64,000 nucleotides of DNA, taken from NCBI RefSeq assembly GCF_002865645.1, contig NW_020194620.1, positions 69,353-133,352 of the forward strand, in the 5' to 3' direction. Under the pieces are notes generated by a model. The model did not search any database and had not been told where the DNA came from. It saw only the letters and a list, made by a program, of their open reading frames with translations. This DNA is from Hyaloscypha bicolor E. Taxonomy: Eukaryota; Ascomycota; Leotiomycetes; Helotiales; Hyaloscyphaceae. Positions within the stretch are counted from its first letter, which is position 1. The number at the start of each line of letters is the position of its first letter. Positions 1 through 64,000 of this stretch are shown here, in pieces. Position numbers and translations under genes: made by a program.

Positions 1-1
1 A

Positions 2-262
2 GCCAGTAATGCTGATCAGTTCCTGCAATCTGTGGCGATAAGTTACGGCACGCGGTGGAGAGACTATGGCATCGGGTTTGCGTATATTGCGTTCAACATC
101 TTCATGGCTGTCTTCCTGTACTACATAATTAGAGTGCGGAAGGGCTCTGGTAAGTCTATAGCGGAAAAGTTGAGCCCAATTTTGGGACTTTTCAAGAAGG
201 ATCCAAAGAAAGAAAATAAGGGGAGTGAGAAGAAGAAAGCGCCGCAAGATAAGGCGCAGTAG
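2..262 (+). CDS. PDR-type ABC transporter, C-terminal end (partial)
   Basis: The window opens inside this gene; frame 2 is open from the first base to the TAG at 260-262. The 86 visible residues show a [19 protein letters not shown] segment, one hydrophobic helix ([19 protein letters not shown]) and a Lys-rich cytoplasmic tail ending [10 protein letters not shown]. This is the usual end of the fungal pleiotropic drug resistance (ABC-G, CDR-like) pumps, where the last loop and helix close the second membrane domain. Such pumps export xenobiotics and metabolites through the plasma membrane using ATP. No nucleotide-binding domain is visible because it lies outside the window, so the family call rests on the tail alone. 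Confidence 0.8.
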
Positions 263-834
263 ATTTCTGCCTGATTTGAAGGGTGTTCTTTTGGATTAGG
301 AAAAGGTGGGCTTGCATTTGTGTATAAGGTTAAGCGAGGAGTTATATCTTGAATTGTTTATGGAATTGCGATCTATTCCATATAGAATAATAATAACTTA
401 AAGGACTTTAACTTACCCTTTGCAACTAATGCCACTATTTCCGAGCAATGAGTCTTGCGTTTTTAACAACTATTTTCCGGGCTTAAGACGTAGCGTAGGA
501 GGGTGAATAGCCCGCATTTTTACGTAGAGGTGAATCTCCCCCGTGAATATGTAACTCAAATATTATTCAGACAGCCCAGTGCTTCGACTGAATAAAAGGA
601 GAACATTACGAATGCCAAAATAATGCAAATGAATAATATGGAACACCACAAACGGAGCTTAAAGATACAACGGGGATAGTTTGAAGTATAAATTGCATCG
701 GTTGGGGTTGCCCTGTTTCCCCATTCCACCCTCCCCACGCATAGAAGTCAACCCGGATCAAACAGCCACAAAATCAAGTTCGAGAATTGTTCAGGAAACA
801 ATACCTGCAACGGGGAACTATCTCAATCAACGCA
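263..834. other. Intergenic, no gene recognised
   Basis: Downstream region of the ABC transporter. Only short, compositionally poor reading frames occur, and I see no splice-linked coding potential, RNA gene or repeat. Confidence 0.5.
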
Positions 835-1044
835 ATGTGTCAAATACAATCCACACTCTATAGGGCATGCCGCCATCGTTATCGACGCAGGAATGGAGTA
901 TTGCGTTGTGCGAGGGCAAGACGTACGGGGCATAAATGCCGACCTCTTGAACCTGTGGACGTATTTCTGGAAGGCCTATGTCCGATGTGTCAAATGCGTC
1001 GGCAGAACGACAATATCTACGACGATGGATATGTAGGTTTCTAA
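835..1044 (+). CDS. Small Cys-rich hypothetical protein
   Basis: A 69-aa frame starting MCQIQSTLYRACRHRYRR and ending at the TAA at 1042-1044. It shows the spacing of a small fungal family of unknown function: MC near the start, a C-x-H motif (ACRHRY), a middle Cys, a G-x-x-C (GHKC), and a final G-L-C-P-M-C. The Cys/His pairs suggest a small zinc-binding fold. The usual Gly of the CGH motif is replaced by Arg, and the N-terminus is Arg-rich, so this copy may be diverged or decaying. I chose the ATG at 835 because the MC start is characteristic; an upstream ATG at 787 is in frame. Function unknown. Confidence 0.4.
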   Translation: MCQIQSTLYRACRHRYRRRNGVLRCARARRTGHKCRPLEPVDVFLEGLCPMCQMRRQNDNIYDDGYVGF

Positions 1045-3241
1045 GATACTGACTAGGAAGGAAGGAGAAGAGAAGTGGAGAGCGGGCTGGGTTAAGGTGT
1101 GAGAATTACGGAATATCGGTCGTTGAGCTAGGGGGTAGAGAATGATGAAATAAAGAACGTTGAGCTATCAACTACTTTGTTTTGACTGACATAGTGCCGC
1201 TCAGATCCTGCCCTGTCACACAATCACGTGCAATACTATCTGGGAACAATTAGAAATAGAGCCTCTGTTCTACGCCTCACCCATCGAGAGCTATAAATAC
1301 TCTCAGTTCTCTCTTGATTCATAGCCACTTCAACACTCCCAGTTACAACTTCTACGATCGCCCGAAGCCTTCTACCAGTACATCTTCTCAATATTGTGCC
1401 CGCACACTTCCCACAATGGCTCTTTTTCGTAGCCCTGTCAATCAACTGTAGTATACTCGTACAATACTCTTCCATAGTTATAAGAATATGTTCGTACTGA
1501 AACGCTCTTGCGCCGGTGTTGCCCAGGCCGGACACAACCAAACAACACCGAAAACATTAGGAACAGGATGTGCTTGCACGTCCCTGATACAAGTTAAATT
1601 TTGCCCTATTCGGCAACCGATCAATCAGGCCTAAAATTCCTCATCATACTTGTTGTCATCCCTCTATATTATGGACTCCGCAACTCTCACAATCCTTCAT
1701 TGTGCTTTCAAATCGCCCCATCCAAGGATGACAGCACCACACTCGGAGACTGACTTCGGTGAGTTGTGCGACCTGCTTGCAACGACATTCCGCGAATTTT
1801 TTGCAAAAACTTCAGCAGGTGCTTGATATTTGGAGTCGAAGCTTCAGGCCGCCCAAGGTACGATAAAAATGCACTAAATCTTCTCTTCAATTCAGAAGGC
1901 TCTGGAAAAGATTGATAACCCATGGCTTCCAAATGGAAGGATGGATCAGGCCGTGCAAGCTTATATTAATGGAGGATATAAAGAACGCTACATTGAACAC
2001 ATCTTTTACGAATAGGGAGGGAAAAGTGGACTGCTTGTGCAGCAATTGGGCACCAAAAATCAGAATGCTGTTTTTGCGCAGAATACATGCGCTTCCTTTG
2101 GCATTGAGGGGCTGGCAGGGTAATGTAGACGTGGAGAGATCACTCTCGTTATTTAAGCTTGGATTAATAGCGTCGACAAATTGAGAAGTAACTTTTTTAT
2201 TCCGTCTGCACTATCTCCATGACTGACTTTCCTAGCTGAATTCAATCCAGTGGAAGCGCCCCCTCAACTTGATAGATTCGCTGAGGGTAAGGGGAAGCCC
2301 GAGAAGAGTTGGTCAGGGCAACCAACCTCCTCCTAGTAATAGGGTACGACTTGGTAAACTGTGACAGGTCTTGGTGCTCCGCTAATGGCTAACTAACTAT
2401 CCTGCAAAGAATCCATCTATTCCTCTTATACAAAGCGCAACTCAGCCAAGCAGTACGACCCCGACGAACACAAGAGAAACAGTGATCCACCTTCCCGCAA
2501 CAGCAGAGCCGGGCCCCCGCCCTGCAACTATAGTACTTCTTCACAGCCTTCCTCACTCCGTCCAAGCTTTCCAAACTATCATTCAATTTCTCTTGCTTTG
2601 CATGCGACGCTTATATACTCCGCAGCTTGAGGAAGTCCAAAAGCAGAATGTCGACCATTTCGCACTCAGCCTTGTCAACTCATCACCACTCCGGTCTCCG
2701 ACCTCAGTGAACCTTCTGCGGTTCCGACGCCTTGATTCTGGAAAACTCGGCTCAAGAGTGTGCGAGACGTTGGGGGGCGATATTACAACTTGCATCGCCG
2801 GGGAGGATCTACCAGAACGAGTTACCTGCAACAAGTTGACCACGCCCAAGGCTGCGGCTCCAAACACAGGGAAGGACGCACCGTATTTCCAGTTTCTGTA
2901 AGTAATTATACCCGCTGTACCGGATATTCTATCTGACAATGCTGTAGATTCCTGAGCTCCCTACGAAATGAAAGAGGTTCTGACTGGCAGTCAGTCTTCG
3001 AGCCTCGGAAGCTAATGGTCAGTATAGGATGCACAACAGATCAAGTAAACATTACTTCAAGCACTCTCCTTGCAATTTGCATTAAGCTTGGCGTACATTT
3101 GGATTTTTTAGACGCCGTGTTGAGGCCCAGCATCTGGTCCAAGCAGTCCGGTGGATGTTTCCACACATATAACGATGAAGGCGAAGTCGAGGCTATCAGT
3201 GAGTCGTTTTATCGTCGATGTTTCCTCACTAACCATTCTAG
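1045..3241. other. Mostly non-coding; possible gene remnants
   Basis: No complete gene is visible. The stretch 1896-2015 (plus) follows a plausible acceptor (TTCAATTCAG) and encodes a coding-like exon, KALEKIDNPWLPNGRMDQ and onward to a TAG at 2013, which I cannot assign. Frames at 2482-2901 (plus) and 2583-2939 (minus) overlap each other and resemble no family I know. From 3015 a frame with HTYNDEGEVEAI leads to a GTGAGT...CTAACCATTCTAG intron (3199-3241) and then into the polyketide synthase fragment. Confidence 0.4.
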
Positions 3242-3996
3242 ATGGTTTCTACCATTACTTCAACGAATGGCACCGCATCTACGCAAACCCATCGCAGAGC
3301 AACTACGCAGCGGGCTGTGTCTTCCAAGACACCCTCGCACGCTCCCGCTCCGTCCAGGGCCTCCACGGATCCGTGTCTCTCGACATCGGCTACATGGGGT
3401 CCGTCGGCTACGTGGCCCAGCGCAGCGCAGACAGCCAGGTGATCCGGGCCAACGCCCCCAAGCTGGTGCCCATCGAGACGGACGAGTTCCTCGAGATCCT
3501 CGACCACTACTGCGACCCGGCCCTGCCGCCCCTCGACGAGACGCACAGCCAGCTGCTCATCGGCGCCCGCACCGCCGGGGACTACACGGCGCGCGGCGAG
3601 GAGCCCGTGCCGGCGACGCTGCGGCCGCTCTTCGCGGGCTTCAACAACAACAACTCGCGGCACCACCAGGACACCACCAGACGCGCCGCCCGCGCCGATG
3701 TCGCGGAGGAGGCCGATCCCTCGCTGCTGTTCCAGCAGGCGGGCAGCGCGGAGGAGCGTCGCGCCGTCGTGACGGTAGCCCTGAGAGCCAAGGTGGCGCG
3801 GGCGCTGGGTGTCACCGTGGAGGACATGGATGCGGAGAAGACGTTGGCAGACTACGGCACCGACTCGCTCATGGCTGTCGAGCTACGGAGCTGGATGCGT
3901 AAGGACTTTGGGGCCAACGTTATGGTATTTGATATGATGGGTGGGAAGTCGATTAAGGCTGTGGGTGAATTGGTTGTTGCGAAGGCGGGGGCTTGA
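3242..3996 (+). pseudogene. Highly reducing polyketide synthase, 3' remnant (KR end + ACP)
   Basis: The last about 235 residues of a fungal HR-PKS. Homology starts abruptly near 3286 with NPSQSNYAAGCVFQDTLA, the C-terminal active-site part of a ketoreductase (Tyr and Asn of the YxxxN motif). It continues through VSLDIGYMGSVGYVAQ and an APKLVPIETDEFLEIL linker. It ends with an acyl carrier domain, DYGTDSLMAVELRSW, whose Ser (about codon at 3868) is the phosphopantetheine site. KS, AT, DH, MT, ER and the KR core are absent upstream; instead there is unrelated AT-richer sequence. The coding DNA is clearly GC-richer than its surroundings from 3286. I infer a truncated gene left after deletion or rearrangement. 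It stops at TGA 3994-3996. Confidence 0.8.
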
Positions 3997-4322
3997 GGCG
4001 GCTCCCTTCTATGCTTCCCCCGCCAGCTTGCCTTCGCCTCTTCGGCTTATATTTTTTCATCTAGCGTACACAACTCTCAATTCTGACCACTAACGGAAGA
4101 ATGACGAACTTGCAAGTTAGCTTAGATGTCGGTTTTATTGGAGAGGGGCATACCTAATAACTAGAACTTACGGTGATTCTTGTAAACAATAACCTAACAG
4201 CCAGACCACAAACAATTTTATAACGCCGTCATGATTGAATTAACGCCATGGTACTTAGAACCCTCCCACTGTACTTTAAATAACTCTTCATTTTTGAAAA
4301 CACATATAAAGCAGTGTGAAAG
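3997..4322. other. Intergenic, no gene recognised
   Basis: Convergent spacer between the polyketide synthase remnant and the minus-strand surface-protein pseudogene; nothing supportable. Confidence 0.5.
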
Positions 4323-5334
4323 TTATCTGTGGGTTGGGAGTGGAGATTGTTGGATCAAGGCTGGCGCTGATATCGACTCAATTGAACGGCAGCCTCTTGG
4401 CAAGGTTGGCATTTCTAACCGTCGCACTTGCTCCGCAGGCACTTCCGCCATTGGGAATCCCGACGCCGCTGTGTTCGTATGGATTGGAATAGTATTCTTC
4501 TGGGTGAGGCCTTGACTCGCAGACGGATTCTCAGCCAGTCGGCGTCTACGGCCCAAAGCACAACACGAATGCATCGGCGAGAAAAAGAGCCACGGCTGCA
4601 GATCCAACGCCAATGCCCACCACTACGCCAGGGCTGATCACGTGGTCGCCGCCGCTGCCAGCTCCAACGGTGGCTGATATCGAGGCAATTGTTGTCGTTG
4701 AGGTTGGGGTAGGTGTTGGGGCCTTGTTGCTAAAAGGTCAATGACTGAATAGGGCAAGAGTATAGAGAAGTATGTAACTTACAGGTATTAAAGATTGAAA
4801 GTCAGTAGATTGGTATCTTATCTGGACGCTAAGGGCATTCGCAGCACCTTCAAGTGCGGTGGTTGGCCCTGTAGACACATGTGCTGTTCCCGAGGCAAAG
4901 ACAGCGGTCGGAAAAACATCTCCAGAGCCGAAGGCTGATTGGCAACCAAAAGTATATTGCCAAGGATACGCCCCCAAGTTCGGCAGGCTATTGTATGCAT
5001 AGGGCCTGTGCCACCGTCAGCTCAGTTTGCAGGACACGGCTTCTACAGAACGAACGTCGGACAACACGTCACTACCGTTTCGGAAAGCGTCCCTATCAAG
5101 TCTAAGCTGTGGCATGCAGTCGTGTACCCTACAGGACAGATTCCTGGGGAGTAATAGTTGATGCTGGAGAACTGGAAGGTCTCAGGCATGCAACCTGATG
5201 TCGACAGGGGCCGGGGGCCCGCGAAGTAAAAGCCACGGTCGGCGGCGACACTACTATATGCGGTACATAGTAGAGAAGGATACGAGACAACTGGTAGAGG
5301 GAGTGAACGTCGAAGTCAGCGAACCGATGGACAT
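4323..5334 (-). pseudogene. Cell-surface single-pass membrane protein, multiply frameshifted
   Basis: Read on the minus strand, successive frames show the ordered parts of a common fungal surface-protein family. The start is MSIGSLTSTFTPSTSCL (ATG at 5334). After a break come YFAGPRPLSTSGCMPETF, then SINYYSPGICPVGYTTAC and a TCCP motif. After a further break come FGCQSAFGSG and the conserved NALSVQIRYQSTDF. An intron (GTAAGT...TTTTAG) follows, then a Pro/Thr stalk (APTPTPTSTTTIAS), the membrane helix PGVVVGIGVGSAAVALFLAD, an RRRR stop-transfer and a cytoplasmic tail with AEVPAEQVRRLEMPTLP. Stops (two near 5265, one after CCPTFVL) and shifts between frames, including one inside the helix, show it is broken. 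The normal product would be a Cys-rich ectodomain anchored by one helix, function unknown. Confidence 0.75.
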
Positions 5335-5704
5335 GTTAGCGCTTCTGCTACACAACAAGGTGGTTACGGATAGGCTTCGGCAGTCGTTGCGTTATGGAGC
5401 GAGCAGACGCAATCTAGTAATCGCGAAGGGATGGGGCATGCTGAAAACTGCAACTGGACTGGAAATCGCGACAGAGTTTTCCTGAGGCGGGTACCCCCGC
5501 ACTTAGCACAAAAAAGTTGCACTCTTCTGCCGCCAAGCCACTAGGATAAGCCGTCCCGTTACCTCAGCGCACCCCGCGATCGGAGTCTCTCCTGGAATTT
5601 CACCATCCCGTCTACGACAACAAACTTTGACGGTACCAAACACGGAACTCATACTAACATTCTCTTTGCAACAAAATTGAGCTTCTTGCATTACTTATTT
5701 CAAG
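5335..5704. other. Divergent intergenic region
   Basis: Lies between the minus-strand surface-protein pseudogene and the plus-strand cystathionine gamma-synthase-like gene, so it holds the promoter of the latter. No specific operator recognised. Confidence 0.4.
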
Positions 5705-7600
5705 ATGTCAATCATAGAGCTTGGAGACTCAATTCCAGCCCTCACACCCCATGTAAGTTATGTGTTTATTTCGACGCTTTTGCGAGTTCTGAGTGCAAGG
5801 TTGTGAGTCACAAAACTAACACTTTCCGTAGGCTGTGAGTATGTCTCTGCCAACATGGGCTGATAACGTGGATTACGAGGAGGGTAACAAGCGGGTTATG
5901 GACAAAATGCCAACTGGTTATCCACGGTATTGTCTAGGAATTCCAGACTTGGATAAGTCTTAAACTGATCCCATGACAGATTCTTCATTCACAAACTTAT
6001 TGTGGCGTTCGCGGATGACATTATTGCCAAATATGGAACCCCAGATCGGAAGGCTCTGTTGTTTCCATCCAGCAAGGCCGCCCAAAGATGTCACAACTTC
6101 ATAAAGGCAAAAGCAGAGCCCAGCTTTACAGGAGACATCAAGATAATTGATCTGTTTCTCGATAAGAGTAAAGAGACTTCAGAGATCATTGCGAAGGTCT
6201 CGCCCTCGATATCAGCTATAATCTTCCACAAAGATCTATTCCCAATAGCGAAGCAATACTGGCAACACTCTGGTGATGGTATCTCAAGCAGACGTGCTGA
6301 ATTTTGTCATTCACTCTTCTCGGATGGCAAGCTGGTAGATTCCATGCCCCTGCAGCCAATACTAAATCAGAAAAGAGGCCCAAAGAGATACCAAAAAGGA
6401 GTCGAAAACTCTCAGCCCCCTCTTACGATTGGTGCAGCAGAGAGCCGGGAAAGCATGCAGTTCCTGGAGGAGCATTTTGGTCGAAATTTGGATATATCGT
6501 TTGTCGATAACGCCAAGTTAGCAATCTGTCGGCGCATAGCTGGCTCTTTCGTGGGCGAAGTGGATCTTGCAGTCGAACCAAGCCCCAAGATGACCTCAAA
6601 CTCGCGTGGAGTGACAGGACTTTCTGACGACGACGTTTATCTCTATCCCTGCGGAATGAATTCCATTTTCAACACTCACCGGATGATGCTAGAGTCCAGA
6701 GGCCGACTGAAGAGTATATCGTTTGGTTTCCCTTACGTTGATACTCTTAAAATTCTGCAAAAATTTGGCCCCGGATGTCTTTTCTACGGAAATGGCTCAT
6801 CGGAAGATCTGGATGACTTGGAAGCCCGCCTGCAGGCTGGCGAACAATATCTAGCCCTCTTCTGCGAATTCCCCGGAAATCCTATGTTAAAATGCCCCGA
6901 TCTAAAGCGAATTAGAAAGTTGGCTGACACCTATGACTTCGGCGTGGTTGTTGACGAGACGATTGGAAATTTCATCAACGTTCATGTCCTTCCACATGCA
7001 GACGTGGTTGTAAGCAGTCTCACTAAGATTTTCTCGGGAGACTGCAATGTTATGGGCGGCTGCGCTATTTTGAACCCCGAAGGAAGGTACTATCAGCACT
7101 TGAAGAGTGCTTTCGAAGCGGATTACGAGGACAACTATTGGGCCGAGGATATTATGTTCATGGAGCGCAATAGCCGTGATTTCGTGACTCGGATTGAGAG
7201 AATCAACGACAATGCCGAAGCCATCTGCAATATTCTTCAAGCACATCCTCTTGTCAAGGAAGTATACTACCCCAAGTATAGTCCTACTAGGCAATTTTAT
7301 GATGATTGTCGAACACCAACTGGCGGGTATGGTGGCTTGTTATCTTTTACTTTCCACAAGAAGGACCATGCGGTTGCATTTTTCGATCGTATCGAGACTG
7401 CTAAAGGACCTAGTCTCGGCACAAACTTCACCTTGACTTCACCCTATGTTGTCTTAGCACACTATTTTGAGTTGGATTGGGCTGCAGGGTTCGGCGTGCC
7501 AGCGGATCTGCTTCGCATTAGCGTTGGTCTCGAGGATGCGGAAGATTTGAAGTCACGGTTTGCAATTGCACTGAAAGCTGCCGAAGCAGTTGGTTCTTGA
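5705..7600 (+). CDS. Cystathionine gamma-synthase-like PLP enzyme
   Basis: Three exons (5705-5752, 5832-5926, 5980-7600) give about 587 aa. The start MSIIELGDSIPALTPHAVSM and the junction GYPR-FFIHK after splicing match fungal cystathionine gamma-synthases. The Cys/Met-metabolism PLP domain fills the rest: YPCGMNSIFNTHRMML, FCEFPGNPMLKCPDL, the Asp of VVDETIGNF, and SSLTKIFSGD with the Schiff-base Lys at about residue 397. The expected reaction is gamma-replacement joining an activated homoserine to cysteine in the cytosol. Relatives in biosynthetic clusters make unusual amino acids by the same chemistry, and the polyketide remnant nearby makes that possible here. The gene looks intact, with no stops or shifts. 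I cannot separate housekeeping from specialised function by sequence alone. Confidence 0.9.
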
Positions 7601-7865
7601 CCTGGCTTTTAGCAGATATTATGCTATATGTGGAAGTAGCCGTGGGCTAGGTAGAGCGGCTTTTGAGATACCTAAGATCGCACTAGCATGCGAACAACAT
7701 TATAAAACGAATACGTAGAATATTTCGTGTAAAGATGGGCTGCAAAGCCTCCTGACTCCTCTGCTTTATGACCTGACAATCCTAACCATTGCTTTGTCCT
7801 CCTCACAATTGTCTCTTTCTCGACTCAGAGTTCAACCTCAATCGTAAACAGTGTGAGAAATAAAT

Positions 7866-8280
7866 AGATTAGATTAGATTTATGGCTATTAATCTAATCT
7901 ATTCACGAAATTTTCTCATTAATCATATTCTATTCACGAATTAATTAAGCTAATCATGAATATTCATAAATAACTTGATTAATATACACGTGACCGCAGC
8001 ATGTGACAGGCTAGCCTAATTAGGTAAGGATCAGGCTCTAGTACTACCTGCTTCTAGACAGAAAAGCTCGCTAAGGCAGTACTAGAGCAAGAACCTTACT
8101 TAATTAGGCTAGACTATCACGTGGTATAGTCACGTGTATATCAATCAAGGTATTCATAAATAATCATAATTAATTATTCTAATCTAATTAAATTATATAA
8201 GTATTATATTAATCAAATTCTATTTACGCTATTTATAAATATTCATGAATTAATTAATTAATCAGATTATTTTTTCGTAT
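7866..8280. repeat. Fold-back (long inverted repeat) element, RIP-affected
   Basis: Two arms of roughly 150-190 bp face each other around 8055-8065. The left arm holds ATACACGTGACC, GGCTAGCCTAATTAGGTAAGG and CTCTAGTACT. The right arm holds the reverse complements AGTACTAGAG, CCTTACTTAATTAGGCTAG and TCACGTGTAT in mirrored order, and the outer parts share ATTCATAAATA and ATTCATGAAT. Differences between arms are mostly C-to-T or G-to-A type. No coding capacity. Probably a MITE or fold-back transposon remnant; ends are approximate. Confidence 0.65.
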
Positions 8281-8618
8281 ATTAATTATAAAACCTTTAT
8301 AATAATTATATAAATAAAGTAGTATTTAGTATATAAATAAGCTTTAAATATAAGGGTAGAACTAATTAAGATTGAGATATTTAAAGTATAAGACATATAG
8401 TATAATAAAGGATTTATATCCTCTATAATTAAACTAATCTAATATTTAAATCACGTATATAATAACTAATTAACTTTCCTAGATTTTAATAAATATAACT
8501 AGACTTAGTAATATATTACTACTTGAATTAATTATAATTAAATATTATAATTAAGTAATTAAGCTTTTTTTAAATAATAAAAATAATATAAATATAAATT
8601 AAGTTATATAATAATAAT
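8281..8618. other. AT-rich spacer
   Basis: Extremely AT-rich DNA between the fold-back element and the retroelement; nothing coding. Confidence 0.5.
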
Positions 8619-8909
8619 ATAAGGTATTTATTAGTAGGTAATAAGATAATAGAATGAATTAGTAAGTTATGAAACCATAATATTAAATTTAGTATAGAAC
8701 TAATCTCTATCCCTCCTATAAGGTCCAGGGAAACCCCCTCTAAATAGGAGGCCCTAATAATATATATATAATTAGTAATTTATAAGTCTAATACTTATAA
8801 TATAAATAGTAATTAGTTATAATATTAAAGGGCCTTTAATCTCCCTAATTAATACCCGTAATATCCGAGGTTCATTATATATTCTTAAGTTATATATAAC
8901 CCTATATAT
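8619..8909 (-). repeat. LTR of copy A (3' side in element orientation)
   Basis: About 291 bp, aligned along its whole length with 16331-16620 (shared GGTCCAGGGAAACCCCCTCT and AATAGGAGGCCCTAAT). It is heavily C-to-T/G-to-A mutated; its outer TG...CA ends now read TA. Confidence 0.8.
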
Positions 8910-11900
8910 ATTATAACTATACCTCTCTTCTAGGATCTTATTCCCAAGATCTATTAATTTATCCTAGTAAAATATTTAATTAATTATATATTTAATTAAG
9001 ATAAACTTCTAGTATCTTGGGAAATAGATTTACTAATATAATCTAGGTAATAGATATAAAAATCGTCTAATTAGATCAGGACTAAGTAAGTAAGAAAAAA
9101 GAATAATTATATTCCAGATATAGAGACTAGCTAGTAATTGCGATTTTATTTGGAATCTGAGTATCCTAATTAGCTTAATCCAAAATACTAAGGCACTACC
9201 CTATAAAATTAATACTATCTATTAGATCTCGTATTAGAATAATCTAAATAGCTATATAGAAAGAATTTAATAAATATTTATATAAGAAACCTATATAAAT
9301 ATTTCTAAGGTCCTAGAGATTATTTATAAGCTTCTGGAAGCATATATTAATTAGTTATACTAATTTCCGATTAGGACTAGCTCGAAAACTAGTAGTTAAT
9401 CCAGGTAGTTCTCTACCTTTATAAAAGAACCTCTTTATATTACTATATACTTTTTTCCTTTCTAATAATTATATATATAATAACTTTTTCTATTATTACC
9501 TTCTAGCCTCTTCTTCTATTCTTTTCCAAGTCTTCTTTAATTATTTTTAATTAATTCTATAATATCTTCTTCTAGCTTCGTTATTTGTCTATATAATAAT
9601 AAGTATAAAGATAACCTTATAGTCTCCTTTCCTATTACTAGTAAATACTTAAAATATTTCAAATATTTGCTTATTAATTCCTTTATCTTATATACTATAG
9701 TACCTAGTAAGAAAAATTATAACTATTATAATAAGGGTTCTAAGTCTTATATATTAGTAAGTTCTTTAGCTTTAATATCTATTAAAGCTAATATAATTTC
9801 AGATTCCTTATTATTTATTAGAGGCTTATTAGTTCTAGGAAAATACTATTATAATCTTTAAAAAATTTCTTGAAGTATATCCTAAATAGTATTATACTAA
9901 TAAAAATAATACTATTAATTAGGTCTTTAAAAACTAGAAGAACTCTAATAAGCTTCGGAATTCTTCTTCCCGTCTTAATAAGGCAAATAATAATACTATT
10001 TGGGTTAGTATCCCAAAAGTAAGTTTTTTCTAATATATTTAGGTATTTACTAATTCCTTAAAGAAATACTATAATATCTACTTTTAAAGCATTAATCTTA
10101 TTACTAAGCTCACTACCAAGATTACTAAGTAATTTATTACTAATACTTTAAGTACTAATAATATAATACTTATAGCTATTCGGGACCTAACTTTAGAAGT
10201 TCGGGCCTTTTATAAGATATATATAGCTATTATAAATTCCTTACTTACTTCTCTTAATATCCTTAATACTAATATTATTATAGTATAACTATATCTTATT
10301 AAGAGATAAGCAAATTCCGGAAAATATTAGCTAATTCTTTATTAAGTCCTAAATAGGGCCGGTATTTAGTATTCTTATTTTGGGAATTAGGAATTTATAG
10401 AAATTAGAGTTTATTTATTTAAGATACCTATAGCTAATTTATCTATAATAAATCTTTCTTAATTCTAAACCTTTTTCTAATAATTTAAATATAATTCTTA
10501 TAAACCTTAATAAAATCCTAGAAAACCTTTATAAATAAAAAAACCTAAAGAAAGAATATTTCTATTACTATTCCGGGCCTTTTCTTAGCTATCTAGATCC
10601 TCTTTTTCTTTTAAATAGCCTTTTTCTTAGTAGTCCAGAATTCTTTTTAATCTTAAAAGGTTATTAAAAAATAGTTTCGGATTCTAAACTATAGTTTCGG
10701 TTATATAATTTTAGAAGTTCCTTAAAATTTTTAAGATTAGGAAAAGCAAGTAACTAGATATTATAATTTTTAGGCTAGGCTTTTTATTTAATTAAATACT
10801 ATTACTTCTTACTTCTATTATCTTATTAGTAATTAATAATAGCTTCTACTTCCTATTCTTATTCTTTATTATTATTTACTAATTCCGGAAGTTCTCCGGA
10901 GAAATATAGATATAATTCCTAATTCTTTTTTACTATATATTCTTTAAGGAAGAAAATATAGAAAGTTAAATATAAATAATTATATATATTTAGTAGTTTT
11001 AACTTATATACCAAATTACTAATATATTTAAGAATTCTAAATAGATTTATAAATTTTGGCTTAAGCTTTCCTGCCTTAAGTTTAATATTTCTTATTAATA
11101 GTATTATTTAGGCTTCTTTAAAATAGTATTTAGCTAACTAGTACCTATTATAATAGGTTTCCTAGTTATTTTATATATAATACTATAAATCCTTAAGCTT
11201 TTTTTATTCTGCTTTAAGGATTTCTAGCCTCTTATATATAGCTAGTACTTCTCCTATAATTCTATCTTCAGGATTTCATAAAAGTTAAGAATAATATCCG
11301 TAATATATATAGAAAGATATATCCTATAAAACCTGATATTTTGAGTTATTATATATAAATTCCGTAAAAAATAACTTCTTAAACTAGTTATTTTTTTAAA
11401 TATTATAATAATATCTCAGGTAATATTTCAGGGCCTGATTCTGCCTTTTTATCTAATTATCTATCTAAAAATAGTAAGCTATACTCAAATACTATTTATA
11501 TATTAAATAGAAGCAAAAAGTAGACTAGAACTAGCTTATAAATACTATTTCTCGGTCAGAAATAATTCTATTAAAAAAGCCAAAAATCGAGAAAATATAT
11601 TTCTATATAATCTTAGTAAACTCTAGAAAGTTAATAGTTTTATAATATATAATATATCTTACTATTTTAGAATACCGGTTAATAACTATAAGAATTATAT
11701 TAAAATCGGGATCTTTTACCGGATTCTTATATAGTAGTAGACCTATAATAAAATCCATAGAGATCTTATTCCAGGGTCTTTTAGGCTATAGTAAACTACT
11801 AAGTAAATTATATAGCAGATACCTTTTTGCTTTAATTCTCTAGTAAATATTATATTCTTAATAATAATTATAAATATCTTCTTTTATATTCTCCTAATAC

Positions 11901-13768
11901 CAAGATTTTCTAAGAAGTTCAAGAGTCTTCTTTATTCTATAATATCTGGCTATTAGGTTATTATAATAAAGCTTTATAACTTCTTAATATAAAGCGGGAT
12001 TATTAGATATAATAATTCTGGATTAGTACCTAAATAGGCCTAAATTATTTTTCCAGATTTCTTTTCCCTTAGTATCTTTCTTATTAAGCCTCTATTTTAT
12101 AATATTCTAATATTAAGAATTATTTCTCTAAGCTACCTAGATAATATCTAGAAGGAATTCAGATAAAGGAGCTAGTATTATAGCTCTTTTAATAGCTATA
12201 TATATTCATATATAGAAAATTAGGTATTTATAACTATCTAATTCAAAAACTCGGGAAACCAAGAAGTCTTTAGTTCTATTAAGTAATACGGTTATAAATA
12301 CCCCTATTACCTTAGCTATAGTAATAGAGCCTTTAAGGCATCTCCCTATATCTTGCTTTTTAACTAATTCTATAGTTAAGAGATCTATAAGATAATCTAT
12401 CTACTTATCTTATAATAAATATTTCTCCTTAGCTACTATAGATATAATAAGTATTAAATAATACTTATTTTAAAGAAAGAACTCTTTAGATATTTATAAA
12501 AACTTCTAAATTATAACTATAAAAGCTTTCTTTAACTTATTCTAAAAAGTCAGAAGCCAAGTTATATTAATAAGACCTTCTCTATAATTAGGTCTTTTAC
12601 TAGGTCTATTTACTAGATTTAAGGCGCCTCTATAGTAAATAATATTAAAATCATATATTATAAAATATATTACCTAATATACTTAATAGCTTTCTAGATA
12701 CTTTATTTCTATAAAGTATTAGAGGTTATTATAGTTTATAATAACCTCGATTATAAACCTGGACTCTTTAAGGTAATAGTACTAATACTTAAAGGCTTTA
12801 ATAATTATAAATAGCTTCCTATTATAAGTACTATAGTTATATTTGGCTCCGGAAAGTTTCCGGAACCAGAATATTACTAGATACTAGTATTTTTTCGGGC
12901 TATTACTAGAATTAACTTATTATAAAATAGTACTAGTAATTATGAATTTTAATATATTAGTTTTAATATGAATTTTCTTAAAAGAATTAAAATAGACCAG
13001 GACAGGTATTATAATAAAAGCTTTTTTCAAAGTCTTAAAGCTTTTAGCTACTTTATCTATTTATATAAAGAAACCGGATTTCCGGCCCTTTTTTATTTCT
13101 TTTAAAAAATCTATTAAGCCTATAATTACCTGAGAGTAATAGTAAATAAATCTATAATAGAAATTAGTAAATCCAAGAAATACTTAAATATTATAGAATA
13201 ATTTTGGTTCTAGCTATTTAATAATACTATAAACCCGTTTAGGATCCGTATAAATATCTTCTATTTTAATAAGAAAGCCCAAAAATTCGACTTCCTTAAT
13301 ATTAAACTCGTATTTACTAAGTTTATAAAACAAGTTATTTTTATATAGCCTAGTAAGTACCTGGCAAATATAATTATAGTATTTACTTTTATTTCAGAAA
13401 TAAATAAGAATATTATCTAAATAAATAACTATGAAATAATTTAGAAGTCCTATAAGTATAGTATTAATATATACTTAAAATATAGCTAGTATATTAGCTA
13501 GCCCAAAAAATATTATAAGATATTTAAAATAGCTATAGTAAGTCCTAAAAGCTGTTTTCTATTCGTGTTCTTTATAAATTCTTATCTAATAATATATATC
13601 CTTAAGATCTAGCTTTATAAAAATCTTGGCTCCTCAGAGCCAGTTAAGAGTCTTATTAATAAGAGAAAACAGATACTAATTCTTAATTATAACTTAATTA
13701 AGTCTATAATAATTAATACAAAAATATAGTTCTTTATTCTTCTTGGGAATAAAAAGAATAAGCGCCCC

Positions 13769-13941
13769 TGTTACAGTTATATATCACGTGCGCGGCTAGT
13801 CACGTGATGCGCACTGTACTCTCATATAGTAAAATAGCTAATAAGGCTTCCAACCTTATTATTATACCTTTTAATCTAATTACCCATACGGTAAAGCTAT
13901 TTCCCTATATGTGTATCTATTAGTCTAAGCAACTCGTAACA
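13769..13941. mobile_element. Nested 173-bp solo LTR
   Basis: The insert begins TGTTACAG and ends CGTAACA, giving TG...CA termini with a TGTTAC/GTAACA inverted end. It is flanked by a perfect 5-bp duplication GCCCC (13764-13768 and 13942-13946). Copy B carries the corresponding empty site at about 30754-30758, which fixes both ends. It has no coding capacity and is far less mutated than the gypsy element around it, holding two CACGTG palindromes. The 5-bp duplication and TG...CA ends suit a retroelement solo LTR or a very small non-autonomous LTR element. Confidence 0.8.
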
Positions 13942-16330
13942 GCCCCTATAGGGCTTTTACTAGGCCTTATCTAATATTTATAAAGTGTATCCTATAAATA
14001 CAGATATAATACTTCTAGTTAGATCTCTAATAAATTATATAAAGGCCTATATAAGACTATACTATCTATATTAATAAAGTATTTAATACTACCAAGATCA
14101 AGAAGTTCCAAAGCTTTATTAGAATTAAAAACCTCTAAGAAGTCTTTATATTTATTATTCCGGAAGTAAATAGGTATTTCTAAGGCCCCTTTCCGGAAAA
14201 TATTAATTTGCCATATTAAAAACTCCTATTTAGTATTACTAGAACCATATAATAAAGCAAAGATCTAGTAACTATTACAAATATATAAAGCCTACTATCT
14301 AGGATAATTATATTTGCCTTTAGTCAAGAATAAGACTTAAGATACTAGCTCAGGGTACTAGTTAAGCTCCTTACCAAACTCTTTTAGTATTAGGATCTTA
14401 ATATTATTAGGCTATATAGGTATATATATCTATTATTTCTTAATATAGTCTATATATTATATAAGGGTTACTTTATAGAATTCTATACTAAAGACAAGGC
14501 TATAAGAGCCAATATTCTTATACTTATAGAACCGGAGCTTAAAAGAACGTATTTTGCTATAATTATCTATAATAAATATTTCAAGATTATAGGCTTAATA
14601 GACCTTAAATTTATTTCTATAAAAAGTTATAAATTCTTAATTATATTTAGCTAAGGTAATAAAGCCCCGGCTTTAAGCCCAATTATTATTAAGGAAGTTA
14701 TAGTCTGACCTAGTATTACCGAGTCCGCTCTATACCTCTAAGGCACCTATTTCTGGCTATATTAATCTTACTTAAATAGTTATATAAAATAATATATCTT
14801 TTTTATTATAGCCAAAATTATTAATATTTAAGATTTAGCCTTCTCTTTTCCCTGTTCCTTAGGAGGGTCTTCTCTAGAGCGCTTCTCTATAATAATAGTA
14901 TTAACCTGCTTTTATAAATGCCTTGACTCTTCTATAGTTTTGGCCTTATCGGGATTCTACCAAGCCTATTTAGTATACTTGAAATACTTTACATTTCCTA
15001 AAAAGTATTCTTTCTATTTATAAGTCTAATAAACTATACCTAAAGTAGAACTAGTACTTTATTAAGGCCTTAAAGGAGCCAAAATACTACCTAAGGATTT
15101 CTTATATAATTTTCGGAACTTATTCTTCCTTTTTTAATAGCCTTATAGATCAAAATTCGCTAAATCAGAGTTCTTAGGAGCAGAATTGCTTTTACTAGAC
15201 TTCCTTACCTTTATTCTCCTTAATTTGGGATAAGTAGTATATTCTACTTTCTGAGCTTTCTTAAGCTACTCGGAAATAGATATTGCCTTATTTCCTGAAA
15301 AGATAAATATAAGTATCTAATAAGTCTTATAGTTAGATAAAGTAGTATTAAGAGTCCGGACCCGGTTTCTTTTAGGGTATAGGTCCTAGTTAACTTTGAA
15401 ACTAATTATTCAAGTATATAACTTAGTAACTATCTCGCCGTTCTTCTAATAAAGATCTTAAAGCTTCTTAAAGGCGTCTTATTAATAGGTTTAAAGCGCT
15501 TGAAACATATTAGCTAAGTAGGCCTTGAATTACTCCTAATAGACCTCATATAATAGTAGGCTTTACTTTATTATAGCCTCCCAAATATTATAAGGTTTGT
15601 TCCTAAGGGTACTTGTAGTAAAGTTAACTTTAGAAAAGTATCTATTATAAGTTTAAGGTTAGGTCCTAAAAACTACCTCCTAGAAAAACATAAATATTCT
15701 CTATTTTTTAAGGGACTTTTTATAATATAAGTCAGGTATTCGGACCTTAAGAAGCTTCTTTTAGTCCAAATATATTTTCAGGATATTATATAGTAGCTTC
15801 TAATAAATAATATCGAGATTACTCTTAAAGCTTATTATATTAGGAAAAGAAATAAATTCCAATCCCATTTTAGGAAGTTCCCTGGTAGGAATTACCGAGG
15901 AAGATAAGATAGACTTATAAATAGAGTTTCTACGAGATATAGTAAACCGCAAGGTATCCCTAAAAGCACTCTTATATTACTCTAACTATAGAATGTATTA
16001 GTTAATTATATCTACTAATTCTTGCTTTTATTAGAGCGCTTTGACTTTAGTACGCAAGCCCTATTCTATAGCTTGGGCAGCAGTAACTCGGGTATTAATC
16101 TCGGTATCTTAATTATTACCGGGATTATTTCTATTATTATTACTGGCTCTCGGAGGCTCCTGAGGGGCCCTATTAAAAATATTAGATAAGCCTTTACTAT
16201 TACCTGTATTAGAGTTAATCTGGTCGACTTCCTCTATAGAAATAGCTTTAGTAAGGGGTCATATATTTTGCAGATTTCGAGATATAATTACTTATTGAAC
16301 TATCTCTCTTGAGGATAGAGAGATTAGCTT

Positions 16331-16620
16331 ATAAGATATTTATTAGTAGGTAATAAGACAATAGAATGAATTAGTGAGTTGTGAAACCACAGTATTAAAT
16401 TCAGTATAGAACTAATCTCTATCCCTCCTATAAAGTCCAGGGAAACCCCCTCTAAATAGGAGGCCCTAATGACATATATATAATTAGTAATTTATAAGCC
16501 TAATACTTATAATATAAATAGTAGTTGGTTGTAATATCAAAGGGCCTTTAATCTCCCTAATTAATACCCGCGACATCCGAGGTTTATTATATGCCCTTAA
16601 GTCACGTGCGACCCTGCACA
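16331..16620 (-). repeat. LTR of copy A (5' side), weakly mutated
   Basis: About 290 bp. In element orientation it starts TGTGCAGGGTCGCACGTGAC and ends at ...AATAAATATCTTA. It keeps CpG and CpA sites (CACGTG, CCCGCGACATCC) that are TpA in the other three LTR copies of the window, so it gives the best view of the ancestral LTR. Confidence 0.8.
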
Positions 16621-17867
16621 TATTACAAATAATTATAGTTATACTTATATAATTTATTTAAAAGACGTCTAATTTATAAGTCTAATTATTAATAAATAAT
16701 TAATAATATAATAGTTTAATTTTAATATAAGTATTAAAATACATATAAGTAATTTATATAAAAGCGAATATTATTAATTCTTTATTATTAATATATTAAA
16801 ATAATAGAATTATAAGTTATATTTAATAAACCTAGATTAGAATTCAGACTAACTAGTTACTTAAGGTTTTTAATTAAGGGTTTATTATCTTGCTTACTAA
16901 ACTTATTAATAACTCCTCAGAGGTTATTAATAGTAGTATTAGTATAATTGCGTTTTATGGTCATATTATTGTATTTATTAATTAGATACTCGTAATATTT
17001 GGGAGGATATTAGATCTTCGGTTTGGGACAATAATATTTAATACCGTTATTTAGGCGTGCGAGATTTGGAAGCGAGGTTTGAGGCAGTCGCAGATTGACC
17101 TTTGTGTAGTTTCTTGTAAGCATGGTGAAGGCAGGATTATTCGGTCTCGGGGTAAGGTGGTCCGGGGCAGAATGTTAGTCTTGCGAGGTGCTGCGTTGAG
17201 AGGGGGGGTAAGGATGAAGACGAGGATACGGAGAGGACATATATGAGGACGAACAATAGGCAGTGCCATGGTGACCGACGAGATGGGGAGCCATCCTCCC
17301 CGGAAACGGCGGGAGGGATGGAAGCAGAAAGTCGACAATTGGGAACAGAGAAACAGAAAGGGTCGGCTTTAGAAGTTCGAGGTTTCGCTATGATGATTAG
17401 CTCCCACATGCTGATAAGAGAGGCCCATTGTACATTTGACGAGGCAGATGTCGAAGGAGCAAACCGAGAAACGAAGGATACAACTCCATCGTCGGCGCTC
17501 CATGGAACTAAGAAGAGGCGTAGAATATGACAGTGGTGGACCTTAAGTACTTTGTGTATAACGGGTCCTGCAACCTTGACCTGAGGATGTGGATCCGAGA
17601 CCGGGTGTACGTCAACGGTGTTGAAAGGGCCTTCCTAGAACGTGTTAGAAACTGAGGATACTTTCGTATATAGAGATGACTACTTGTCGTCTGAATGTCA
17701 AGGTTGCGCTACACTATTCGGGTCGGCTCTGAGCAAGCTGGGACGCGCTAGCGCACAGTCATGGACCCATACAAAGCTCCCTTAATATATTTATCAGACA
17801 TGAACGTTGGAAAGCAAGAGTAAGGAAGTGCAGCGAGCAGTAACAAATCTCGACTTGAATTCCATTC
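16621..17867. other. AT-rich flank then intergenic DNA
   Basis: 16621-17040 is AT-rich, RIP-like and without a recognised element. 17040-17867 has normal composition but only overlapping short frames on both strands. It is the 3' flank of the P450 gene, and I see no supportable gene. Confidence 0.45.
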
Positions 17868-19680
17868 TTATAAATCTTCTCTCATTGTAACCTTGGTCCA
17901 CAAATCCGGCCTCTGCCAAAGACGAAAACAAGCGCAATCTCGGTCCCAATCTAAATCATTATCGGCAAGCTCAAAATCAAACAAGAAAACCAATTTCGCA
18001 ATCAAGATCCTGAGTTCCATCCAGGCCATGCTAATATCAATTTAGATCAAATCTTGTGAAGGCTGAGATAGGGCGAGCTTACTTTTGTCCCATACAAGCT
18101 CGTGGACCAATGAGAAAGGGTTGGCTGGCACTCAGATTATCGGTGCAATTTGGATCAAGCCAACGTTCTGGACGGAAAGCATATGGGTCTTTGAAGTTAT
18201 TTGGATTATGTGTAACGGACCACATGTGGACGCCGACTGTTGTCTGCAAAATCGTCAGTGACTTTAAAGATGTAGTTGAGTTGAGATAAAACCTACTCCT
18301 CCAGGTACGAAGACACCAGCTACTATCCCACCATCCTTTGGAGTTATTCTCGGCGGCGCAATTGGTGAGGGCGGGAAAATTCTCAATGCCTCTTGAATAA
18401 CCGCAGTCAAATACGGAAACGTGGCCCTCTGACTCGTAATCTCATCCGCAGTCTCGAACCTCCCCCTTACTTCAACCTTCAACCTCTGGTATACCTCAGG
18501 AGTCTTACAAAGATAATACGTCAACGCACTCAAAAGCGCCGCACTAGTTTCACTCCCCGCCATAATAAGAACATTAGCGTATCCCGCCAAATTCCAATCT
18601 GTTAATCCGAGCTCCTCTTTTTTCTCAAAGAGATAAGAACAGAAATCTCGACGCTCTAAATCTCCCTTCTCCATCCGGGCGAGGATTTTGGCTTTGGATT
18701 GGTTCACGTGATTGAGTGCCTCTGTGGTAATTTTAGAAGGGATGAAATAGGGCATGATTTTCCAGACTCGTGGGGAGAGACGGAAGATTGCAGAGTCGTA
18801 GGCACCAAACTTGATTGCTTGAAGTATGGTGGCGATCCAGGAATCGGTCTTTCTATTTCTGACAGAGCCGAAGGCTTCGCTGAATGCGAGTTCCCCGAGC
18901 ACTAATCGTATTAGGTATTAGATAGGGAGGGATGGATAGGAGGTTACCATCAAAAGTGACCCAGTTATAGTAGTCGATAAAATTAATTGGTCCCTTGCGA
19001 GACTCCTCTTGGATAGCAATCATTAACATGTTTGCGTATTTCAGAACGATGTCTTCTTGTTCCAAGAGAGCCTTCGGTGAGAATGCATGGGACTAGGGAA
19101 ATTATTAACGAATTTATCAAGTGTCAGTCTGAAAAACTCACGAGCACCTTTCTAGCTCGTTCGTGCTCTTCAGGGTCTAAGATATTGGCAATTTGTTTTG
19201 CCCGAAGTCTAGAGGATCGTTACTTTAGCATGTTCTTGATGTGGAAGGAGAGAAAACATACTCATCATCAATTACATAGAACTTGGGATCCTTCAAGAAA
19301 ATTTCTCTAGATTTTTGTGGGAGATAAATGTCTTTCCAGGCCGCTGCAGAAGAGAAAGAAAGCTCATCAGGAGACCAACGAACCACATCTCCTACAAAAA
19401 TCATTTTAGCTTGTATACGGCTGGAGCTTGAATTTTGGGAACGGACCATATTTCTCATGGAGAGCTTTCATGGTCTTTACCGAATTTCCACTGACTACTG
19501 TTCTTGCATAGAAGATCTGTGGTTAGGCCCCCATTATTAGACAAAGAGGGTGTCAGATAGGCGGTGATTTTGACATACGTTTGAAATGACAGCTAATTTT
19601 GGACCAGGAAACTTTGCAAGCGGGTGGAAGTATATATTGTATATGGCATGTGCAGAAACGTAGAATATAATCTGTAACAT
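17868..19680 (-). CDS. Cytochrome P450 monooxygenase
   Basis: Eight exons on the minus strand: 19680-19579, 19516-19447, 19391-19262, 19208-19142, 19092-18948, 18901-18297, 18243-18083, 18030-17868. Phases all agree and give 480 aa. The N-terminus [20 protein letters not shown] is a membrane anchor, followed by the Pro-rich hinge [26 protein letters not shown] is typical of fungal P450s. The I-helix oxygen motif is AGSETS, the K-helix ExxR is EALR, and the PERW motif follows. The heme loop [11 protein letters not shown] places the Cys ligand at residue 423. An in-frame TGA just before the ATG fixes the start. The gene appears intact. It is probably ER-bound and oxidises a secondary metabolite. 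Its neighbours are a bZIP regulator and an efflux pump; substrate unknown. Confidence 0.93.
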
Positions 19681-20281
19681 AGATCAGCTTGAGTAATTGA
19701 ATAGGAGATGTCTTCTCACAGGACTAAATATTGCCACCGTCACTGTCAACCAACTCCATGACTCCAAGATCGCACCAAAGTTGCCTCTCAAAAATATGAC
19801 AAGACCCATCATGTACTTTTGTGATGAAAACGGTGAAGAATTCGAAAATTGAAACTATATAATAACACTTCATGAGAAGTAGTGATGTGTCAAGAGTCTT
19901 GGTGGCTGAGTGCTGAATGCTGCAGGTGGCTAGATCAGGAAACGGAACCGGGCAACCCATGAGCTAACGAGTCAATCCGCTCGACGCGGGTATTTGACGA
20001 CGGCCGTCGGGATGTCGGATGACCTATCTCGGAGGTTCCACACAGAAGGGGCGATAACTATCGCGATTCGGCTTTGCGACCAGGTTAATGGAAATGGTTT
20101 GCCAGCCCCAAGCATCCGGAAGCTGTTGTTAAAACTGCCACTTGTCTTTCTGGAGGAATCCGATATCTTTTACACCTGAACTCTCGGTCTTCCCATGTTG
20201 ATATCATTCTTGAATTCCGGATACCTTCGGTCACACCCTGTCAGTTGAACAGTTCATGAGACACTAGGTAGTTGTATGAAC
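19681..20281. other. Intergenic, upstream of P450
   Basis: Promoter region of the P450 gene and 3' flank of the bZIP gene. No further gene or repeat recognised. Confidence 0.5.
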
Positions 20282-21838
20282 TCACACTTCAAAAAAACTT
20301 GGGCCATAAGTCCAGTTTGATAGGTCTCGAATGTGTGTAATGAATGCTGGGTTCACAATGTACTCTTTCGAGGACAAAGTGATGAAGCAGTCGCCTGGAT
20401 TGTACGGCCAATTGATTGACCATGTTTCATTAGCTATTTTACTGAATTCTTCGAATTTATCATGAAACTTCATGTCTCGACAAAGTCTCTCTCGAGCTCC
20501 AGGCCTTGTTCAAATCAGCAAACAGAGGGTGCAAGAAAGGATGATTCATATCTACCAGGCCATCAGATCAACCCACATGGGATGGGCTGTCACAATTTGA
20601 GCAGCGCCCGGTCTCAACCATACTGGCATTGCATAATAATCTTCTTTAGAACCAGTAATTAACCACTGGCAATGTCTTAGTCTTCACATTGTCCAAAGTC
20701 GGGGCGATCACCACTTACTCTGCACAATATACAAAACAGGCTGCTCAACGAGTTAGCACCGTGTTTTGTCCGAAGTGTGAAGGCCCGAGTCTGGGAACGT
20801 GCTCCCAGAGTTGCGAGCCGGCATTTCAAGGGAACAAGAACGAAAAAGTTTGACGTACTACATCATCGCAATCTACTTCCGTCAGCACAACTGTGAGGAC
20901 AGTTCCTTGAACCAGACTCACCTGTTCCGGAAGATTCTCAATAGTCAAATGATAGATGAGACCCTACGAAGATCTGTGTCAGTGCAGGGATCAGAAGAGT
21001 AGACCAGTAACGTACAGAAACAATTGAAGTTGTCAATGGAAATGTCAATGCATGGTGCTGCGGGTTCAAGAGAGCAGCAACAGCGGGGAACTTTTCGTTG
21101 GTGAATTCATATTCATTGCCCCCCATTGGGTTGAGTGGCCTCCGGGACTCTACAAGACCGAGGAGAACCTTATCAACTTTGCATGTTGGAGGGTAGTGAA
21201 GAGACCGTGCTTCCCAGACTGGAATAGAAATAGATCGTACAAAGTCGTCATACGAATACTGAGGCGGTAAACCGGGGTCAAGCAGCCCGGGAGCCTCCTG
21301 TACTTCTATCATCAACACTATCAGTAAATGGATCCCGGAGATGAAATGAATTTCCACTCACCTGTGCCGATTGGTATTGACATCATTGAAGACTGTGCAA
21401 ATTGCGAATTGGTAAGCATATATTGACTTGCATGAAGATTTCTTCGTTGAACAGCATCTAGTCCAGGATAGTTTTCGAATGGGTCATCCAAGGGAATTGA
21501 GCCCGGTACCATTCGTTGCGGTATGGATCCAGGGGGCGCCAACTGATTTTCCGCCTTTAGTGAGTCGTTCTCTAATTTAGTAGCGATCAGCTGCTGGGTC
21601 AAATCCTCGACTCTGCTTTCAAGTTGTGCAATTGTCTGCTTCACTCGCAATCTGTGCCAAGTTAACTCGAAAACCCCCCACAGTCCCGCCCTCATGTGAG
21701 CATCTCGAAGAGTGCTTGCCTTGTTTGTCTTTGACTTTCACGATCCTGAGCCCTCTTCCGGACCAACTGTTCCGGAGTCAGGAGCGACACGGAGCGACTC
21801 ACTTGCGTCGCTTTGGAGGAAGACCCGCCAGCGTCCAT
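20282..21838 (-). CDS. bZIP transcription factor with DUF3425 domain
   Basis: Proposed exons (minus): 21838-21720, 21651-21362, 21305-21016, 20963-20922, 20790-20719, 20665-20556, 20504-20282; phases agree, 381 aa. The basic region is RKRAQDRESQRQTR and runs into the zipper LRVKQTIAQLESRVEDLTQQL. This requires a first intron with a GC donor (AG|GCAAGC, 21719-21652); otherwise the zipper is out of frame. The C-terminal half matches DUF3425: YYAMPVWLRPGAAQ, HPMWVDLMAWPGARERLCRD, INWPYNPGDCFI, YIVNPAFITHIRDLSNWTYG. The short exon 20790-20719 is the least certain part. Such proteins bind DNA as dimers in the nucleus and often regulate stress or secondary-metabolite genes. Here it lies between the P450 and the MFS pump and is a plausible local regulator. 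Confidence 0.8.
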
Positions 21839-23257
21839 CTTATCAAATGCCACGTACAACGACCGGAGGTTGAATCAAGCGCGCTCACTCCAGGCAAACC
21901 TTAACTCGAATCAATGATATCGAGATGCGCTAGGCTATGGCGCTTCTTGAGCAATGCTCCGTACTCCGTCTAAAAGGCGGGGTGGATCTTTATACAGTAG
22001 CGTGGAAATTTACCCGAAGAAATTCCTCACCGTGTGAGGCTTAGCTACAGTTTGGTTGGCTGCCCAGCCCCCCTTCCCAGCCTGATGTGGAGGCGGTGAG
22101 ATCGTCGCATCGTAATTTCCGAAGAAAACGCGGCAACCGCGCGCTGTTTGATGCCTGATAACTCTGAGCATATATCTTCCTGGCCGATCCGCGCTATGGA
22201 TTAATTTGTCTGTACACTTTTATTTCTCATCTATTTTTGGGGGTCCAGCCGCATCATGAACATGTGCCGGTGCATGCCGGTTGCAAATCGTCCGCTGTAC
22301 ACATCGTACGTACCGACAGGATCCAACAAAGGAGGGGCAGGGAATCGCAGTCCTAGAGCTTACGGCCGCTTTGGGCGCCGGGGAACAGCTCCCGTACTCA
22401 CGCTTAGGAAAAACAAACGAATGAAATGCCTTTTTATGCATACCCACCGGGCTCCCAGTTCCCCGTTCCCCGTTCCCCGAAACGAATGAAACCTCTTCCA
22501 CGGATTGGGAGTAGCTCACTGTCAGGCTTCCAACGGATTTCCACGGTGCGGCCGGCATCCCGACCTTTGTTTCTGCTTTTTGCAATCTTGTGTGTATCCA
22601 GCTGCGTGAAAGTGATACTATCCCCCCGCCCCCCTCCCCCTGAATAGTTACAGTAGGCCCTTGGGTAACGCCACCCTGAAACCTCGTTTATATCCCCGAG
22701 TTAGGGAATATCAGGTGCTTATGAGAAGTGCTCTCGCTGAAAACCCTTGTACCCTTGGGCCACTCACTGTAAGTATTCAAGGCGGGGTGTGGTACTGCAG
22801 GCAGCCCTGCATAAAAGCCACGTTTACGAGTCAAGAGCGGGCGCGTGGTTGCTCAATTCCATTTTGCTGTCATATCGGAACGTTCCAGAAGGTGGAAGGC
22901 TCATGCAGCCTTCGATCTCCCGAGTCAAAGGACGTTGGCCGAACCGATCAGACTCGTCATATTACTCGCCAAGAACCAGCGTGTGGAATGGCAAGACCCG
23001 ACCACTCGATCGTCACAGATAATCAACGAATGGGGTGCATATTCTCGCTAAACTGACCCCAGTTCTGGGCCGCCAGACGAAGAGATAAGCTTGCGATCTC
23101 CATTTTTTCGGTTCTGCTGAAGTCAGAGCACCCGTCCAAGTTCTCAGCGAAACCACCGACTCGGACTCGTAGCTATCAAAGCAGATCGGCTTGAAACCGA
23201 AGAAGCTTCTGTTGTCCATTATTCTTGATCCTTCTTCTGCTCTACCGAACTCTGGAT
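21839..23257. promoter_or_regulatory. Divergent promoter region, bZIP / MFS
   Basis: About 1.4 kb between the divergently transcribed bZIP gene and MFS pump. Many short overlapping frames on both strands show no family features. It should hold both promoters; I could not assign specific binding sites. Confidence 0.45.
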
Positions 23258-25218
23258 ATGTCTCAGAACGCCATCAGTGATGGCGAAGCTTTTGCTTCAA
23301 CGGCCCTCTCGGAAAAGGCCTCGCCAGATCCTGTCGTCGCTGATGTAAGAACATTTGATATCGACAGTCAGGATCTGCCAGAAGGGTATTTCCGCAGTCC
23401 GTACTTCATTGGAACTCTAGTTGCCGCAGGTCTTTCGCTGTCGGCCGTAAGTAGCACTGTGACAGGTACACAAAAGCACATGAGGCTGAGATATATTTAG
23501 GGTGCTGGAACCTTTGCTCTTGCAGCGCCTGTTTTGGGAGTTATCAACGCCGACATTGGCCCTGATCCAAACTATCTCTGGGTAGGACTTGTCTACATCT
23601 TGACCTTAGCACTGGGACAACTCCTCGTGGGACGTTTGTCTGATCTTTTCGGACGTCGTTGGTTCTTTATCTCTGGATCGGTTCTTTCCCTCATCGGCTG
23701 TATCGTCAGCGCTGTTGCTACGAGTATTCCGATGCTCATTGGAGGTACAACTTTAATCGGATTTGCAGCAGCCTCCCAGCTTTCGTATCCCTTTGTCATT
23801 GGAGAACTCGTTCCATTCAAGCACCGTTTTCTCAGCATGGGGTTCGTGTATTGCTGGGGTTTTCCGTTAGATGGCTTCGGTCCGGCCGTTTCCTATGCCT
23901 TTGTCCAGCATAGCAAACATACATGGCGGTCAATCTATTATCTATTTATCGGGATCAATTTTTTGGCAGTAGTCTTTTGGTTCCTATTGTAAGCCCCCTC
24001 GGCGTCATGCGAAATCCTCCGAGCTAACAATCCTAGCTACTTTCCACCCTCATTCGATGAGAGATGGGCCCACAAGAAGACCAGACGCCAAGTTATCCAA
24101 GACTTCGACTTCATTGGCCTCATCCTCTTCTGCGGCGGTATCGTCACCTTTCTAATGGGTATCTCCTGGGGCGGGGCCTTATACCCCTGGAAATCTGCTC
24201 ATGTTATTGGAACAATCATCGTTGGGTTCTTCTCCCTAGTAGCCTTTATTCTCTACGAAATATTCGTCCCCTTAAAAGAACCACTCGTTCCCATGCATCT
24301 TTTTCGCAATATCAGATGGGTAGCAGATATATTTATGATAGCTCTCGGGGCAAGTGTTTACTTTTGTTTTGCGATTGTGTGGCCCATAATGGTATTTGCG
24401 TTGTACACGAGTGATTTGACAAAAGGAGGATTCCTTTGTTGTGTGACTGGGCTTGGGACGAATTCGGGTCAGATTGTTAGTGGCGTACTGGGGAAGAGGA
24501 TTGGGAAGCAGAAGTATCAGCTCATTGTGGCTGCAACATTGATGGGCCTGTTTCTGGGGGGTATGTCTCCATCCCTTCTCTCCCCCTCGTATTCCATTTC
24601 CTCCCCTTTCCAGTTACTCATCTAGTGTCAAGAATGACATACAAGCACTAATGATGGACAGCTGGCGCCTGCGCAACTCCCTATAACCAAAACACCATCG
24701 CTGCCCTCCTCTTCCTAGGTTGCTTCTCCATGGGCTGGCTTACAAACATCGGTCTTACCATCAGCGGCATGATCATCCCAACGCAAGCCGAAATCGGCAC
24801 CGCCATAGGAGTAGGCGCGTGCATCCGCGAAACCGTCTCAACTATCGCAGGAACAGTCTACACCGTCATCTTGGCTAACCGCCTTGCTCGTACAATCCCC
24901 GCCGAAGTGCCCCCGAAACTCATTGCAGCTGGATTACCATCTTCATCTGTGGCTGCATTTCTCAGTGCGGTAACAGTAGGGACTCCAGAAGCGTTCTCGA
25001 AAGTGGCAGGCCTGACGAGTGCGATTGAAAGCGTGGGAATCGCAGCGTATAAGGTTGCGAGTAGTCATGCTTATCAGACTGTGTTTTACTCTACGATCGC
25101 GTTTAGTGCACTTGCAATTTTCTGTAGTCTCTGGGTGCCAAATGTGGATGATATGATGACGGATAGAGTTGTAGCTACGTTGCATAAGCGGAAAGATGAG
25201 GAGGCTGGGGAGAAGTGA
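23258..25218 (+). CDS. MFS efflux transporter, TRI12-like (14 TMS)
   Basis: Four exons (23258-23446, 23501-23988, 24037-24560, 24662-25218) with matching phases give 585 aa. After a polar N-terminus (MSQNAISDGEAFAST) the protein is a run of hydrophobic helices. Motif A is GQLLVGRLSDLFGRRWFF, and there is a large insert around PPSFDERWAHKKTRRQVIQD between the two halves. Length, the late helices (AFSALAIFCSLWVP) and MMTDRVVATLHKRKDEE at the end match the TRI12/siderophore-type drug:H+ antiporters. These export fungal metabolites or siderophores across the plasma membrane. No lesion visible. With the adjacent P450 and bZIP genes it suggests export of a P450-modified product. Substrate cannot be read from sequence. 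Confidence 0.9.
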
Positions 25219-28103
25219 GGAGACGATAATTTGAGATTCATGGGACGATATCTGTGCAAGGATGAGGATATAGCGGTAATTTGATAGTACTAGTAGCTTC
25301 TTAGCACCTCGTGCATGACATCCCCCTAACATTATGAACGTTTTTGTCCACATAATATTGTCGCCCAAAGATGACGAATGCTTAAATAAAATGCATCGCA
25401 AAATCTGTACATATGTTAGTTCAAGGAGGAACTGATTCGATCTGTTACTAAAGATGCCAAACGATGTGGCATTTAATTACTGGCCAGGCTCAGCTATTAG
25501 AATATGTTCTAGTATAATATTACACGTTAATTAATAAGTCAGACTTATTTAATTAACTAATATCTTATATCTAATATTAAAAAAAATACAAGTAATTATA
25601 TTCTTAAATACTTGATTCTCGTAAGCTTTTCTTTAATTATATTATTTTTCTTTTTATTTATTTTCTTATTCTATAAAAATAAACTAAAGAATTTATTAGA
25701 ATTAAAAATATTTAATTAATTAAAAAATTAAAAGATTATTCTAAGAAAATTTCCGAGTAATTCTTTTAAAACTATAATATTTTTATTAATATTAATAAAA
25801 TAAACTAGTTATATAAAAAATATACTAATTATAATAGAAATAAATAATATAAATAAGAGTTTAAAAACACCGGCTTTATTTTCCTAATTATAAAGTTTAT
25901 ATATAATTCAAATAAAAAACTAAATTATTTAATTATTTATATATATTTAAAGAAATTAATTATTAATTTTATTATTTAAAAACTAGAAACTTAATTAATA
26001 AATTATAATTTTAAATTATATAAATAAAATTTCTTTTATAAATATTAATTTACTAATAATATATAATATTATTATATATTATATATAAAATACTTTATAT
26101 ATTAGTAATAAAAATATTTAGATATCTAAATATCTAATTTAGATACTAGATATCTAGTTTAGATACTAGATATATTAAAGATATTAAAATAAATATTTTA
26201 TTCTTAAACATTTTATTCTTAAGTATTTTATTTATAATAAGAAATTTAGGAAGTAAAATATTATAATTCCGGAAGAATCTAAAGTTTAAAAAGCTTAATT
26301 TAATAGAAAAATTAAAGGTTATAGTTAAAGAGCTTTAAAAATATATATAGAATATATATTTCAGAAAAAGAGTCTTATAAATATAGGTATTATATAAATA
26401 GAAAAAATAGTTTCTAAAAAAGTAGTTTTAGAACTAAAAGAAGCTAGTTTTAAAAAATAATAATAATTAAATAGCTAACTATTTATTAATTAGTAAGAAC
26501 TAGATATTTTCTTTATAAGCTATTAAATACTTTTATAAAGTTAATAAGTAATTTTCTTTTTTAATATAAAATAGACTAGATTTATTTTAGGCTATTAAAT
26601 ATTTTTAGAACTAATCTAAAATCTTCCCTAATTTATATATATAAACTAATTAGTATTAGTTTACTAGTAATATATAATATTATTATATAAATATAAAATA
26701 CTAGTTATATTAAATTAATTAGAATATAAGATATATAATAGTCAGGTAATATATAAGTAATTAAGGTAAGTAAGCTATAAAATAATACTTATAAATATAA
26801 CTAATTCCAAGAATTAATTCTAATAAAAGACTAATTAATATCTCTTTCTAAAGCTAAAAGTATCTCTTTATATATTTCCTAGTATTTAGCCAAGCCTATA
26901 AAGTACTTTATTTAATTAGGAAATATAATTTTATATAATTTATATAATTCCGATTATAAGCTTTATTTAAAATAGGAAATTAGATCTATAATATTTAATA
27001 CCTATTTATATACTATTATATATATTTATTATATAAAGTTATTATTATTTAGAAATAAGAAATATAGTATTATAATATTAATATATAATTTCTAAATTTA
27101 TTAAGTTTAATAAAGTCTAATTTATTTATTAAATTACTTATATAATATAAAATTATATAATTATATTATATAACTATTAATAATTATAGCTATATTAATA
27201 ATAATTATATTATTATTTATATTATAAATTTTAGTTTTATAAATTACTAAATATATATATTATTAAAAATCTTTTTTAAGTTTTATAAAAAAATAAAAAT
27301 TAGTTTAATATTAAATTTAATATTATTATTATAATATAATAGTTATTATAATAGTAATAAAGAGCTTAAATTAAGCTAAAGGCTATATACCGGGCTAAAA
27401 GTACTGGCTATACGCTAAGTCACGTGCAGTGGCACCACGTGACTAGTACTATATAATAATTACAGTTTTATAATTTATTTTATTATTTTATTACTTATTA
27501 ATAAATACTTTATAACTAAAATAAAAAGTAAATAAAAAGTAAATAAAAATAGAAATAATAAAGATTAGAAAGTATTTTAAATATTATTAAATATTTCTAA
27601 ATTTATAAGTTATAACTTTTATTTAAAGTTTTATTATATTTATTATATTAATTATATTAATTATATTAATTATATTAATTATATTAATTATATTAATTAT
27701 ATTAATTATATTAATTATATTAATTATATTAATTATATTAATTATATTAATTATATTAATTATATTAATTATATTAATTATATTAATTATATTAATTATA
27801 TAATAATAATATATTAAATAATTAAACTTTTAGTAATAATAATAATAATTCTTTTATTTTATTTCTTATTTTTAGTTTTATAAATTTAAATAAGTAATAA
27901 ATTTTTAATTTTTAATTTCATTTATTATATAATAATTAATAATTTTAAAAGCTAATAATTTAGTATTTTTATATAATATTTTATTTTTATTATATAATAA
28001 TAATTTTATATTAATACTTTTTTTATCTAATAAAAAAAAGTTAATATAATAATATTTTATAATATATATATATTTATATAAGATTTAATAATATTTTATA
28101 ATA
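25219..28103. other. 3' flank then AT-rich RIP-like desert
   Basis: From about 25500 the DNA becomes extremely AT-rich with no coding potential. Short less-mutated patches include 27384-27450, where two CACGTG palindromes face each other (GTCACGTGCAGTGGCACCACGTGAC is 25 bp; the two halves begin GTCACGTG and CACGTGAC). A 9-bp tandem array is listed separately. No element could be named. Confidence 0.5.
27641..27802. repeat. 9-bp tandem repeat array
   Basis: About 17-18 near-perfect copies of the 9-mer TTATATTAA (equivalently TTAATTATA) in a row, within AT-rich DNA. The near identity of the units contrasts with the degenerate sequence around them, suggesting recent slippage growth. Confidence 0.85.
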
Positions 28104-28369
28104 TATATAAGGTTATATATAACTTAAGAATATATAATAAACCTTAGATATTACAGGTATTAATTAGGGAAATCAAAGGTTCTTTAACTTTATAACTAAC
28201 TACTATTTATATTATAAATATTAGGCTTATAAATTACTAATTATATATATATTATTAGGGCCTCCTATTTAAAGGAGGCTTTTCTGAACTTTATAGGAGA
28301 GATAGAGATTAGTTTTATAATATACTAATTTATTCTATTATTTTATTATTTACTAATAAATATCTTATA
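28104..28369 (+). repeat. LTR of copy B, 5'
   Basis: About 266 bp, aligned with the other three LTRs (TTAGGGCCTCCTATTTA shared). Somewhat shortened: the segment corresponding to TCTATACTGAATTTAATACT in the other LTRs is missing. Confidence 0.75.
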
Positions 28370-31300
28370 AACTAATCTTTCTATTTTTAATGAAAGTAGT
28401 TTAATAAGTAATTATATCTCGAAATCTATAAAATATATAATCTTTTATTAGAGCTATTTCTATAAAGAAAATTAATTAGATTAATTCTAATATAAGTAAT
28501 AGTAAAAACTCGTTTAATACTTTTAATAAGGCCCTTTAGAAGCTTCTAAAAGCCAGTAATAATAACTGAAATAATTCCGGTAATAATTAAAATATTAAGA
28601 TTAATATTTAAATAACTATTATCTAAATTATAGAATAGAAATTATATACTAATATTGAAATATTCTAATAAAAATAAGAATTAGTAAATATAATTAACTA
28701 ATATATCCTATAGTTAGAATAATATAAGAGTACTTTTAGAGATATCTTATAGTTTACTATATTTTATAGAAACTTTATTTATAAATTTATTCTATTTTCC
28801 TTAGTAATTCTTATTAGAGAACTTCCTAAAATGGAATTAGAACCTATTTTCTTTCCTAATATAATAAGCTTTAAAAGTAATCTTAATACTATTTATTAGG
28901 AGCTACTATATAATATTTTAAAGATATATTTAAACTAAAAAAAGCTTTTTAAAATCCGGATACCTGATTTATATTATAGAAAGTTCTTTAAGAAATAAAG
29001 AATATTTATATCTTTCTGGGAAATAGTCTTTAGAATTTAATCTTAAACTTATAATAAATACTTTTCTAGAATTAACTTTACTATAAGTACTTTTAGAAAC
29101 AAATCTTATAATATTTAAAAGGCTATAATAAAATAAAGCCTACTATTATATAAGATCTATTAGAAGCGATTTAAAGCCTATTTAGCTAATATATTTTAAG
29201 TACCTCAAACCCGTTAATAAGATATCTTTAAGAAGCTCTGAAATCTTTATTAGAAAAATAATAAAATAGTTACTAAATTATATATTTAAATAATTAGTCT
29301 CGAAATTAACTAGGACCTATATCCTAAAAGAGACCGGATTCGGACTCTTAATACTATTTTATCTAATTATAAGACTTATTAGATACTTATATCTATTTTT
29401 TTAAAAGATAAGATAGTATTTATTTCTAAATAATTTAAGAAAGTTCAGAAAGCAGAATATATTATTTATTCTAAATTAAGGAAAATAAAGATAAGAAAGT
29501 CTAATAAGGATAATTCTACTTTTAAAAACTCTAATTTAGTAAATTCTAATTTATAAGGCTAATAAAAAAGAAAGAATAAGTTCCGAAAATTATATAAGAA
29601 ACTTTTAAATAATATTTTAATTTCTTTAAGGCCTTAATAAAATACTAGTTCTATTTTAGATATAGTTTATTAGACTTATAGATAGAAAGAATACTTTTTA
29701 GAAAGTATAAAATATTTCAAATATACTAAATAGGCTTAATATAACTCTAATAAGGCCAAAACTATAAAAGAATTAAAGTATTTATAGAAATAGGTTAATA
29801 CTATTACTATTAAAGAATATTCTAGAAAAGATTCTTTTAAGAAATAGGAAAAAGGAAAGACTAAATCTTAAATATTAATAATTTTAGCTATAATAAAAAA
29901 AGATATATTATTTTATATAATTATTTAAATAAGATTAATATAGCCAGAAATAAGTATCTTAGAGATATATAGTAAATTTAGTAATACCGGATTAGATTAT
30001 AACTTTCTTAATAATAATTGGATTTAAAGCCGGGATTTTATTATCTTAGCTAAATATAATTAAGAATTTGTAATCTTTTATAGAAATAAATTTAAGATTT
30101 ATTAAGTCTATAATTTTAAAATATTTATTATAAATAATTATAATAAAATATATTCTTTTAAACTCCGGTTTTATAAATATAAGAATATTAGCTCTTATAG
30201 CCTTATTTTTAATATAGAATTTTATAAAGTAATTCTTATATAATATATAGACTATATTAAGAAATAATAGATATATATACCTATATAATCTAATAATATT
30301 AAGATTCTAATACTAAAAGAATTTAATAAAGAGTTTAACTAGTATCCTAAACTAGTATTTTAAGTCTTATTTTTAATTAAAGGCAAATATAACTATTTTA
30401 AATAATAGGCTTTATATATTTATAATAATTACTAGGTTTCTATTTTATTATATAGTTTTAGTAATACTAAATACGAGTTTTTAATATAATAAATTAATAT
30501 CTTTTAGAAAGAGGCTTTAGAAGTATTTATTTATCTCTAAAATAATAAATATAAAGACTTTTTAAAAGTTTTTAATTCTAATAAAACTTCGAAATTTCCT
30601 AATCTTAGTAATATTAAATATTCTATTAATATAGATAATACGGTCCTATATAGGCCTTTATATAATCTATTAGAAATCTAACTAGAAGTATTATATTTAT
30701 ATTTATAAAATATATTTTATAAATATTAGATAAAGCCTAGTAAAAGCCTAATAGAAGTATTTATTCTTTTTATTTCCAAGAAGAATAAAGGACTATATCT
30801 TTATATTAATTATTATAGATTTAATTAAGTTATAATTAAGAATTAATATCTGCTTTCTTTTATTAATAAAACCCTTAACTAGTTTTAAAAAGCCAAGATT
30901 TTTATAAAGCTAGATCTTAAGAATATATATTATTAAATAAGAATTTATAAAAAATATAAATAGAAAACGGCTTTTAGAACCTATTATAGCTATTTTAAAT
31001 ATCTTATAATGTTTTTTAGACTAGCTATATTTTAAATATATATTAATATTATATTTATAAAGTTTCTAAATTATTTTATAGTTATTTATTTAAATAATAT
31101 CTTTATTTATTTTCGAAATAAAAATAAATACTATAATTATATTTGCCAGATACTTATTAGATTATATAAAAATAACCTGTTTTATAAATTTAGTAAATAC
31201 GAGTTTAATATTAAGAAAATCGAATTTTTAGGTTTTTTTATTAGAATAAAAAATATTTATATAAATCCTAAACGGATCTATAATATTATTAAATAGCCAG

Positions 31301-34300
31301 AACTAGAATTATTTTATAATATTCAAGTATTTCTTGAATTTACTAATTTCTATTATAAATTTATTTACTATTACTTTCAAGTAACTATAGGCTTAATAAA
31401 TCTTTTAAAAGAAATAGAAAAGAGCCGGAAATCCAATCTCTTTATATAAATAAATAAAGCGGCTAAAAGCTTTAAGACTTTAAAAAAAACTTTTATTATA
31501 ATACCTATTCTAGTCTATTTTAATTCTTCTAAAAAGATTTATATTAAAACTAATATATTAAAATTTATAATTATTAGTACTATTTTATAATAAGTTAATT
31601 CTAGTAATAGCCCGAAAAAATACTAGTATCTAGTAATATTCTAGTTCCGGAAATTCTCTAGAATTAAATATAATTATAATATTTATAATAGGGAACTATT
31701 TATAATTATTAAAACCTTTAAATATTAATACTATTATTTTAAAGAGTTTAGGTTTATAATTAAGGTTATTATAGACTATAATAACCTTTAATATTTTATA
31801 GAAATAAAATATCTAGAAAACTATTAAATATATTAGGTAATATATTTTATAATATATAATTTTAATATTATTTATTATAGAGATATCTTAAATCTAGTAA
31901 ACGGACCTAATAAAAGACCTAATTATAAAAAAGATTCTATTAATATAACTTGGCTTCTAATCTTTTAGAATAAGCTAAAAAAAGCTTTTATAATTATAAT
32001 TTAGAGGTTCTTATAAATATCTAAAAAGTCTCCTCTTTAGAATAAGTATTATTTAATACTTATTATATCTATAATAGCTAAAGAGAAATATTTACTATAA
32101 AATAAATAAATAAATTATTTTATAGATTTCTTAATTATAGAATTAGTTAAAAAATAAGATATAGGGAAATATTTTAAAGGCTTTATTACTATAGCTAAGG
32201 TAATAGAAATATCTATAATTATATTATTTAATAAAACTAAAGACTCTTTAATCTTTTAAGTTTTTAAATTAGATAGTTATAAATACCTAATTTCCTATAT
32301 ATAGATATATATAGCTACTAAAAGAGCTATAGTACTAGCTTCTCTATCTAAATCTCCTCTAGATATTATCTAGATAATTTAGAAAAACAATTCTCGATAT
32401 TAGAATATTATAAAATAAAGACTTAATAAGAAAGATACTAAAAAAAAAGAAATTTAGAAAAATAATTCGGGCCTATTTAGGTACTATTTCAGAATTATTA
32501 TATCTAATAATTCTATTTTATATTAAGAAGTTATAAAGTTTTATTATAATAACCTAATAGCTAATTATTATAGAATAAAAAAGACTCTCGAATTTCTTAG
32601 AAAATTCTAGTATTAGAAGAATATAGAAAGAGATATTTATAATTATTATTAAGAATATAATATTTACTAGAGAATTAAGGCAAAGAAGTATTTATTATAT
32701 AGTTTACTTAGTAGTTTACTATAGTTTAAAAGACCCTAAAATAAGATTTCTATAGATTTTATTATAGGTCTATTACTATATAAAAATCTAATAAAAGGTT
32801 CCGATTTTAATATAATTCTTATAGTTATTAACTAATACTCTAAAATAATAAGATATATTATATATTATAAGACTATTAATTCTCTAAAGCTTATTAAGAT
32901 TATATAGGAATATATTTTCTTGATTTTTGGCTTTTCTAATAGAATTATTTCTGATTAAAAAATAGTATTTACTAGCTAGTTCTAGTTTATTTTCTACTTT
33001 TATTTAATATATAAATAGTATTTAAATATAGCTTATTATTTTTAAATAAATAGTTAGATAAAAAAACAAAATTAGATCCTGAAATACTATCTGAAATATT
33101 ATTATAATATCTAAAAAAATAACTAGTTTAAAAAGTTATTTTTTATAGAATTTATATATAATAACTTAAAATATTAGGTTTTATAAAATATATCTTTTTA
33201 TATATATTATAGATATTATTCTTAACTTTTATAGAATCCTAAAGATAGAATTATAAGAGAGATACTAGCTATATATAAGAGACTAGAAACCCTTAAAATA
33301 GAATAGAAAAAGCTCGAAGATTTATAGTATTATATATAAAATAACTAGAAAACCTATTATAATAAATACTAGTTAGCTAAATATTATTCTAAAAAAGTCT
33401 AAATAATACTATTAATAAAAAATATTAAATTTAAAATAGAGAAACTTAAACTAAAATTTATAGGTCTATTTAGGATTCTTAAATATATTAGTAATTTAAT
33501 ATATAAGTTAGAACTACTAAATATATATAATTATTTATATCTAACTTTCTATATTTCTTTTTTTAAAAAGTATATAGTAAAAAAGAATTAGAAGTTATAT
33601 TTATATTTTTCCGGAAAACTTCTGGAATTAATAAATAATAATAAAGAATAAAAATAGGAAATAAAAGCTATTATTAATTACTAATAAAATAATAGAAATA
33701 AGAAATAATAATATTTAATTAAATAGAAAGCCTGGCCTGAAAATTATAATATCTAGTTATTTACTTTCTTTAATTTTAAAAATTTTAAAAGACTTCTGAA
33801 ATCATATAACTAAAACTACTTTTTAATAGTTTCTTAAGATTAAAAAAAATTCTGGACTACTAAAAAAAAAGGCTATTTAAAAGAAAGAGAAAATCTAAAT
33901 AGCTAAAAAAAGGCCCGGAATAGTAATAGAAATACTTTTTTCTTAAAGTTTTTTTACTTATAAAAGTTTTTTAGGATTTTATTAAAGCTTATAAGAATTA
34001 TATTTAAATTATTAGAAAAAGGTTTAGAATTAAGAAAAGTTTATTATAAATAAACTAGTTATAGGTATCTTAAATAAATAAATTCTAATTCCTATAAATT
34101 CCTAATTCCTAAAATAAGAATACTAAATACCGGTTTTATTTAGGACTTAATAAAGAATTAACTAATATTCTCCGGAATCTGCTTATTTTTTTAATAGAAT
34201 ATAGTTATATTATAATAATATTAGTATTAAAAATATTAAGAAAAGTAAATAAAGAACTTATAATAGCTATATATATTTTATAAAAGGCCTGAACTTCTAA

Positions 34301-35578
34301 AATCAGGTTCTAAATAGCTATAAATATTATATTATTAGTATTTAAAATACTAGTAGTAAACTACTTAGTAATTTCTATAATAAGCTTAGTAATAAGATCG
34401 ATTTCTTAAAAATAGATATTATAGTATTCTTTTAAGAAATTAGTAAATATCTAAATATATTAAAAAAAACTTACTTTCGGAATACTAACTCAAATAGTAT
34501 TATTATCTATTTTATTAAAACGGAAAAAAGAATTCCAAAGCTTATTAGTATTCTTCTAGTTTTTAAAAACCTAATTAATAATATTATTCTTATTAATATA
34601 ATACTATTTAGGATATATTTTAAGAAATTTCTTGAAAATTATAATAATATCTTTCTAGAACTAGTAAGCCTCTAATAAGTAATAAGGAATCTGAAATTAT
34701 ATTAGCTTTAATAGATATTAAAGCTAAAGAACTTACTAATATATAAGATTTATATTATAATAGTTATAATTCTTTTTACTAGATACTATAATATATAAGA
34801 TAAAGAAATTAATAAGTAAATACTTGAAATATTTCAAGTATTTACTAGTAATAGGAAAGAAGGCTATAAAATCACCTTTATATTTATTATTATATAGATA
34901 AATAATAAAGCCAGAAGAAGATATTATAGAATTAATTAAAAAAAATTAAAAAAAACTTAGAAAAGAATAGAAAAAGAAGCTAGAAAGTAATAATAGAAAA
35001 AGTTATTATATATATAATTATTAGAAAGAAAGAGAATATATAATAATATAAAGAGGTTCTTTTATAGAAATAGAGAACTACCTGAATTAACTACTAGTTT
35101 TCGAGCTAGTCCTAATCGGAAATTAATATAACTAATTAATATATATTTCCAGAAGCCTATAAATAATTTCTAGGATCTTAGAAATATTTATATAGGTTTC
35201 TTATACAAATATTTATTAAATTCTTTCTATATAGCTATTTAGATTATTCTAATATAAGATCTAATAAATAGTATTAATTTTATAGAATAGTATTTTAGTA
35301 CTTTGGATCGAGCTAATCAGAATACTCAGATTCCAAACAAAATTATAATTACTAGCTAGCTTTTATATCTGGGATATAATTACTCTTTCTTTTTATTTAT
35401 TTAGCCCTAATCTAATTTAGACGATTTTTATATCTATTACCTAGATTATATTAGTAAATCTACTTTCCAAGATTCTAGAAGTTTACCTTAATTAAATATA
35501 TAATTAATTAAATATTTTACTAGAATAAATTAATAGATCTTGGGAATAAGATCTTAGAAGAAAGATATAGTTATAATA

Positions 35579-35871
35579 TATATAGGGTTATATATAATTT
35601 AAGAATATATAATAAACCTCGGATATTACAAGTATTAATTAGGGAAATTAAAGGTCCTTTAACTTTATAACTAATTACTATTTATATTATAAGTATTAGA
35701 CTTATAAATTACTAATTATATATATATATTATTAGGGCCTCCTATTTAGAGAGGGCTTCCCTGGACCTTATAAGAGGAATAGAGATTAGTTCTATACTGA
35801 ATTTAATACTATGGTTTTATAATATACTAATTTATTCTATTATCTTATTACCTATTAATAAATATTTTATA
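35579..35871 (+). repeat. LTR of copy B, 3'
   Basis: About 293 bp, full-length version of the 28104 LTR (shares GATAGAGATTAG-like and TAATACTATGGTTTTATAAT blocks); RIP-mutated, with the outer TG...CA now TA...TA. Confidence 0.75.
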
Positions 35872-36062
35872 TATTTCTTTTATAAATATATAAAATAATT
35901 ATTATAAAGAAATTATTATAAGAGGCTATAAAAGATATAAAAAAAGATATAATAAAAGTATTAGAAATAATTATATAAAATAAAAACAAATATATAATAT
36001 AATATAATAAGAAAAACTTCTTATAATAATAGAATTACTTATAATAGTATTATAGTTTAATA

Positions 36063-36263
36063 AAAGCCTTTCTTGGTTTTTATAGAGGTTATATAATGGT
36101 TTTAGCCTCTTAATAATATAATTAATAGCAGCCTTTATAAAATAATAAGGATATACAGGAATTAGCTTGCTTAGGAACGAGTTGGATTGTTCTATTACTG
36201 CCCGTTCCATACCCCTGGAACGAATCGGCAGAAACCGATTGGTCCGGAATTTCGCCAAGCCTG
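36063..36263. mobile_element. End of a hAT-like element (second family member)
   Basis: This about 200-bp stretch aligns with 60239-60430, the right end of the hAT-like element at 58950-60430. Shared blocks are GGTTATA, TTTTAGCCTCTTAAT, ACAGG-ATTAGCT, TGGAACGAATCGGCAGAAAC and GATTGGTCCGGAAT. It stops at exactly the same terminal CGCCAAGCCTG (36253-36263). The inner part is RIP-mutated and the last 100 bp much less so. No partner end was found on the left, so it is truncated or its other end is unrecognisable. It ends 159 bp before the FAD monooxygenase ATG. Confidence 0.75.
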
Positions 36264-36422
36264 AAGCCGCTCTTCAACCAACATCGAGACTGTTCCAACG
36301 GTATATCCACCTTCGACAGCAGGAGGAACTATATGTTGTATACCAAAGCAGCCGCATTAAAACTAATTTCGAGGACAAGCTGTCTTTCAGTTATACTTAA
36401 TTTTCATCAGCCATAATTCAAC

Positions 36423-38098
36423 ATGAAAGTTATCATAGTCGGAGCTGGAATCGCCGGTCTCTCCGCAGCAATTGGTTTGCGTCGAGCAGGCCACGATGTT
36501 CAAGTGTGTCGTCTTTGCCCAACCACTCTCTTCCTCAATCAGCTGACGCCTTCTCATCTAGATCATCGAGAAATCCTCCATGCTTCACGAAGTAGGAGCC
36601 GCTATCAACGTCTGCCCCAACGCATCCCGCGTCCTCGACACCTGGGGATTCTCCGTCAAACGCGCCCGTTTCGTGACAGCTAAAACAGTAATCTTCGCTT
36701 CTGGAGAGACATTGAAACCGTTTGATAAGCAGGATTATGCATATATTGAGAAGGAGTATGGGGCTGCGTTTTATTTTTCGCATCGTGTGGATTTGCATAA
36801 TGAGTTGAGACACTTGGCTACGAGAGAGGAGGGACCGGGAAAGCCGGCGGAGATTTTGGAGAGGAGGGAAGCGGTTGGTTATGTGAGTTACGGGAATCAC
36901 ATCAATTTCCATGATTGGAATTGTGACTGATGATCAGGATGTAGGATCCGGAAGGAGGAGTGGTGAAGCTATCAGATGGGACGACGATGAGAGCAGATTT
37001 GATTATTGGGGCTGATGGGATCCATTCCAAAGCCGTAAAGTCTGTCGTTGGCTACGAAAACCCTGCTGTTCCCGTGGGCATCTCTTGCTTTCGATTCCTC
37101 TTGCCGAGTCAAGAGATTTTCGACGATCCTGAGACTGCTGGGTTGATGGAGAATCATGATGGGAGAGGCAGAAGCTATGTATCTTCGAAGGATGGCCATC
37201 TACGAATCATCATGTATCCGTGCAGAGAGTAAGTTACTCAACCTTGTCTTGAAGTCAGCGTGACTGAATGTAATACCTAGAAATCAGGTGCAAAATCTGG
37301 TTTTTACGTGTCCGGACAGCGAGAAGCTCAATTCCTCAGAAGGTACGGGAAGTCAGAGTCAATCGCTGGGTGTGGATGTATGACTCACATTACATTTAGG
37401 TTGGAACATCCCTGTTGATAAAAGTGTTATGCTTGAGGAAATGAATGGCTTCCATCCATCTCTGGAAGCATTATTGAGGTCTGCCAAATTCCCCTAAAAG
37501 AATAGAACGGCATCTTCTTACAATGTTATAGGAAAGCAAGCAATGTCAAGCTCTGGAAACTTCTCTTCAGAGCTCCTCTTCCCACATGGCATAAATCTCG
37601 CGTTGCACTTATCGGTGACGCAGCACATCCAATGCTTCCATGTAACAATCCTCTCTTCCTCTCTTGCTCCCACACCCTCAAAACATCTTCAGCCACTCAC
37701 CTCCACAACAGACCAAGGCCAAGGCGGCGCACAAGCCATCGAAGATGGTTGTGCTCTCGGCCTTCTTTTCACCAATTTCTCCGCGACAGACGCTACCTCC
37801 ATCTCATCTCGTCTAGATTCTTTCGAAAACGTGAGAAGAAATCGTGCAAGTGCTATGCAGATGTTTTCGAACGCTGGGCAGGATGAAGCAGAGAAAATAA
37901 GGGAGTCGGCGCTGCCTTATGTGAAAGATGGGAAGGTGCCATGTAAGTACTGTTTTGATGAGAGGGGGAAAACAGGGAAGAAGTGCTAATAACGAATTGG
38001 GGATAGCAAATCCGAAGGAGTATACGGAGTACAATTTTAGGCATGATGTGGTCAAGGCGTGCGAGGAGGAATTGAGGAGGATAGGGGAGAAGAACTAG
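36423..38098 (+). CDS. FAD-dependent monooxygenase (salicylate hydroxylase-like)
   Basis: Eight exons (36423-36503, 36562-36882, 36945-37228, 37281-37342, 37400-37478, 37532-37641, 37712-37942, 38007-38098), phases consistent, 419 aa. MKVIIVGAGIAGLSAAIGLR holds the GxGxxG dinucleotide motif (residues 7-12), then the ribose-binding acidic end IIEKS. The DG motif is DLIIGADGIHSKAV. The GD motif is ALIGDAAHPMLP followed, after a 70-nt intron, by YQGQGGAQAIEDG. These define group A flavin hydroxylases acting on aromatic substrates with NAD(P)H and O2. No stop or shift. It stands alone downstream of RIP-degraded DNA, with a transposon end about 160 bp upstream, and a P450 follows on the other strand. 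Substrate unknown; a biosynthetic or aromatic-degradation role is possible. Confidence 0.93.
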
Positions 38099-38489
38099 TT
38101 AGGCATTAGTGTTTTTATTACGCTGGAATTCGAACAAACTCGACTATACTTCCAAAGAAATGATTTATGGGCCCTAATTTTGGGGAGTCCACCATCTACT
38201 CGTGCGAACCATGCAACTTCATACCATGAAGCCGTGCTAACTACGAGCACGAGAGAAGGTTAGGCACCTAATGACTGCACACCTGTGAGATTACTCCTAT
38301 TTTCTATACCCAGTGAAATATGCTGGCCGAATCAGGCGCCGTGGGTTGGACCTTTCCAGGGTGTTATAGGCTGTGTCCTGTCTGCCATTTACAAATATGA
38401 GTCTTCCCCTTCTTAATCTTGCCAGCCACCATTCTTTTCGTTACCTTTAGCCCAACATTCACTCTCAAACCCACTCAAACCATTCCGGC
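38099..38489. other. Intergenic, no gene recognised
   Basis: 3' flank of the FAD monooxygenase gene; no RNA gene or repeat seen. Confidence 0.45.
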
Positions 38490-39214
38490 ATGCCGTACCA
38501 ATTCCGCAATCACATTCGTGTAACAAACACAGCCGACTTCATCAAGTGCAGCTTCGGGCGCGACCCTCGAGCACACCGAGCCCGCGACCGAACCCACGCT
38601 CGGAAAAAGACCAGAGTTGAGGAGGCCAAAGAGAGGCCTGAGAGGATTATCCGAGGAAGGTGCTGGTGAGTTCCAATTACCACTCGCAGAAAAGATCGTG
38701 CCTAATTAAAATGAGGATTACCCAAGGCGGCCTTTGATGAGATGCCCTCGTTGCAAAAACACAAAAGACGCAGGGTCGAGCAGTCTAAGGATCTCGTCGA
38801 CACTGAGAGCTTGTGGATACCAGTATTAGAGAGCCTCGACATGCTCTACCAAGTCCAAGAGAACCACCAACGCATGACTACGACTATCGTCGGAAAGTGG
38901 AGATCGAACACCACAAGCTGATTTCCGAGTCGCGGGAGCTCCTAAATTCCTAAGAATGCAGACTCCTTGAGGGCTTCAAAGGCACGGACAACCAAGTACG
39001 CACACTCGTTGCAGATTTGGTTGAGGATTTGCAAGCGCAACGATATCTGTTTGAGAAAGGGTTCAAAGACATGGAAAACGTAGTACGTACACTGGTCGTT
39101 GATTTAGTTGATAGTATGTACGCTCAACAACGCCGGGTGATTGCTATAAATCGATCAATTGAGCGATGTGGAGTAGGAAAGGAAGACGATAGAGCCGGCG
39201 GCGCCAGTTATTGA
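38490..39214 (+). pseudogene. Coiled-coil protein gene, broken
   Basis: A basic N-terminal segment, MPYQFRNHIRVTNTADFIKC and then RDRTHARKKTRVEEAKERPE, is followed by a possible intron (GTGAGT at 38667). A helical region follows: LVDTESLWIPVLESLDMLYQ, then after a one-base shift YRRKVEIEHHKLISESRELL. An in-frame TAA (about 38951) then precedes a two-unit repeat: GFKGTDNQVRTLVADLVEDL and GFKDMENVVRTLVVDLVDSM. The end is a stop at 39212-39214. The heptad-like pattern and charge suggest coiled coil. The frameshift and stop suggest decay, though unrecognised introns could explain them. Family unknown. Confidence 0.4.
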
Positions 39215-39556
39215 ATGCATCTTTTCCGTCAAACGGCTGAAAGATGCAAAGCCAAAATTCGAGGTCCTTCTCCTTGATGTATTGCATAAAGCAGATGTGC
39301 AACCACATAGTCCTCACCGTTGATCTGACCACCTTCAATGACCTGTCCCCATTCCCCCCAACGTTGGGCCCTAGTGTTGATGTGATGGGTACTTTTCGTA
39401 AAAGTATTACCACCTGGGCTAAGTGGTGGGTTCCAATACTCGTTCTGCTTACCTCCTCCAGGAGTAGCCGTGCTCCCAACTTCAACCCTTCTTCGACTTC
39501 GTCGAAGTATTCGTACGCCCTGCATATTTATTCCGCACCTCTTGTCCCCGTGTCCT

Positions 39557-41245
39557 TTATTCCTTCAAATCCTGCTCAATAACATGAAACTTGACAGCAT
39601 CCATCGGCCGATGACTAGCAAAGAAATCATCATATAACAAATCGTATTCACTTAGTTCATTGCCTTTCAAGTGCTCGAATCTTCGGAAGATCGACCCTAG
39701 AGTCACGTACATCTCACAAAACGCAAGCCTATGCAGTCAGCCTCACTCCCAAACCATCCTGAATAAGTTCCAAGGGATCGGTGCAGTGAACTTACGGCAT
39801 CCCAACACACATCCTGCTCCCTTTTCCAAACGGCACAAACGCCTTCCACATCTTCTGCTTGTCGCTGGTCAGCGCCCATCGTTCAGGAATGAACTCCTGA
39901 GCATGAGGAAAGTAGTCTTCGTTCCGATGCAGGACCCAGGAGGACATAGAGACCGTGAAGCCGGTGGGGATGGTGTAGCCCTCGAACTTGGCGCCGCCTG
40001 TGGGGACTATGCGCGGGAGGCGGGAGATGACGCCGAAGGAGAGGCGGAGGGATTCGTTTACGACGCCAGTCAGATATGGAAGGCGTTCCAAAACAGTAAG
40101 TTCTATCTTGGCATTTGGATCCGGAAATGCAGCCTTCAATTCTGCCGTGAGCTTTGCGTAGATCTTGGGATTCTTGATCACCTCGTATACTCCTGTCGTC
40201 AACCCATTGCCCGTTGTATCAGCTGCTGCTGCCAAGATGCCATAGGCTTCGTATTTGATCTGATCTGGGGTTGGGGGGACCCAGCCTTCTTCGGAATTTG
40301 GCGTCAGCAGTTCGTGGAAGATTGTTGTGCGCGTTTTATTGTTGACCCGGCCGGCCTCGAGATCGGCTTTGGCGACGAGGATTTGTTGTTTGGCGTGCTA
40401 TAATTCTCGTCAGCAAATGGAACCATAGGGAGGGATTTGGGAGGAGTGCGGTTTGGGGGAAGACATACTTCTTGCAGGTTCAAGATCTGCGCAAGAGGCG
40501 GACTCATTTTTTTCAACATCCATGGGGGAAGGCCGTTCATGATTCTCAGCTCTGGCCACTGCTGGAAAACCCACAGCGCAGGGCCAATGCCTCTGACCAG
40601 CTCAAAGAAATTGGTGCCTAGATCCGGGGCATCAAGAAGATCATAGCACTTGCTGAACATATATTCCGTGATAACATCAATCGACACAGCACGGCATCCA
40701 TGGTGAATATCCAGCATTTCTCCCGCCTTTGAATTCTTCGCGATCAGAGCACATAGCTTGTCAGCCTTCTTCTGCACAATGCTTTGCAATTCCAGCACCA
40801 TGGCCCGCGAAAAGAACTTGTTCAATGGCTCGCGACGGAGACGGTGCAGCTCGTTGGGACAGGAGGTGAAGGAGGCATATTCCATGCCAAAGGCATCGTA
40901 GTATCTTGGATCCTTTGCGTACTTCGACCTGACATAGTATATCGTCTCGTAGTTCTTGGGGTCGCTCAAGGAGACTTCGTTGGGGGTGATGCGCACGATA
41001 GGGCCGTATTTCTTGTGCAAGAGTCCGACCTGCTTGTAGAAGCGACTGCCATCTTTGAAGCTATGGTAGGTCTGGTAGAGGAAGGTGAGGGCTGCGAGCC
41101 TGGGGCCTGGGATTTGCGCGAGCGGGTGGAAGAAGAGACGGTAGACGACGATGTAGGCGACATAGGAGGTGATGGGAACTGTAGCGTAGATCACTGCCTG
41201 GGAGATGCTAGGGTAGCTCTCGAGTCCGAGTCCCAACCACAACAT
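39557..41245 (-). CDS. Cytochrome P450 monooxygenase (CYP58/TRI4-like)
   Basis: Three exons on the minus strand (41245-40469, 40397-39796, 39728-39557), phases consistent, 516 aa. N-terminal hydrophobic anchor (AVIYATVPITSYVAYIVVY), then FFHPLAQIPGPRLAAL. The I-helix has ILAAAADTTGN, the ExxR is ESLR (NESLRLSFGV), the PERW motif is FIPERW, and the heme loop is FGKGSRMCVG with the Cys ligand at about residue 456. The C-terminal exon (LAFCEMYVTLGSIFRRFE) completes the fold. The style of heme loop and I-helix is that of the clan holding trichodiene-oxygenase-like and benzoate-hydroxylase-like fungal P450s; the finer assignment is tentative. The gene looks intact. Its neighbour is an FAD monooxygenase about 1.5 kb away on the other strand, so the two could act on one pathway. 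Confidence 0.93.
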
Positions 41246-41348
41246 GATAAATCGATATTTGAATTTTTGGGGTCAGACATGTAATTTCCAACATGCGCAG
41301 GGGTGTTTCAAAGCGCTGGGTCAGCAAAGTCGTCTTGGTTGGTGGGTA

Positions 41349-43966
41349 TATAATAGTCGGACTTAACGTCGCGACTAAAAGGGGCCCTTCCCTTTAGTCG
41401 GGGAAAGCGAGTTGGCCCGCGAAAGCGAGTTGGCCCGCGAAAGCGAGATGGCCCGCGCCAAACCAAAATTACTATGCGACCGTGGACAATTATATTGCAC
41501 CACACAATAGATAACCCTCCATTTTATGGGCAATTAAAGATATAATATTTTATTACTCTAATGCTACGAAATCTGCATTTTGAGCTATTGAATTAGTCAA
41601 TATTACTGATCTAGGTAGTAAAGAACATAGAACTACCTCCCCCCCACTAACCCCACTATTTATACCCTCTCTTGCCTTCTCTATCTCCTTATCTGACCCC
41701 CCAGATTCCACTAATATTGCCCTTATATATAGTTGACTAAGAGGGTTCCTCTTCGCACGATGGGCTTGTTCTGATGCGAGTATTATAGGGTCAATGGGGA
41801 TATCTGTAAAGATTACGGGGTCTTTGGCTTATATATGATCGAATTCAGCTTGCTCCTTAGCTACCTTATCATAGAATAATTAGTGCTTGATTCGAATAGC
41901 TTCAATCTCGTCTTCTATAGGTTCGTTTTGGGGATCGCGAATCGGTATTAGAAGCTCGGGGGGAATAATCATATTAACTCCAAGGACTCGCTTTCTAGCC
42001 TATGCCTCCAGATCCTTTATTATCTTCTTCCTCTCTCTCTCTGCCGCTCGTGCAGCAACTCCAATTCGTTTTAGAGCCTCCTTCTCAGCTAATTCGGCCT
42101 TTGCAAGCTATTTCTTTGCCTTCTTTAGCTCCTCCTCCACTACCTTCCTCACTTTAATCTTCTTCTTCACTAGAGCATTAGATGCGTTCATCCACCCCCC
42201 TCTTTAGAAACTAAGTCGTGCGTTTAGCTTGGCCTTATAACGTTCAACCTGTACCTTGCGAGCATTCTGGGTATCCAGCTCTTATAAACTTCTAAGCATT
42301 AGGTGATTCTTGGAGCCTTAATCATAACTAAATACTCTTTGCAAGGGGAGGAGCTTAAAGCATCCAGAATCTTATTATTGAGATTATCGAGCCATAGAAC
42401 GTATTCGTTATATAAAGAAGGAGGTTTTGGAAGGGTAGGTAATTAGTATTCATAAACAGGAGCAGGAGCAGGCATAGTAAATCGTGCGTTTTCTATATCC
42501 GATTCAGTTTCCGATTTAGATCCAAACTCCAGGAATTAAAGGCTAGTATCTTTCCTTCTCTTTTTGCCATACTCCTTGAGCTTTCTCCATACTGCTTTAA
42601 AACTAATAGGCCAAATTCCAGTATTCTAAAAGGCATGTTTAATTATACGAATAGTAAACGTCTTCTCTCTTATTCCAGGAAGATTGCGAAAGAAGTACTA
42701 GATATTATATTCCGGCTCATACAAGCGAATCGCATTTATAATATTAACCTATTAGTAGTATTTCCATTCCCTAAAAACACTAATATTATACGGTTAAAGT
42801 AGGTAGGTTTAGTAAGAGGGAAATTAGATAATTCATATCTTATTAAATATAGCTTTTAAGATAAAATTGTCCGCTTAGTAGCAAGTTACTCTATTAATCA
42901 AAAAAATATACCATTTCTTATTAGGACCGTAATTATTATACTTAATAAAATAATCTAATCAAACTATATAAATACCCTTATTCGTATATCCGGTAGAAGA
43001 GACTATAATAACCTTATAACCGGTTATATTTTCGTGGAACTAAGAAACCATAATCATAATTCCAGGAATAATAACTACCGGTGGAATTACCTTGCTATCT
43101 ACAGATATATATTCGATTATTATAAGGGACATGCGATTTTCTGGTATTCCGGTATATATCTCCTTAATTCTAATTAGAATAACTACTTCCTCCCCTATAG
43201 GCATATAAATTCGAGCTCCTTTCTTGTCCATATTATATATCCGATCGCCATGGCATATACCAGTTTCCTCAAGTACCAGACAATATTCGGTTTCAAACCA
43301 GTCGCAAAGGCTTTATTTGGTATAGAGATTAACGCGGTAGCTCGCAATAGGCTTCGTTTTAATCATATGGAGTTCTGGAGTGCTCTTTAGCCATTGAGAG
43401 AACCACTTCCAAGAGAGAGCTGTCTTATTATCCTCCGTTCGCATCCACATTACGTAGTTATATATTATTTGCTTTGTGGCTCCTTTCCCTCCATTAATCG
43501 CATATAATACCGCATACTAAATTAATGCCTCGTATTAATCAGGACATAGGATCTTGTTCTGGCCTCCCTACTGTACTTTCTCCTTCTCTATCCTCTTCCT
43601 CTCTCTCCGCCATGCTTTCCGTATAGCATCTTCGCTCCTGACACCATACGCGCGTATAGCAGTGGTGGGACTCTCCTCTGGGTTCTCCTTTAGGAATTGG
43701 ATAGCCTCACGAAGCTTATCCTTCTCTGGCATATCGCACAGAAGCGCATTTATGGGTAGGATACTCAGGCGAGCTATTGCAGTTAAATTGGACAAATTTT
43801 GTGGGCTGGTAATACACAAATTAATTGATTTTTACTATGGGAGTTGCATACAAATTCCAAATTTACGCGTTTTGGCGCGGGCCATCTCGCTTTCGCGGGC
43901 CAACTCGCTTTCCCCGACTAAAGGGAAGGGCCCCTTTTAGTCGCGACGTTAAGTCCGACTATTATA
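41349..43966 (-). mobile_element. Fot1/pogo-type (Tc1-mariner) DNA transposon, decayed
   Basis: About 2.6 kb with long terminal inverted repeats of roughly 100 bp. The ends read TATAATAGTCGGACTTAAC and GTTAAGTCCGACTATTATA, flanked by TA (41347-41348 and 43967-43968). The inner TIR contains tandem GCGAGTTGGCCCGCGAAA units, three on the left and two on the right. It includes a transposase pseudogene on the minus strand, listed separately. Mutation is moderate and of RIP type; the TIRs are nearly unmutated. Confidence 0.88.
41900..43819 (-). pseudogene. Fot1-like DDE transposase, stop-filled
   Basis: The start (43819 down to 43568) encodes a Psq-type helix-turn-helix: PEKDKLREAIQFLKENPEES then TTAIRAYGVRSEDAIRKAWR. 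About 43231-43040 encodes part of the DDE_1 endonuclease: MDKKGARIYMPIGEEV, EIYTGIPENRMSLIIIEYIS and KVIPPVVIIPGIM. The C-terminal basic coiled part (ELAEKEALKRIGVAARAAER, RERKKIIKDLEA) reads near 42140-42000. Stops between these blocks mean no functional transposase is made. In family members this protein cuts and pastes the element at TA sites in the nucleus. Confidence 0.8.
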
Positions 43967-44087
43967 TACTACGGGTTTCATCGGAGGGAGCTACATTGAG
44001 AGGAAGGCTCTGCAGCAATTCCCACGCCCCGTAACTGACGAGGTTAACAAGTCTCAATAGGGTAATACGACATATAGAGTACATTTA

Positions 44088-44233
44088 TCCCTTCGTCCGG
44101 TGAGACATGTCCAGCGCTAGCAAGGGGGGTGTGGCTGCACGCAAGCCTCTTGAAGCGTAATAAAACGAGATGAGGCTTGCGTGCAGCCACACCCCCCTTG
44201 CTAGCGCTGGACATGTCTCACCGGACGAAGGGA
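44088..44233. mobile_element. Hairpin MITE, near-perfect palindrome, TA target
   Basis: 146 bp whose two about 62-bp arms are essentially perfect inverted copies around a short loop (about 44150-44170). The tip is TCCCTTCGTCCGGTGAGACA and it is flanked by TA on both sides (44086-44087 and 44234-44235). Non-coding. The TA duplication suggests a Tc1/mariner-type source. Confidence 0.85.
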
Positions 44234-44509
44234 TACGGCACGCCCAAGACCCGAGAGCGAATTGCATACGGCTAGTATATTCAAAAAAAAAATCCAAAAA
44301 AAAATCAAGGCTAATTAATTATAGTTAATTATAAATTGATTTAGTAAATTTTAACTTGACTTGATTTAATTATAATTAATAATTATTATTATTATATATT
44401 AAGAAAACCTAAATTAGTAAAAGAGTAGAGGGCAAGCCCGTATTAGGAAACCGCAGCTGCAGCATCAGGCAAGGCACGCACACGTGCCCGCCGCCGCTTT
44501 CGCGAGGTA

Positions 44510-44669
44510 TCCCTTCGTCCGGTGAGACATACTCCACGCTAGCAAGGGGGTCCTAGCTCAGAACTGTAAAGTCGTACCTTTGCTTAAAAACTTGTTAGTC
44601 ATCTATCGCCTTTTCGCCCTGAGCCAGGCCCCCTTACTAGCGTGGACTATGTCTCACCAGACGAAGGGA
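44510..44669. mobile_element. Related MITE, diverged centre
   Basis: 160 bp with the same tip, TCCCTTCGTCCGGTGAGACA, and right end GTCTCACCAGACGAAGGGA. The inner arms keep CTAGCAAGGGGG / CCCCCTTACTAG, but the middle differs from the 44088 copy. Left flank TA, right flank TG, so one flank has mutated or the target duplication is imperfect. Confidence 0.75.
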
Positions 44670-45403
44670 TGAAAATCTCGCGACGTCCACCGCTCGCTTC
44701 TCCTCCTCTTCTTCCTCTTCCAACAACCCCAAAGTCTCTACCTTCACAACACTCGGTGTTGGCTCACTATTTGCATTCGGCTCTTCCACCTAGAATACTT
44801 TGATCGGCCACGCCGCAGCTGAGAAGACCGCGTTAGCGAGGTGCGAGGCAAGCGGCTCTGTGTTTGATTATGTCTCAAAGTTCTCTCTAAAGGCTGCTTT
44901 AGTAGCCTTGTTTGCTCCTCAGAGCCGCTAAACGCCCAGTCATCGCTTTGGTTGATCGGCGATCGAGTGGATTAAGTGAGGCTGCAATGTCTCACCAGCA
45001 AGAGAGTCACAGCCAGCCTGCGTGGTCAATCAACGTTACACAAGTCATAATTGGCTAATTGTCACTCATTCCAGCCACGAACTCGCTAAGGTATGCCAAG
45101 AGAGTTCGAGAATGGCGCTTCCCGTCAAGCCTCAACCCCTTAAGTTGCTTTTTCTAGGTTGCAAGGCGCCCTGTCTTTCAGCCACGGTCTAATAAACTCA
45201 GTACTCTTGAGTGTAAGGGCTCAGAGATCCTGAGAGAGTGAGACATATGTCTCTGCAAATTCGTGGACTCTGGTGCATACCTTTTTCAGCCTCTTAAAAC
45301 AGACTTAACCTCCACCATCGCCGGATTCTCTCCCCTCCTGTCGTACTTTCCCAAGCCTGCAAAAATATCGACACCTGAGTGAAAAACATCTGGGAGACAG
45401 AAT
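44670..45403. other. Intergenic, with stray MITE-like motifs
   Basis: Promoter side of the membrane-protein gene. It holds an isolated ATGTCTCACCAG (about 44987) like the right MITE tip and a GTGAGACATATGTCTC hairpin (about 45238). No gene. Confidence 0.45.
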
Positions 45404-48005
45404 ATGAACATGAACCTATTACAAGTTCTACAACGTGGAATGACCGTCGGAGAGGTTGCTGGAATAATTAGCGGTGTAGCTTCCATTGGTGAGACATGAC
45501 TGAGGTCTAATTATACAGTTGGCCTTCGCTGACGGCTCGCGGTTTCCCTCACTTTGCCCTTATTCGTTGCCCTTATTCTCGTATGGTCGATCAGGAACAA
45601 ACAATTGAACGCCTCGACTTGGTCAACCGCAGCGAAGACTCTCCAGGGAACTCTCTGGCCCATGATTCTGCGGTCTGATAGCGCTCGTACCAAGTCTGTG
45701 GCTCGTCGAGTTAATGTTGCTTCTATAACACTCACTGTCGCCATTGTTCTGCAACTCGCGGTTCACATTGTCACCCCACTGCCCCTTGTTCAGCAAATAC
45801 AGCCCAGAGACGATTCTTCCACTGTGTCGTTCAAGTATGCTCCTGACTTGACGTTTTTCGGGCAAGGAACTGCTCCACGACCCTCGCAGCCACTTGGTCG
45901 GACTTGTGGAACCTCGGCTTTCACAGATTGTACACCATCTAATGAGTTATTTGATAAGCTCTCCTCTGGGAGTATTGGGACAACAGTCGCAGGTCCAAAA
46001 GATATTCAATTCCGGAACATGTTTTTTTACCAGAATCAAAGCTCCAACAATGAGCAAATAGTAGTCGGCTTGACCCTACCGATGCAGAATCTATTATTGA
46101 ATACTAACTTCACGATAGTCGAAGGCCTCATTGTGGATCCAAACAACGGTGGCGTTGGTTTTCGTAACCATACTATTCCTATTGGCCTTCAGCTTGGAGC
46201 CACCTGGCAAGAAGACATTCTTTGGATTCAACCAGAAACCGTCTGTACAGCAAACAACTTTTCAATACATTTTCCATTTGGCAACTCACATGTCAATGAG
46301 TTTTTCCCTGTGTTAAACACAGGGACAAGTCCGAATTCTGCATCGAACAGCTATTTGCAGGACGATGGTGCTTTCGTCTACAGGAATTGGAGCATCCCTT
46401 CTCCTCGTTGGGACATCTATGGTCCCGATTCTCTCTGGAATATCACCGGGCCAATCCCCGATCTCGCTCAGAGACCTTTTTTGGGGGCTTGGTGGGACAA
46501 TTTCTTCACCGCTGCTGCGTTGAATATATCCGCAAATTCTACCACGCGTGTTGGAACACGGTACGGCCAACATTTTACAAACTACACAATTGTCGTAAAC
46601 CCTTTTGCTATTACAATCAGCAATATAGATGGGGCGATCTTTGATCAAGCGATGCCGTACAATTTATACAAGTTCTTTTCTGCAAATCTTGATCGTTACA
46701 TCGGCAACTTCGGGGATTTGATCCCGGGAGTCAAGGAGGCTTTCAACTTTACAAGCTACTTTCTAGAATACGGTAGGACACCCAATCGTATTACTATCTT
46801 CTGAAGAAGACTAATAAATCAAAGGTCGTCGCTGTTTTGGTTTCGACGGCTTCAACGAGCCCGACCCATTGAAACCATATATTAGATGTGGAAATCTTTA
46901 TGGAGTTGCTGTTCCTGATGATCCCGATCAAACTGAATTTCAGATAGATAGTATGGTGGGACAGCCTGCATATACCTGTGCCAGTTCTGTGAAGGCAATA
47001 ATTAAGACGGTGGAGTTCACCTTTAATGGAACCTCAAGCTTGAGTAATCTTGTCGTCTCGAGTATTACAGACAAGAACTATACCAATACAGAAGATGAGC
47101 CATTGTGGGGAGTTGAAAAGGTAGACCCATCCCAAAACCTCAACATCAGCGACATAAATCTACTCTGGGGACTCGTTAGCGACATTTACGAGAATGATAC
47201 CGAGATATCTACCATTCGAGGGAAAGAATTTTACCTTCCAGTTGCTTATGCAAATAACGATATGAGCGTGTTCAAAGATAACCTTGCTGCTGCTTCAGTT
47301 TTTACAGCCGCCTGGAACACCGCCTATACGGAAGTAGCTTGGATAGCTGGTATCTCCTTCGGCGGTCTACCTTCTTACTCAGGCAATATCCAGTATTCAC
47401 TATTTCTGAAATGGCGCGAGCTTTCCAACACAACCCATGGAGCTGCTATAATCCTGAATCTCATTTGGACCGATCTCGTGGCTTCCACTGTTGTTGGAAC
47501 CACGACTGGATTTGAGAAAAGCCCCGCTACCCAAGACTCAGGAGTGCTGGGCCAGAGACAGGCTTACGAACATCACTCTGTGGTTGTCTACAGCAATCTC
47601 TTGTTTGCTATACCAGCATTTTTGGTATTATGTCTATGGGTCGGACTACTGGTTATTACCATTGGTCTCCTCATAACGCGCAAAGTGACTGGAGCTATGC
47701 TTTCATATTACATGAACCACTCTTCTCTGGGCAGAGCCGTCCTAAACGCAGAGCACCCTGATCCTGCAATGACAACACTCAGTTCAAAAGATTGGACGGA
47801 GAACTTTGGCAGTAAATGGCTTGCAATATGGCCTTATGATCAGCATACATCGATATTGCAGTCGAATGGGCAAGGAACACCTGACTCCGTGGCACATCAG
47901 TATGGTGAATCAGGTGTCGGTTCGATGGAGTTGACGTCTTTGAGTGAGAGGGGTCTGCCGCGTGTGCTCTCGACTGTTGAATTACCTCGTGATGAAGGGT
48001 TATGA
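45404..48005 (+). CDS. Large membrane protein with glycosylated ectodomain, unknown function
   Basis: The secure part is 45554-46772 joined to 46825-48005 (intron GTAGGA...CTAAT...AAAG), about 799 aa. Two hydrophobic segments near the start (LPLFVALILVWSI and VASITLTVAIVLQLAVHI) flank WSTAAKTLQGTLWPMILRSD. A long ectodomain follows with many N-x-S/T sites and paired cysteines (GRTCGTSAFTDC, YIRCGNLYGV, AYTCASSV). A last helix, LLFAIPAFLVLCLWVGLLVI, and a cytoplasmic tail close it. This layout is a fungal plasma-membrane family I cannot name functionally. A likely first exon is 45404-45488 (MNMNLLQVLQRGMTVGEVAG), but the following GTGAGA...TACAG is only 31 nt and joins out of frame. The 5' end is therefore either misread by me or damaged. 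Confidence 0.7.
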
Positions 48006-51000
48006 TTCGATTCCTCATTGGAATTAGAATTGAGATTCTGAAGACCGAGCAGATATTTTGGTGTCAAATAATTCTGGAGAGATAACTGGATTGGAAGTGG
48101 AAAGACGATTTAGTAGAACAGGCTAAGGTTATGAAGATGCTCTTGATTAATGAATTCGAAACGGTAACATCGGCCTTGCGAGTCCTTTCTACACCAGTAT
48201 TGACATGAAGTTCGCGTCCATCGTCACAGTTCCTTACCAAGTCGAATTCTGCAGGTATCATCTTCGTAATGGCATCGAATTGTAAGGATACTAAAAAATT
48301 AGAAGGAGGCTGGGAATGAAGGCGTCTGGAGGTGGGAACGCTGCCCTCTTATACTCAGACGGAGGGTCCGATGCGCAGCCGCGAAGAACTCCAGGATATA
48401 CCCCACAATTACATGAACTTTCATAGGATGCCTTAAGCTCAGAGGCGCTGATTCGTTGGAGAACCGCCAGATGGAGGCTTGCACTGTCGGTTTCTCGATC
48501 AGGAATCCCCTTGTAGGTGACAGTACGAAGCACTCCTTGCATCAAATGCTGTCAGACTTGGCAATGGCCATGGCTGGTGCGTGGACTAGGCAATGCGTCA
48601 CCTGTGCCATGGTGGGCAGCAATTGAGAACAGCCAAGAGGAAGCAGCGTAATCCTCAAATTTGGACGAAAGTCTATTTCTCTGGAGCGCGCTTACTAAAG
48701 TTTATATAGTCTGCAAACCGGCTTGGATTGATTCTTACAAGACGGTATCTGTGGATGGTCCTCTGTAATTTGGTTAGTGGACTTCCAAAGTACCTGAAGA
48801 CTTCTTAACCTATTCGCCGTTACTAGAAGTATCCCTGGCCAACTGCCCAAACCCCCATCCGCCCACTGCCAAAAAATCAATTTTTAATTACATCTTTATT
48901 ATAATTATGAAACCTTTAATATATTAATATAATATAGTATTTTCAATATCCTAATAAATATATATTTATTTTAATCTTATAATACGGCTAGAATTACCTA
49001 TTAAAGTTGAATTTTTATTTTTTTAATATATATTCAATTTAGTAAAAAAATTTAAATATAGTAATATTTATTAAAAATTATAAGATATAGCTATATATTA
49101 AAAGAAAAAAGTTTAATTTTAATAAGTAATTCTAGCTATAATAGATTAAACCCGTAGTTTGAATTCAGTTATATAATTCGGTTATATAATCTTTATTATT
49201 ATAGCTATAGAAATATATAATATATAGCCTATATATATTTAGCTTATATAAGAATAAGACTTTGTTTTTCTTTCTTTAATTATTTCTTCTTATATTAAAA
49301 CTACTAGTTTTCTCAATATAAAAGCCTGGCCTTTAATATTAGAAATAATTCCTTTAATTAAATTATTATATACTAGTAGCTCTCGGAATTCCTAGCTTTT
49401 TATTAATTTTTTTTCTCGAATTAGATAAAATAGCTTTAAATAGCTAATAGTTATTTCTTTAGTAAACTAATATATTCTTGAAATAAATTCAAGTTCTTAA
49501 GGGCCTTATATATATCTTATAAACTCGGCTTAAAATAAGAAAAGATTATTATTATAATTAATTATCTAATATATTTATATTTAATAATTCTCGAAAGAAA
49601 TATCTTATTTAGGCTATATAGCTATAAGTCAAGCTATAATTTAATATAGGAAATAATAAGAAAGTTTTTTTTATTAAATATTATTACTTTTAATTATAAA
49701 AGAAAGCTTTATTATAAGTTATATTATAAATAAAGATTATATATTAATAAGAAATAATTTCGGAATTATATAACTAATTAAATACTATATATAATATATA
49801 AAAAGAAATAATAAATAGCAAATAATAAATAATAGTATTCTAGTAAAAAAATAAGCTTTATATACTATATAAAATATAATTTTTTACTTAAATAAAACGC
49901 GAAATCTTTTATATAAACTTATATAAAAAATAATTATATGTTTTATAACTCCCGTAATATTAAAGATATTAAAAATTAGAGATTAGAAAATTAATTATTA
50001 TAAGATATATAATAATTCTAATTAAAATAATTTATATTAATTAGTATTTTAATAGGCTTTTTATTATTTTATTACTTTTAAATCGAATTAATTATAAAAG
50101 AATTTATTAAGCTATATTAGAAGAAAATAATAATATAACTAGTAACTAATATAAATAATAAATAAAATAAAATAATAGCTTTTATTTATATTTTATTTAT
50201 GTTCTAATTAAAGTATTTATAAATAGTATATATATAATAGGCTAGCCTTATTAAATAAGCCCCGGGTATTTTTATTCTAATATTACCTTATTACCTAATT
50301 AAGTAATAATAGTATTTTAATAAAAAAGCCGAACCTATATTTCTTTATTTAGTAAAAGAACTTGGTTTAGAATAAAAATATAATTAATAACTTATAAGTT
50401 TCTAAATAAAAGCACGCGTTTTTGCTTTAAGCCAGACTTCTTTACTAATATAAATCAGGTTTTATTAAATAAAGAAATGATATTTCTAGAAGTATCTCGA
50501 TTTAAGAACTATATAATAATAGTAATTTTATTAGTAAAAAATCAGAAATCAAGAGATTAGAATCTTTAAAATAAAGAAATTCTTTCTAATTAAAAGAATA
50601 ATTAAAAGAATAATTAAAAGAATAATTAAAAAGCCTTTAAAATATTAGAACTTTCTATAAAAGTATATTAATTTTCTCGATTTTTATTTCTTTTCTATAT
50701 TTTAATTATATATAAAAACTTATTTATACTCGATATATTTGAAAATATCTTAATAAGTTATTTAATATTAATTAAAAAGCTTTATTTATTAATACATTTA
50801 ATTAATAAAAATAAAGGCCTTTTTTCAAGTCTTTTAATCTATTATAAATATTTTTTTAATAAGTAATTAAATTAAAAAAAGAGCTTTATTATTAATTATT
50901 TTAAAAAACATTTATTTAGTTTTATAATTAATAAGTTTTATTATATATTTAATTATTAAATATCTTTTTTATATTTAAAAATACTTATAAAAAGCTTAAT

Positions 51001-51788
51001 TGAAGCTATATTTAAAAAATTTTAAATATTAAAAATAAATTTCTAAAAAATTTTAAATTTTAAAGAACTTTTTCTATTATTTTAAATACTTATATTTTTA
51101 TAAATTAAAAGACATTTCTTGAAATTATAATTTAAGTTTATATATTCTTATAATTATTAAATAATATTTATATTAATATACTTTTAAATATTTTGTAAAT
51201 AAGAATTTTATATTAAAACTTTATTTATTAGTAATAAAGGACTTAAATAATATATATTCTAATATTTATATACTTTTTGTTTTATTAAATGCTTTAAAAT
51301 AATATAATATTAAATATAATTTTACTAAATAAATAATTTATATTAATATATCTTTTTTAATATTACTCGAGATAATACTAGCTTAAATAATATCTTATTA
51401 AAGGCTTTTATAATGTATTATAATAAGGAAAGCATTAAATTTCAAAGAAATAGTTCTTATTTTAAAACCTTGCATTTATAGAAGAAATAGTTTTATTTTC
51501 ATTCTCCTAGAATAATATCTCAGGTAATGTAGAACATCCCATATATAGCATAGGACACGAATGTCACGAAGTCAATACCTAGGTAAATAGGAAGTCAGTA
51601 ATTGCTTCATAGGGATAGTTCCCGAGAAATGGGGTATCAAGAAATTCTCATGCAGTCTTTCTAGAATTGGTTAGGAGCTTAGAATTTGTTCCATTCACCG
51701 GCCAAATGCCAATTTCACTAACAAATGGATATATTGCTATGAATTAGTACCAGACAGGTAGGTAACTTGAAGCGCTCGTAAAGTGGCC
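48006..51788. other. Intergenic flank, then AT-rich RIP-like block
   Basis: 48006-48880 has normal composition and no recognised gene. 48880-51520 is extremely AT-rich with TpA excess and stops in all frames; it has the look of RIP-degraded repeat DNA, but I could not match it to the gypsy copies. 51520-51788 is the 3' flank of the dehydrogenase gene. Confidence 0.5.
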
Positions 51789-53023
51789 TTAGTTCTCATC
51801 CCGCAGATACGTTAAACTATTCATCTTCCTCACCGCATCCATCAATCCTATCACCGCATCCATCAATCCTAGAACCCTCAAACTCTCCCCCAAGGGGCAC
51901 ACATCATTTTCCAACCTCCCAGCCCTCAAATCCTCCGCCACCGCGTCGGCCTCAAAATAAAAGCCCTTCGCTCCCTCCACCCTCTCAACATTAATCCTCT
52001 CCTCCCTCCCGCTAACCTTGACCTCCAACCAACCGGGGCTGCTTGCTGCAATCGGGGCCCCAATGACAATCTCACCCTTCTCTCCTTCAATACGACAGAA
52101 TTCCTTTTTCCCAGGATAGGTATAAGTGCATGTGCAAATTGCTTGACACCCCAAGTCCTTATAATTCAATATTATGGCTGTAGTCTCATCGACGCCGTTG
52201 GTCAAAGACATTGTTGAAGCCATCCAGGGTGGTGGCGAGCCAGCTGCGATGTGGTCGGGATGAGAATCTAGTATCAGGGCTGCCCACGTGAGAGTGTAGA
52301 TTCCTATATCGAGGAGAGCACCGGCACCGAGGGATGGATCTAAGGCGCGGGAAGTTGTTGGGAGAGAAGAGAAGGGCATGTACAGGGAGAAGTCTATGAA
52401 AACTCGGCGTAAGGGGCCGAGGATGCGTTCTTGGTGGAGCAGTCTTTGGAGATGGGCCGCGAGGGGGTTGAAGCGTGTCCAGAGTGCTGGATAAAGACAC
52501 AATTTATTATTTTTCCAATTGTGAGATTTAAGAGGCTTAGTGGTGCTGGAAAATAATTGAACGCACCCTCCATGAGAAATACTCCTTTCTCTTTCGCCGC
52601 AGAAATCAATATCTCTGCATCTCTCGCATTTATCGTCATTGGTTTCTCAACAAGGACATGTTTTCCGCCCTTTATGGCTCCCAGTGCATTCTCCAAGTGG
52701 AAAACATGTGGTGTTCCGACATAGACGATATCAACCTCCGGCTCATTGTAGACATCTTCGTAGGAGGCATAGATAGAGGGATGATGAGATGGGCAGTGCT
52801 TCTCTGCAAAACTGTGGCCCTTCGAGACGCTGGACGATCCGAGCGCCTGGATGACATGGTTTGTTGGTGCTGTAGCCCGAGGGAGAACCAGGTCTGCTAC
52901 GAACCAGGAAGAGATGAGTCCGCACCCTGGAGATGGCGTGTTAGTCCTTTGGATAATAATTGAAAGTATATCAAACTTGCCCACGATTCCCCATCTGAGA
53001 ACTGGAAGCTCTCTTGGTTCCAT
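51789..53023 (-). CDS. Gfo/Idh/MocA oxidoreductase (D-xylose / dihydrodiol dehydrogenase-like)
   Basis: Three exons on the minus strand (53023-52981, 52926-52567, 52486-51789), 366 aa. The first intron uses a GC donor (G|GCAAGT...CCAG); only this gives VLRWGIVGCGLISSWF with an intact Rossmann glycine motif. Then come VIQALGSSSVSKGHSFAEKH, YASYEDVYNEPEVDIVYVGT and the cofactor/catalytic EKP of GGKHVLVEKPMT. After the second intron LMEALWTRFNPL and the beta-sheet substrate domain follow (LGAGALLDIGIYTLTWAALI). Relatives are NADP-dependent D-xylose dehydrogenases and trans-dihydrodiol dehydrogenases. It would oxidise a free sugar in the cytosol. A sugar porter lies next to it on the same strand. 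Confidence 0.9.
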
Positions 53024-53313
53024 ACTTTTGAGTGAAGAAATTCAGAATTGATTGTGGTATTGTTTAAAAAACCACCTCGACACAAGGACTCAGCGAACTT
53101 CAACCGTGGAATCGAGAAAAGGCTCGGCTTTTATGAAAATTCTGGAACCATATGCACTAGGGTGCGTATTTGAAGCGGATTTGCGGAGAAGGAAACAATT
53201 TTTCCTCGGGCATTTCTGTTTGAAGGGTGGGTTTCTTTGGACTACTTCTCTGTATAGAAATAGCTGGAACTCAACCCTCTCATCTTTCTACATATCGATC
53301 GCTGACGTGTCCA

Positions 53314-54949
53314 CTACTCACGCACATGTTCAATCTGGGTTTCCGTCTTCTTTTCCATTACCTGGTGCTCGACAGCCTCCAGAACCTTCTCTGGCATTGC
53401 CACGTGTGCACTAGGCCCATCAAATACTACAGCAATCTCCTCCAGAGTATGACCTCTCGTCTCTGGGTACGAAAAAAAGACAGTCAAACAGATAATGATC
53501 AAGATAACGACATAAACAATGTAGTATTTCCATGCAATAGCGGCCAAGGCAATTGGGTTAATGAAGAGATTGAAGAACAATGCAGCATAGGTTAATGCAT
53601 GTGTAACAACCACACCGCGCGAGCGAAGCTCATATGGCCATATCTCGACAGGGTAAGCAGCGACAAGCGGCGTGAAGGCAATGTCGTAAAAGCCATAGTA
53701 TAGAAAGAGCATGGGAACAACTGCAATACCGACGCTAGCGTGATGCGTTTGTGCGTAGCGGCCAGCAAGGCCAGTCATAATGATGTAACAAACGAGCATC
53801 CCAACCGACGAAGTGATAAATAGGAATCGTCGACCAAGTTTGTCGACGAGCCCTGCGGCAGTGACTGCGGCAATGAGATTCCATAGCTGTAGAAACCCGT
53901 TGATCAGGGTTTGTTGGGTAGGTGATGCGATTCCGACGGTCTTCAGCACTGAGACCAGGTAATATGAGATAATGCCGACTCCGCTCCATTGTGCGAACAC
54001 CCCGAGAGTCACCGAGATGAAGAGACGATGCCGATTGCCTTTTGTTCGGAACATGTCTAGGTAGCTAGCTTCCTTCTTGAATTGTTTTTCGAGCCGCAGG
54101 GTTTCTTCAATCTCCGCCATCTCGAATGCTACCAGCGGGGATGACTCGTCACCTCCAGCGTGGTACGTGGTTAACAAAGCACGAGCTTCTTCGTTGCAGC
54201 CTGCTGCAACGAGCCAGCGTGGGGATTCTGGTGCAAGGATGACGAAGGCAACGATCACCACCGGTATGCCGACTTGAAGGATAGATGGGATTCGCCAGGA
54301 CCAGTCGCTCTTCATGTTTCGCGTCCCGAAAGTTGCCCATGCGGACAGGAGAGAGCCCACATAGTAAAGTGGAAAGAACATGGCAGTGATGATTCCCCGA
54401 TGGGTGGGATAGGCTACCTCACCCACAAGCATAGGTACCGCACCGAAGAAAGCGGAACTTAGACCTACGAAAACGCGGGAGACGATGAACATCTCGCGAT
54501 TGGTGGCGCCGGTCTGAAGTGCTGTTCCGATTGTAATGAGAAGGAAGCCAAGATAGAGACATTTTTTGCGGCCATACTTCTGAGCAACAACGGACATGAG
54601 AGGGAAGGCCGCAAAACCTCCAATGGCTTGAGTGGCGTTTATCAGACCGAGATATGCGCCTTTGGGATGCCGCATAAATGTCTGCCAGGGAGCCAGCGCT
54701 TGCAACCCGTTCATCATAGAGTTGTCGTAACCAATGGTACTGGAGGACAACATGCACATGAACAAGAGGATGTTAAGTTTCAGTAGGTAAGGAGTTTTGT
54801 ACCAAGGCTTGGCATTTGGAGGGAGCACCTAAGGGGTTTGTTAGCGAAGGAAATACTTCGAAAGGAACTCCGCATTGAAAGAGGATTAGAAAACGTACGG
54901 CAGCTAAGTCAGCTCCGACAGCGTGTGTAGCTCCTCGGGTTGCACCCAT
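53314..54949 (-). CDS. MFS sugar transporter (sugar porter family)
   Basis: Two exons on the minus strand (54949-54899, 54828-53314; 70-nt GTACGT...CTTAG intron), 521 aa, starting MGATRGATHAVGADLAAVLP. Twelve hydrophobic segments. Sugar-porter signatures include YDNSMMNGLQ in the first loop, SVVAQKYGRKKCLYLGF (motif A), APESPRWL before the central loop, DKLGRRFLF, and the C-terminal YPETRGHTLEEIAVVFDG. It resembles fungal lactose/hexose permease-like H+ symporters of the plasma membrane. It sits between two Gfo/Idh/MocA genes and near a GH3 gene, so it probably imports the sugar or glycoside that the cluster degrades. Intact. Confidence 0.93.
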
Positions 54950-55630
54950 GGTGAAGAAATTGTGGGCGTGTTGGCAATCCTGTCGGTCGGGTAGATGTAG
55001 ATGTTGTGGGAAGGGACAACAGAGGTGAGGATAGATGACTTGTTCGAACACAGCTGGGAGTTGGATGCATTGGTATTCTTATGTAGAAAACAGTTCCAGC
55101 TCCATAAGATGTCAGGAGTTGATTCCGGGGAACAATCCTACTTTGCACAATGCGGAGAGCAGGGTGCGGAGCAAGAGGGGAGAAGTTTGGTGCACAGGGG
55201 ATGTTACTGGGTGAAAATGTTTGCCACTGCGCTAGCTTCCCTCACCTACGCCAAACCCGGCAGTCCCCGCCACTCCTCCAGACGAGGAATCATGGGTCCG
55301 GGGTCAAGAAGCTTTCGCAATGACTCGTAACCGGTAACAGTGGAAAGTTTTAAATCTCACTTCCAGACATTCCCGGCTAGTGGTCCGGTAGACAAGGAGA
55401 TAAGGAGTTGATTTTCGGTTAATTCCAGCGCCTCTCACAACAATGTCAAGGAACTCGATGTCCCTGGTTGTGGAGGTACATTTGCTTGAAGCGTCGCCTT
55501 CACCTTGGGGCATCTGGGCCTACTGTTCGGTTCACAGGTCATCAAATCCGAAATCAAAGACTCTCTTGAAGATAAAATTAGTAATTAGATGTGTCTTTAC
55601 TTTGCTAGTTTCCGACCTTCATGGTCTAAA
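54950..55630. other. Intergenic between transporter and second dehydrogenase
   Basis: Promoter of the sugar transporter (minus) and 3' side of the second dehydrogenase. No additional gene; short frames on both strands look spurious. Confidence 0.5.
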
Positions 55631-56927
55631 TCAACATCCATCCTGTACGGCATATCCATTGCTCTTGACTTTCGAAGAGTCTAACACCGGGAAACCTGCC
55701 CTCATAATCATGCCAAAAATTTCCAAGTCCTTCTTTGCATCGGCAGCTGTTGTCTTGATCTGTTTTCCCTCTACTATCATCTTGTAGAGCTCCATAATCT
55801 CCAATGTGTAAGGGTCTTCGTATGTCCTTCTGATCATCGATTCTTTGTAAGCACCGTTAACATTCTCGCAAATGTGAAGCGTGGTTGGAAGGCCCTTGAC
55901 ATAAGGTGTATCATATTGTACTCGGACTGTCTTTTTCGCACTGTATATTTCGATGTGTGCGTCAAATCGCGGAACTTGATCCATTCCCGATTCGTACGAC
56001 ACTGCAAAACCAGGGTATTGAAATAAGACACTACAATAAGCATCAGTCAGCTACATGTTGGGAGCATTCCGAAAAAATATGTGGGGTGAAGTGTTTGGAC
56101 TTACTTCCAAAATGGAAAGTTGTAAGAGACTCCCTTGACGGATGTGGGCATTCCGAGTGTTTCTCGCATGGCGGACAAATCGTGACTTCCAAGTCCTCCT
56201 AAGATGCGCCAGAATCGCTTTGATCTATCTGTCTGTTCCACGCCACACTCAACTTCCAGAGCCTGCGTCAGAAGTTCTGTGTTCCGGTTGACGATGTCTT
56301 CGGTGTCTGCAGGTGCGAAATCTGAAAATTTCTTGGGGAAGGTGCCAGATTGATCAACGAAGATATGATTGGGTCCAATGATATCTACTTACTGTCAGTG
56401 TCTGCCGTTGCTCAACAGTATGACGAGAAAGGGATAGTACCCCTAACGCGAGCATAGAGGATCTTTTCGACACTGCCGATCTCTTCAATCGCATCGACAA
56501 ATGCTGCTGCATATCGTCTCATATATCCCACAAAGACTTTCCCACGGGACTTCGATTCTGCTGCGACTATGGCGTCCGCATCCCGGATGGTTATCGAAGC
56601 TGGTTTCTCTAGTAGAACATGTTTGTTGTGTTGTAAGGCAATGATTGCGTGGGCTGCGTGATACTCATTGGAATTGGTGATGAAGACGACGTCGACACTT
56701 GGTGAGGCGCAAAGAGTTGCCACATCACGCGTGGTTTCTGGTTCCTGTCCGGCTACCTTCTTCTTACAATGCTGGAGCGCATCTGAGGACACATCGCAAA
56801 GATAAGTAACTTGAAAGTAATCTGACAGATGGCCGAGTGTAGGAAGGTGAACCGTTTGGCAGACCTCCCCGCATCCGATAATGCCCACGCCTAAGACTTT
56901 CTGCAAAATTGGTTCAGTAGAGCCCAT
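55631..56927 (-). CDS. Gfo/Idh/MocA oxidoreductase (myo-inositol dehydrogenase-like)
   Basis: Three exons on the minus strand (56927-56441, 56384-56105, 56030-55631) give 388 aa with consistent phases. MGSTEPILQKVLGVGIIGCG carries the Rossmann motif; then CQTVHLPTLGHLSDYFQVTY, VDVVFITNSNEYHAAHAIIA and HVLLEKPAS with the conserved EKP. The middle exon has DIIGPNHIFVDQSGTFPKKF and ILGGLGSHDLSAMRETLGMP, the GSHD being the usual catalytic His region. The last exon gives LFQYPGFAVSYESGMDQVPR. I start at the ATG at 56927 because it precedes the Rossmann fold by the normal distance; an upstream in-frame ATG at 57074 exists. It belongs to a different branch from the 51789 gene, so it probably oxidises another sugar or polyol intermediate. 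Confidence 0.9.
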
Positions 56928-57604
56928 TGTAAAGCTGTAGATCCCAAGTTCTGTGTAATTTAGAGACAGACTTTTAGAGTAGTCACCTTTGAGAATTAGA
57001 TGGGCGTGTGAGAACTTCTTTTGCTCAAGAATGGAGAAGTTGGCCGTTTCGATCGATTGCGCTTGGCCGTCCAAAATATATGCGAATATGCGAAAATTGG
57101 AGAGACAGAAATCTAGCTCTATCTAGCGTTCGCTGGTCCAAACATCTGGGACTGCAAGGCACAAAGGGAAGTCCATCTCACGGATAGAGTATCAAGCCGG
57201 TGAGCCCAAAAGCGAAATACACGACTCATCCCAGAACTCTGCGACGATCCCCAATTCGGACGGTATTCTAACTCTAACGAGTGTGATTTGGACGAGGGAG
57301 ACTTACGGGGCTACTTCGGCGCTGGTAGGTCCACGGCCTTGGTATCCCGGCACTCCCCGGCTTGATCCTGATATTGATCTTGATCGTGAATCGTGATCAT
57401 TGTCTCTGCGGGTGGGGTTTGGGGATGCAGGGATGTTTGGGTGCGGGGTTAGGGATTCGGGAGACGAGAGTCGAGGTCGGGGGTCGAGGTCTACGGAGGC
57501 AAATATTACCGGTACTGTACATTAAGTTTATTAGTAGGCCCGTTAACGGCAGCTACCTGACTCGTAACGAAGACCGCGGTCAAAAGTCTCGGTACAGTAC
57601 TGAG
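56928..57604. other. Intergenic, promoter side of second dehydrogenase
   Basis: No gene recognised. A purine/G-rich tract (57400-57500) is repetitive. Ends with the GTACTGAG target copy of the following MITE. Confidence 0.45.
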
Positions 57605-57920
57605 TAGGGATGCGGGAAAATAAAAAACACGGCTGTTTTATATTTTTTTCGTAATAAAAAGCCAGTTTTTTATAATTTCCGATAGTTTTTAATTTGTATG
57701 ACAATCACGTGCATATAATCAATTAGGAAGAAAATAATGAAAACACCAGATTTCGCGGTTTGTTCCGAGAGAAGTTTTTTGTAAGCTAGCCTAATTGGGC
57801 TAGTAAGTCACGCTTTAGTATCACGTGAAAATATAAAATCCTGTTTTTTATACATATAAAACCAATAAAATATGATACAAACCGGTTTTTTATATAAAAA
57901 ACGTTTTTTACGCATCCCTA
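57605..57920. mobile_element. hAT-type MITE, 316 bp
   Basis: Terminal inverted repeats TAGGGATGCG / CGCATCCCTA, flanked by a perfect 8-bp target duplication GTACTGAG (57597-57604 and 57921-57928). An 8-bp duplication is diagnostic of the hAT superfamily. Interior is AT-rich with runs of A and T, two CACGTG-type sites, and no coding capacity. Confidence 0.88.
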
Positions 57921-58127
57921 GTACTGAGTAATACAGGGCATTAGCCCCGTACGCCCCTGTTGAACAGGGAGTAATCGCTGAAACCTGAGGTCTTTATAGG
58001 CTAGTCTGACGAATTTTACGCCGGGGCGAAGTCCATGTAAATACCCGAGATTATGTTTGGAGACTTAGGCTCGAATCCCATAATTATAGGGGCTTCTAGC
58101 ACTAAAGCAGAAACTTTATGGGCATTA

Positions 58128-58378
58128 TCCGTTCCGCTGCTACCAGCTGCGCATTCCGCTTAAATCGGAATATTAAAAACCCGAATCTTCTAACGCATTT
58201 CAATTTATAGATCCTTTATAAAAGCAAAATAAAAATCTGTATAAGAGCTAACTGAAAGGCTATTTATTGGCTAATAAGAGGACCTAAGTCTGATATTATT
58301 ACGTGAAGATTTTAAAAAAAAATTGAAGTTAAAGAGAAAATCGTAAGCGCGGGGCGCACCTGGTAGCAGCGGAACGGA
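58128..58378. mobile_element. MITE, 251 bp, TA target
   Basis: Inverted ends of about 26 bp with one mismatch, beginning TCCGTTCCGCTGCTACCAG and ending CTGGTAGCAGCGGAACGGA. Flanked by TA at 58126-58127 and 58379-58380. Non-coding interior. Points to Tc1/mariner-type mobilisation. Located about 290 bp before the start of the split transcription-factor gene. Confidence 0.8.
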
Positions 58379-58668
58379 TAGCACTTGGCCGCTGTATACC
58401 CTGACTTCTGACCACGGCCTACATAATGAGTACCCACCTTACTATGTGCTCTCCACTCGTCTCCCCTCGTCCTCTTCTCCCCGCCACTCCGCAGGCTCAT
58501 CAACTTCCATGTCCGGCACTCAGCGAAGCCAAAATCTATCATCTTTCTCGCGCGCTACATCCAACCCTAACGCCAGCCCTAGGCAGCCCCGTAGCGCCGA
58601 ACAGGCACAAAGTGCACGCTTTTCGTTGATGGTGTGCAGCGGGCGTTGATCTTCGCAGGCCGGGCGCC

Positions 58669-61600
58669 ATGGACGACAATATTCAATGGCGGATCAACCA
58701 CGAAGATGAGTTGGGTCAGGACTACGTGCACAATGCTAGTCCCCGAGTGACCAATAATAACCCAGACATTGACGAGCGGTCGCAAGTTCGGCCTGGGGGT
58801 CCGAGGACTCTGAAGGATAATAATCTTTCTGAACGAGAGATTTTCGACAAACCAACATCCCTTGGGGCTGTACGCCATAGCACGAAACGACCGAGAACCG
58901 AAACCACGAGGTCGGGGATGTCGTATCCCAGGAAGAGAGCTGTCAGAGCCAGGCTTGGCGATATTCCACCCTGGAACGTTCCACGGAACGTTCCGGCCGG
59001 TATCGACAGGTACTAGGTAATATCGGTAATGGAACGTTCCAATCGTTCCAAAATGGCAGGGGTAGGGCAAAAATGACAGGGGTAGGTTTACCCCACCACT
59101 GCCAGGAGCAGGAGGCTGCACAGGGGGATTATTACCAGGCGCTGGATTATTTAATATATTATTATTATATAGTATAATTATAAGGGATAGAAAGCAATAA
59201 GAGGCTCTTGTATAAGTAGTGGTATTAATAAAGAAACAAGAAGGAAGTTGAGGCGAGATAGGTCCCCCTATACAGCCTCCTGCTCCTGGTCCTGATCCTG
59301 CGAACCCAAACCAGCAGTAAGCCTTTAATCCTTGATCCTATCTATCGTACGATAGCTAATATCTTTAAAGGCTTGTTCCTTTCGTTGCTTTTGGCACTGG
59401 TAGTACTCCTAATCTTGGTACAAACCAGCCTCTTCCTCAAGGCCAATGGATAATCGGTATTGCAGGCCAATAACTTGCTCCCTTTATACGATACCTTACC
59501 CTTTACTATATAATAAAGCTAACTAGAGTATAGTACCATAATAATTAATAATAATAAGCCCTTGCTCTTCCTGGCCAGAATATAATCGTCAATCCAAATC
59601 GCATTGCAATTAGTCAAGTCCTTATATAGTAATAGTCCTATATTAATACTCTTCTCATTTAATAAGAAGGGGTTAATATAACGGCTACTCCTTATACTAT
59701 ATATACTTATACGGGACTCAATAATACCATTTTCCCTGAGTATATCCGGATCGTAGGTATATAGGATAGTTACTATAGCAATTGCAAGTGGCCAGATTAT
59801 ATTACTATAATAGGGATATAAAATACGGAGTAATATAGATAGTAGAATAGGCTTCCACAGCGTGGGATTACAGTATAGGAGAGTAAGACGTGGAATTAGA
59901 GAGTAAAGGTTTGTTAATTTCTAAACTAAGAAGGAAAGAGGGGTAATATATAAGCGGGTTGCGGACTGCGGACGTCCGGAGATCACATGACCGTACCACG
60001 TGACCAATAGGGGTAAAATCCCTACCATACTACAAGCTATCGCTGGGGAGGGAATAATAGTAGTAATAATAGTAATGGAGAGATTAGTACAGGAGGTCGT
60101 AGAGGACATAGTAGACGTGGTGGACGTGGTGGAAGTAGTGGGGGTGGCCGTACGAAGCAAGGACGAATTACACAACGTGGTGTAGTAAGAAAGACTCCTC
60201 GTGGTAGTAGAATTACTCGCAGTAGTACTACGGCTTAATAAAGGCCTTTCTGAGGTTATACGATGGTTTTTAGCCTCTTAATAGCATAATTAATAGAAGT
60301 CTTTGCAAAATAACGAGAATCTACAGGGATTAGCTCGCTTAGGAACGATTGGAACGTTCCATTACCGCCCGTTCCAGACCCCTGGAACGAATCGGCAGAA
60401 ACCGATTGGTCCGGAATATCGCCAAGCCTGGTCAGAGCCTGCCAGCTCTGCCGGACGAGAAAGACGAAATGCAACAATGTACGCCCAATATGTGGGGCAT
60501 GCAGTCAGATTGGAGCACACTGCGTCTTTGAAGACAGCCTGGATCATTCTTCGCAAGTACTACCTTAAGTAGAGCCTAAAGCCACGTGACCGTTCTGACT
60601 TGACCGGCGTAGCTTTGACCCTGCCAGCTTGATAATGCTGGAACGCCTGAATCAGATCATTGACACTCTGAACACCCACCTCGTGTCTGGCCCCGTGAGT
60701 GGGCAGCATCAGCAGGGATCTGATACCTTTCAACCTGTTGTTCAAGAACAAATACAGGATGAGAGCATGTGGAATGGAATATCCCCGGATCCTATAGGGC
60801 ATAACCATACTCCAAATGGGGAAGCAAACCATGGCACGGGAGATCAGAATGCAGCCTCGCAATATTCTACGAATGATCAAGATGGTTTGTCATCATCTAA
60901 GTATTTATATATCCCCGCTTGCCGGACAAGTCCCAGCAAGATCCTCCAATGGCCAATATTCGAAGCACAGTATCCTGCTGATTGCCTCGATGAAAGTTTT
61001 GTTTTATCCTCGGAAGCTTCAGCTGACCAAGGACTGACAGATGGTCCTTGTAGAAGCTCGTGGAAATCAAATGGGGGGCGCTCCTCTCATGGTCGTTTCG
61101 GCGTCCAAGAAGAAGAAATTGAGGGGCTGATTGAAGACTTCCTCGCGGGGGTCCATATTAAAAATCCAATTCTGCATCCAGATTCACTGCGTCTTTATGC
61201 CCGAAATGTAGCAGAGAATGGTCCCCAATGGGATTCGAAATCTTGTTTAGTTGTATGTCCAGAACTCCTTTTATCCAAATGTGTTTAAGCTTTGAATATA
61301 TACCCGATCTCTTTTCTTGGTACTCTCATTTTTCTGCTGCTCGAAATTTGCAAGTCTTCTCATTCTTTCATTCCAGATTGTGATAGAAATTTATTGACAA
61401 TTGTAATAGTATCTTACGTGTTCTCTGGGCTGTCTTGTCCAATCTTTCCAGTCGAAGGATTTCAGACCAGCAGACTCGGCTGACCCCCATGAAACAACCT
61501 CTGTAAAGCAAGACTGCCAAAACTTGCGCCATGCCGAAGCATACTACAATCTTGCTCGGAAGCGCATTGGGCTCCTTCTCCCGTCAATAATGACCGCTCA

Positions 61601-62788
61601 CTGCTACTTCTTCTCGGGGGTCTACCTCATGTATGTTATGCAGCCACTCCAAGCCTGGAATAACTTCTACCAAGCTTCTACGTTGTGCCACATGTGTCTA
61701 CAGTCTCGCAAGCCACTTACAAATGAGCGAACAATTCGGCTGGAGCAATGCCTTTACTGGTCGTGTTTCAAGTCAGAATCGTAAGTCTCGCATCCTTCTA
61801 GAACCTGATCCTCTGCACGCTGAACTATTCTAACAAATGTAGTGAAATGCGAGGAGAGCTTCCACTACCTGTCTCAGTACTCGGCACCATTGAGTACCCT
61901 CATCTTTTTCCAAACCCACCGGAGGTTTCTTCACCGGCAACGGAGGCGAAGCTTGGCCACGGGGGATCCTCAGACGATTCTTCCTCACCTGCTGTCTCAA
62001 CACCATACTCACGTCGACAAGAGTCTCTGGCCTCATACAGCGAAAGTTGGTTCTACTACTTAACCGAGATTGCACTTCGTCGTATTGGAAACCGTATTTT
62101 GAACACCTTTTTCAAAGAAGATTCCTCCTCGTGGTTGAATGTTCCAATTCCTGCCATAATCAATGTCGCAAAGAAGTTTGAAAATGAAATAAAGCAGAGG
62201 TATGAAATGCATCGAGAATTCTGATCATTTCAAGGTAGTTTGGCTGAAGATCTTTGTAGGGTAGACAGATTGCCAGATTCTCTTCGATATGACCAACAAA
62301 ACCTCAGGATCCGTCCCGAAGGAGAACTCCCCCACGTTATCCGGGCGAGAGTTGTTGAGATTCGGTCCTGGATCTGTCGGCCGTTCCTATTCTATGCTGT
62401 ACATCAACCGGCAGATGATCCCAATCAGATATTGATTCGAGGTTTCGTACAAGATTCTCTTGAATTATCCTTTTGTGTCATAGAGAGCGTTGCGCACCGG
62501 CACCGACACCATGGGACTTGGTATGCTCTTCGCAGCGGTAAGCCATATCGTGAGAATTAGATACAAATGGAGAATGTCTAACAATTAATTGTCTTAGGGA
62601 CATCTGCGGCGTTTCGAATCATTGCCGCAGTCAAATGTGGCCATTTAGATGTTCCTCTGGGGTGGAAACAGCTGATTCTCAAACACATCTCGACCCTGAA
62701 GTACTGGGAAATGGAGTCACTGGACTTTGCGAAAGCCAGAGTCATCTTGGAAGAACTACTGACAGAAGTGGGAGTGGGTTCAGCGTAA
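58669..62788 (+). pseudogene. Zn2Cys6 transcription factor gene split by a transposon
   Basis: Exon 1 is cut in two: 58669-58949 and 60439-60552. The 1481 bp between are a hAT-like element plus one copy of its 8-bp target. Later exons are 60613-61252, 61410-61780, 61843-62199, 62260-62537 and 62598-62788. Ignoring the insert, all phases agree and about 743 codons are open. A polar N-terminus with a basic stretch (YPRKRAVRA) leads straight into CQLCRTRKTKCNNVRPICGA, a perfect CX2CX6CX6CX2CX6C zinc cluster ending CSQIGAHC. A linker coil (MLERLNQIIDTLNTH) and a fungal_trans-type regulatory domain follow (SCLV-YLTCSLGCLVQSF, HAEAYYNLARKRIGLLLPS, QCLYWSCFKSES, VDRLPDSLRYD). The intron after the cluster needs a GC donor (TC|GCAAGT, 60553). 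As it stands translation runs into the transposon before the first Cys. It is the likely activator of the flanking sugar cluster. Confidence 0.88.
58950..60430. mobile_element. Non-autonomous hAT-like element inserted in the regulator
   Basis: 1481 bp. Ends CAGGCTTGGCGATATTCC and GGAATATCGCCAAGCCTG are exact inverted copies for 18 bp, flanked by a perfect 8-bp duplication GTCAGAGC (58942-58949 and 60431-60438). Both subterminal regions carry GGAACGTTCC palindromes (about 58972, 58983 and 59031 on the left; about 60350 on the right), probable transposase-binding sites. Inside are only short frames. One near 60040-60240 encodes a Gly/Arg-rich tail (GRRGHSRRGGRGGSSGGG), possibly captured or a remnant. 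No hAT dimerisation domain is visible, so it would need a transposase from elsewhere. It is much less mutated than the 36063-36263 relative. Confidence 0.88.
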
Positions 62789-63066
62789 ACTCATCCCCCC
62801 GGCCGCGGAATTGTGGATCGTAGATCTGCGAATTCTGGCAGCCGGTGGGGCAGACTCAGGCTTTCATTGGCGATTTCCCGAGAAGATGGAGCCCCGCGGA
62901 ATACCGGACCTCCACCACCTTAGCGTTTGCCCTTTGGTTAAACTTCCGTGACACGCCTGCCAAGCTGTTCAATGAATTTTCTGGTAGAACCATTTACTAG
63001 GATATCAGGATCTTATTTTCAATGTTCATTGCAGTTTGAACGCTACTAAAAAAGTAAAGAAAGAAA

Positions 63067-64000
63067 ATGGCCTCTCTCGACGTTGAGGACATTCTGTCGA
63101 AACTGACGACGAGGGAAAAAGTAGAACTTTTATCAGGTCAATGATATTACCTCTGCTCTTGACCACATATCTAAACGGTGTCAGGTGTCGACTTCTGGCA
63201 TACGAAATCATTTCCACAGTATGGAGTGCCATCATTACGATTATCTGATGGACCAAATGGTGTTCGAGGCCAACGGAACTTCTGTGGGACACCCGGGGCA
63301 GTAAGTCAGTATCCTCGTTCCCTGCGACTCTATACTGACCGAGATAAAGGTACTGCCTTGTGGGACGGGCCTTGGGGCACTCTGGGATCAGGACCTGCTC
63401 TTCAGAGCTGGCAAGTTAATGAGCGACGAAGCAAAAGCTAAAGGAGCCCACGTGATCCTTGGTCCATGTATCAACATGCAACGAGGACCGCTAGGTGGTC
63501 GCGGCTTCGAATCGATATCAGAAGATCCAGTTCTCGCTGGTCTTGCAGCTGCCGCTTTGACTTCGGGGTTGCAGAGTGAGGGCGTTGCGGGATGTATTAA
63601 GCATTTTGTTTGTAATGACCAGGAACACCAGCGATCACTCTACGATGCGCAACTCACGCAGCGAGCTTTGCGTGAAATTTATTTGCTTCCTTTCCAGATT
63701 GTTGCAAGGGATGCGAATCCCAAGATGTTCATGACTTCGTATAACAAGGTTAATGGTACGCACGCGAGCGAGAGCAAGGGGCTTTTGCAAGATGTTCTTA
63801 GGGATGAGTGGAAATGGGACGGGGTTATCGTCAGTGACTGGTATGGGCGCCTTCACGAGCTTTTGATATATTCTCCCTTCCCCTGTATCTAACGTAAACA
63901 AAGGTTTGGCACGTACTCGACATCCGAAGCAATCAACACAGGTCTAGACCTAGAAATGCCTGGACCCACACGATTCAGAGGCAACGCATTGGGTCATGCA
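63067..64000 (+). CDS. GH3 beta-glucosidase (5' part; runs off window)
   Basis: Exons 63067-63136, 63185-63300, 63350-63840 and 63904 onward, truncated by the window end. [20 protein letters not shown] is the start of the intracellular-type fungal GH3 enzymes (no signal peptide). Then GVDFWHT and [18 protein letters not shown]; after the second intron, [20 protein letters not shown]. Substrate-site motifs are [32 protein letters not shown] and [10 protein letters not shown]. The nucleophile Asp lies in VIVSDW at about residue 225, its Trp codon split by the third intron. After that intron come [20 protein letters not shown]. It should hydrolyse beta-linked glucosides or xylosides from the non-reducing end. 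No secretion signal suggests the substrate is imported, fitting the sugar porter in the cluster. Intact as far as visible. Confidence 0.93.

What the first reader, a model, noticed from the sequence alone, without database searches (positions are those of the whole stretch)
58669..62788. Transposon caught inside the zinc-cluster codons of a pathway activator
A 1481-bp hAT-like element with exact 18-bp inverted ends and a perfect GTCAGAGC duplication interrupts codon 94, just before the first zinc-binding Cys. The two flanks join in frame, and the remaining five introns keep one open frame to a stop 743 codons from the start. The insertion is the only lesion visible, so it is probably recent and possibly strain-specific or excisable. 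It would silence or rewire the adjacent sugar cluster, a natural knockout or a reversible switch.
Basis: partly seen in the sequence, partly recalled or inferred. Interest (0 to 1): 0.92.

Follow-up and report, generated by a model that had tools for sequence, protein, structure and literature searches.

The report
Stranded transposon breaks sugar-cluster regulator
In this fungal genome a 1,481-base jumping element splits the codon just before the DNA-binding domain of a regulator gene that lies among predicted sugar-use genes; it likely disables the regulator, and because every match we found to the element's own moving enzyme carries stop codons, the damage is probably permanent rather than a switch.

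Summary
Window 58950-60430 is a 1481-bp element with exact 18-bp inverted ends and a perfect GTCAGAGC duplication. It splits codon 94 of a 743-codon Zn2Cys6 regulator, just before the first zinc Cys. Six of six relatives I aligned cross this point without extra residues. The regulator shows no other lesion and no close second copy was found.

The element is a non-autonomous (Ds-like) derivative of a 3572-bp hAT family: parts of the parent, a more diverged inverted piece (~170 bp) and an inserted ~225-bp repeat. A sister copy elsewhere has the same rearrangement and its own duplication, so this form moved as a unit. Five full-length parents have perfect 8-bp duplications but differ from each other almost only by transitions (a RIP signature) and carry 16-51 stops each. 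Of 69 transposase matches in the genome, none is free of stops.

The reversible-switch half is not: no stop-free cognate transposase was found. The regulator's linkage to the sugar transporter recurs in other fungi. A precedent exists by title (Restless in a nitrogen regulator). New member of a known kind. No population or RNA test was possible.

The parts
58669..58949 (+). 5' part of the interrupted Zn2Cys6 regulator: codons 1-93 and two bases of codon 94
   Evidence: the N-terminus aligns with Cadophora P0001 from its Met, 54% identity
58942..58949 (.). target-site duplication GTCAGAGC, left copy
58950..60430 (.). 1481-bp non-autonomous hAT element (Ds-like)
58950..58967 (+). left 18-bp terminal inverted repeat
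58950..59086 (+). element 1-137, matches positions 1-137 of the 3572-bp parent (L069, 96%)
59095..59263 (-). element 146-314, matches the parent in inverted orientation (L069 2632-2460) at only 76% (83% to L073)
59261..59801 (+). element 312-852, matches parent 2630-3170 (92%)
59802..60026 (.). ~225-bp repeat inserted into the element, flanked by TA; repeated elsewhere in the genome
60027..60430 (+). element 1078-1481, matches parent 3168-3572 (95%)
60413..60430 (-). right 18-bp terminal inverted repeat
60431..60438 (.). target-site duplication GTCAGAGC, right copy
60439..62788 (+). 3' part of the regulator: Zn2Cys6 cluster from 60440 and the rest of the gene, five introns
   Evidence: (PF00172, 32.8 bits against a 21 cut-off)
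53314..54949 (-). sugar transporter of the neighbouring cluster (start set by eye from the sequence and P0122)
   Evidence: (PF00083, 260.8 bits, in 53314-54828)
51789..53023 (-). Gfo/Idh/MocA oxidoreductase of the cluster (bounds from two ORFs)
   Evidence: PF01408, PF22725
55631..57074 (-). second Gfo/Idh/MocA oxidoreductase (bounds from two ORFs)
   Evidence: PF01408 in 56412-57074; the ORF 55631-56002 had no hit
63067..64000 (+). glycoside hydrolase family 3 gene, runs off the window
   Evidence: PF00933 in 63419-63892; frames

Best explanation
A 1481-bp non-autonomous hAT element with exact 18-bp inverted ends splits codon 94 of a Zn2Cys6 regulator of a predicted sugar cluster, and it likely acts as a fixed knockout, because the matches to its own transposase found in this genome all carry stop codons. 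Shown by sequence: the element's anatomy, its duplication, its parent family, a sister copy with the same rearrangement, a nearly transition-only pattern among the parents, and an otherwise open regulator. Inferred: a cognate transposase moved the already rearranged and partly RIP-scarred element into the gene; RIP-type mutation then (or meanwhile) destroyed the family's transposases; translation from the native start stops after 115 codons without a zinc cluster, and any protein begun at the next in-frame ATG (604 residues) lacks it too; so the cluster loses its local activator unless another factor covers for it.
For: TIR, TSD and in-frame flanks. Six of six aligned relatives (of 120 listed) run ...RKRA(V/L)xAC... 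across the site without an insert. Sister copy C32:464760-466240 with its own CTAGGTAG duplication, 8 transitions and 0 transversions in 1481. Five 3572-bp parents with perfect, different 8-bp duplications. Parent transposase matches Dimer_Tnp_hAT, 34.2 bits against a 21.4 cut-off, read with X at stops. The five parents differ pairwise by 199-480 transitions and 0-2 transversions. 0 of 69 transposase matches without stops; the five parents carry 16-51. No regulator copy closer than 48% local identity. TpA/ApT is 0.64 and 0.69 in the 250 bp each side against 1.32 in the element. Fifteen of 120 listed regulator rows share organism and longest contig with one of 120 listed transporter rows.
Against: No RNA, population or phenotype data. 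Only 68 of 227 transposase candidates were scored, the assembly may be incomplete, and another hAT lineage might act in trans (PF05699 has matches without stops). The second RIP index, (CpA+TpG)/(ApC+GpT), is 0.85 in the left 250 bp (1.35 in the right), which is on the low side, so some leakage on the left is not excluded. The N-terminal piece found no relative in the protein collection, so no near-identical empty allele was seen. In-frame splice paths through the element exist. That the regulator is an activator is assumed from its class.
Confidence: 0.8

Rival explanations
1. Reversible switch: the element still excises at some rate, so the regulator flips between off and on.
For: Ends and duplication are perfect; a sister copy shows the form was mobile; a fungal hAT, Restless, is called active in a title and has deletion derivatives (PMC3688495, passages).
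Against: 0 of 69 transposase matches are free of stops; five of five 3572-bp parents are broken; Ac/Ds excision leaves a small scar (PMC10512250, passage), and keeping both 8-bp copies would shift the frame.
Confidence: 0.06
2. The element is removed as an intron and the regulator still works with a short extra linker.
For: (donors 58900-59199, acceptors 60300-60469) lists 31 frame-keeping GT/AG pairs without a stop, among them donor 59010 (CAG|GTACTA) with acceptor 60426 or 60435, which keep all six zinc Cys.
Against: No CTNAY branch motif at 60301-60440, whereas each of the five native introns has at least one; the intron would be about 1.4 kb against 60-157 bp for the native five. No RNA was available.
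Confidence: 0.06
3. Old, species-wide pseudogene: the insertion is fixed and the regulator is dispensable.
For: Element and sister copy carry RIP-like differences; a RIP index is low in the left flank; two more repeats lie upstream; population status is untested.
Against: The regulator shows no other lesion and is colinear with a Cadophora relative at 67%; a perfect duplication and 99.46% identity to the sister copy argue against great age.
Confidence: 0.2
4. Rewiring: a promoter in the element drives the downstream exons into a truncated, zinc-free protein with a dominant effect.
For: A 604-residue frame starts at the first in-frame ATG after the element.
Against: The frame open to the zinc cluster inside the element (from 60314) holds no Met; no transcription evidence.
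Confidence: 0.08

Closest known systems
[quoted passage not shown] title seen in the reference list of PMC10992017; paper not held)
   Same: fungal hAT with about 20-bp inverted ends and an 8-bp duplication (PMC10992017, passage), found by title in a pathway-specific regulator
   Different: Restless is autonomous and called active (title); the element here is non-autonomous, its parents are broken, and it was found in an assembly, not by selection
Ds-like Restless deletion derivatives (Windhofer 2002; title in PMC3688495 references, and a passage of that paper)
   Same: internally deleted hAT copies
   Different: here there is also an inverted piece and a nested repeat, and no stop-free parent was found
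Maize Ac/Ds (PMC10512250, passage; rest recalled)
   Same: non-autonomous element dependent on a related transposase, 8-bp duplication
   Different: no Ac-like partner without stops was found here
Repeat-induced point mutation (PMC12543289, PMC4352252; passages)
   Same: C-to-T changes in repeats with CpA preference; signatures reported in some Leotiomycetes
   Different: inferred from copy comparison only; the RIP gene was not identified here

Membership tests
hAT superfamily DNA transposon | 8-bp target-site duplication | tested here: met
   window copy and 6 of 8 two-ended loci exact; L078 is off by one base, L074 has none
hAT superfamily DNA transposon | short terminal inverted repeats shared with an autonomous-sized relative | tested here: met
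   exact 18 bp in the window copy and in five 3572-bp copies
hAT superfamily DNA transposon | parent encodes a hAT transposase with the C-terminal dimerisation region | tested here: met
   L069 read with X at stops: PF05699 34.2 bits against a 21.4 cut-off; the frame is broken by stops
hAT superfamily DNA transposon | mobilised by that transposase | not testable with these tools
   only past movement is inferred, from two sites with different duplications
Ds-like non-autonomous derivative | keeps both ends, lacks the transposase | tested here: met
   nothing matching parent positions 138-2459
MITE | short (a few hundred bp, recalled), high copy number | tested here: not met
   1481 bp, two full copies listed (40 of 155 candidates scored)
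Zn2Cys6 regulator | PF00172 binuclear cluster | tested here: met
   32.8 bits, cut-off 21, residues 1-35 of the downstream piece
Zn2Cys6 regulator | PF04082 middle region (present in some relatives, not required) | tested here: not met
   no PF04082 match at 1e-3; also not listed for the best relative P0001
RIP-affected repeat | copies differ by C-to-T / G-to-A transitions with CpA preference | tested here: met
   199-480 transitions against 0-2 transversions among the five parents; 7 of 8 window/C32 differences at CpA or TpG sites
Intronised element | removed by splicing | tested here: inconclusive
   frame-keeping sites exist, no branch motif, no RNA

The most novel reading that the evidence does not exclude
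Genome defence locks a transposon allele: a RIP-scarred Ds-like hAT moved into a conserved sugar-cluster regulator while a transposase was still alive, and RIP then killed every transposase of its family in the genome, turning a potentially excisable insertion into a one-way loss of the cluster's switch.
Probability: 0.35. Interest if true: 0.55.

Novelty: new member of a known kind. Interest (0 to 1): 0.4.

Why it matters
It is a clean natural knockout candidate for a regulator whose linkage to a sugar transporter recurs across distant fungi, so comparing isolates with and without the insert could show what the regulator controls. It also makes a general idea testable: that mutation of transposons by the host fixes the gene damage they have already done.

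Tried and rejected
Reversible switch: rejected as the main reading after 0 of 69 transposase matches were found without stops. Intron removal: frame-keeping sites exist but no branch motif. A backup copy of the regulator: not found (23 matches, of which 17 lie outside this gene at 27-48% local identity). Empty-site allele in metagenome proteins: no protein in the size range shared three words with the 93-residue N-terminal piece; P0001 itself is too long for that range, so this is uninformative, not negative. Linkage in the fused Fonsecaea model P0044: its transporter part is only 36% identical to the window's, so I use the separate Fonsecaea pair P0013/P0137 instead. C32 copy in a gene: only short ORFs around it, undecided. 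RIP gene: nine C5-methyltransferase matches, not resolved to RID. Literature: (listings; one search returned none) showed no title or abstract start reporting this insertion; they cover open PMC papers only, and the organism's name is unknown to me. My first intron-2 acceptor was wrong and was corrected.

Full report
What is there. The window holds, at 58950-60430, a 1481-bp element with exact 18-bp inverted ends (CAGGCTTGGCGATATTCC) and a perfect 8-bp duplication, GTCAGAGC, at 58942-58949 and 60431-60438. The upstream flank reads 93 codons from an ATG at 58669 plus two bases of codon 94. The downstream flank completes codon 94 and continues with Cys95, the first zinc ligand. With five introns (one GC-AG) the frame stays open to a stop at 62788, giving 743 codons. 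My first acceptor for intron 2 was wrong; the closest relative showed the right one.

The gene. The downstream piece matches the Zn2Cys6 cluster (PF00172, 32.8 bits, cut-off 21) and nothing else in Pfam at 1e-3. Of 367 relatives, the best is from Cadophora sp. MPI-SDFR-AT-0126, 67% identical over the whole query; I infer from this that the fungus lies near the Helotiales (placement of Cadophora recalled). In one search six relatives (of the 120 listed) were aligned; six of six run across the insertion point with no extra residue (P0001...YPRKRAVRACQLCRARKTKCNN...). The GC-AG intron agrees with P0002, P0005 and P0007 (HSSFDPASL) but not with P0001 and P0004, whose models lack those residues. 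P0001 also lacks a further stretch that the window gene and P0002 have; I read that as its gene model, without proof. No near copy of the regulator was found in the 82.0-Mb assembly: the 17 matches outside this gene are 27-48% identical.

The neighbourhood. Leftward lie a sugar transporter (PF00083, 260.8 bits) and two Gfo/Idh/MocA oxidoreductases; rightward a GH3 glycoside hydrolase. Reading the two lists of 120 rows by eye (regulator; transporter), 15 regulator rows share organism and longest contig with a transporter row (one species twice). Two pairs have adjacent or near-adjacent locus tags (Elasticomyces LTR10_007571/007572; Fonsecaea AYO20_09436/09438), and four lie on contigs of 111-224 kb; others share contigs of up to 4 Mb, which is weak evidence. 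No chance expectation was computed. This supports, but does not prove, that the regulator serves the transporter's cluster.

The element's family. The TIR occurs 134 times with up to 3 mismatches against 10 for the reversed control. Of the 20 stretches I chose and fetched, 8 show both ends: five are 3572 bp long with perfect and different 8-bp duplications, one is 3556 bp without a duplication, one is the 1481-bp sister copy on C32 (CTAGGTAG twice), and one is an 840-bp derivative with a duplication off by one base. The parent's broken transposase matches Dimer_Tnp_hAT (34.2 bits, cut-off 21.4). The window element consists of parent 1-137, then a piece matching 2632-2460 inverted, then 2630-3170, a ~225-bp TA-flanked repeat, and 3168-3572. 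The inverted piece is only 76% identical to L069 (83% to L073), against 92-96% for the direct pieces, so it may come from another relative rather than from a simple inversion. The sister copy has exactly this structure, so the rearranged form moved at least once.

RIP and age. The five full-length parents differ pairwise by 199-480 transitions and 0-2 transversions, a signature of repeat-induced point mutation. Window and sister copy differ at 8 sites, all transitions, 7 of them at CpA/TpG versus TpA. Seven of the 8 could be compared with the parents: the polarity is mixed, and at one site each copy stands alone against all five parents in the direction opposite to RIP. In the segment compared, both 1481-bp copies share 34 G-to-A and 9 C-to-T differences from the two least affected parents, against 1 A-to-G, 4 T-to-C and 9 transversions. 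The lineage was therefore probably scarred before its last move. In the flanking gene TpA/ApT is low, 0.64 and 0.69 in the 250 bp on each side against 1.32 in the element. The second index, (CpA+TpG)/(ApC+GpT), is 1.35 on the right but 0.85 on the left, so slight leakage on the left cannot be excluded. On balance this fits a fairly recent insertion, but there is no clock.

Can it move? Each of the five 3572-bp parents carries 16-51 stops in the transposase frame, and 0 of 69 matches to that transposase in the genome is free of stops (68 of 227 candidates scored). Introns could explain a few stops, not this many. Other hAT lineages exist: PF05699 has 112 matches, some without stops. Among the 30 of them fetched, four show a match to the TIR core (up to one mismatch) within 1.5 kb, none at both ends; one of the four is the end of parent L071 itself. 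Excision of the hAT element Ac/Ds leaves a small scar (PMC10512250, passage). I therefore reject the reversible switch as the main reading, while an undetected transposase is not excluded.

Predicted effect. From the native start, translation stops after 115 codons at 59014, before the zinc cluster. The element's open frame into the cluster (from 60314) has no Met, and the first in-frame ATG after the element leaves 604 residues without the cluster. Splicing could rescue: 31 frame-keeping GT/AG pairs exist in the ranges scanned, but no CTNAY branch motif lies at 60301-60440, whereas each of the five native introns has at least one and they are 60-157 bp long. No RNA was available.

Known context. 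A fungal hAT in a pathway-specific regulator has a precedent by title (Kempken and Kuck 2000, seen in the reference list of PMC10992017; paper not held), and deletion derivatives of Restless are described in PMC3688495 (passages). RIP-type signatures in some Leotiomycetes are described in PMC12543289 (passages). This is a new member of a known kind. What stands out is the completeness of the evidence at one locus: insertion, sister copy, dead parents, and an otherwise intact regulator with recurring linkage.

Limits. Strain specificity, transcription and phenotype are untested.

Noticed in passing
window 57605-57920: 316-bp hAT-like miniature element upstream of the regulator: ends TAGGGATGCG, 8-bp duplication GTACTGAG at 57597-57604 and 57921-57928; related copies elsewhere, best 89%.
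   Followed up: partly
window 58126-58380: Second miniature repeat with 37-nt inverted ends (86%), about 290 bp upstream of the start codon; copies elsewhere, best 87%. The region upstream of the regulator thus holds two repeats besides the coding insertion.
   Followed up: partly
window 59802-60026: ~225-bp TA-flanked repeat nested inside the element, listed alone at 20 other places in the genome at 80-92%.
   Followed up: partly
window 48851-51500: AT-rich island, 14.8% GC with RIP-like indices, between gene-bearing stretches.
   Followed up: no
window 36005-36263: Fragment matching the element's right end (81%), with a one-mismatch TIR.
   Followed up: no
genome G000 (C1:2592098-2592460, C4:1200384-1200746, C27:484422-484783, C49:576752-577113): Pairs of ends CAGGCTTGGCGATGATCC (one C4 end differs by one base) 362-363 bp apart in four places: a likely miniature family related by its ends.
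   Followed up: no
P0121, JGI metagenome contig of 18,846 bp: A transporter 98% identical to the window's: a close relative of this fungus is in a public metagenome and could show the empty or occupied site.
   Followed up: no
window 60553-60612: GC-AG intron directly after the zinc cluster; two relatives' gene models (P0001, P0004) lack the residues that follow it, perhaps mis-spliced.
   Followed up: partly
L002 218-505: Short ORF about 1 kb from the sister copy with a faint Zn2Cys6-like stretch (LRCWHKKVRCSGG); resemblance recalled, not tested.
   Followed up: no
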